Both the position numbers and the translations under genes were made by a program. Shown here in pieces: positions 1-37,232 of a DNA stretch of 37,232 nucleotides. Where the stretch lies: the NCBI GenBank assembly GCA_900320955.1, contig ONUN01000003.1, positions 35,323-72,554 on the forward strand. The letters run 5' to 3'. The stretch's first letter is position 1; each line of letters begins with the position of its first letter. The stretch is from an uncultured Methanobrevibacter sp. GTDB taxonomy: Archaea; Methanobacteriota; Methanobacteria; Methanobacteriales; Methanobacteriaceae. The notes under the pieces are model-generated. The model saw only the letters and a list, made by a program, of their open reading frames with translations. It had not been told where the DNA came from and did not search any database.

Positions 1-90
1 GTTGTTTTCGGTTTTGTTTTCTGTTGTTCCATTATTTGTGGTTGTGTTGTTTTCGGTTTTGTTTTCTGTTGTTCCATTATTTGTGGTTGT
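1..90. repeat. 45-bp tandem repeat in surface-protein gene
   Basis: Two nearly perfect 45-bp units lie at 1-45 and 46-90, and shorter, more divergent units continue to about 180. On the minus strand each unit encodes 15 residues with the pattern NNTTTNNGTTENKTE. The left-most unit is cut by the window edge, so the array probably continues to the left. Such coding repeats commonly change copy number by slippage. Confidence 0.85.
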
Positions 91-843
91 GTTGTTTTCT
101 GTTGTTTCATTGTCTTTTTGGGTTTCGTTATTTGTTGTGGTTGTGTTGTTTTCTGTTGTTTCATTATCTTCCAGGGTTTCATTCGGGACTACATTTCCCA
201 TCATTCCAGTACCGTTCATGATTTCTGCCAGAATTTCTCTATAGGTAATCTTGTATCCGAAGAAGTTTTGGGTTTCATCATCTGTGGATTGCAGACATTC
301 AAAATCGAATATCGCTTCTGTGGTATTGTTTATTTTTTTAATTTCGCCGTGATCTGGAATTGTTCTTCCATTTTGCGCTTCATTTAATATTGTTGGGATT
401 ATTTCCAGATAGGAATCGGTTTTATAGAGGTTGTCTGTAAACTCCCATACTGCAAGTGTTGCTGTTAGCTGGTTAGCCATCACATAATCGTAGTGGTCTA
501 CAAACAGTATCTTCAAGTAATTGCCGACGGACTCGTTGTAGTTCGGGTTAACCAGTTTTGATGTGTTCTGCACTATGAATTCATCTCCGATATCCGCATC
601 CTTCAGGTATTTGTTTGCGCAGTATCCGTTGTATCCGTCATCAAAGGTGATGTTTTGATATCCCTCGGATGTGGCAATAACTCTTTTTTCAGTTATTTTT
701 GTTTCTTCACTCTCTGTAATTCTATCTGTTTTTGTGCTTGCAATCTCTGTCGAGTTTTCATCGATTATGTTTGCCGAAACGACATTCAAAGTAGATGATA
801 CAATTAAAAATATGGTTAATATCGTAAATATTCTGCATTTCAA
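1..843 (-). CDS. Secreted Thr/Asn-repeat surface protein with thioester-like domain, 3' end outside window
   Basis: The protein is probably exported and displayed on the cell surface. The reading frame opens at a TTG (841-843) preceded by a strong GGAGGTG site at 849-855, and runs off the left edge (281 codons visible). Residues 1-24 form a signal peptide (hydrophobic core, then VVSA-N). Residues about 70-140 resemble the Cys-Gln thioester domain of Gram-positive surface adhesins: a GYCAN motif with Cys75, and an AVWEFTDN stretch with Trp133, where the family usually has TQxAxW. The position expected to be Gln is Thr129 here, so the thioester may be absent. The visible C-terminal part is low complexity, rich in Asn, Thr and Glu, and built on a 15-residue repeat. 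Repeat-rich adhesin-like proteins are common in Methanobrevibacter. The domain assignment comes from motif recognition and is moderate; export is well supported. Confidence 0.75.
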   Translation of the reverse strand, partial: MKCRIFTILTIFLIVSSTLNVVSANIIDENSTEIASTKTDRITESEETKITEKRVIATSEGYQNITFDDGYNGYCANKYLKDADIGDEFIVQNTSKLVNPNYNESVGNYLKILFVDHYDYVMANQLTATLAVWEFTDNLYKTDSYLEIIPTILNEAQNGRTIPDHGEIKKINNTTEAIFDFECLQSTDDETQNFFGYKITYREILAEIMNGTGMMGNVVPNETLEDNETTENNTTTTNNETQKDNETTENNTTTNNGTTENKTENNTTTNNGTTENKTENN

Positions 844-1161
844 TTTTGCACCTCCTTATTTTTGTATAAATTGCATTGTCGAAGGCAGTATATAAAATTA
901 AAGTAACCGAATACTCACTTAAATTAAAATAGGTGATTAAAATTAGTTTTTTTTTGAGAATTGCACATAATGTCTTAAAAAGCTAAATATGGATGACTTT
1001 TCCCAAAACCTGCAATCGTTGGCGGCTACGTTTTAATCTCCGATATTTTTGACAATATCTTCGCATAATTTCTTGAAAAAAGATATGTCTAATAATAAAT
1101 AGTATGTTGGAGATTAGTTATTGCAGAGTATATTCTCTACTGCTGTTTATGGAAAGATTTT
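844..1161. other. Intergenic region between divergent genes
   Basis: This A+T-rich stretch separates the minus-strand surface-protein gene from the plus-strand SAH hydrolase pseudogene. It should hold both promoters. The only clear element is the GGAGG ribosome site of the surface protein at 849-855. I see no RNA gene, repeat array or convincing small ORF. Confidence 0.5.
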
Positions 1162-1672
1162 ATGAGTAAAGTTAAAGATATGTCACTTGCACCTGAAGGT
1201 GTTAGAAAAATAGAATGGGTTCAAAAGCACATGCCTGTTTTTGAACACATTAAAGCAGAATACGAAGAAACCCAACCTTTCAATTGCAAACTCCGGACAC
1301 TTCAACGTGGAAATAAACAGGCAGGATTTGGAGACCATTTCAACTGAAGTCAAGGAAGTGCGTGAAAGCATTGAAGAGTTCACAACCAAGGATGGAAGAA
1401 AAATCTACTTGTTGGCTGACGGTCGTTTGGTAAACCTTTCCGCTGCAAGGGGTCAGGGACATCCTGCAGAAATCATGGGCATGAGTTTTGCAGTACAGGC
1501 CTTGTCTGTAAAGCACATTTTAGAAAACGATTTGCATGTAGGTGTAACCAAGGCACCTGATGAAATTGATTATGCTGTTGCCTCCATGAAACTGGATGCA
1601 AGGGGTATTGAAATCGACTCATTGACAGACAAGCAAAAAGCATACATGACAAACTGGCAGGAAGGAACATAA
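1162..1672 (+). pseudogene. ahcY: S-adenosyl-L-homocysteine hydrolase, internally deleted and frameshifted
   Basis: Two reading frames belong to one family. The first (from ATG 1162) gives the family N-terminus: KVKDMSLAPEG, then EWVQKHMP, then EYEETQPF. The second, in another frame, resumes at about 1275-1285 with ANSGHFNVEIN and continues through DGRLVNLSAARGQGHPAEIM to a normal C-terminus at TAA 1670-1672. About 36 N-terminal and 135 C-terminal residues remain of an enzyme that is usually around 410-420 residues. The middle, with most of the substrate-binding domain and the NAD-binding Rossmann fold, is gone, and the join is out of frame. The intact enzyme splits S-adenosylhomocysteine into adenosine and homocysteine. 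This copy cannot be functional. The surviving parts are little decayed, so the deletion looks recent, or the assembly is faulty here. Confidence 0.9.
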
Positions 1673-2264
1673 ATTTTCCTTCAAATTTTTATTTTTTAGG
1701 TTCAATATCTACATGTCTAAATTAACTTACATTGTTTTTATTTTATACTTATTTTAAATCAAAATGTTCTTAAGTTATTGTTAGTGTTGGATTAAGATTT
1801 ATTGAAAATATTGGTTGTTTTTTGCAATATGTTGTAATTGAAGATGTTGTTGCAGAGATTATTTTTTTAAAAAGTTATTTTTTTTAGTGATGAAAAAGCA
1901 GCATTGAATGTTTCATAATAGTAATTAATGATTTAAATATTTTTAATTTCCAATTAAATTATGCAATTCTAGGGCACTATATGAATTTTGTTTATCGAAG
2001 AACATGAAAATTTGAAATTTTTATTGAATTTTGATTGATTATTAATATTTTTTGAACATTCAATAAATTTGTATTTCAAGTTTGTTTAGGGATTTTATAA
2101 ATCACAATTTTTTGACGAAAAATCAAAAAATTAATTTTGGCGAACACTATTACTAAAGTATAAAATTGTCTTAATAGTGTAAAATTGTTCTTCAAATTAA
2201 GCAAAGATATTTAAAATATAAATTTAATAGTTATATATAATTAATCTAAAGGAGAAGGGTTATA
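1673..2264. other. A+T-rich intergenic region with promoter of the ATPase operon
   Basis: No credible ORF was found in about 590 bases. The right end carries the likely promoter of the downstream ATPase gene: A/T-rich TATA candidates at 2208-2220 and 2231-2240. A direct repeat with consensus AGTRTAAAATTGT lies at 2157-2169 and 2176-2188, a 19-base step, and could be a regulator site. The rest is homopolymer-rich and shows nothing recognisable. Confidence 0.45.
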
Positions 2265-3584
2265 TTGCAAAATGAATTTAAATTTAAAATCAAAAATTTT
2301 GGCCCTATCGATGAGGCAAATCTTAATTTAAATAAATTAAATGTAATTGGTGGAGTGAATGCAAGTGGTAAATCATTTTCCGCTAGATTATTATTTTGCA
2401 TTATAACTGCTTTATCTGATGAAGGTAAACGAATTGATAATGAAAGTGTAAAAAGTTTATTCACAGATTTCATAAATAGATATGGTTTAAATTTTTCTGT
2501 TATTTCATCTGATGTTGTTAAAAGTGAAAAGTCTGATTTAACTAATAAATTAAATAATTTACTTAACTCTTGGAAAGAGTATGATGTTTCTTATGAATTT
2601 TTAGATAATTTTTATAAAAATTTTGGTGTAATTCTGGATGAATTCGATTTTTCTGATGAAAATTTTGATAAGGATTTCAAAAAAATACGGCCAGTTATTG
2701 ATTCCCATTCAAATGAATTGCAATATATTATTTCAGTATTGAGATTTCTGTTAATGGCTGAATTTGGTGCAGATCAAGTACCTAATTTTGATGGTGCTAA
2801 TGTTAATATTTCTGCAAGTAAACTTGATTGTAAAATGGAATATGATATGTTGTTTACCTCTGAATCTTTAACAATTAATATGAATAGTAATCAATTAATT
2901 TGTAGAGATTTCACAAATGTTATTTATATGGATTCGATGTCGGCTATGGATTTTCAATTAACTGGGCAAAATATACATTATCATTATATTTCTTTACTAA
3001 ATTATCTTATGCATACAAAACCTATGAATTCGAATGGTGTTTATAATAATGTTGAAGAAGTAATGGATATTAGTAAACAATTTAATGGAATGTTAAATGG
3101 TACTTTTAAATTCAATCCTTTAAATAATATTTTTTCATTTGAGTCAGATGGTAAATCCTATGATGTTAAAAACATCGCTTCAGGATACAAACAAATAGGG
3201 GTGTTGCAGAGATTATTAAATAATAATCAGATTTCTGGCAAAACATTGTTGATTCTAGATGAACCTGAGACTAATTTACATCCTAGTTTTCAAATTCAAC
3301 TAGCTAATATTATTGTTCAAATGGTTAAAGAATTAGATTTAATGGTTTATATTAATTCACATAGTCCTTTTGTTATTGAAGCATTAGAAGTTTATTCCAA
3401 AAAAGAAGGCATTGAAAAAGATACTAATTTCTATATGTGTGAAAGTATTAATGTGGAAAATACTAATTTCAACATCCATTCTATTGATAGAGATGACTTA
3501 AAAATTTTATATGATAATTTATCTGATCCATTTAGATTAATTAATAATATCAGATTTGAAAATGAATTGAACGACTTGGATTAA
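2265..3584 (+). CDS. AAA/ABC-type ATPase (OLD/SMC-like), likely defence ATPase
   Basis: The protein is 439 residues. The start is a TTG at 2265 with GGAGAAGGG at 2251-2259, a good spacing. The N-terminus (FKIKNFGPIDEANLNL) is the typical opening of RecF/OLD-like ATPases. The Walker A is GVNASGKS (residues 30-37). An ABC-signature-like SGYKQ precedes the Walker B and D-loop LLILDEPETNLHP (Asp332, Glu333), and the switch histidine is in INSHSP. The region between the ATP motifs is long, Asp/Asn-rich and without recognised domains. No TOPRIM domain is fused at the C-terminus, unlike OLD or GajA nucleases. It lies 11 bases from the next gene, with which it forms an evident two-gene operon. Two-gene ATPase plus effector operons are common in prokaryotic anti-phage systems; that role is inferred here. 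The ATPase fold is certain. Confidence 0.88.
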   Translation: MQNEFKFKIKNFGPIDEANLNLNKLNVIGGVNASGKSFSARLLFCIITALSDEGKRIDNESVKSLFTDFINRYGLNFSVISSDVVKSEKSDLTNKLNNLLNSWKEYDVSYEFLDNFYKNFGVILDEFDFSDENFDKDFKKIRPVIDSHSNELQYIISVLRFLLMAEFGADQVPNFDGANVNISASKLDCKMEYDMLFTSESLTINMNSNQLICRDFTNVIYMDSMSAMDFQLTGQNIHYHYISLLNYLMHTKPMNSNGVYNNVEEVMDISKQFNGMLNGTFKFNPLNNIFSFESDGKSYDVKNIASGYKQIGVLQRLLNNNQISGKTLLILDEPETNLHPSFQIQLANIIVQMVKELDLMVYINSHSPFVIEALEVYSKKEGIEKDTNFYMCESINVENTNFNIHSIDRDDLKILYDNLSDPFRLINNIRFENELNDLD

Positions 3585-3595
3585 GGTAGATGGTC

Positions 3596-4549
3596 ATGTT
3601 TTCAAGTTATCTTAATTTTTTAAGATTTTTAAATTATCTCAAAAATCATGAATGCGAAAAAAATCCTTATTTTGAGGACATAACTAAAATTTCATCTGAT
3701 AACAACGGAAGAAGTCTTGTTGAATCTGATAAATTAATGTTAAATTTTGAAAATATTAGAAATGATTTCTTTAGTAATCAAAAAATTAAACCTTCAACGG
3801 TTGATGGTTTGTATTTTAATTTTGATAAAAATCATTTAATTTTATCATTATATTTTGTTGAATTTAAGGGAAGTGAACTTTCTAAGTTGGATTTTAATAA
3901 ATATTTTGAGAATAACATTCTCCCATTAACTGATGAGCAATGTGTGTTTAATGAAAGATATTGTCCGATTAACAATCTGAATAAAAAGATTTTGGAAAGG
4001 ATGCATAAGAGGTATGATGATAAAGTTTCTAATAATTTGAAATTAAAACCATTTGAGTCATTATTTGTTATTTTTCCAAAAATTTGTGAGGATTATTCAA
4101 ATAAATCAGATTATAATTATTCTGTCGGTGATTTTTATACATTTTTGTTAAGAAAAATTAGATGCCATTTAATTGTTGTTTATAAATCTAGTAAAAGCTA
4201 TATAAATGATGAAAAAACTGTTGCGGCAGATATTAGGGACAAATATCGTGTTTTAAATAATAATAATATTATCTCAGATTTCAAAGTTTATGATGAAAGA
4301 GATTTTGAAAATAATTTATTAAATGATATTAAAAAGTTTCCATTTTCATTTTTAGAGATTATAATTAATGTTTCAGATAAAACTTTAAATAAAACAAAGA
4401 ATCCTAGTGAATTTGGAGATATTATTGAGATGGAACTTAAAAAATATTTAAATAGAAATAATATTGTCATTTGTGATTATTCTAAAGAGATGCTAAGAAG
4501 AGTTATTTCAAAATGTTGTATGGAGTATATAAGTAATAAAATTTTATAA
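3596..4549 (+). CDS. Unknown partner of the ATPase, possible PD-(D/E)XK nuclease-like protein
   Basis: I do not recognise the family. Two starts are possible, ATG 3590 and ATG 3596. I chose 3596 because the AAGGT at 3583-3587, over the stop of the ATPase gene, is better spaced for it (317 residues). Residues about 68-92 show VDGLYFN, a beta-rich stretch, then LYFVEFKG. This D-x18-ExK pattern (Asp70, Glu89, Lys91) is what one expects from a PD-(D/E)XK nuclease core, and suggests the protein is the effector of the pair. The rest is Lys/Asn-rich with no membrane segment, signal peptide or zinc motif. The C-terminal third contains a LEIIINVSD strand, perhaps part of a second domain. Tight coupling to the ATPase is the best clue to its role. 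The nuclease idea is a pattern-based inference and could be wrong. Confidence 0.7.
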   Translation: MFSSYLNFLRFLNYLKNHECEKNPYFEDITKISSDNNGRSLVESDKLMLNFENIRNDFFSNQKIKPSTVDGLYFNFDKNHLILSLYFVEFKGSELSKLDFNKYFENNILPLTDEQCVFNERYCPINNLNKKILERMHKRYDDKVSNNLKLKPFESLFVIFPKICEDYSNKSDYNYSVGDFYTFLLRKIRCHLIVVYKSSKSYINDEKTVAADIRDKYRVLNNNNIISDFKVYDERDFENNLLNDIKKFPFSFLEIIINVSDKTLNKTKNPSEFGDIIEMELKKYLNRNNIVICDYSKEMLRRVISKCCMEYISNKIL

Positions 4550-4650
4550 TGTGAGTAGTTAAAGAAAAATTAATCTGATGTAGAAAATTAAATATGGGGA
4601 ATGCTTTGAGAAGCTTAAAAAGAGAGTTAAAAAATTTAACTGAAGGGTTT

Positions 4651-4785
4651 TTATTTTGTCTCAACATTTTTTGTCCAGTTTTTGCTTAATACTATTTGTC
4701 TTTTTGTTCCTTCACATGTTCTGGAAATTCTTTTTATTTTTCTAAGTGGTAACTCGATAATTTTTTGGGGACTATATATTTTTTA
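4651..4785 (-). pseudogene. Possible 3' remnant of a transposase gene
   Basis: On the minus strand an open stretch of about 43 codons ends at TAA 4651-4653. It reads SPQKIIELPLRKIKRISRTC and then GTKRQIVLSKNWTKNVETK. It is basic, looks coding, and is bounded upstream by a stop near 4785 with no start of its own. Its position beside an insertion sequence suggests a decayed transposase tail. The family cannot be named from this much sequence. Confidence 0.3.
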
Positions 4786-4843
4786 TATATTCTTAAAATC
4801 AAAATTCAACTTCTAAAGAGATTTCCAAAATTCTTTTATTTAA

Positions 4844-4872
4844 TATAGTCTTTTACCAAAAGTTTATACCTA
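4844..4872 (+). repeat. Left terminal inverted repeat of the IS630-family element
   Basis: This sequence starts TATAGTCTTTTACC and ends GTTTATACCTA. It is the reverse complement of 6190-6218 with one mismatch, and it contains the stop codon and last codons of the transposase frame. Confidence 0.9.
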
Positions 4873-6189
4873 AATATTCATTGATCCAGTTTTCGTAAAA
4901 TGAAGTTAAATCAACGACTTTATAGAATTCTTCTTTAAATATTTCTATTAATGTGTTTAAATCTTCGTATAGTGATTTATATATTTTAGATTTGATTTTA
5001 CGCCATACGTCTTCGATTGGATTTAAATCTGGGCAATATGGCTGCAAAAATATTAAGTTTATGTTCAATATTTCACATGCTTTTTCGACTATTTTAGCAT
5101 GATGTATTTTTGCATTGTCTAAAACAAGATTGATTCTTTTCTCTTTTGAGTTTATTTCATATATTTGAGGATTCAATAGATTTTTTAGTAATCTGGATCT
5201 TTTTTCATTCCATATTTTTCTTGAATTGTTATTGTCTTCTTTTCTGCAGATTCTTTGAATTTTTTCTATTGAAATTTGTTGTGAATTGTCACTATATTGT
5301 TCGTTATTGATTTTATTGATTAAATCCATTTAATTTAGTGATTTTGAAGATAAATATTTTTTTATTTCTTCATCAGATAGATTTTCATTGTTTATTGCTT
5401 CTTCGATTAAATGTTTACCGAAAGTGTTTTCCATGTTTTCAATACGGTAATGACATAATGTAATTACAAATTGGAATGCATTGTTTTTAGTGTTTACTTC
5501 CATGTATGAGTTACAATTGATTCCTTGAAAGCCTGTTACATTTATTCCAAATTTTACTGGATGTTTTGTTTGTGTATTTTTTTCTCCAGGAGCATATAAT
5601 ACTCTTGTAACATTTGGAACATTTTGACAAGATGTTTCATCCAAAAAAGCAAAATACTCTGTTTTTAGATTTATAAAAGTCAGTTTTTTTTAAGATCTTT
5701 TTCAGGGTTTTCTGGACGAGTGTTATATTGAATGAATGGTTTTCCATAGTTTAAATTTAGTTTTTGTCTTGTAATGACCCAAACTTGCTTTTCACTGTAT
5801 GTTATTCCGTATTTTTCTTCAATTAGATTACTTACATCTTTTAAATTGTATTTTTCTTCATTTCCAGTGATGATTTCTTTTAATTCTTTTAGTTGTTGGT
5901 CAGTTAGGTATGATTTTCGACCACAATTTGAATAATTTGAAAATAAGCCCTCAACACCATTTTCATTATATTGTTTGACCCATCGTTCGCCAGTTTTTCT
6001 GGAAATATTAATGTTTTTTGATGCTTTAGCAATACTTTCACCGTTTGCAACCATGTGAATTACTAAAAGACGCCTATAAACATTGTAATATTTCTTGTAC
6101 TCTTTCAGCATTTCTGCAATTTCAGAAAGCTCCAAATGTTTCTCAATTTTATTATTAAATTTTTCCATGAATATATATCTATAACTCAT
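4853..6189 (-). pseudogene. IS630-family DDE transposase, frameshift plus in-frame stop
   Basis: This is the cut-and-paste transposase of the surrounding element. The N-terminal part (6189-5680) has helix-turn-helix segments, including AKASKNINISRKTGERW, and a TDQQLKEL region. It ends at a run of eight A (complement of 5687-5694) before a TGA. One further A, or a -1 slip on the run, would continue it as KKLTFINLKTEYFAFLDETS. The second part (to 5330) carries the first catalytic Asp in FLDETSCQN. An in-frame TAA (5330-5332) then interrupts it, and the same frame continues to 4853 with the second Asp in LVLDNAKIHH and the Glu in NPIEDVWRKIK. All three DDE residues survive, so damage is limited to the A-run and the TAA. 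The A-run might be a programmed frameshift site; the TAA is a true lesion unless it is a sequencing error. Confidence 0.85.
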
Positions 6190-6218
6190 TAGGTATAAAC
6201 TTTTGGTAAAAAACTATA
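6190..6218 (-). repeat. Right terminal inverted repeat of the IS630-family element
   Basis: This is the reverse complement of 4844-4872 with a single mismatch (C to T at the seventh base of the repeat). It adjoins the transposase start at 6187-6189 on the minus strand. Confidence 0.9.
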
Positions 6219-6348
6219 TTTTGATTCAAATTCAGTTGGCTCATGTTTCATATTGGATAACAAAATTTAATAATGTGTTTTATGATAATTATTATTAGAG
6301 TAATATCTTTTTTGCAGTCATCCTGTTAATTACTATGTCATTAATTTG

Positions 6349-6468
6349 ATGATGTGGATATTATGGGATGTTTATCACGGTTATCATGGAATTTATTATC
6401 AGACTTGTTGGGGAATTGGTGGATTTTTGGCGCAAAAGGGTGAATTTGCTGAAACAGGCTCTCGCTGA
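6349..6468 (+). CDS. Possible 39-residue small protein (copy A)
   Basis: A short ORF begins with two ATG codons and includes DVYHGYHGIYYQTCWGIGGF. A frame of the same length with no indels exists in copy B (9865-9984), with the same stop position. It lies antisense to and downstream of the ROK gene. There is no convincing ribosome site. Conservation between diverged copies is the only support, and it could be a by-product of DNA-level similarity. Confidence 0.2.
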   Translation: MMWILWDVYHGYHGIYYQTCWGIGGFLAQKGEFAETGSR

Positions 6469-6519
6469 ATGCCACCTTTTCTTCTACAATCTTGTAGTAG
6501 TTATAAAATCCATTGGCAT

Positions 6520-7233
6520 CTACTCTTGCATAATCAGGAAATTGTATAGGGCACCAACACATCCTGATGCATTTCCAAAATGGCATTTTTCAATTTCAGG
6601 TTCACTTACGGCTTCATGGAATTTTATTGAATAGAAATCATGCACCCTGTCTTTTATCTCAGCTATTAAAATGTCCTGCGTGGAAATTCCTCCGCCGATG
6701 CAGAACTTTTCTGCGTCCAATACTGACTGTATGGTTATAATTCCCGCTGCAATTGTTTTGGCATAATCTCGAACCACTTCTTTGGCCGTTTCATCACCTT
6801 CCTTGTACTTTTCAAAGAGTTCATGGCTGTCGATGGCACATTTTTTATCCTCATATGCACCGGTTAGATTTTTGTGACCTCCGATTTTGCCGAACCTCTT
6901 TTCGTTATTGGGATTTTTAAAATCTGTAAGAATACTTGAAAACTCCCCTGCAGTTTCACTGCTTCCCCGATATAGTGCTCCATTGATAATTATTCCGCCG
7001 GCTATTTCAGTACCAAGTCCAATGACCACCCCCTTTTTCACATCAGTCAGGTTTCCCATCCAAAGTTCAGCCAATGCTGCGCATTTTCCATCATTTTCAA
7101 TCCACACCGGTTTTTTGTATTTCTCTTCCAATATGGATTTTAAAGGCATGTCGCAAATCCAGTCAAATGTTGCTACCCTGTTAACTATTCCATGCTCAGC
7201 ATTTATTTTTCCAGGCACATAAATCAAGTTCAT
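6520..7233 (-). pseudogene. ROK-family sugar kinase, N-terminally truncated copy
   Basis: The frame matches the intact copy at 10066-10971 from its PGKIN segment to the C-terminus, with many substitutions. The first 70 or so codons, including the DVGGT phosphate-binding motif, are deleted. The sequence after the ancestral start ATG (complement of 7218-7220) is joined directly to the PGKIN codons, out of frame with that ATG. An upstream ATG at 7233 happens to open the remaining frame and gives 237 residues. It keeps WIENDGKCAALAELW, with the presumed catalytic Asp, and ETAGEF. Without the ATP phosphate-binding loop it should not be an active kinase. Translation of the fragment is possible, because AAGGA directly precedes the chance ATG. 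Confidence 0.8.
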
Positions 7234-8177
7234 TCCTTCGAGATTATGAGGTTTTGATTGCTAAATTTCTATTGAATCATTTTTAAATCAATTAATTGGC
7301 TTGAAAAAAATGATCAATGATGGTAATTTATTTTTGCCAAATACCATTTTGGAATCAGAATTGTCAAAACTTGATTTGAATGATGATTACTATTTCTGTT
7401 TTGCAGATTTAAACATATGTTTTTGATTATTAAATAGATTCATATTGTTTCATAAAGTTTCAGAAAGTGCAGATACGAAATTATGCCTCTTAAATTACCT
7501 AATGTCACTGTCGAGTAGGATAGTGCCATTTAAGGCGTTATTTTGCAAACAATTATATTTAAGTCTTGTCTTATCTTTTACCTATTTTGAAATATTGTTT
7601 TTGGCCTGCTATCCCTATTTTTGTGGAAGTTGCTTTTCATATTCGCTTTGGTGTGTAGTTTTTTTTTATAATTCTTGAAGTTGTGGGGTCATAAATCATG
7701 ATGGTGCCATTGAACAGGTATAAGTGAAAATAAAGCATATGGGATTTCTTGATGGAAAATTTGCATGTTTCGTGTATATAAGTTTTTGCTGGTCTTGTGA
7801 TTATTGTTGTTGGGTGTGTAAATCAAATGGTGCATCAAATTGTGTGCAGATTTTTGTAATTTTTAGCGTTTCATGTGGATGTGGCAATGTGTTTTTTTGA
7901 GTTTGTAGGAGTTGTTTTGTTAATATGATTTTACGGTTAATATTTTTTACATTTTTTGTGTGATCTGGGTGGAATATTGGTGGTTTTGGTAGTATATGTG
8001 TGTCTCGGAGACATTATCAAAAACAAAATGTTGTTGATGAAAATTATTTTACTAAACTTTTAACTGTAGGTTCTATAAATTTTAAGTTTTATTTTTAAAT
8101 TCATTTGTAGATATGACAAAAACTATTTAATAGTATTTTAATAAAAAATTAATTGATTATAACAAACTAAGTGGGAT
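7234..8177. other. Long gene-poor region
   Basis: These 944 bases hold no convincing gene. An open, coding-like stretch at 7262-7426 (plus) includes MINDGNLFLPNTILESELSK and ends at a TGA; it may be a gene remnant. From about 7440 to 8040 the plus strand is strikingly T- and TG-rich. The stretch 7914-7960 resembles 19625-19671 (shared core AATATTTTTTACATTTT). Just before the next gene, 8090-8165 is A+T-rich and probably carries its promoter. Confidence 0.45.
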
Positions 8178-9224
8178 ATGATGGCTAAAATAAATTTATT
8201 GACTACTGGATTGGCAACTATGTGTACAGAAAGTTTTGGAATGGGAAATATTGATTTTTCATGGTTGGTATATAATCCTTCTGCCATACTGTGGGCGGAC
8301 ACTATTTTTTTAACTAAATATATGGAAGAATCCTTGTACAAAAGGGATGGTGATCCTTTGGATAAATCATTAAATTTAATTTTTGAAATATTGGAAGATA
8401 ATAATGTAGTTAAATTCAAAAATTCAAAAAATGTTTTTAATGATGATATTTCGGAAAAATTAGAAGAGAAAATTTCCAAAGATTTATTTCAACTTCAAAA
8501 AGATGAAAGTTCGGATATTAGAATTGAGGAATGTCGTGGTGATGATCATCGAAATATTTTCATTGAGGATAAACCATATTGTTTTCCAGAATTAAAAAGC
8601 ATATATGCAAGTTTAATTATTTCTGAGGCATGGGATGCTAAATGTTTATTCTCAGAAAGGAATTTGGATTTTTTGAAATACAAACTGAATTTACAATCAA
8701 TTCCAGAATTACAGTCTAAGTCCCAGTCTTTTGATAATATATTTAGCCTACATTTGCCGGATTTACCGTTAATGCATGATTATTCAATTTCTCGGAGATG
8801 TTCAACATGCCGATATGATGATAAATGTAAATCTGAGTATTTAACTAAAACAGAAGATAATTTGATGTATTACCTTGACTTAAGAGAGTATGATGAAATA
8901 AATCAAATCAAAGATATTATTTATGAAATTGATAAGAAAATTAATTCGGAGGAATACTTCTGTGATTCTGATTTGCTGTTAAAGGAATATCATGAAACTA
9001 AAAAGCAGACAATCAAAACAATGCATACTTTATTTCCAAAAATTAGAAAATGGACAAATTATTCAATGATGGTTTGTTCAGCGACAACAGCTTATGGTTA
9101 TTTAACTGGATCAAACTTATTGACTGTATTGGGTATTGGAATGGGTGCAGCTAATGAGTTAGTTCGATTTAGTTTAAATGATTTTGAAAATAAAACTAAA
9201 TGGGTTGGATTCAAAGTAAAATAA
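8178..9224 (+). CDS. Orphan protein with cysteine motif and hydrophobic C-terminal segment
   Basis: I do not recognise this 348-residue protein. The start is the first of two adjacent ATGs, with GTGGGA just upstream; the second (8181) is equally plausible. Its N-terminus (LLTTGLATMCTESFGMGN) and the WLVYNPSAILWADTIFLT stretch look like a folded beta/alpha domain. The middle has a C-x2-C-x4-C cluster (RRCSTCRYDDKCKSEY) that may bind a metal, although only three closely spaced cysteines are visible. It is followed by a charged, helical, possibly coiled-coil stretch. The C-terminal region (SMMVCSATTAYGYLTGSNLL, then TVLGIGMGAANELV) is hydrophobic and could be a membrane hairpin or a glycine-rich helix pair. 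The gene stands alone between the two ROK copies in gene-poor DNA, so context says only that it is accessory. Confidence 0.75.
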   Translation: MMAKINLLTTGLATMCTESFGMGNIDFSWLVYNPSAILWADTIFLTKYMEESLYKRDGDPLDKSLNLIFEILEDNNVVKFKNSKNVFNDDISEKLEEKISKDLFQLQKDESSDIRIEECRGDDHRNIFIEDKPYCFPELKSIYASLIISEAWDAKCLFSERNLDFLKYKLNLQSIPELQSKSQSFDNIFSLHLPDLPLMHDYSISRRCSTCRYDDKCKSEYLTKTEDNLMYYLDLREYDEINQIKDIIYEIDKKINSEEYFCDSDLLLKEYHETKKQTIKTMHTLFPKIRKWTNYSMMVCSATTAYGYLTGSNLLTVLGIGMGAANELVRFSLNDFENKTKWVGFKVK

Positions 9225-10065
9225 AAATTTCAAAAATATTAATAAAATAGCACTGAAAATCATAGAAATTATTAATTTTATGGGCTTTTAATCATAATGA
9301 AGTTTTAGATAGAAAAAATATTGTTTTAAAGATAGGTTAACTAAACCTGGATTCTGTATAATATTTCTTAAATTGTAGTTAATAAAATTAATTTTACTAA
9401 ATAATTGAATATTCGATAAAAATGAATATTATTAAATAAAGCTTGTAATTTGTGATATTATGAATCAAAACGACTTAAATCAAGGCCTTTTGAAATGGTA
9501 CGCTATCCTTTATAAATAAGATGGTGTTTCAAGTGCATCAAATGAAATGAGATTGAGGTTATGGTTATTTGGCCAATTTGGTAGGACTATGTCTAATTTG
9601 CTATGAACTTTGTGAATTAGATGTCTTTGTGTAGTTGATGCTCTTTGAAACAATTGTTTGCTTAAATTGGTTTGTGGTTAAATTATACTTGATTATGAGT
9701 TAAAAAGTAGTCATTTATTCAATTGATTTTTATTATTTTGATTCAAATTCAGTTGTGTCATGTTTATAGTTGATAACAAAATTTAATAATGCCGTTTATG
9801 ATAACTAATATTTAGAGTAATATCTTTTTTGCTGTCATCCCAATAATTCAATATCATTAATTTGATGATGTGGGTATTATGGGATGTTTATCATGGTTAT
9901 CATGGAATTTATTGTCCGACTTGTTGGGGAATTGGTGGATTTTTAGCACAAAATGGTGAATTTATTGAAACAAACTCTCGCTGAAGGTCACCTTTTTCCT
10001 CTACAATCTTTTAGTATTTAATGATTTTTTTTAATAATTCTGGAGGCTTTAACACAATAGGGATG
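9225..10065. other. Gene-poor region with a decayed ORF and the downstream part of ROK copy B
   Basis: No intact gene was found. At 9460-9606 (plus) a frame reads MNQNDLNQGLLKWYAILYK, stops at TAA 9517-9519, then continues in the same frame as SASNEMRLRLWLFGQFGRT to a TGA. It looks like the 5' end of a dead gene of unknown family. From about 9738 the sequence matches copy A (6219 on), and it includes the 39-codon frame at 9865-9984. Confidence 0.45.
9865..9984 (+). CDS. Possible 39-residue small protein (copy B)
   Basis: This ORF has the same length and position as 6349-6468. It reads DVYHGYHGIYCPTCWGIGGF near its middle. Differences between the copies include both silent and amino-acid changes. 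No ribosome site is evident, so this is speculative. Confidence 0.2.
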   Translation: MMWVLWDVYHGYHGIYCPTCWGIGGFLAQNGEFIETNSR

Positions 10066-10971
10066 TTATAAAATCCATTGGCATCTATTTTGACTAATAA
10101 TGAAATTGTATAGGGCACCAACACATCCTGATGCATTTTCAAAATGGCATTTTTCAATTGCAGGTTCACTTACGGCTTCATGGAATTTTATTGAATAGAA
10201 ATCATGCAGCTTGTCTTTTATCTCAGCTATTAAAATGTCCTGCGTGGAAATTCCCCCGCCGATGCAGAACTTTTCTGCATCCAATACTGACTGTATGGTT
10301 ACAATTCCTGCTGCAATTGTTTCGGCATAATCCCTCACCACTTCTTTTGCTGTTTCATCACCTTCCCTATACTTTTCAAAGAGTTCATGGCTGTCGAGGG
10401 CATATTTTTTATCCTTATATGCGTCGGTTAGATTTTTGTGGCCTCCGATTTTGCCGAACCTCTTTTCGTTATTGGGATTTTTAAAATCTGTAAGAATGCT
10501 TGAAAACTCTCCTGCAGTTTCACTGCTTCCCCGATATAGTGCTCCATTGATAATTATTCCGCCGGCTATTTCAGTTCCAAGTCCCATGACCACTCCATTT
10601 TTCACATCCGACAGGTTTCCCATCCAAAGTTCGGCCAGTGCTGCACATTTGCCGTCATTTTCAATCCACACTGGTTTTTTGTATTTTTCTTCCAATATGG
10701 TTTTTAAGGGCATGTCGCAAATCCAGTCAAATGTTGCCACCTTGTTAACTATTCCCTGCTCAGCATTAATTTTACCCGGAAAAGACATTGCAATGCCAGC
10801 TATCTGATTTAAGTGGGGGCGGATAATTTCATCCAATGATTCAAATAATTTTTCAGCTTCTCTTATGGTTTTGATTTCATTTATTTCAATGGTTTCTGCA
10901 TTTTTATCGGTTAGTGTGTATTTTATTGCGGTTCCGCCGACATCAATTGCCAAATATTTTTCACAGCACAT
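10066..10971 (-). CDS. ROK-family sugar kinase
   Basis: The protein is 301 residues, a normal length for an ROK kinase, and probably phosphorylates a hexose or acetylated amino sugar with ATP in the cytoplasm. The ATG at 10969-10971 is chosen because the phosphate-binding motif YLAIDVGGTAIKY follows at once. Further motifs are WIENDGKCAALAELW, with the presumed catalytic Asp, and LGTEIAGGIIINGALY followed by SSETAGEF. There is no N-terminal helix-turn-helix, so it is not an NagC/XylR-type repressor. The ROK zinc motif (CxCGxxGC) is missing: the corresponding segment NEKRFGKIGGHKN has no cysteines, and the usual LGTGIGGG is LGTEIAGG. The substrate therefore cannot be guessed. A truncated second copy lies at 6520-7233. 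Confidence 0.85.
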   Translation of the reverse strand: MCCEKYLAIDVGGTAIKYTLTDKNAETIEINEIKTIREAEKLFESLDEIIRPHLNQIAGIAMSFPGKINAEQGIVNKVATFDWICDMPLKTILEEKYKKPVWIENDGKCAALAELWMGNLSDVKNGVVMGLGTEIAGGIIINGALYRGSSETAGEFSSILTDFKNPNNEKRFGKIGGHKNLTDAYKDKKYALDSHELFEKYREGDETAKEVVRDYAETIAAGIVTIQSVLDAEKFCIGGGISTQDILIAEIKDKLHDFYSIKFHEAVSEPAIEKCHFENASGCVGALYNFIISQNRCQWIL

Positions 10972-11615
10972 AAATCAAATTCACTCCATTCGGGGTTGGG
11001 TTGTTAAATAATGATTTGTTTTTGATGATATAAATGCTATCAAAGTTTGCTTTTTGATGGTTTGTTTCTTAGTGGGATCAGCGAAAATTGGTGGTGCTGG
11101 CAAAATAATATGGAGGTCACATACTAAAATTCGCAGATGATGTGTCAGTTATTGTTTACTTTTAACTGATGTTGTAATTATATTAAATTAATTTTTTGAT
11201 AAAGTATCTATGTGATTTTCATAAAAGCTGGTTGAATTATTGTTTGGATTTTTCAGTAAATGGTGTCAGTCTTTCTAAGGGAATTTTACACTATTTTTAA
11301 CCTAGTGCATAATTCTGGAAATCTTTATTTTAATAAATCTGTTGTGAATGGTGATGTTTTGCTGGATGAAAACTTTTTGAGGATTTTTTTTTGAATTAGT
11401 GAAATGATGATTTATTTTGGAAGTTATAATTTTTCTCTAATAATTCATAAGTTTTTCAATAGTATTTTTTTTTGTTTCTGGGGTAAGTTCATCATAGGGT
11501 TTAATAAATTTATATTTATTTTATTGTGATGTATCAAAAATAGAATTATTAATCTTTAAAATAAATACATATGTAAATGATAATAATAAATCAAAATATA
11601 TTTTGAGGAATATTG
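10972..11615. other. Gene-poor region before the KAP NTPase
   Basis: About 640 A+T-rich bases show no credible ORF or RNA gene. The last 60 bases should carry the promoter of the NTPase gene; GAGGAA at 11605-11610 is its ribosome site. Confidence 0.45.
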
Positions 11616-13652
11616 ATGTTTGATTCAGATAAACCTATTAAAAGAGATAATGAAGATGAATTAAATAGAATGTCTTTTGTAAAAAAGTTAGCTAAGTCAA
11701 TTACTCTTTTTGATTCTGAAAATTGTTTAGTTTTAGCTTTAATGGGAGAATGGGGTTGTGGAAAATCTTCAATTTTAAATTTAACCTTCAATGAAATCAA
11801 AAAAGAAAAAGATGATTGGATTTTTGTTGAGTTTGATCCATGGTATTTTTCTAATCAAGACAATTTAATTCTCCAATTTTTTAACACGTTATTTAATCAA
11901 TTAAATTTTTCAAAGAAAATTGGAAGAAAAGCTAAAAATACATTTAAACGTTTTATTAAAGGAATGTCTCTTAGTGTAAATTATAAATTTGTTTCAGCAA
12001 ATTTTAATTTTGATAAAATGTTGTATCAGGAGGAATATAAAAAATTTACTTCTTATAAAATAGATTTGGAAAATATATTTCTTAATTTGGATTTTAAAAT
12101 TATTATTTCAATTGATAATATTGATAGATTAACTGATGATGAAGTAATACAAATATTTTCACTTGTCCATTCTTTAGCTGATCTTCCAAATGTGATATAT
12201 ATTTTAACTTTTGATAATAAGTTAATATTGAATGTATTAAACGGTTTAAATATATATTCTCCTGAAGATTTTTTAAAAAAGATTATTCAAATTCCAATCG
12301 CTGTTCCTCAAGTCACAGAAAGCAATTTAGAATTATTGATGCATAAATACATTGAACCAATTTATAATCAATATATTTTGTCTGAAAGTATGTTTTTGGA
12401 TAATGGGTTTTCTGAAGTAGTACAATATTTAAAACCTTTTTTAAAGAATTTACGAGATTTAAAAAGATATGTGAATATACTTAAGTTTTATTGTTCAGAT
12501 TTAATTGAAGAAATAAATATTGTTGATTTTATGTTATTGTTAGCAATACAAACTTTTCAAAATGTGGCGTATCATGAAATAAAAAATAATAAAGAATTAT
12601 TGACCATTACTTATGATGACCAACAGGAGTTTATGGAAGTGATGCAAAATTTATTTGATAGGATTGAAGGGGCATTCCATAATTTCGATAGATTGTATAT
12701 TAATCGTTTGATGCAGTATATGTTTCCTCAATTTCAAGAAATATTTTATCCATTAATAGTAAAACGAAGAGTTTTGAATGAAAAGTTTAGAATTTGTGAT
12801 TCTGAGCACTTTAATAAATATTTTACTCTTTCACTTGAAGAAAGTGAAGTAAGTGAGCTTTACATGGATACATTAATAAATCTTGATGAAGATGAGTTAT
12901 CTAAAGAATTTATTTTATTAAGAGATAATAATAAATTAAATCATTTTTTAGATAAATTTTATAAGAAAATTGATGAACTCAATTTAGAAAGTTCAAAAAG
13001 GTTTATTCATGCGTTTTTCAATGTTGCTGATGATTTTTTCAATGATTTAATATTGTATAATTCCAAAGTTAACATAATTTTGAATAAATTATTCGATAAA
13101 TTAAATTCAAATGATGTGTGTTTTAATATTTTAATGGAATCATTAAATAATTCTGGGGGGATATTTACTATGCTTGAATTTATTTATGGTATTGGTTTTG
13201 ATTATGGAGTTTTTTCTTCAAAAAAATCTGAATCTAATAAACAATTATGTATTACGTTAGAACAATTTGAGATTTTACAAAAAGAAGTTTATGAAAAAAT
13301 TAAAAAATTGCAAAGTGATGGTCAACTAAAAGAAAATAATTATTTAAGTATTTTACTTAAATATTGGGCAGATATCAGTGATGAAAATGAAGTAAAAGTG
13401 TTTGTTAATACAATCACTCAGGATGATTCGGATTTAATAAAATTTTTACATAAATTTAGAAGAAACTACTATTATAATCTTAATTCAGAGTATGATTTTG
13501 ATTTTGAAAAAATAAAAAGATATTCAAACTGGTCTGAGATATATGAAAGAATTAAAAATTTGAAAGAGTCTGATTCAATTAGTGTAAAAGAAAAAGAATT
13601 TTGCAAATACTTTTTATCAAAGTATCGAGAAAGATTATCTAATAATATGTAA
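11616..13652 (+). CDS. KAP-family P-loop NTPase
   Basis: This is a 678-residue STAND/AAA-like ATPase of the KAP family. I start it at ATG 11616, with GAGGAA five bases upstream, rather than at the adjoining TTG 11613. The N-terminal domain has Walker A GEWGCGKSS (residues 44-52), the KAP hallmark VEFDPWYFSNQDNL just after it, and Walker B IISIDNIDRL (Asp167). KAP proteins often have membrane helices inserted in the P-loop domain; none is evident here, so the protein is probably soluble. The C-terminal 350 residues are helical, rich in Leu, Asn, Glu and Lys, and without a recognised effector domain. Family members occur in mobile and defence contexts as well as in membrane-scaffold roles. The surrounding island makes an accessory defence role the more likely inference, but no effector gene is adjacent. 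Confidence 0.88.
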   Translation: MFDSDKPIKRDNEDELNRMSFVKKLAKSITLFDSENCLVLALMGEWGCGKSSILNLTFNEIKKEKDDWIFVEFDPWYFSNQDNLILQFFNTLFNQLNFSKKIGRKAKNTFKRFIKGMSLSVNYKFVSANFNFDKMLYQEEYKKFTSYKIDLENIFLNLDFKIIISIDNIDRLTDDEVIQIFSLVHSLADLPNVIYILTFDNKLILNVLNGLNIYSPEDFLKKIIQIPIAVPQVTESNLELLMHKYIEPIYNQYILSESMFLDNGFSEVVQYLKPFLKNLRDLKRYVNILKFYCSDLIEEINIVDFMLLLAIQTFQNVAYHEIKNNKELLTITYDDQQEFMEVMQNLFDRIEGAFHNFDRLYINRLMQYMFPQFQEIFYPLIVKRRVLNEKFRICDSEHFNKYFTLSLEESEVSELYMDTLINLDEDELSKEFILLRDNNKLNHFLDKFYKKIDELNLESSKRFIHAFFNVADDFFNDLILYNSKVNIILNKLFDKLNSNDVCFNILMESLNNSGGIFTMLEFIYGIGFDYGVFSSKKSESNKQLCITLEQFEILQKEVYEKIKKLQSDGQLKENNYLSILLKYWADISDENEVKVFVNTITQDDSDLIKFLHKFRRNYYYNLNSEYDFDFEKIKRYSNWSEIYERIKNLKESDSISVKEKEFCKYFLSKYRERLSNNM

Positions 13653-13752
13653 TAATTATGAAATATGTAAACAATGGCCTAAAGAAATAAATGTTGTTCA
13701 AAACTCAAAACACACAAAACAATCATGAATTCTGTTTTGAAAGCAAAAAATA

Positions 13753-13962
13753 ATGAATAGTAATAATAAAGATGAATGCACTGAAAATTACGTGTTGGAG
13801 ATTGTTTGGAATATTAATAGAATGATTCTAAATAGAAAAAAGTGGTCATTGAATGATACGGACAGAAGTAAGATTTTGTTAGACGCATTAACATATGACC
13901 TAATTAGATTTTATAATATTATGCAAAGAAGATTTAAAAAATTTTCGAATGAGAATCAATAA
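13753..13962 (+). CDS. Small hypothetical protein
   Basis: The ORF encodes 69 residues, hydrophilic and helical, with a basic C-terminus (MQRRFKKFSNEN). The stretch NRKKWSLNDTDRSKILLDAL has the look of genuine protein. There is no clear Shine-Dalgarno sequence before ATG 13753. It follows the KAP NTPase by 100 bases in the same direction and may be co-transcribed with it. No family is recognised. Confidence 0.45.
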   Translation: MNSNNKDECTENYVLEIVWNINRMILNRKKWSLNDTDRSKILLDALTYDLIRFYNIMQRRFKKFSNENQ

Positions 13963-14066
13963 TACATCAATTAAAACTTGATATAATAATATTTTAATAA
14001 ATCAACTGTCTTATAAAGTAGTATTTTGTCTATATTAGTCTATATTATTAAAAAATCATCATATAT

Positions 14067-14981
14067 TCATAGGTTAATAGGGCATAACTTATCAAGATTA
14101 AATTTTAATATAATGTTTGGTTTTAAAATAAAATTATGGTCTTTTTTAACCATTTGATATAAATTAATTTTTCTAAATTTGCATATGTCCATAATTTCTT
14201 TTTTAATGTTTTTGCCAATTTTTAAACCTAAATAAATAGATTTGGGTTTAATAAATGTTGTATAATGTTTATTAGAATAAAAATCACTATAATTGAAATC
14301 ATTTTCTATAAATACTATTCTCCATTCATTTTCATATTCCCAATCTTTGGACTTTGTAGTTGCAACTTTAAGTAGAAAAATCACGTTTTCAAGATTTTTA
14401 TAAACCACAAGAGAAATTAAATCATCAGTAACATCATTTTTTTCAACATAATTTATAGGAAAGCAAATTGCTTTTAAAAAAGTATTTTCATATTTTTTTA
14501 AATCATATTCAATACATATTCCCTCATGATTATCTGCATAATGAGCCCACATGGGATTGATATTATTTCTTTCAGCCAAACAAACTATTGAAAGTTTATT
14601 CTTTATGTTTTCGTTTATTTCATGAATAATATCATTTAATTCTTTTTTATCCTCCTGTGCCATATCTTTATAATATTCTGCTTCAATTTCAGCACCGTTC
14701 ACTTCTTTTTTAACAATTTTCCTATTTTTAAAACTAAATTCCTTAGCTATTTTTTCAATATCGTAAAATAACTGAATTTCATAAGGATCATTTAACTTTT
14801 CAATTTTTGGAAGAAATAGTAAATCATCACAAATTAAATCATAAACATGTTCGTTAGCACGAGTATATTTAAAAAGAGAATCTGGCATTTTTTCATTTTT
14901 ATAGTTTAAGCATTTGATTTTTTCTTCCTCATTTCCATTAAAATAGTTTTCAATGAATTTCTTTTTTTCATCTTTATTCAT
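14067..14981 (-). CDS. DUF2971 family protein
   Basis: The protein is 304 residues from ATG 14981; a TTG at 15002 would add seven codons, and neither has a clear ribosome site. The DUF2971 signature is good: SLFKYTRANEHVYDLI and KLNDPYE near the start, CLAERNNINPMWAHYADNHE followed by GICIEYDL in the middle, then KSKDWEYENEWRIVF and IYLGLKIG. The biochemical activity of the family is, to my knowledge, not established; members are scattered among bacteria and archaea, often in variable regions. It is transcribed away from an HNH-protein gene, with only 66 bases between the starts, so the two share a promoter region and may be controlled together. Confidence 0.8.
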   Translation of the reverse strand: MNKDEKKKFIENYFNGNEEEKIKCLNYKNEKMPDSLFKYTRANEHVYDLICDDLLFLPKIEKLNDPYEIQLFYDIEKIAKEFSFKNRKIVKKEVNGAEIEAEYYKDMAQEDKKELNDIIHEINENIKNKLSIVCLAERNNINPMWAHYADNHEGICIEYDLKKYENTFLKAICFPINYVEKNDVTDDLISLVVYKNLENVIFLLKVATTKSKDWEYENEWRIVFIENDFNYSDFYSNKHYTTFIKPKSIYLGLKIGKNIKKEIMDICKFRKINLYQMVKKDHNFILKPNIILKFNLDKLCPINL

Positions 14982-15047
14982 AATTAAAATTTTATGATTC
15001 AATTTTAATATATATTTTTAGGATTCTTCTGTATATGGGTGAATAAA

Positions 15048-16022
15048 ATGAAAAAATGCATAATCTGTAAAAAAATTAAAAATGATGAAGAGTTTAATAA
15101 GGAGCATATAATTCCGGAATCAATTGGTGGATTTTTAACTATTGATAATGTTTGTAAAGTGTGTAACAGTAGATTGGGTGAGGAAATAGATTCTAGAATT
15201 ATTGATGATTTCTTAATTAAAGGAAACATTGTGGCAAATAGAATAGGGAATAAAAACAATAAAGAAAAGATTCTATTCGAAAAATTAATTTCAAACAAAG
15301 ATTCTAAAATAAAATTAATCGCGAAAAGAGGGGAAAATGGTGAATTCAAAAAATGGGATGCTAATACTTCATTAAAATCATCTGAAGAAGATAAAAATCA
15401 TCATTCAATATCTTTTGATTCAGATAAAGATGTAAAAATTGTTTTAAAAGAAATTGAAAAGTTATTTAAAGATAAATATGGAAAAATTCTCACTGAAGAA
15501 GAAAAGAATGAGATTATATATAAAATCAATAATGAAAGTTCACACCCTAAGATGGAATTTAATTATACTGGCCATATTGATTTTGAAAAATTAGCAAGGG
15601 AATTTGTCAAAATAGCTTATGAAACAGCACACTATATATTGGGTGAGAACTATTTTGATGATGAAATGGGAAAAGATTTAAGAGAATCTTTATTCGATGA
15701 AAATCATGAGTTAATAAAAAAATATACTGAAAGAGGAATGGAATTAATGTCATATCCAAAACTTAAAGAGAATTTCAATAAAATAAACAATTTTTCAGAA
15801 AAAAATTTGATACATTTAATACAGATTCATGAAAGTAACAATAAAATTTATTTGGCAATAAACTTATTTAACTCATATAAGAACTGTATTTGTATAACTG
15901 AAACTGCAGATTTATATAATTTTAATGAACCCCTTTATTTTATAGCATTTTACTATGAAAACCATGAAAAAACATTTGATGAGATGGGGGTTTTGAATTT
16001 AGTTAAAAAATATGTTGATTAG
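15048..16022 (+). CDS. HNH endonuclease-like protein (HNH_5 type)
   Basis: The protein is 324 residues. I take ATG 15048 as the start because GGGTG at 15037-15041 is well placed; a GTG at 15039 would overlap it. The N-terminal 45 residues are a zinc-binding HNH module: Cys4-x2-Cys7, then NKEHIIPESIGG with His20, then Cys36-x2-Cys39-Asn40 in DNVCKVCNSRLGEEID. This matches the HNH_5 type of nuclease domain. The remaining 280 residues are charged and helical without a recognised domain, and may bind a target or partner. The stop overlaps an ORF for a small membrane protein. A nuclease function is likely from the motif; its target is unknown. Divergence from a DUF2971 gene and placement between ATPase systems fit a defence island. 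Confidence 0.8.
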   Translation: MKKCIICKKIKNDEEFNKEHIIPESIGGFLTIDNVCKVCNSRLGEEIDSRIIDDFLIKGNIVANRIGNKNNKEKILFEKLISNKDSKIKLIAKRGENGEFKKWDANTSLKSSEEDKNHHSISFDSDKDVKIVLKEIEKLFKDKYGKILTEEEKNEIIYKINNESSHPKMEFNYTGHIDFEKLAREFVKIAYETAHYILGENYFDDEMGKDLRESLFDENHELIKKYTERGMELMSYPKLKENFNKINNFSEKNLIHLIQIHESNNKIYLAINLFNSYKNCICITETADLYNFNEPLYFIAFYYENHEKTFDEMGVLNLVKKYVD

Positions 16023-16236
16023 CTTTCAAAAAATGGTAAATGATATAGTGGAGTATTCAAATGAATGCCAAATTCATAGTGTTTTTTTAAGGATTATAGG
16101 ATGTTCAGTAATTCTGCCCATTTTAATTGATTCCATAGGGATTTTTACAATATTTGTTTTTTTAAGTATCTATCAAAATTTAATTTATCTTTTAATGTCA
16201 TATTTACTCATCCTTAAAAGTACTGATATCTATTAA
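16012..16236 (+). CDS. Possible small two-helix membrane protein
   Basis: The ORF encodes 74 residues and overlaps the end of the HNH gene by 11 bases. After a polar N-terminus there are two hydrophobic stretches: FLRIIGCSVILPILIDSIGI running into FTIFVFLSIY, then NLIYLLMSYLLIL. ATG 16033 is an alternative start. No ribosome site is visible, so translation would rely on coupling to the upstream gene. If real, it is a small inner-membrane protein, perhaps an effector or anchor for the HNH protein. It may also be a chance ORF, because A+T-rich DNA readily encodes hydrophobic peptides. Confidence 0.4.
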   Translation: MLISFQKMVNDIVEYSNECQIHSVFLRIIGCSVILPILIDSIGIFTIFVFLSIYQNLIYLLMSYLLILKSTDIY

Positions 16237-16414
16237 TTATTAAATATTTCTTAAATTTTCATATTGCTATTTAAAATCCTGTTTTAAATTAATTTTTCAT
16301 TCTTAAATCAATTTTTCATAATAAAATCATTATTTTAAATTGATATTAGTTAAATTTATTATAAATGCAGTCATAATTACTATTATACTTTAAAAATATG
16401 TGATGTGGATAACT

Positions 16415-17665
16415 ATGAAAATCTCAAATATTGAAATTAAAAATTTTAAAAGTTTTAAAAATATGTCTGTAAGTTTAAATGATTTCAATGTTGTTGTTGG
16501 TCAGTCTGCATCAGGTAAATCAAATTTTGTTGAAGCTTTTGATTTTTTGAAGGATATTGCTGAAGATTTTGAAAAAGGAGTTTATGATAATGGAAGTATG
16601 CTGATTCAAAATTTAAATTGTAATCGAGATACTCCATCATGTATTAAGGCAACGGTTGGTGATGGGAATCCTTTTGTTGGTGTGTCAAACCCTTTCTCAA
16701 AGAAAGGTGAAGAAATCCGTACAATGGTTTGGTATACTTCTATTGAATATGATTTATGCATTAAATTCCGTGAAACTGAAATTGATTATATTACTGAAAT
16801 CGTAAAGCTTAATTTTAATATCTATGATGATGAGGATTCAAATTTACTTTCTGAAAATGCATTATATTTAAAAAATGATAATGGGAATATTTCTGTATAT
16901 TTTGAAAAAGATGAAACTTATGCTGATTTGGAATTTTTTGCACCTAAAGCATTATTGAATATTGTCAATAATAATTTTAAAGAAAAGCCTGGTTTGATAA
17001 TCAATTCTCCGTTATCTGCAGTACCAATATCATGGTCTAATTATTTTAAGGATATTGGTTCATTTAATTTTGACCCTAATATCAGTAAAATGGGGGATAA
17101 AGGAAATGGTACATTATCCAAATATGGGGATAACTTGCCTTTTATTTTAGACACAATTATCGGCGATGAGGATAACAAAAGGAAATTTCTTAATTTAGTT
17201 TCAATATTATTGCCTTATGTTGAAGACATTGAAGTAAGAAAAATGGATGATGATACTCGAATATTCAGGTTAATTGAAAGTTACACTAAGATTCCTGTAT
17301 TCGCGCCATTTGTTTCAGATGGAACTGCAAATATTCTTGCATTAATATCAGCTATTTATTTTTCTAAAAGAAGCGTGATACTTATTGAAGAACCGGAGAG
17401 GAATATTCATCCTGGTTTGCTTATGCAACTTGTGGGGATGATGAAAGAGGTATCTTCACAGAATAAACAAATTATAATTACAACACATAGTCCTGAAATT
17501 TTAAACAATTGCGATTTGGAGGATATCTTATTCATATCAAGAGATGAAAACGGTTTTTCCACTTTTTCAAAGCCTAGCGACAATGAAGATGTTAGGGAAT
17601 TTATTAAGGAGTTAACTATCGGTGAACTTTTTATGGAGGGTTGTTTGGGTGATACCAATGAATAA
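16415..17665 (+). CDS. AAA/ABC-type ATPase of a two-gene ATPase-TOPRIM system
   Basis: The protein is 416 residues. I start at ATG 16415 because the family N-terminus MKISNIEIKNFKSFKN begins there, although the frame is open to a GTG at 16400. Walker A is GQSASGKS (residues 29-36). The signature region is SDGTANILALISAIYF, the Walker B and D-loop are SVILIEEPERNIHPGL, and the switch His is in IIITTHSPEIL. It is an OLD-type ATPase without a fused nuclease domain; that domain appears instead as the next gene, whose ATG lies inside the end of this one (8-base overlap), implying translational coupling. The arrangement is like known ATPase plus TOPRIM defence pairs such as PARIS, and like Gabija GajA split in two. 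Similarity to any named system would need profile searches. Confidence 0.88.
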   Translation: MKISNIEIKNFKSFKNMSVSLNDFNVVVGQSASGKSNFVEAFDFLKDIAEDFEKGVYDNGSMLIQNLNCNRDTPSCIKATVGDGNPFVGVSNPFSKKGEEIRTMVWYTSIEYDLCIKFRETEIDYITEIVKLNFNIYDDEDSNLLSENALYLKNDNGNISVYFEKDETYADLEFFAPKALLNIVNNNFKEKPGLIINSPLSAVPISWSNYFKDIGSFNFDPNISKMGDKGNGTLSKYGDNLPFILDTIIGDEDNKRKFLNLVSILLPYVEDIEVRKMDDDTRIFRLIESYTKIPVFAPFVSDGTANILALISAIYFSKRSVILIEEPERNIHPGLLMQLVGMMKEVSSQNKQIIITTHSPEILNNCDLEDILFISRDENGFSTFSKPSDNEDVREFIKELTIGELFMEGCLGDTNE

Positions 17666-18188
17666 AGTGTTTATTTATATTGAAGGAGATCATGATAAAC
17701 TTTTTGTAAATTTTGTCTTGTCGGAATATGTTAGAAATAACATGGGTATTGATCTCCATCCAATACCTTACGCTCAAAAACCTCCGAAATCAATTAATAA
17801 AAGCATTCGATCCAAATTCAAATTTGAATATTTGTTTTTATCTGATTTGGATTCTAGAACTCATCCGTGTATAACTTCAATGAAACAAGAGAGATTTGAT
17901 AAGTATGATGCTTTAGATTGTTCTAAAATCATAATTGTTAAAGAAGAGATTGAAAGTTGGTTTCTTGCAGGTGTTGATAATTCATTTGATAAATTTAAAG
18001 GATGGGAAATTCCATGTCAAACTGATGGTATTGAAAAAGAAGATTTTGACAGGATATATAAAATTTCATTTGATTCAAAAAATGATTGTTTAAAAGAAAT
18101 CGCTAAGATTTATAATTTTGATTTAGCGATAGAGCGGAATAGTTCTTTTAAATATTTTTTGAATAAATTGTCTAATTTATTTAATTAG
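17658..18188 (+). CDS. Small TOPRIM-like protein, partner of the ATPase
   Basis: The protein is 176 residues from ATG 17658, inside the last codons of the ATPase gene; a longer frame from 17622 only adds out-of-place residues. The TOPRIM pattern is visible: VFIYIEGDHDKLF with Glu9 at the end of the first strand, YLFLSDLDSRTHP with the Asp63-x-Asp65 pair, and KEEIESWFLAG with acidic residues on a later strand. TOPRIM folds occur in OLD-family nucleases, topoisomerases and primases, and bind metal. This one resembles the DUF4276/OLD-nuclease group in size and motif order, but I cannot assign it to a family with certainty. A nuclease gated by the upstream ATPase is the natural inference. Confidence 0.78.
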   Translation: MNKVFIYIEGDHDKLFVNFVLSEYVRNNMGIDLHPIPYAQKPPKSINKSIRSKFKFEYLFLSDLDSRTHPCITSMKQERFDKYDALDCSKIIIVKEEIESWFLAGVDNSFDKFKGWEIPCQTDGIEKEDFDRIYKISFDSKNDCLKEIAKIYNFDLAIERNSSFKYFLNKLSNLFN

Positions 18189-18481
18189 ATAAGATGTTTA
18201 AAAGGTAGTTTTAGATTGAAATAATTTTAGTTGTATTAATTTTCCAAATGTTACCATTATTTTTAAAATTATTCTGTGTTCATTAATATATTTTCACTTC
18301 ATAATGTTATCTTGAAATCTGAGAACAACTTATAGAGTTTTATAGTTTGGATGTTGGAAAATTTTCACATGTTTTATCATGGAATTTCGTTTAATTTTTG
18401 TTCATATCTTAAATTAATAATTATTGTAAATTATAATCAATACATAAATATAATAATGTGTTGTGATATATTTATAGTATA
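18189..18481. other. Intergenic region, border of the accessory island
   Basis: No gene is seen. The composition changes here from the extreme A+T richness of the island to the more balanced codon use of the following genes. A TATA-like stretch (ATACATAAATATAATA, about 18440-18455) could serve the glycosyltransferase gene, giving a very short leader. Confidence 0.4.
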
Positions 18482-19408
18482 ATGAAAACTGTTATCCTTA
18501 TTCCATGCTACAATGAAGCAAAAACAATTGAAAAAGTAGTCAAAGACTTCAAAAAAGAAATGCCTCATGCAGATATTTATGTCTATGACAATAATTCTAC
18601 AGACGGTACTGATGAAATCGCAAAAGATGCAGGGGCCATTGTCCGATATGAATACAAGCAGGGCAAGGGAAATGTTGTAAGATCAATGTTTCGTGAACTC
18701 GATGCCGATTGCTATATTATGGTCGACGGTGATGATACATATCCTGCAAACCATGCAAAGGAACTAGAAAGAATCATCCTGGACGGCGAAGCGGATATGG
18801 TTATAGGTGACAGGCTGTCATCAACATATTTTGAGGAAAATGACAGGCCGTTCCACAATACTGGAAACAGGGTGGTCAGAAAGTTCATAAACTTTTTCTT
18901 TAAAAGCGATCTCAACGATATAATGACTGGAATGAGGGCATTCAACTATGATTTCGTCAAATCTTTCCCAATTCAGTCCAAAGGTTTTGAAATTGAAACT
19001 GAAATGAGTGTTTTTGCCCTAATCAACAATTTTAAAATCGATGAAATTCCAATCGAGTATCGTGACAGGGTTGACGGATCAGAATCAAAGCTTCATACCT
19101 ATCGTGACGGTTATAAGGTTATAAGGATGATTGTGGCATTGGTACGTGATAAACGTCCGTTGTTTTTCTTTTCAATGCTAACATTAATCCTTTTAATAAT
19201 TGCGGGGATTTATTTCTTCCCAATTTTATTCAAATACTTCTCAACAGGTTATGTTTTACGAATACCTACATTGATAATGATTGCAACAGTAGTAATCGTT
19301 GCAACAATAATCTTTTTTACTGGTGTCATATTGTATGTTCTCAAAAAGCAGCACAGAGACGACTTGGAACACCATTTGATTTTATTGAATGAATTGAAAA
19401 AAAAGTAG
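18482..19408 (+). CDS. Dolichyl-phosphate sugar synthase-like glycosyltransferase (GT2)
   Basis: The protein is 308 residues. It probably transfers glucose or mannose from a nucleotide sugar to a polyprenyl phosphate at the cytoplasmic face of the membrane, supplying lipid-linked sugars for surface glycans. The N-terminal GT2 domain starts at ILIPCYNEAKTIEKVV, has YDNNSTDGT, the metal-binding MVDGDDTYPA (DxD-type), and MTGMRAFNYDFV and RDRVDGSESKL in the acceptor region. Two long hydrophobic segments (about residues 220-242 and 255-283) anchor the C-terminus, as in two-helix DPM1/DpgS-like enzymes. There is no Shine-Dalgarno sequence before the ATG, and the TATA candidates lie close, so the message may be nearly leaderless. 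It is a single gene at the border between island and core region. Confidence 0.88.
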   Translation: MKTVILIPCYNEAKTIEKVVKDFKKEMPHADIYVYDNNSTDGTDEIAKDAGAIVRYEYKQGKGNVVRSMFRELDADCYIMVDGDDTYPANHAKELERIILDGEADMVIGDRLSSTYFEENDRPFHNTGNRVVRKFINFFFKSDLNDIMTGMRAFNYDFVKSFPIQSKGFEIETEMSVFALINNFKIDEIPIEYRDRVDGSESKLHTYRDGYKVIRMIVALVRDKRPLFFFSMLTLILLIIAGIYFFPILFKYFSTGYVLRIPTLIMIATVVIVATIIFFTGVILYVLKKQHRDDLEHHLILLNELKKK

Positions 19409-19884
19409 ATTAATCGACAAATATCAAGTTTCGGGAGATTTAAAGAATAAAGATATTGCATTAGTTGACAATGAGTAAGTTAACTGATTCGCCATATTAA
19501 ATTTTGATTTTATTCCATAATATGTCTTGTAATTTTTTTATTGTCAGGTCTCTGCATGCGATTTTTCAATAATCTTGTTGGTTAATCTATATGTGTTTGC
19601 GTGATTTTTAAAAGTTTAAAGATTGTTTTTTGTAAGTTGATTTTGTGATAAATATTTTTTACATTTTTGTGAAAGACAGTCAAAATGGTGGATGGTCTTT
19701 TGCAGTAGGTTGTATCAAAATCATGTGGCGTAAAGTACAGTAGTTCTTTTGAGTTGTACATGCCATGTTGGGAAATATTTTAATTTATTTTTAGGTCAAA
19801 CAATTAAAATTCTTAAGACATATGCAAAATTATTTTAATGCATGATAACATATATAACTAAAGTAATGACATTTAGGTGAAAAA
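19409..19884. other. Intergenic region with probable gene relics and the metK promoter
   Basis: The 476 bases contain a coding-like tail at 19410-19478 (plus), DKYQVSGDLKNKDIALVDNE then stop, and on the minus strand a short frame near 19500-19570 reading LLKNRMQRPDNKKITRHIME. Both look like ends of dead genes but cannot be named. 19625-19671 resembles 7914-7960. The last 40 bases carry the metK promoter. Confidence 0.4.
19849..19880 (+). promoter_or_regulatory. metK promoter and ribosome site
   Basis: A TATA box (ACATATATAAC, 19849-19858) lies about 35 bases before the start codon, and AGGTGA (19875-19880) is placed four bases before ATG 19885. The expected transcript start would leave a leader of only about 10 bases. 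Confidence 0.5.
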
Positions 19885-21057
19885 ATGAGTAAAGTATATA
19901 GAACTTTTACATCTGAATCAGTAACACAAGGACACCCAGATAAGGTTGCAGACATCATATCTGATGCAATATTGGATGCATACATGGCAAATGATAAAAA
20001 TTCCCACGTTGCATGTGAAACTTGTGTAACAACAGATTTTTGTATGGTATTTGGTGAGATAACTTCAAATACTGATTTATCCGAAGAAGATATTGAAAAG
20101 ATTATTAGGGATACTATTATTGAAATCGGTTACGATAATCCTGATTTGGAATTTGACGGTCACAACTGTATTGTTGCAAACAGACTTCATGCACAGTCTC
20201 AAGATATCAACCAGGGAGTTGACAGGGGAGATGAAGAAACTGGAGCAGGAGATCAAGGAATGATGTTCGGTTTTGCAACAAACGAAACAGAATCATTAAT
20301 GCCGTTCCCGATTGACTTAGCACGCAAACTCACAAACAAACTTACAGAACTCAGAGAATCTGGTGAAATTCCATATTTAAGGCCTGACGGTAAGGCACAG
20401 GTATCAGTCAACTATGATGAAGATGGAAATGTACTTTCATTGGATGCTGTTGTTCTATCAACCCAACATGATGAAAGCGTATCATATGATCAGGAAAGAT
20501 TAAAAGAAGACATCCGTGAAAAACTCTTCAAGGCAGTCATCCCACAGGAATTGATGACAGAAAATACAAAAGAGCACATCAATCCGACCGGTAAATTTGA
20601 AATAGGTGGTCCTCATGGAGATGCAGGTCTTACTGGTAGAAAAATCATTGTAGATACCTATGGTGGATATGCAAGACATGGTGGAGGTGCATTTTCAGGA
20701 AAAGACTGCACCAAAGTGGACAGAAGTGCATGTTACATGGCAAGATACATTGCCAAAAACATCGTTGCAAGCGGTCTTGCTGAAAAATGTGAAATCCAAT
20801 TGTCATATGCAATTGGTGTAGCTGAACCAACCTCCGTTATGGTGGATACCTTTGGAACTGGTGCAGACATCGGAGACAAGACCTTTGAGGAAATCGTTCG
20901 TGAAAACTTCAAATTGACTCCTGATGGAATCATCGAAACCTTAGGATTAAGAGACACTACTTATAAACAGACTGCTAAATACGGTCACTTCGGTATTGAA
21001 GGTCTTCCATGGGAAGAAACCGACAAAGCTGACGATTTAGCAAAATACATTAAATAA
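19885..21057 (+). CDS. metK: S-adenosylmethionine synthetase, bacterial type
   Basis: The protein is 390 residues and makes SAM from ATP and methionine. It belongs to the bacterial/eukaryotic MetK family, not to the divergent archaeal MAT family found in most archaea. The motifs are unmistakable: [20 protein letters not shown] at the N-terminus (ATP and methionine site), [16 protein letters not shown], and [20 protein letters not shown] followed by [20 protein letters not shown] (the phosphate-binding P-loop-like region). The full length and intact motifs indicate activity. It has its own promoter and a hairpin terminator. Bacterial origin by transfer is inferred from the family; whether the genome also keeps the archaeal enzyme cannot be seen. 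The local SAH hydrolase pseudogene suggests that SAM recycling has been remodelled. Confidence 0.95.
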
Positions 21058-21064
21058 TACTAAG

Positions 21065-21103
21065 ATTTGCTTTCTTTTGAAAGCAAATTAAAAACTTTTT
21101 TTT
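21065..21103 (+). terminator. Hairpin terminator after metK
   Basis: A perfect 10-base inverted repeat (ATTTGCTTTC / GAAAGCAAAT, 21065-21074 and 21079-21088) with a TTTT loop is followed by an eight-T run at 21096-21103. Archaeal termination usually needs only the T-run, so the hairpin is a bonus. Confidence 0.7.
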
Positions 21104-21257
21104 AAAACTTTTTCTCGCTTATTTTTATTAATTTCTTCAAAAAACATCAAAATTCACAACTTTTATGTCATTTTGCTAAAAAAATTCATGAAATATTGCT
21201 GTTTACTAAATGAAATAAATCTATTTTTTCATCTCTTTTGAATGAATCAATCTTAAC

Positions 21258-21313
21258 TTTTATATATTTTAAAAAATATAAAATAAATGGGTTGTTGGAA
21301 GTATTATTCCAAC
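21258..21313 (+). promoter_or_regulatory. Promoter with inverted repeat before the CofE-like gene
   Basis: A TATA box (TTTTATATATTTT, about 21257-21269) is followed, where transcription should begin, by a perfect 7-base inverted repeat, GTTGGAA / TTCCAAC, at 21294-21300 and 21307-21313. It could be an operator at the start site or a hairpin at the 5' end of the message. AAGGAG at 21331-21336 is the ribosome site. Confidence 0.5.
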
Positions 21314-21344
21314 TGACTATTCATGCTTTTAAGGAGTAAAAAAG

Positions 21345-22529
21345 ATGAGATGTGTTGGTACTGTTGTACGTGGTATAAGGACACCAATTATTAAGGAAAA
21401 CGATGATTTGGCTACTATAGTTGTAGATTCATTAATGGCTGCAAAAGAAAGTGAAGGATTTGAATTTAGGGATAAAGATGTTGTTGCAATTACTGAAGCG
21501 GTTGTAGGTATTTCAGAAGGAAATTATGTGACTGTAGATGATGTTGCTGAAGATTTGACAAACAAATTCCCGTCAAAAGATATTGGGGTAGTAAACCCTA
21601 TTTTAAGCAGAAACAGATTTTCCATTATCTTGAAGGGTATTGCAAGAGCAATGGATAAGATTACTCTTTTAACCTCTTTCCCGTCAGATGAAGTGGGAAA
21701 CGGTATTTTGGATGAGGAAATTTTAGAAAAAAGCGAATATCATTTAGGTAGCATTATTTCTGAGGATGAATATTATGAAACTTTTGGCTCATGGATACAT
21801 CCGTTTACCGGAATCAACATGATTGACTTTTATCGTGAATTGATTGAAAGTGAAGACTGTGAAGTGGAATTTGTCTTTTCCAACGATATAAAAACAATTC
21901 TTGATTATACAAATGATGTTTTAACCTGTGATATTCACACAAGAGAAAAAAGCACAAAACTGCTCAAAGGTCTTGGAGCCAATGTATATGGTCTTCATCA
22001 GGTTTTAGTTGAACCTATTGGAGATTCAGGGTGCAATCCTGACTTCGGACTTTTAGGTTCTAACAAGGCAACAGAGGAAAAACTTAAACTCTTCCCAAAA
22101 ACTGGGGATGTTCTTGTAAGGGAAGTGCAGAAAAGACTCATAGACATCACCGGAAAGCAAATTGAAGTGATGGTTTATGGTGATGGTGCATTCAAAGACC
22201 CTGTTGGACAAATCTGGGAACTTGCAGATCCTATTGTCTCACCGGCACACACTGACGGTTTGGTTGGAACACCTAATGAAATCAAATTGAAATATGTTTC
22301 AGATAACAAATTCGCTGATTTGAAAGGCGATGAGTTAAAAGAAGCAATTAAAGATGAAATCAAGCATAAGGATAAAGACTTGACCGGTCAAATGATTACT
22401 GAAGGAACAACTCCAAGAAGATTGACTGACCTTATCGGTTCATTATGTGATTTGACAAGCGGTTCCGGAGACAAGGGAACACCTGTCGTATTTATACAAG
22501 GATACTTTGATAATTTAGCAAATGACTAA
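21345..22529 (+). CDS. CofE-like F420-0:gamma-glutamyl ligase family protein, long form
   Basis: The protein is 394 residues and starts at ATG 21345 after a well-spaced AAGGAG. Family hallmarks include the N-terminal GIRTPIIKENDDL, DVVAITEAVVGISEGN, the central HTREKSTKLLKGLGANVYGL, FGLLGSNKATEE, and an acidic, glycine-rich MVYGDGAFKDPVGQIWELAD that would bind metal and nucleotide. True CofE enzymes, which add glutamates to coenzyme F420-0 using GTP, are about 250 residues. This protein is some 140 residues longer and belongs to a long paralogous group also found in bacteria that lack F420. It may therefore ligate glutamate to a different acceptor. It stands alone with its own promoter and T-rich terminator. 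Confidence 0.8.
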   Translation: MRCVGTVVRGIRTPIIKENDDLATIVVDSLMAAKESEGFEFRDKDVVAITEAVVGISEGNYVTVDDVAEDLTNKFPSKDIGVVNPILSRNRFSIILKGIARAMDKITLLTSFPSDEVGNGILDEEILEKSEYHLGSIISEDEYYETFGSWIHPFTGINMIDFYRELIESEDCEVEFVFSNDIKTILDYTNDVLTCDIHTREKSTKLLKGLGANVYGLHQVLVEPIGDSGCNPDFGLLGSNKATEEKLKLFPKTGDVLVREVQKRLIDITGKQIEVMVYGDGAFKDPVGQIWELADPIVSPAHTDGLVGTPNEIKLKYVSDNKFADLKGDELKEAIKDEIKHKDKDLTGQMITEGTTPRRLTDLIGSLCDLTSGSGDKGTPVVFIQGYFDNLAND

Positions 22530-22530
22530 A

Positions 22531-22556
22531 TTATCCTTTTTTTACTATTTTTTTTG
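22531..22556 (+). terminator. T-rich terminator after the CofE-like gene
   Basis: Two T-runs (22537-22543 and 22548-22555) follow the stop codon directly, a typical archaeal intrinsic termination signal. Confidence 0.6.
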
Positions 22557-22702
22557 TGCAGTTCTATAAGATTATTGCTGGAAGATAGAAACCTGCAGAC
22601 TATAATTTAAATTTATTAAATGCTTTGGAGTTTCATCATAGAACAAGCATTATATAATTCCTTCAACAAAATTATATTATTAACAATTTTTTAGGTGTAA
22701 CT

Positions 22703-23506
22703 GTGCAAGTAACAAATCCCGAACAACTGTTTGAACTTAAGGAAAACGAGTTCATAGGAGAACTTCCAACCCTTACAAACTCACAAATTAATTTCAACGG
22801 TATCAATAACATTCTGGTTTGCGAGGAAGGGGTCAATTTATGGAACTCCAGAATAGATTTCAATATGGACAACTCCATTCTGTACCTTTCAAGCGATATC
22901 CATAACTATTCGGTCAATATTTCACTTCACAACAACAACATCTGCTTTATTGGAAAAAACAATTTCTTCAACGGCATGACAGTATTTGTACTTTCGGAAT
23001 CCAAGAACATATTCCTGGGAGATGATTGTTTCATTTCTTATAATGTGGTTTTCAGAACTTCAGACGGACATCCGATTTACAATGCTGAATCAAAAAGAAG
23101 AGAGAATTTTGCCAAAAGCATATATGTTGGAGACCATGTGTGGCTGGGCCAGAATGCATTCATATTCAAGGGTTCCAAAATCGGTTCAGGCTCCATAATC
23201 GGAGCAGGTTCGGTGGTTTCAAATAAGACTATCAATTCAAATACTACTTATGCAGGAGCTCCATTAAAGTTAATCAAAGACAGCAGCTTTTGGATTCCTC
23301 ATTCGGTTCACGGATGGAGCGAAGAGGACATAAGCAAAATGTCTGTTTATAATTCAGAACTGTTCATATATGATGTTGACGATTCCACACTGAATTTCGA
23401 TAAAATCGAAGATGACCTTAACAGTTTTTCGGAACTTGATGATGTCGTATCATATATCTGGTCCACAATACTTGTTGGTGGAAAGAACAGATTTACCATA
23501 AAATAG
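22703..23506 (+). CDS. Hexapeptide-repeat acyltransferase
   Basis: The protein is 267 residues with a GTG start at 22703, selected by AGGTG at 22693-22697. The middle and C-terminal parts form a left-handed parallel beta-helix: repeated small/aliphatic hexads around IFLGDDCFISYNVVFRTSDG, GDHVWLGQNAFIFKG and SKIGSGSIIGAGSVV, followed by the family tail TTYAGAPLKLIK. Such enzymes transfer acetyl or other acyl groups to sugars; the conserved His is probably the one in the SDGHPIYN segment. The last 65 residues are acidic and not part of the fold. Its stop is 10 bases from galU, so it heads an acyltransferase-galU-ugd operon and probably modifies a nucleotide sugar or a surface polysaccharide. 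Confidence 0.87.
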   Translation: MQVTNPEQLFELKENEFIGELPTLTNSQINFNGINNILVCEEGVNLWNSRIDFNMDNSILYLSSDIHNYSVNISLHNNNICFIGKNNFFNGMTVFVLSESKNIFLGDDCFISYNVVFRTSDGHPIYNAESKRRENFAKSIYVGDHVWLGQNAFIFKGSKIGSGSIIGAGSVVSNKTINSNTTYAGAPLKLIKDSSFWIPHSVHGWSEEDISKMSVYNSELFIYDVDDSTLNFDKIEDDLNSFSELDDVVSYIWSTILVGGKNRFTIK

Positions 23507-23516
23507 GTGTATTATT

Positions 23517-24359
23517 ATGAAAGCAGTTATCCCGGCGGCAGGCCTAGGTACAAGATTATTGCCTGCAACCAAAGCACAACCAAAAGAAATGTTGCCGATT
23601 TATGACAAGCCTACAATTCATTATGTTGTTGAAGAGGCATTGAAAGCAGGAATTGACGATATCATGATTGTCACAGGCAGAAACAAAAGGTCAATTGAAG
23701 ATTACTTCGACAAATCACATGAACTTGAATATATGCTGCAGAAGGCAGGAAAGGACCGTGACTTGAAAAAGGTTAGAAAAATCACAGATTTGGCAGACAT
23801 CTGCTATGTAAGGCAAAGAGACTTGAAAGGATTGGGGGATGCGATTTTATCTGCTGAAAGACATGTCGGAGATGAGCCTTTTGCCGTACTTTTAGGCGAT
23901 TCAATCGTTAAGTGCAACTCATGCACAGGACATCTGGTTGATGTTTTTGAAAAATATCAGAAATCCACAATTGCAATAAGGAAAGTTCCAAATGAACATG
24001 TAAACCGGTATGGTATTGTCAGCGGATCTGAAATCGATAAGGATATCTATAAAATCAACAAGTTAGTAGAAAAGCCTGAAATCGGACAGGCCCCTACAAA
24101 TCTGGCAATCGTTGGAAGATATGTCCTTACGCCAGACATATTCGACAAGCTTAAGGAAACCGAACCTGGATTCAACGATGAGGTACAGCTTACTGATGCA
24201 ATATCAAAGCTTGATGATGTTTACGGCGTCAATTATCACGGCAAGGTTTTCAACATTGAAAACAGGATGGGATGGCTTAAGTCATCAATCGACTTTGCAT
24301 TGGATGACGGCGAATTTAAAGATGATTTGATTGGATATATGAAAACTTTCATGGATTAA
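23517..24359 (+). CDS. galU: UTP-glucose-1-phosphate uridylyltransferase
   Basis: The protein is 280 residues, typical for GalU. It makes UDP-glucose from UTP and glucose-1-phosphate. The N-terminus MKAVIPAAGLGTRLLPATKA followed by QPKEMLPIYDKP is the nucleotide-binding signature of the sugar-nucleotidyltransferase family. LLGDSIVKCN holds the metal-binding Asp, and VEKPEIGQAP and NRYGIV are further GalU hallmarks. The ribosome site AGGTG overlaps the stop of the preceding acyltransferase gene, so the two are coupled. The product feeds the next gene, UDP-glucose dehydrogenase, for UDP-glucuronate and surface glycans. Confidence 0.95.
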   Translation: MKAVIPAAGLGTRLLPATKAQPKEMLPIYDKPTIHYVVEEALKAGIDDIMIVTGRNKRSIEDYFDKSHELEYMLQKAGKDRDLKKVRKITDLADICYVRQRDLKGLGDAILSAERHVGDEPFAVLLGDSIVKCNSCTGHLVDVFEKYQKSTIAIRKVPNEHVNRYGIVSGSEIDKDIYKINKLVEKPEIGQAPTNLAIVGRYVLTPDIFDKLKETEPGFNDEVQLTDAISKLDDVYGVNYHGKVFNIENRMGWLKSSIDFALDDGEFKDDLIGYMKTFMD

Positions 24360-24382
24360 TTTTTTTAAATAGATGTGATGAT

Positions 24383-25705
24383 ATGAATATTACTGTTATT
24401 GGAACCGGTTATGTTGGTCTTGTTACCGGAGCATGCTTTTCTAAAATGGGAAACAAGGTCTACTGCGTAGACATTGATGAAGAAAAAATTAAAGGACTTA
24501 AAAATGGGATCTTGCCTATTTTTGAACCTCACCTGGGCACATTGGTTGTCAATGGCCAACAGCAGGGGGACTTGGTTTTTACAACTGACATTAAAGAGGC
24601 ATTGGACGATACAAATATTGTTTTTATTGCTGTTGGAACTCCGATGGCGGATGACGGAAGCGCAAATCTGGACTATATTTTCTCAGCAGCATCAGACATT
24701 GCAAACAATATCACAAAAGATTCCCTTGTTGTAATCAAATCAACCGTTCCGATCGGAACCGGATTCAGGGTAAAGGAGCACATTGACAATATTTTAAAAG
24801 AAAAAGACAGTGACGTCAAAATCGAAATCGCTTCAAATCCGGAATTTCTAAAGGAAGGAAAAGCAATTGAGGACTGTTTAAGTCCTGATAGAATTGTCAT
24901 TGGTGCAGAATCCGAAGAAGTATTTGACACTCTAAAGGAGCTTTATTATCCGTTTGTAATCAATCACGACAGGTTTGTTTTGATGGATGTCAAATCATCT
25001 GAAATGACAAAATACGTTGCAAATGCAATGCTTGCAACAAAGATATCATTCATGAACGAGATAGCAAACATCTGTGAAGTCACAGGAGCCGACGTTCAAA
25101 AAGTCAGACTGGGAATAGGATCAGATAAAAGGATAGGATATCACTTTATCTATGCCGGATGCGGATATGGTGGAAGCTGTTTTCCAAAGGATGTCCAGGC
25201 ATTAATCAATACTGCTGAGGCCAACGGATACGAACCGGAAATACTTACTCACGTTGAAAAGGTAAACAAAAAGCAAAAGCTTGTAATAGTCAACAAAATC
25301 ACAAAAAGGTTTGGCGAAGATCTTTCAGGCATGACATTTGCAATGTGGGGACTTGCATTCAAGCCGGGAACCGATGACGTAAGGGAAGCCACATCATTGG
25401 TTGTGGCTGAAGAGCTCATAAAAAGAGGAGCCAAAATAAATGCATATGACGCACAGGCAACCGAAGAATTCAAAAAAGCTATTCCTGATGAGTGTCTGTC
25501 TGAAATCAAGTTTGCAAAAAGCAGATATGAAACAGTTGACAATGCTGATGCGCTGATTTTGATAACAGAGTGGAAAGAGTTCAGAACTCCTGACTGGCAA
25601 TACCTGATTGAAAAATTAAACAAATCCATAATTTTTGACGGAAGAAACATATATGATAAAAAAATTGAGGAATATGGGTTTGAATTGTATCAAATCGGTT
25701 GTTAA
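24383..25705 (+). CDS. ugd: UDP-glucose 6-dehydrogenase
   Basis: The protein is 440 residues. It oxidises UDP-glucose to UDP-glucuronate with two NAD+. The N-terminal Rossmann motif is ITVIGTGYVGLVTGACFSKM, followed by VDIDEEKI. STVPIGTG and EFLKEGKAIED form the middle signature, the catalytic cysteine sits in CGYGGSCFPKDVQAL, and the C-terminal NAD/UDP domain has LAFKPGTDDVREATSL and DGRNIYD. The family also contains UDP-ManNAc dehydrogenases; the immediate galU neighbour favours UDP-glucose. It lies 23 bases downstream of galU and ends in a T-rich terminator, closing the three-gene operon. Confidence 0.93.
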   Translation: MNITVIGTGYVGLVTGACFSKMGNKVYCVDIDEEKIKGLKNGILPIFEPHLGTLVVNGQQQGDLVFTTDIKEALDDTNIVFIAVGTPMADDGSANLDYIFSAASDIANNITKDSLVVIKSTVPIGTGFRVKEHIDNILKEKDSDVKIEIASNPEFLKEGKAIEDCLSPDRIVIGAESEEVFDTLKELYYPFVINHDRFVLMDVKSSEMTKYVANAMLATKISFMNEIANICEVTGADVQKVRLGIGSDKRIGYHFIYAGCGYGGSCFPKDVQALINTAEANGYEPEILTHVEKVNKKQKLVIVNKITKRFGEDLSGMTFAMWGLAFKPGTDDVREATSLVVAEELIKRGAKINAYDAQATEEFKKAIPDECLSEIKFAKSRYETVDNADALILITEWKEFRTPDWQYLIEKLNKSIIFDGRNIYDKKIEEYGFELYQIGC

Positions 25706-25720
25706 ATTGTAAAGCAATCA

Positions 25721-25745
25721 CTTTTTTTTTATTTCTATTTTTTAT
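25721..25745 (+). terminator. T-rich terminator after ugd
   Basis: A nine-T run (25722-25730) and a second T-rich stretch shortly after mark the likely end of the acyltransferase-galU-ugd transcript. Confidence 0.55.
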
Positions 25746-25796
25746 ATAAATCAATTAAAGTTCCTTATTTCATTTAAAAAAGGATAATGCTATTGT

Positions 25797-25838
25797 TTTA
25801 TATAATATGTACAACTTATATTATAATATATTGAGGGG
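25797..25838 (+). promoter_or_regulatory. Promoter and ribosome site of the GT2-TagF gene
   Basis: A TATA box (TTTATATAAT, 25797-25806) is followed by GAGGGG at 25833-25838. The ribosome site directly abuts ATG 25839, which is too near, and is well spaced for TTG 25848, so it favours the later start. Confidence 0.5.
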
Positions 25839-25847
25839 ATGTTGAGT

Positions 25848-28535
25848 TTGGCGTTTAAATTTTCTGTTGTGATGACTGCATACAATAGTGAAAACTATCT
25901 TTCTGTTGCTATCGAATCTATAATCAACCAAAGCCTGGATTTTAAACGTAATATCCAAATAATAATCATAGATGATGCAAGTTCAGACCATACGCCGGAC
26001 ATCGCATATTACTACCAGAAAAAATATCCCAAAAACATATTCGTTTTAAGAAATGATGCCAACTACGGACCTTCCTATTCAAGAAATCGGGGTCTTGGTC
26101 ATGTGCAGGCTGAATTTGTAAATTTCCTTGACAGTGACGATTTCATAACAGAATATGCATTCAGCAAGGCATTGAGTCTGTTTAAAAAGCATGATGAAAT
26201 AGATATCGTTTCCATGCCAATATATTATTTCGGATCAAGGCGTGGAGGACATTCCCTAAACTACAAATTCGAAAAGACACAGGTTGTCAATCTCAATGAA
26301 AAGCCGGAATATATTCAGCTTTCAGGAGCATCATCCTTTTTTAGATTTTCCACTCTCAAAAACTATAGCTTCGAAGAGGGCTTGAGGGTATCAGAAGATC
26401 CGCTTTTAATCAATCAGATACTTCTTGATAATCCAAACATCGGATTTCTGGACGGATGTGCCTATTACTACAGAAAGCATGATGACCAAAAATCCCTTAT
26501 AGGAACATCAGCCAATCACAAATCCTATTTCACCTCAAGAGTGGACAAGTACTTTTTGGCTTTAATAGATTATGCAATTAAAAAGAAATCAGAGGTTCCA
26601 AAGTTCATCCAGCATGTGCTGATGTATGATTTGCAGTGGATTTTTGAAATAAAAAGGGTAAACCATCTTTTGGACAGTCGGGAAATCACAGTGCTTTATG
26701 CCAAATTAATCAAGATACTTTCATTTATTGATTCTGATGTAATAATCTTTCAAAAGTCAATTCCAGGAATCTTAAAAACCCATATTCTGCTTTTAAAAAA
26801 GTATGACGTCAAGTATCTTTCAGACAAGAATTCCGTTGGAAATGACAAGTGCACACATATCGACGAGCTGGAGCTCAACAGAATAAACCTTGACATCTGT
26901 CAAATCGAAGGGGATGACCTTTTCATTTTAGGATACTTTACCACATTTACCCATGAGCCGAACATTCAGGTCAGAATCAATGGGGAAAAAACATTTCCTG
27001 TTGAAATCATCAGTTTCCCGCAAAGGGACAATTTATCACTGAACTTCAACTACGGATTCAACCATAACTTCAGGGTGTCAATCCCGATTGAAGACGGTAT
27101 GAAAATCGAGTTCAGGGTCGATGATGACATATCCATTCCTGAATATTCTCACATCTCAAGACTTTCCAAAGTGTCAAAATACATGCTCTCAGACAAGTTC
27201 ATCGTAAAGGACATGGACGATTCAATTCTGATTTTAAAGAGAAGCACTACAAACACATTTAAAAGTGAGTTAGGTGCATTGAAAAACATTCTCTCCAAAA
27301 GGGAGGAAGGATGGAGAACAGGAGTTCTTTTAAGATTTTTATACTTTTTCTATTATCCTGCATACAAGGACAGGCATATATGGATTTTTATGGACCTGCC
27401 TTATCGTGCAGACGACAATGCATTTCAGCTGTTCAAATATGCAGTTGAGGCAAACGACAAGGATATCGACAAGTATTTTGCCATCTCAAAGCATGACTAC
27501 CAGGTTCAGGACGTTGAGATAATGGCAAACAAGTATCGCTCAAGCTCAAAAATGTTTAAAATCAGAAGACTTCTTGGCCTTGGAAATCCAAGCAGCGAAT
27601 ACCAGAAGGTGGCAGATGTCGGTTTTGACATTGCATACAGGTCAATTCGCCACAGGCTTTACGCACTCTTTGCAGAGGTAATTATTTCATCAAACCCAGA
27701 CAACAATATCATCTATCCGTTCTGGGGAAATTTCCCATTCCTTTCAGGGCTTGTAAGGTCCAAGACAGTATTTCTGCAGCACGGAGTTACAAAGGACGAT
27801 ACCTCATCATGGCTCAACAAGTATGACAAGAACCTTGACATGATCGTTACAGTGTCTGACGCTGAAAGACAGTCATTTATAGACAACGACTACGGATATC
27901 CTGCAGATTCAATCAAGGTGCTTGGTTTTCCAAGATTTGACAAGCTTGAAAAACTTGAAGACAAAAAAGAAATTGTCGTAATGCCTACATGGAGACGCCA
28001 TTACACAAACCTTGATGATAAGGACTTTGTGAGAACCACATTCTTCAATGCATTCAATAATCTTTTAAATGATGATGACCTGCTTGATTTTCTTGAGTCA
28101 AGAGGATACAGGCTAGTATTCAAGCCGCATCCGAACCTTTTAAAGTTCATTCATCTGTTTGACAGAAACAATGATGTGGATTTCATAGACCGTGACTATT
28201 CGGAAATTTTCAACCACTCTTCACTTCTAATAACAGACTATTCAAGTGTATTTTTCGATTTTGCTTATCTCAAAAAGCCGGTAATCTATTATCAATATGG
28301 AAAGGACTATCACTTTGATGTTGAAAACGGTTACTTTGATTATGAGGAAATGGGCTTTGGGCCTGTTGCAAAAACTGCAGAAGAGTTGAGAAATGATATC
28401 ATATCATGCGTTTTGCATGACTGTGAAATGGATGATGTATACAAGCAGCGTGTGGATGAATTCTTTAAATTCAATGACCATGAAAACTCCAAAAGGGTCT
28501 ATGAAGCCATTCGTGAAATGGAATTCAACCATTAA
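25848..28535 (+). CDS. Bifunctional glycosyltransferase (GT2) and TagF/TagB-like glycerophosphotransferase
   Basis: This 895-residue fusion starts at TTG 25848 (MAFKFSVVMTAYN); the frame also offers ATG 25839. The N-terminal 280 residues are a GT2 domain: FSVVMTAYNSENYLSVAIES, IIIDDASSDHTP, GPSYSRNRGL and FLDSDDF (DxD-type metal site). A beta-rich linker of about 170 residues follows. The C-terminal 400 residues match CDP-glycerol:glycerophosphotransferases of teichoic-acid synthesis: FLQHGVTKDD, VMPTWRRHY, LVFKPHPN, and ITDYSSVFFDFAYLKKPVIY, with the conserved His and Asp residues present. It should build a phosphate-containing glycan at the inner membrane face, though the sugar and alditol cannot be predicted. 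It is separated from ugd by a terminator and has its own promoter, but clearly belongs to the same surface-polysaccharide locus. Confidence 0.9.
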   Translation: MAFKFSVVMTAYNSENYLSVAIESIINQSLDFKRNIQIIIIDDASSDHTPDIAYYYQKKYPKNIFVLRNDANYGPSYSRNRGLGHVQAEFVNFLDSDDFITEYAFSKALSLFKKHDEIDIVSMPIYYFGSRRGGHSLNYKFEKTQVVNLNEKPEYIQLSGASSFFRFSTLKNYSFEEGLRVSEDPLLINQILLDNPNIGFLDGCAYYYRKHDDQKSLIGTSANHKSYFTSRVDKYFLALIDYAIKKKSEVPKFIQHVLMYDLQWIFEIKRVNHLLDSREITVLYAKLIKILSFIDSDVIIFQKSIPGILKTHILLLKKYDVKYLSDKNSVGNDKCTHIDELELNRINLDICQIEGDDLFILGYFTTFTHEPNIQVRINGEKTFPVEIISFPQRDNLSLNFNYGFNHNFRVSIPIEDGMKIEFRVDDDISIPEYSHISRLSKVSKYMLSDKFIVKDMDDSILILKRSTTNTFKSELGALKNILSKREEGWRTGVLLRFLYFFYYPAYKDRHIWIFMDLPYRADDNAFQLFKYAVEANDKDIDKYFAISKHDYQVQDVEIMANKYRSSSKMFKIRRLLGLGNPSSEYQKVADVGFDIAYRSIRHRLYALFAEVIISSNPDNNIIYPFWGNFPFLSGLVRSKTVFLQHGVTKDDTSSWLNKYDKNLDMIVTVSDAERQSFIDNDYGYPADSIKVLGFPRFDKLEKLEDKKEIVVMPTWRRHYTNLDDKDFVRTTFFNAFNNLLNDDDLLDFLESRGYRLVFKPHPNLLKFIHLFDRNNDVDFIDRDYSEIFNHSSLLITDYSSVFFDFAYLKKPVIYYQYGKDYHFDVENGYFDYEEMGFGPVAKTAEELRNDIISCVLHDCEMDDVYKQRVDEFFKFNDHENSKRVYEAIREMEFNH

Positions 28536-28614
28536 TTACTACTTTTAACCCGCACAAAGTTACAAAATCTTTAAATACGTTTTAATGTTAATTACTATTA
28601 AAGGGGATTTAATC

Positions 28615-28905
28615 ATGTATGTAAAAGAAGTATTAGATGATTTGGGAATTCGCGTAAAATTGCCTCAGCACTGGTATTCAACAGACGTTGGAGCCGAGTT
28701 TGAAGAACCTGAACTTATTCAAAACGACGATATCATAAAAATAGAAGCCGAAAGCGGTGAAAATACAAAAGTCATAGTCATAGATGCAAATGATTGTATG
28801 AGCGTTGTTACAAGATTTGCTGACGGAAAGGTCATAGGGGTAAAATATCTTAATAACAAGGATGATTTTGAATATATAGGAAAACCATCCGAGCTATACT
28901 TTTAG
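28615..28905 (+). CDS. Small conserved methanogen-type protein
   Basis: The protein is 96 residues from ATG 28615, chosen because AAAGGGG lies just upstream; the frame is open from 28585. It is acidic and beta-rich, with no membrane helix or cysteine motif. The sequence MYVKEVLDDLGIRVKLPQHW then VGAEFEEPE resembles small DUF proteins known only from methanogens, but I cannot name the family. It ends convergently with the PAP2 gene, with an overlap of 12 bases. Confidence 0.7.
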   Translation: MYVKEVLDDLGIRVKLPQHWYSTDVGAEFEEPELIQNDDIIKIEAESGENTKVIVIDANDCMSVVTRFADGKVIGVKYLNNKDDFEYIGKPSELYF

Positions 28906-29454
28906 GAATTTGCACACCAGAATACCACTCACCATACCAATAACCGCACCGCAGACCACATCAAATGGGAAATGCATGCCTATATAGACTCTGGAAAATC
29001 CGATTACAACCAGAAAGAGCGCCATTATCACCCAAACCAGTTTATAATTTTTATAGTACTCCTTGGCCTTGAGTATGATTACGGTAACGACCGCTGCAGT
29101 TGTTGCGGAATGTCCGGACGGGAAGGAATTCGGATCGCTTGAGGATGAAATTCCCCCTGAGCCAAGGTGCTTTACATGGTCAAGTATCATGTATGGTCTT
29201 GGCATATGGAATAAGAGTTTCAATATACTTGTAATTGCAAACATCACAATTATGGCTGCAGCAATGAGTTTGACAAGTCCGTAGTACTTTCTTGTGTTGA
29301 AAATGTTTTGTCTTGTTATTATCAGAAGTATTGCGAATAAAACGGCCAGAAACATCAATCCGCCGAGATGGGTGAAGTTCGGAAGCACAGCATCAAAAAC
29401 CGGATTGCTCAGGTCATTGTTTATAAAATAAAAAATCTCTGTATTTAAATCCAT
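28894..29454 (-). CDS. PAP2-family membrane phosphatase
   Basis: The protein is 186 residues, mostly transmembrane (five or six helices). The three phosphatase motifs are complete: KLLFHMPRP (K-x6-RP), PSGHSATTAA with the catalytic His, and SRVYIGMHFPFD with the second His and Asp. Family members remove phosphate from lipid phosphates; in archaea a role in recycling polyprenyl diphosphate after glycan transfer is usual. Its place beside the surface-glycan genes fits this. The start ATG at 29454 lacks a clear ribosome site. The 3' end overlaps the convergent small gene. Confidence 0.9.
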   Translation of the reverse strand: MDLNTEIFYFINNDLSNPVFDAVLPNFTHLGGLMFLAVLFAILLIITRQNIFNTRKYYGLVKLIAAAIIVMFAITSILKLLFHMPRPYMILDHVKHLGSGGISSSSDPNSFPSGHSATTAAVVTVIILKAKEYYKNYKLVWVIMALFLVVIGFSRVYIGMHFPFDVVCGAVIGMVSGILVCKFLKV

Positions 29455-29562
29455 ATAGTATATTTTTTCAAAACTAGTTAATACTTGTTGTCATCATGAA
29501 TTTATCAAATTCGTTTGACTTTTAAAAAAGTATAATTAATAGTTTGGTCATAATCTTAATTG

Positions 29563-29609
29563 TTTAAAGTATAGGTAAAAATTTTACCGTGCTATAAATT
29601 AATGGAGGA
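29563..29609 (+). promoter_or_regulatory. mtrA promoter with operator-like palindrome
   Basis: A TATA box (TTTAAAGTATA, 29563-29573) is directly followed by the perfect palindrome GGTAAAA-A-TTTTACC (29574-29588), in the space between TATA box and expected transcript start where archaeal repressors commonly bind. GGAGG at 29605-29609 is the ribosome site for ATG 29617. Confidence 0.65.
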
Positions 29610-29616
29610 TAATGTC

Positions 29617-30183
29617 ATGGCTGATAAAAAAGCTCCTGCAGATGGCTGGCCCGTAATTAGTGGGGACTATATTGTAGGAGATCCGGAAAGTCCAGTGGCA
29701 GTTACAACTCTTGCTTCTCACATTGAAGCTGAATTAAGCGGAGCTGCAATTGCAGGACCATGTAAGACAGAAAACTTGGGAATAGAAAAGGTGGTTGCAA
29801 ACATCATATCCAATCCGAATATCAGATTTTTGATTTTGGCAGGCGCTGAAGTGCAGGGCCACATTACAGGTCAGAGCTTCAAGGCATTGCACGAAAACGG
29901 TGCTGATGCCGACAAGAAGAAAATCATCGGAGCAACCGGAGCTATTCCTTTTGTGGAAAACGTACCTCTTGAAGGTGTTGAAAGATTCCAACAGCAATTG
30001 GAAATCGTTGATCTCATCGATACTGAAGATGTCGGTGCAATCCAATCCAAAATCAATGAATGCATTGAAAAGGACCCTGGAGCACTTGAGGCAGACCCTA
30101 TTGTAATGGAAGTTGATGAAGAAAACGAAAAGATGGTAATTGTTGACAAAAAGAAAAAAGATAATGCCTCTGAGGAAGCATAA
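29617..30183 (+). CDS. mtrA: Stand-alone soluble MtrA (tetrahydromethanopterin S-methyltransferase subunit A)
   Basis: The protein is 188 residues from ATG 29617, selected by GGAGG; ATG 29602 would overlap the ribosome site. MtrA carries the corrinoid of the Mtr complex that moves the methyl group from tetrahydromethanopterin to coenzyme M. The family features are strong: [45 protein letters not shown] with His82, the expected cobalt ligand, and [15 protein letters not shown]. Mtr-complex MtrA has a C-terminal membrane helix of about 20 residues; here the protein ends in a charged [11 protein letters not shown] tail with no helix, and there are no other mtr genes around. It is thus a soluble paralogue, perhaps accepting methyl groups from, or donating them to, another enzyme. 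A palindrome in the promoter suggests regulation. Confidence 0.92.
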
Positions 30184-30482
30184 ATCTTTTTTCACTCTCT
30201 TTTTTTTTAATTTTTTAACTGCACTTTTTTAAAAAAGATAAACTTTATATAGTAAATGCAATATATTACTTATTACATTGGTGAGAACTTGCATTTTTCT
30301 AAAAAATGTAATTCAAAACCAATAAATTTATATACTATAACAACTATAGTATGTATGCAAATATGTATTTTCTCAAAGAAAGTGCATAGGAAATATCATG
30401 TATATTTCTAAAAAAGATATCACCATTGTTCACATGTCTTATCTTTTAAGGTGAACATCAAAAAATAGTAGGAATTGATAAT
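30184..30482. promoter_or_regulatory. Terminator and complex upstream region of the 30.5-kb gene
   Basis: T-rich runs at 30188-30230 probably terminate mtrA. Two TATA-like boxes follow, at about 30242-30252 and 30324-30334. The second overlaps a perfect inverted repeat, ATACTATA / TATAGTAT (30332-30339 and 30345-30352). If transcription starts about 25 bases on, the leader would be about 125 bases and would contain another inverted repeat, TGTTCAC / GTGAACA (30427-30433 and 30451-30457). This suggests an operator and a structured leader or a small RNA, but nothing here matches an RNA class I know. Confidence 0.45.
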
Positions 30483-30845
30483 ATGGATAATCTAGCGAAA
30501 AATAATGAAAATGTAATCAACTGGTCTGAAAAAGTAAGAAACCTCGATGACAATATCCGCCGCGAAATTGGAATCGAAGGTGAAAACGAAGCTAAACACA
30601 TTCTAATCAAGGTGCAAACCAAGTCCTCAGAGTCAATAGAACCTGCATTCATCGTAGATGAAGACGACACATTCCTTGACCTCTTTGTATTGTCACCGCA
30701 CGGTTCTGGAATCACATCAACTGCCGTGTTGAAATCCAACATTCAAAGCGTTGGAGTAATCGGCGGCGTGTCTGCTGAGAAGATGGATTCAAACGAAATA
30801 CCTGAAGAAACAGGTCATGATGACATTGGAGGCCTTTACCAATAG
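30483..30845 (+). CDS. Hypothetical acidic protein
   Basis: The protein is 120 residues. AGGAATT precedes ATG 30483. It is acidic, with a helical N-terminus (NWSEKVRNLDDNIRREIGIE) and a beta-rich middle (HILIKVQTK, AFIVDEDDTFLDLFVLS, LKSNIQSVGVIGG). There are no cysteines, membrane segments or known motifs. Ordered secondary structure and good coding character show that it is a genuine gene. It is followed after 24 bases by another unknown gene. No family is recognised. Confidence 0.7.
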   Translation: MDNLAKNNENVINWSEKVRNLDDNIRREIGIEGENEAKHILIKVQTKSSESIEPAFIVDEDDTFLDLFVLSPHGSGITSTAVLKSNIQSVGVIGGVSAEKMDSNEIPEETGHDDIGGLYQ

Positions 30846-30869
30846 GCCTTTCCAATATTTAGGATGATT

Positions 30870-31262
30870 ATGAAGCAAAGATTCAATTCACGTAAAAGAC
30901 ACAGAAACAATGCATACTATGATAGGGAACTGTTGCTCAACAAAAAGATAAGGCAGTTTCAAAATGACTATTACAATCTTTCCAACCCTCCTCTTCCCGA
31001 GGAATATCGCAGAATGGATATGCTCAGAAGAGACATCAAATATCTCCTGAGATGCCAGGAATATAAGGTATGGAAAAAGTCATACAACCGCAAACATGCT
31101 TATTTCGACCAACTCACCCTATTCAAGTCAATGTATATGATGTGGAAAAGGAAAACCTTTTTCACCTACATTGAAGAATACCACAACGTACCTCACCACT
31201 TGGCCCTTTGGGCAAAAACAATCGGTGCAAACATGGTTCCTGGACGTGTGTTCGGAACCTAA
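30870..31262 (+). CDS. Hypothetical basic protein
   Basis: The protein is 130 residues from ATG 30870, for which AGGAT at 30861-30865 is well placed; ATG 30864 is the alternative. It is strongly basic and rich in Arg, Tyr and Asn, with an N-terminal MKQRFNSRKRHRNNAYYDRE and a run of aromatic and basic helices (YKVWKKSYNRKHAYFDQLTL). It ends in PGRVFGT. The charge pattern suggests nucleic-acid contact, but no domain is recognised. It lies 24 bases after the acidic unknown gene and 44 bases before the HsdS-like gene, so all four may be one transcript. Confidence 0.7.
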   Translation: MKQRFNSRKRHRNNAYYDRELLLNKKIRQFQNDYYNLSNPPLPEEYRRMDMLRRDIKYLLRCQEYKVWKKSYNRKHAYFDQLTLFKSMYMMWKRKTFFTYIEEYHNVPHHLALWAKTIGANMVPGRVFGT

Positions 31263-31306
31263 TCCTTTATATTTTAACTTATAAAAATATATAATAGAGG
31301 CTAAAC

Positions 31307-31873
31307 ATGAACAAGGTAAAACTCGCAGATATTGCAGAGGTAATATCTGGGCTGTCATATAGAAGATACAGGGATGAAAGCGAAGATTCCTATGATGTGA
31401 TTGTTCAAAGATCCATCAGAAAGGACGGAATCTTGAAGGATTTCGAAAAAATACGGCTTGTAAAGCCAAAATCAAGATATTTCACAAAACCTGGAGATAT
31501 CCTGATGAAAATGCCATATCCGTATGATGTTGTTTGTGTTAGCCAGGAAAATCTGGTTGTAAGTGACAGGATAGCCATCATCAGAGTCAACAAAAATTTC
31601 AACCCTTCATTTATAGCCCACCTGCTTTCAAATGCGCATGTCAAAAAGCAGTTGCATGAGCTTGGAAGTACAGAAAGAATACCGCACACATCACTGAAAG
31701 AAATTAAGGAATTGAAACTCATTATTCCTGATAGAAAAACACAAGATCAGTGCGCCGAACTTTTAGATCTTATCAACGAAAAGATTGTAGCCGACAAGGC
31801 ACTGGTTAAATATGACAGAAACCTCAAAGAGGGAATCCTAAACGAAATTTGGGAAGGTGGGTTAGATGTTTAA
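31307..31873 (+). CDS. HsdS-like protein, single target-recognition domain
   Basis: The protein is 188 residues. It resembles half of a type I specificity subunit: an N-terminal target-recognition fold (KVKLADIAEVISGLSYRRY, then SRYFTKPGDILMKMPYP, VVSDRIAIIRVN, HLLSNAHVKKQLHELGSTER, HTSLKEIKELKLIIPD) followed by one helical spacer (KTQDQCAELLDLINEKIVAD). Full HsdS proteins have two such units and about 400-450 residues; single-unit forms must dimerise. It normally gives a methyltransferase its DNA sequence specificity. Its stop overlaps the start of the HsdM-like gene by 8 bases. A ribosome site GAGG lies before ATG 31307. No restriction (HsdR) gene is present in the window. Confidence 0.85.
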   Translation: MNKVKLADIAEVISGLSYRRYRDESEDSYDVIVQRSIRKDGILKDFEKIRLVKPKSRYFTKPGDILMKMPYPYDVVCVSQENLVVSDRIAIIRVNKNFNPSFIAHLLSNAHVKKQLHELGSTERIPHTSLKEIKELKLIIPDRKTQDQCAELLDLINEKIVADKALVKYDRNLKEGILNEIWEGGLDV

Positions 31874-33530
31874 GTCAAAATCCCACAATAGGGTAATCCT
31901 TCACAAGCTGATGAGAAAAGGAAGGCGCAAAAACATTCCTTTGAACATGAGATATTATGTTCTGTATGCATTTTTATATAAATACATGTCAGACAAGCTT
32001 AAAAATCACCTGTTATATCATCTTAATGGCGATGAAGCTGATTTTAACATATTTTACCTGACAGATGAAGGAACCGACGATTTGAGGCAGTGGGCCTTGA
32101 ATGATATCGGGTACTTTTTCACCACCAAATCAGCATTCATTGACGAGTTCATCGCAAACAAATATGTTGATGATATTTTCAATCCGGACTTTTTCAAAAA
32201 CCTTAAAAACAGCATTGAATTCAGCCAAGACAATCCGTCAAAGAAGTATTTTGAAAAAATCATTGAAATTCTCGATGATAAGCTTAATTTCTCAAGCATT
32301 TACGGCGATGATGATTTGAATTCATTTATGAGCAACTATCTTTTTTCAATATCCAAATTCGACATTGAGGAAAGGGAGTTTACATTTGCCCAGGTCTATG
32401 ATGCAATAGCATATTCAAGGCAAATAAGGCTTTCATCAACTCCCGACTACATTTCACAGCTTATAAATTCAATCGTCAAATCCCAAAGAAGAGATGTGTC
32501 AAATGCTTATGATCCGTTTTTAAGGAATGCTTCAATACTCTTTGATTTGCATGATCAATTCACCATGTCAGACATTTACGCCAAGGAAAATAACGAATTG
32601 AATTACTTCTACTCTCTAATCAAAGCCTTTATCAATGAAATCAATTTTGACAATCTCCATATCTTGCAGGAAAATGCAATCAAATCCATGTCCTATGATT
32701 CACAGCTTTTTGATGTCATTGCATCAAAGGTTCCGGACAGCTTTGACGAGTTTTCAAAATCCACTCTCAAAAGCCAAAGCATTGAAGTTCCAACAGATAA
32801 CGATTTCAAGGAAAAACTGTTCAATAATCTGGGCATGGATAAATTGAGCGATGATGAGGAGGCTCTTAAAGCATTGAAGATACTTGAAAAGCGTTTCAAT
32901 GCAGTGGAAAAAAATGAAGTGGCATCATTTTCGGGAGAATATGAGTCCCTAAAAGACAGCGAGTTTCTGTTTTTAATCAATATGATTAATTCCCTTAAGG
33001 ACGATGGGCTTATGGTGATATCCCTTTCACAGAATTTCCTCTTTAAAAGTTCACTGACCCTTTTAAGAAAGTTCCTGACACATGAAAACCATTATATTGA
33101 TGGAATCATTTCCCTTCCAGAAGAGTTGGGAGGCGTAGTAAGGCCTGAAGTCGTAATTGTACTTCGAAAAAACAAAAATTCAGGAGATGTTGTGTTCATT
33201 GATCTTTCCAAGGAGTATGGGACAGAAATATCTCGAAACGCATTTCCTGGCCTTGTTAAGCGCAATCTTGTTTTGGACAAAAAAACCATCTCAAATATCC
33301 TTGACGCTTTGAACAATCGAAAAAGCGTCGATAAGTTCTCGCAGGTCGTTTCACTAAAACAAATTGAAGAAAACGATTTCAATCTGGCAGTTTCAAGATA
33401 TGTCGATACATATGATGGTGAATTCATTCGTCTGAAGGATTTGAAATCAGAAAAAGAGAAAATCGATGAAAAGATGGACAGCTTGAACGAAAGAATCGAT
33501 GCGCTTCTCGATGATTTGAATTTCAGATAG
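31866..33530 (+). CDS. HsdM-like N6-adenine methylase homologue with lost catalytic motifs
   Basis: The protein is 554 residues. It has the layout of a type I methyltransferase subunit: a helical N-terminal domain (YVLYAFLYKYMSDKLKNHLL), a Rossmann methylase core from about residue 185, and a C-terminal coiled coil (LKSEKEKIDEKMDSLNERID). The core keeps family landmarks such as STPDYISQLINSIV, FLFLINMINSLKDDGLMVIS and YIDGIISLPEELGG. The two functional motifs are gone, however. Motif I, normally YDPxxGSGxLL for SAM, reads YDPFLRNASIL, and motif IV, normally NPPF/Y, reads FDVIASKVPDS. The frame is intact and long, so it is not simple decay. It overlaps the HsdS-like gene and lacks HsdR. A DNA-binding, non-methylating complex is the inferred role. 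The 3' end overlaps the convergent antiporter gene by 8 bases. Confidence 0.82.
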   Translation: MFKSKSHNRVILHKLMRKGRRKNIPLNMRYYVLYAFLYKYMSDKLKNHLLYHLNGDEADFNIFYLTDEGTDDLRQWALNDIGYFFTTKSAFIDEFIANKYVDDIFNPDFFKNLKNSIEFSQDNPSKKYFEKIIEILDDKLNFSSIYGDDDLNSFMSNYLFSISKFDIEEREFTFAQVYDAIAYSRQIRLSSTPDYISQLINSIVKSQRRDVSNAYDPFLRNASILFDLHDQFTMSDIYAKENNELNYFYSLIKAFINEINFDNLHILQENAIKSMSYDSQLFDVIASKVPDSFDEFSKSTLKSQSIEVPTDNDFKEKLFNNLGMDKLSDDEEALKALKILEKRFNAVEKNEVASFSGEYESLKDSEFLFLINMINSLKDDGLMVISLSQNFLFKSSLTLLRKFLTHENHYIDGIISLPEELGGVVRPEVVIVLRKNKNSGDVVFIDLSKEYGTEISRNAFPGLVKRNLVLDKKTISNILDALNNRKSVDKFSQVVSLKQIEENDFNLAVSRYVDTYDGEFIRLKDLKSEKEKIDEKMDSLNERIDALLDDLNFR

Positions 33531-35454
33531 CATCAAAGAATTTGTTGATGTTTTCCCTGTGGCCTACAAAGACTATCAGGTCGTTTGCAAGGAGTTTGAA
33601 GTGTGGGGTTACGTCAATGAATGTGTCCTTTCCTCGTATCACTCCGGTTACGGTCAGGCTGTTTTCTGTAAATGGAATGTCATCAATGCTTGTGTCTTCG
33701 GATACCCTAAGTGAGTCGACTTCCAAGTTTGTGTATTTGTGGTTTAGATATGTAGATATATCTTCTGAAGTTACGCTACGGAATGCATCATAGTTGTTAG
33801 AACGAAGATCGTTAACAGCATCTGTAATCTCATCGACATCCTTGTTATAATAATCCATGATTCTTGTAAACATCATGATACTTGTTTCGAACTCTTTCGG
33901 AATAACTTCATCGGCACCTGCCTCAATAACATCATCCAAATTTTTCAGATATCTTGTACGCACGATAATGTGTATGTCAGGGTTCAGCCTGCGTGCAGCA
34001 TCGATTGTTTTTATGGTTTCATCATATGTTGAGGATGATATGACTATGCACAGTGCGGAGGTAATGCCCAATTCTTTCAGGACACTTTCGTTTGACCCTT
34101 TTCCGTATATGACTGGCAGTCCCATTGCCTGCTGGTTTTCAACGATTACCGGGTTCATGTCAACAATCCTGTAGGGGATATTGAATTTCTTGCAGGCTCT
34201 TGCCATATGCTTTCCGTTCCGTCCAAGACCAACGAGGATTACATGGTCTGAAATGTCCTGAGGGTCTTCAATTTCCTCAGGCAGTGTCATTAGCTCCTCG
34301 TCTATGTCGAAGTAGTCTATATTATTGAAGAGCCTTACTATTTTTGGAGTCATCTTTTCCAGAAACGGAGTTGCAGACATCGTAAGGATGCTCACGCCCA
34401 GAAAGACGCTGAAGAATTGGTTTGTCATCAGGCCATAATTCATTCCTTCACGGGCAAGGACAAATGAAAATTCCCCAATTTGGCTTAAAAGAACTGCAAT
34501 GCTTATTGTTACTTTTGAAGGCAGCTTCAAAGCCATTCCAGTAATCAGTGTTGCGGTAAAGTTAATTACTAGAATTATTACAGTAAGGACCAATATGGTC
34601 ACTATATTGTAAAGGAAAAGATGCAGGTTGACCATCAGCCCAATACTTATGAAAAATATGCTCATGAAGACATCCTGGAACGGCTGGATGTATCCCAGGG
34701 TCTGATGGGAATACTCAGTATTTGAAATCAGAAGTCCGGCTATGAACGCTCCAAGTTCTGGCCCTATTCCAATTAAACTTGTTCCGAATGTTGTTCCCAT
34801 ACAGATGAAAAGTGTCAAAAGTAAAAACAAGTCCCTGTTTTTGGTTTTGGCGGCATCTCTCAATGCAAGAGGTATGAACCATTTTGCGCCGACATATAAC
34901 ATGACAACCAGCCCGATACATTTCACAATAAGTGAAGGCAGGTTGTTGAACGCCAGTTCATGACCTCCAAGAAGGGGAGTAATCAGTATAACGATAATTA
35001 CTGCAATGTCCTGGAAAATCAGGATACCCAATGTCACCCTTCCCTGAACTGAATGGGTGATATGTCTTTGCTGCATTATTTTCATGACTATTGCGGTACT
35101 TGAAAATGCAACCAGAAATCCCAAAAACAATGCTGAGTTGGGGTTGAGTCCTAAAGCCAGTCCCAATATTGATATGAGAATTGTCGTAATGGATACCTGA
35201 AGGAAACCTCCTATGAGAGCATAGTGCTTGATTGATGAAAATTTCTCGACTGAAAACTCAAGACCGATAATGAATAAGAGAAATATGACTCCAAGTTCTG
35301 AAACGGTAGAAATCAGGCTTGTGTCGTTGATTGCATGACCAAGCACGATTCCTGTAAAAAAAAGACCAATCATTGTTGGCAGCTTTAATTTGTTGAAGAC
35401 CAATAACACTATTACTGCAGTAATAAGTATTATGGACATGTTTCCAAGTAGCAT
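33523..35454 (-). CDS. Kef-type cation/proton antiporter (CPA2) with TrkA domains
   Basis: The protein is 643 residues. The first 380 or so are a membrane antiporter domain with a dozen hydrophobic helices (for example MIGLFFTGIVLGHAI and LGVIFLLFIIGLEFSVEKFS, a CPA2 hallmark). Next comes a TrkA-N/RCK domain with the NAD-binding motif VILVGLGRNGKHMARACKKF and VDMNPVIVENQQ (about residues 405-520). A TrkA-C regulatory domain ends the protein. It should exchange K+ or Na+ for protons under nucleotide control. ATG 35454 has no good ribosome site; a second ATG lies five codons in. It is the last gene of the minus-strand operon, 30 bases after the PyrE-like gene. Confidence 0.92.
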   Translation of the reverse strand: MLLGNMSIILITAVIVLLVFNKLKLPTMIGLFFTGIVLGHAINDTSLISTVSELGVIFLLFIIGLEFSVEKFSSIKHYALIGGFLQVSITTILISILGLALGLNPNSALFLGFLVAFSSTAIVMKIMQQRHITHSVQGRVTLGILIFQDIAVIIVILITPLLGGHELAFNNLPSLIVKCIGLVVMLYVGAKWFIPLALRDAAKTKNRDLFLLLTLFICMGTTFGTSLIGIGPELGAFIAGLLISNTEYSHQTLGYIQPFQDVFMSIFFISIGLMVNLHLFLYNIVTILVLTVIILVINFTATLITGMALKLPSKVTISIAVLLSQIGEFSFVLAREGMNYGLMTNQFFSVFLGVSILTMSATPFLEKMTPKIVRLFNNIDYFDIDEELMTLPEEIEDPQDISDHVILVGLGRNGKHMARACKKFNIPYRIVDMNPVIVENQQAMGLPVIYGKGSNESVLKELGITSALCIVISSSTYDETIKTIDAARRLNPDIHIIVRTRYLKNLDDVIEAGADEVIPKEFETSIMMFTRIMDYYNKDVDEITDAVNDLRSNNYDAFRSVTSEDISTYLNHKYTNLEVDSLRVSEDTSIDDIPFTENSLTVTGVIRGKDTFIDVTPHFKLLANDLIVFVGHRENINKFFDAI

Positions 35455-35484
35455 AAGAGTTAAAAATAAGAAAATATTAGTAGA

Positions 35485-36096
35485 TTAGATTCTACTAACT
35501 TTAATCAATGATTCTATAGGCACTTCTTCAATTTCTGAAAGTCCTGCCTTGTCAATCAATACAACTACACAGAGAGGTTCTCCGCCTAAATCCTTTACGG
35601 TGTGGATTACTTCACGTGCAGTCTTTCCGCTTGTGATGACGTCATCTACAATCACGACCTTTTTGCCTTCGACGCTTCCGAAGTTTGTACTTATTGTACC
35701 TTCGTCATCGCTTTTGTCATTGTCTTTTCTGTGCTTGTGAGGGTGGAATATTGCAAGGGAAGTGTCGACGCCGGTCATTTCCTCCAACAGGTCAGACATC
35801 ATTGTAGCAAATGGAATTCCGCTTACTGCAATTCCACAGACAACTTCACCTTCACCGTGAATCAATGTCATGTCGCTTAATGCACTGGCAACATATCTTA
35901 AACGTGCAGCATTTCCACCAATGCTTTTCCAGTTAATGGCAAAGTCAGTTGGTCCATCTGATTTTACTTCGGTTGGTTTTTGCAAGGTCAACCATCTTGC
36001 AGTGTCCATACTTACATTGAGTTCATCAGCAATTTCGCCGGTAGTAAATCCGTGCTGTCTGAGTTCCTGAGCCTTTTGAATTAATTTTTGTTTCAC
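35485..36096 (-). CDS. PyrE-like PRPP-binding regulator with N-terminal HTH (GfcR type)
   Basis: The protein is 203 residues. The GTG start at 36096 is set by AGGTGA, which overlaps the stop of the preceding oxidoreductase gene. The N-terminal 45 residues hold a helix-turn-helix ([20 protein letters not shown]); the rest is an orotate-phosphoribosyltransferase-like fold with the PRPP loop [17 protein letters not shown] and [10 protein letters not shown]. Archaeal proteins of this build are thought to act as transcription regulators sensing PRPP or a related metabolite; GfcR of haloarchaea controls sugar metabolism. It is therefore more likely a regulator than the biosynthetic PyrE. It lies in an operon after hemC and the oxidoreductase gene. 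Confidence 0.88.
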
Positions 36097-36105
36097 TTAT
36101 CTCAC

Positions 36106-37062
36106 CTATTCGAGTTCATCTAAACTTATTGGTCTATGTTCTTTTGAGGATTTGTTTGCCGCAATGACCATTTTAAGGGCTTTAAGTCCATCTTCACCAG
36201 TTATAACTGGTTCTTTTTCTTCAACAACGGAATTGAGGAATGATTTTAATTCGCCTTTGAGAGGTTCTTCGTGTACGATTTCAATATCTTGAGCAAATTT
36301 ACCGAAAACTTCGATGCTTTGTTGGATGTAGTCAACAGAAATAATTCCTGCTGTTCCGGTAAGTTCCAATTCTCTACGTTTGTAAGGAGTAAGCCAGTTT
36401 ACTTCGATGATTCCTGTTGATTCATTGTCAAAGCTTACCATTATCTCTGCATGGTCTTCAAATTCACTGTCATCAAAACTGCTGTTCATTGTTCCGTAAA
36501 CTTGGGTAATTTCCTCTTCAAACAGGTAGTTCATGATGTCCAAATCGTGAATTGCAAGGTCAATTGATACACCGACATCCTTTATTCTTGGTGGAAGCGG
36601 TCCCACTCTTTTTGCAAAAGCGGATACTATATCTCCAATAACTCCATCATCAATAAGCTCTTTTGCCTTTTGAACTGCAGGGTTAAACCTTTCAACATGT
36701 CCTGTTGCAAGAATAACTCCTGCCTCTTTTGCAGCTGCAATCATTTCTTCAGCTTCAGTTAATGTGAATGCAATTGGCTTTTCAACCAAAACATGCTTTT
36801 TGTGTCTTATTGCTTCCATTACAACATCATGGTGGAATGTTGTCGGTACACATACGCTCACTACTTCAATTTCTGGGTTTGCAAGTAATTCACAATAGTC
36901 CGTATAACCTTTTGCATCATATTTCTTCTCAATTTTTTTGAGTGCCCTTTCGCTAACGTCAGAAACACCCATCAAATTAGCTTCTTCCATTTTGTGGTAT
37001 ACACGAACATGGTTTTCACCCATTGCTCCTACTCCAATAACTCCTACGTTTACAGTTCTCAA
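36106..37062 (-). CDS. Gfo/Idh/MocA-family NAD(P)-dependent oxidoreductase
   Basis: The protein is 318 residues. The start is a TTG at 37060-37062 with GGAGG seven bases upstream. The Rossmann motif VGVIGVGAMGENHVRVYHKM opens the protein; the catalytic-site EKP (HVLVEKPIAFTL) and the sugar-binding DLAIHDLDIMNYLF follow, as in sugar dehydrogenases of this family. Several archaeal members oxidise nucleotide sugars such as UDP-GlcNAc at C3, and others oxidise inositol; the substrate cannot be read from the motifs. Its ribosome site lies just after the stop of hemC, and its own stop overlaps the ribosome site of the PyrE-like gene, so the operon is tightly packed. Confidence 0.9.
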   Translation of the reverse strand: MRTVNVGVIGVGAMGENHVRVYHKMEEANLMGVSDVSERALKKIEKKYDAKGYTDYCELLANPEIEVVSVCVPTTFHHDVVMEAIRHKKHVLVEKPIAFTLTEAEEMIAAAKEAGVILATGHVERFNPAVQKAKELIDDGVIGDIVSAFAKRVGPLPPRIKDVGVSIDLAIHDLDIMNYLFEEEITQVYGTMNSSFDDSEFEDHAEIMVSFDNESTGIIEVNWLTPYKRRELELTGTAGIISVDYIQQSIEVFGKFAQDIEIVHEEPLKGELKSFLNSVVEEKEPVITGEDGLKALKMVIAANKSSKEHRPISLDELE

Positions 37063-37076
37063 TTCAATTCCTCCGT

Positions 37077-37232
37077 TTAAACATAATCCTCGAAAAGTTT
37101 TCCGATACGTTTGCCAAGTTCAACCGCATCTTTAATTGAACCCTTTTCGCTTTGCTCTTTAAGGATTTCTCCATCCTTGGTTAATAATATTGAATAAATA
37201 TTAAATTCTTTGTCATTCATGCGTGCTATGGA
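37077..37232 (-). CDS. hemC: Hydroxymethylbilane synthase, C-terminal part only
   Basis: The frame enters from the right edge and ends at TAA (complement of 37077-37079), giving 51 visible codons. The sequence (SIARMNDKEFNIYSILLTKD, then GEILKEQSEKGSIKDAVELG and KRIGKLFEDYV) fits domain 3 of HemC: a strand pair carrying a DG turn, followed by a final helix with the typical ELGKRI pattern. The complete enzyme joins four porphobilinogens into hydroxymethylbilane, the precursor of cobalamin and F430 in methanogens. The catalytic dipyrromethane-binding Cys lies outside the window. The assignment rests on a short segment plus general fit with the following operon. Confidence 0.65.
   Translation of the reverse strand, partial: SIARMNDKEFNIYSILLTKDGEILKEQSEKGSIKDAVELGKRIGKLFEDYV

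Follow-up and report, generated by a model that had tools for sequence, protein, structure and literature searches.

A putatively non-catalytic HsdM and half-HsdS pair conserved in Methanobrevibacter is accompanied by a palindrome array in the promoter of a neighboring gene

The window (the whole stretch of 37,232 nucleotides that was analyzed, part of contig C196 of an uncultured Methanobrevibacter sp. whose assembly is 84% complete and consists of 230 contigs) carries two overlapping genes related to hsdS and hsdM of the Type I R-M systems. The first one, here called S (positions 31307 to 31873, forward strand), encodes a half-length HsdS-like subunit of 188 aa (pI 8.7) formed by one target-recognition domain (TRD) and a short conserved region; its match to the Pfam family Methylase_S (33 bits, cut-off 22) covers this single TRD. 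The second one, M (31866 to 33530, forward strand), encodes a pseudo-HsdM of 554 aa that is predicted to be catalytically dead. This protein shows the HsdM domain order, matches the Pfam family N6_Mtase with 94 bits (cut-off 20), and can be aligned to the HsdM of EcoR124I (7bst) and to 3lkd. It is approximately 40 aa longer than an ordinary HsdM of 514 aa, and has a weakly conserved stretch around residues 301-356. The initial annotation of this DNA had described a frame of 554 codons without a lesion, overlapping an intact single-TRD hsdS-like gene; both reading frames are indeed open and share 8 nt. No Rfam family matched the window.

Upstream of this pair, and on the same forward strand, lie U1 (30483 to 30845), which encodes an acidic protein of 120 aa (pI 4.4), and U2 (30864 to 31262), which encodes a basic helical protein of 132 aa (pI 10.1). 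The product of U1 is predicted to contain a helix and a small five-stranded β-barrel of the Sm-like type; the model has a pLDDT of around 90 in its core, and the resemblance to Sm/Gemin proteins is weak (best E 0.01). U1 is conserved throughout the genus, shows a near-invariant C-terminal LYQ, and has distant relatives in another genus (g9). It had been suggested that both upstream genes may belong to the same unit as S and M, and this stands for U1, which adjoins S-M in 40 of 40 genomes, although it also occurs without S-M in four genomes of this genus and in a second genus. It does not stand for U2, found in just 14 of the 40 units, whose absence from most loci ruled it out as a core part and leaves it as an optional passenger. 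Given that U1 is older than S-M, this candidate target or partner is more likely a regulated gene than a subunit. A conserved stand-alone mtrA-like gene (29602 to 30183), encoding methyltransferase subunit A, is located directly upstream of the unit; its product of 193 aa ends short of the family model, which has 238 positions.

The proposal that motifs I and IV of M have both been replaced is borne out by the alignment with the HsdM of EcoR124I, in which YDPAAGSGSLL corresponds to YDPFLRNASIL (32508 to 32540, forward strand, in the place of YDPxCGSGSLL) and SNPPYS to SKVPDS (32724 to 32741, forward strand, in the place of the SNPPF/Y region). The GxG loop of motif I is gone in 40 of 40 orthologues of M, and the Asn and the aromatic residue of motif IV are missing from the same 40; the first motif reads Y[DN]PFxx[DN][GA]S or similar, with one other variant (YIPYLEDAS), and the second reads S[KR][ILV]P or similar. 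Since this loss is common to the 40 orthologues while the ordinary HsdM proteins of the same order retain CGSG, GQEL and NPPF (22 of 22), it cannot be attributed to chance. The AlphaFold2 model of M adopts the HsdM fold (pLDDT 82, pTM 0.80), and its closest folds in the PDB are all Type I HsdM proteins, with E values down to 6e-22. Because these are the best matches of the model, we conclude that intact motifs have not been displaced to another part of the protein; the structure-based match likewise reveals no intact SAM-binding or NPPY-type motif elsewhere in M.

Full-length orthologues of M were identified in 40 of 67 genomes of the genus Methanobrevibacter, almost all of them metagenome-assembled, with 34-62% identity to M of the window and without a single internal stop. 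Outside the genus, the matches to M are ordinary HsdM proteins only. The unit occupies a constant chromosomal site across the 40 species, with the layout U1-[U2]-S-M; S and U1 accompany M in the same order in all 39 loci examined, and wherever the contig extends far enough the unit is flanked by mtrA and by genes for a phosphoribosyltransferase (PRT) and an oxidoreductase (GFO). The identified neighbors (mtrA, PAP2, KefB, PRT and GFO homologues) are of the housekeeping type, and no defence genes were found among them. In a marker-gene tree, all 37 testable genomes with S-M fall inside one clade of 41 genomes (SH-aLRT 98), therefore a single origin followed by several losses is indicated; four members of this clade are devoid of S-M, and three of these four keep U1. 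One genome scored as S-M-negative (G072) probably carries the unit, given that its contig L165 (G072:C153) stops within the palindrome-bearing promoter located downstream of mtrA. A scan of genome contigs with a single sequence found nothing, and the alignment-based scan of the same contigs recovered 31 Methanobrevibacter loci and one ordinary HsdM, from Sporosarcina. No member of the S-M family was found in the viral contigs searched, where the two matches are fragments of 24% identity. Membership in the MADS defence system was also considered and rejected: S does not match the MAD5 profile (1.7e-15) better than it matches Type I S subunits in general, and the neighbors listed above do not form the multi-gene MADS operon.

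The dN/dS values for the three closest species pairs are 0.12, 0.11 and 0.07 for M, and 0.10, 0.09 and 0.08 for S. Pairs of orthologues are on average 79% identical for U1, 67% for S (range 53-95%) and 48% for M; for comparison, ordinary HsdM proteins show 75% identity across genera of the order, and ordinary half-S proteins share only 20-33% identity with S of the window. Specificity appears frozen because S is more conserved than M, and in this respect the normal course of Type I evolution is, as judged from the sequences, reversed, with the specificity frozen and the methyltransferase drifting. The distances of S and M correlate with each other (r = 0.84) more than either does with the flanking genes. 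Within M, conservation is highest in the second half of the methyltransferase domain (63%) and at the C-terminus (55%), the latter being presumably where S binds, and the N-terminal and motif regions show 41%. The initial annotation had argued for selection on a non-catalytic complex, and the 40 intact orthologues, in none of which a frameshift was found, the dN/dS of around 0.1 for both genes in close pairs, the kept synteny and the single origin lend it good support. The pair is thus a predicted non-catalytic, domesticated relative of the Type I methyltransferases, and not a decaying R-M system.

As had been noticed from the window, no hsdR gene accompanies S-M, and no match to HSDR_N was found in the window's genome, which is 84% complete; HsdR was likewise not found in 16 of the 40 genomes with S-M. 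The remaining ones have HsdR, in several cases beside an ordinary HsdM at another locus. In the window's genome, no second HsdM match to the M query was obtained at E ≤ 1e-3. A relative of the pair is present in a genome outside the S-M clade (G045), at a different chromosomal place (L074:2585-4663). Its half-S protein is 46% identical to S of the window and is sister to the S family in the S tree, and the neighboring HsdM of 499 aa has an intact motif I (YDPFLGTG) and a motif IV that reads VPPF, with Asn replaced by Val. Judging from this protein, the catalytic Asn may have been lost before the SAM loop, although the M tree is long-branched at this point. In the same genome, the region L074:2585-5689 (G045:C93) contains, after the half-S gene and the VPPF hsdM, a gene for a protein of 145 aa and another one with a HEPN-like product; this locus could possibly represent another non-methylating S-M unit equipped with an effector.

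From the promoter alignment it was observed that the 21-bp palindrome TGYATTTTTYNAAAAAATRYA is repeated upstream of U1, together with two tandem conserved TATA boxes. In the window, operator-like site 1 (30220 to 30240, two mismatches) is placed just upstream of TATA box 1 (TTTATATA, 30244 to 30251, forward strand), site 2 (30290 to 30310, a perfect match) precedes TATA box 2 (TTTATATA, 30327 to 30334, forward strand), site 3 (30364 to 30384, four mismatches) lies downstream of TATA box 2 near the transcription start, and site 4 (30399 to 30419, two mismatches) represents a copy that is often present around 35 bp beyond site 3; no strand is assigned to these sites. All 39 promoters tested carry one to four palindromes, usually spaced by 70-75 bp, with a mean of 3.1 versus 0.19 for a Markov background when up to four mismatches are allowed; given that the palindrome was first found by inspecting these same promoters, fairer tests are provided by the scan of the whole genus and by the promoters of S-M-negative genomes. 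In the genus-wide scan (one mismatch) there are few copies per genome, and in the genomes with S-M nearly all of them are located at the U1 promoter. None was found in the six U1 promoters of S-M-negative genomes (G040, G045, G057, G077, G029 and G031), which may amount to only three or four independent cases. A simple alternative is that, in the genomes with U1 only, the loss of S-M may have included this promoter. In the viral contigs, the palindrome matches fall in unrelated contigs where no S-M member is present.

Variation in the operator columns is half that of the intervening spacer (0.22 versus 0.41). The partial correlation between operator and S distances is 0.45, and since the spacer correlates equally (0.50), a specific co-divergence of operator and S is not indicated. 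The half-sites of the palindrome, TGYA/TRYA, are separated by 13 bp, a distance larger than the N6-N7 spacers of the compared Type I sites; for S-M to be the binder, the contacted bases would have to lie closer to the center, and otherwise an unlinked transcription factor may bind there. In the genomes that bear U2, including that of the window, a TATA-like stretch is present directly upstream of S; for this reason it is uncertain in these genomes whether the array controls S-M itself, and its target there may be U1 instead. Most genomes without U2 show a strong stem-loop after the U1 stop codon, e.g. TTAGTTTTTGG-CTCACCA-CCAAAAACTAA (L046, L047, L049, L053, L058, L034 and others), adjoined by a conserved ATGCTCATTCAACCACCA stretch, both of them ahead of the S start codon. 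In other branches the same CTCACCA loop sits on another stem (GGGAAG/CTTCCC), and this points to a structured RNA preceding S.

The explanation that we favor, to which we give somewhat better than an even chance, is that the dead S-M complex binds the palindrome array and thereby regulates U1 locally, probably by repression. The half-HsdS would supply one TRD, and the pseudo-HsdM would have been retained as a clamp that enables S to grip the DNA; two copies of each would assemble into a symmetric M2(half-S)2 complex, which would occupy a palindromic site and leave it unmethylated. The likeliest target would be the array around the two TATA boxes of the same cluster, and the regulated genes would be U1 and, at least where U2 is absent, S-M itself. 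The position of the array around the TATA boxes suggests repression. It has been reported that a Type I enzyme containing the same half-S twice (EcoR124INT) reads the symmetric site GAAN7TTC (PMC2877798), and that neither S nor M alone binds DNA in Type I systems (PMC3874165); this requirement of S for M would account for the retention of a dead M. There is also a precedent for self-regulation, given that the Type II methyltransferase M.SsoII regulates the transcription of its own system (PMC6100179). Among the roles that had been proposed for the complex (chromosome organization, replication control, transcription and anti-phage sensing), the association of the array with the presence of S-M favors transcription, and it gives circumstantial support to the predicted specific DNA binding. 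As a more tentative conjecture, possible rather than probable, a dead Type I methyltransferase would have become a lineage-specific regulator of the Sm-like U1 through phased palindromes and could also serve as a tripwire: the arrival of a DNA-mimic anti-restriction protein from a phage or plasmid would release U1. This is conceivable because the parent complexes are targets of such proteins.

It is also possible, although we consider it rather unlikely, that the dead complex binds other DNA sites for another purpose, such as nucleoid architecture, replication or the sensing of invaders (for example, by titration with DNA-mimic anti-restriction proteins of phages or plasmids), and that the palindromes belong to an unlinked regulator. 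The evidence of selection and of catalytic loss is the same for this explanation, the spacing of the palindrome is unusual for a Type I enzyme, unlinked palindrome-binding factors often control archaeal promoters, and known anti-restriction proteins bind Type I methyltransferases (7bto and 7bst are among the fold matches of M). However, the palindrome is nearly unique to the U1 promoter and missing where S-M is missing, and because of this a binder encoded in the unit is favored; moreover, the housekeeping-type neighbors speak against a role in defence.

Much less probable is that M still methylates with altered motifs, or that it serves as an inactive partner to some active methyltransferase from another locus, as in METTL14/METTL3. 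The fold is preserved, and some genomes with S-M hold complete R-M systems with their own HsdM; against this, every orthologue lacks the GxG loop as well as the Asn and the aromatic residue, an archaeal Type I enzyme is severely impaired when its motif IV is mutated (PMC10050889), and neither a second HsdM match to the M query in the window's genome (E ≤ 1e-3) nor an HsdR in 16 of the 40 genomes was detected. That the pair is a functionless, decaying remnant of a Type I R-M system seems hardly credible. The absence of HsdR, the loss of the catalytic motifs and the four genomes of the clade that lost S-M would fit, but an old single origin, pairwise S identities of 53-95%, 40 frames free of internal stops and a dN/dS of around 0.1 led us to reject a decaying pseudogene.

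If the regulation of U1 by S-M is true, a whole Type I specificity complex can shed catalysis and persist as a DNA-binding machine, its evolution running opposite to the usual one, with a frozen specificity and a drifting methyltransferase. It would be a clean natural case of how defence enzymes turn into regulators, and gut methanogens would have a candidate regulatory switch whose predicted binding site is open to direct testing. No earlier description of a catalytically dead Type I M-S pair was found in the literature searched, which included few subscription papers.

METTL14-like pseudo-methyltransferases are catalytically dead and are kept as nucleic-acid-binding scaffolds; these are eukaryotic proteins that act on RNA with an active partner. 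S-M shares with them the idea of a dead methyltransferase scaffold, but has no evident active partner. With the Type I M2S complexes (EcoR124I, EcoKI, and the engineered half-S EcoR124INT) it shares the HsdM fold, the Methylase_S TRD and the adjacent overlapping genes, and the symmetric recognition predicted for S-M resembles that of EcoR124INT. In contrast to them, motifs I and IV of S-M are destroyed and there is no HsdR partner, the TRD is frozen instead of variable, and inheritance is vertical at one locus. The non-canonical Type I M1M2S enzyme PacII, the next-best structural match, has the same M and S architecture, but its two M subunits are both active and retain NPPF or NPPY (PMC9613975). 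Finally, S-M resembles the M.SsoII-type regulators in that a methyltransferase-derived protein is proposed to bind near its own promoter. M.SsoII, however, is an active cytosine-C5 methyltransferase of Type II and has its regulatory function in a separate N-terminal region, whereas in S-M catalysis appears to be lost and the S subunit would provide the recognition.
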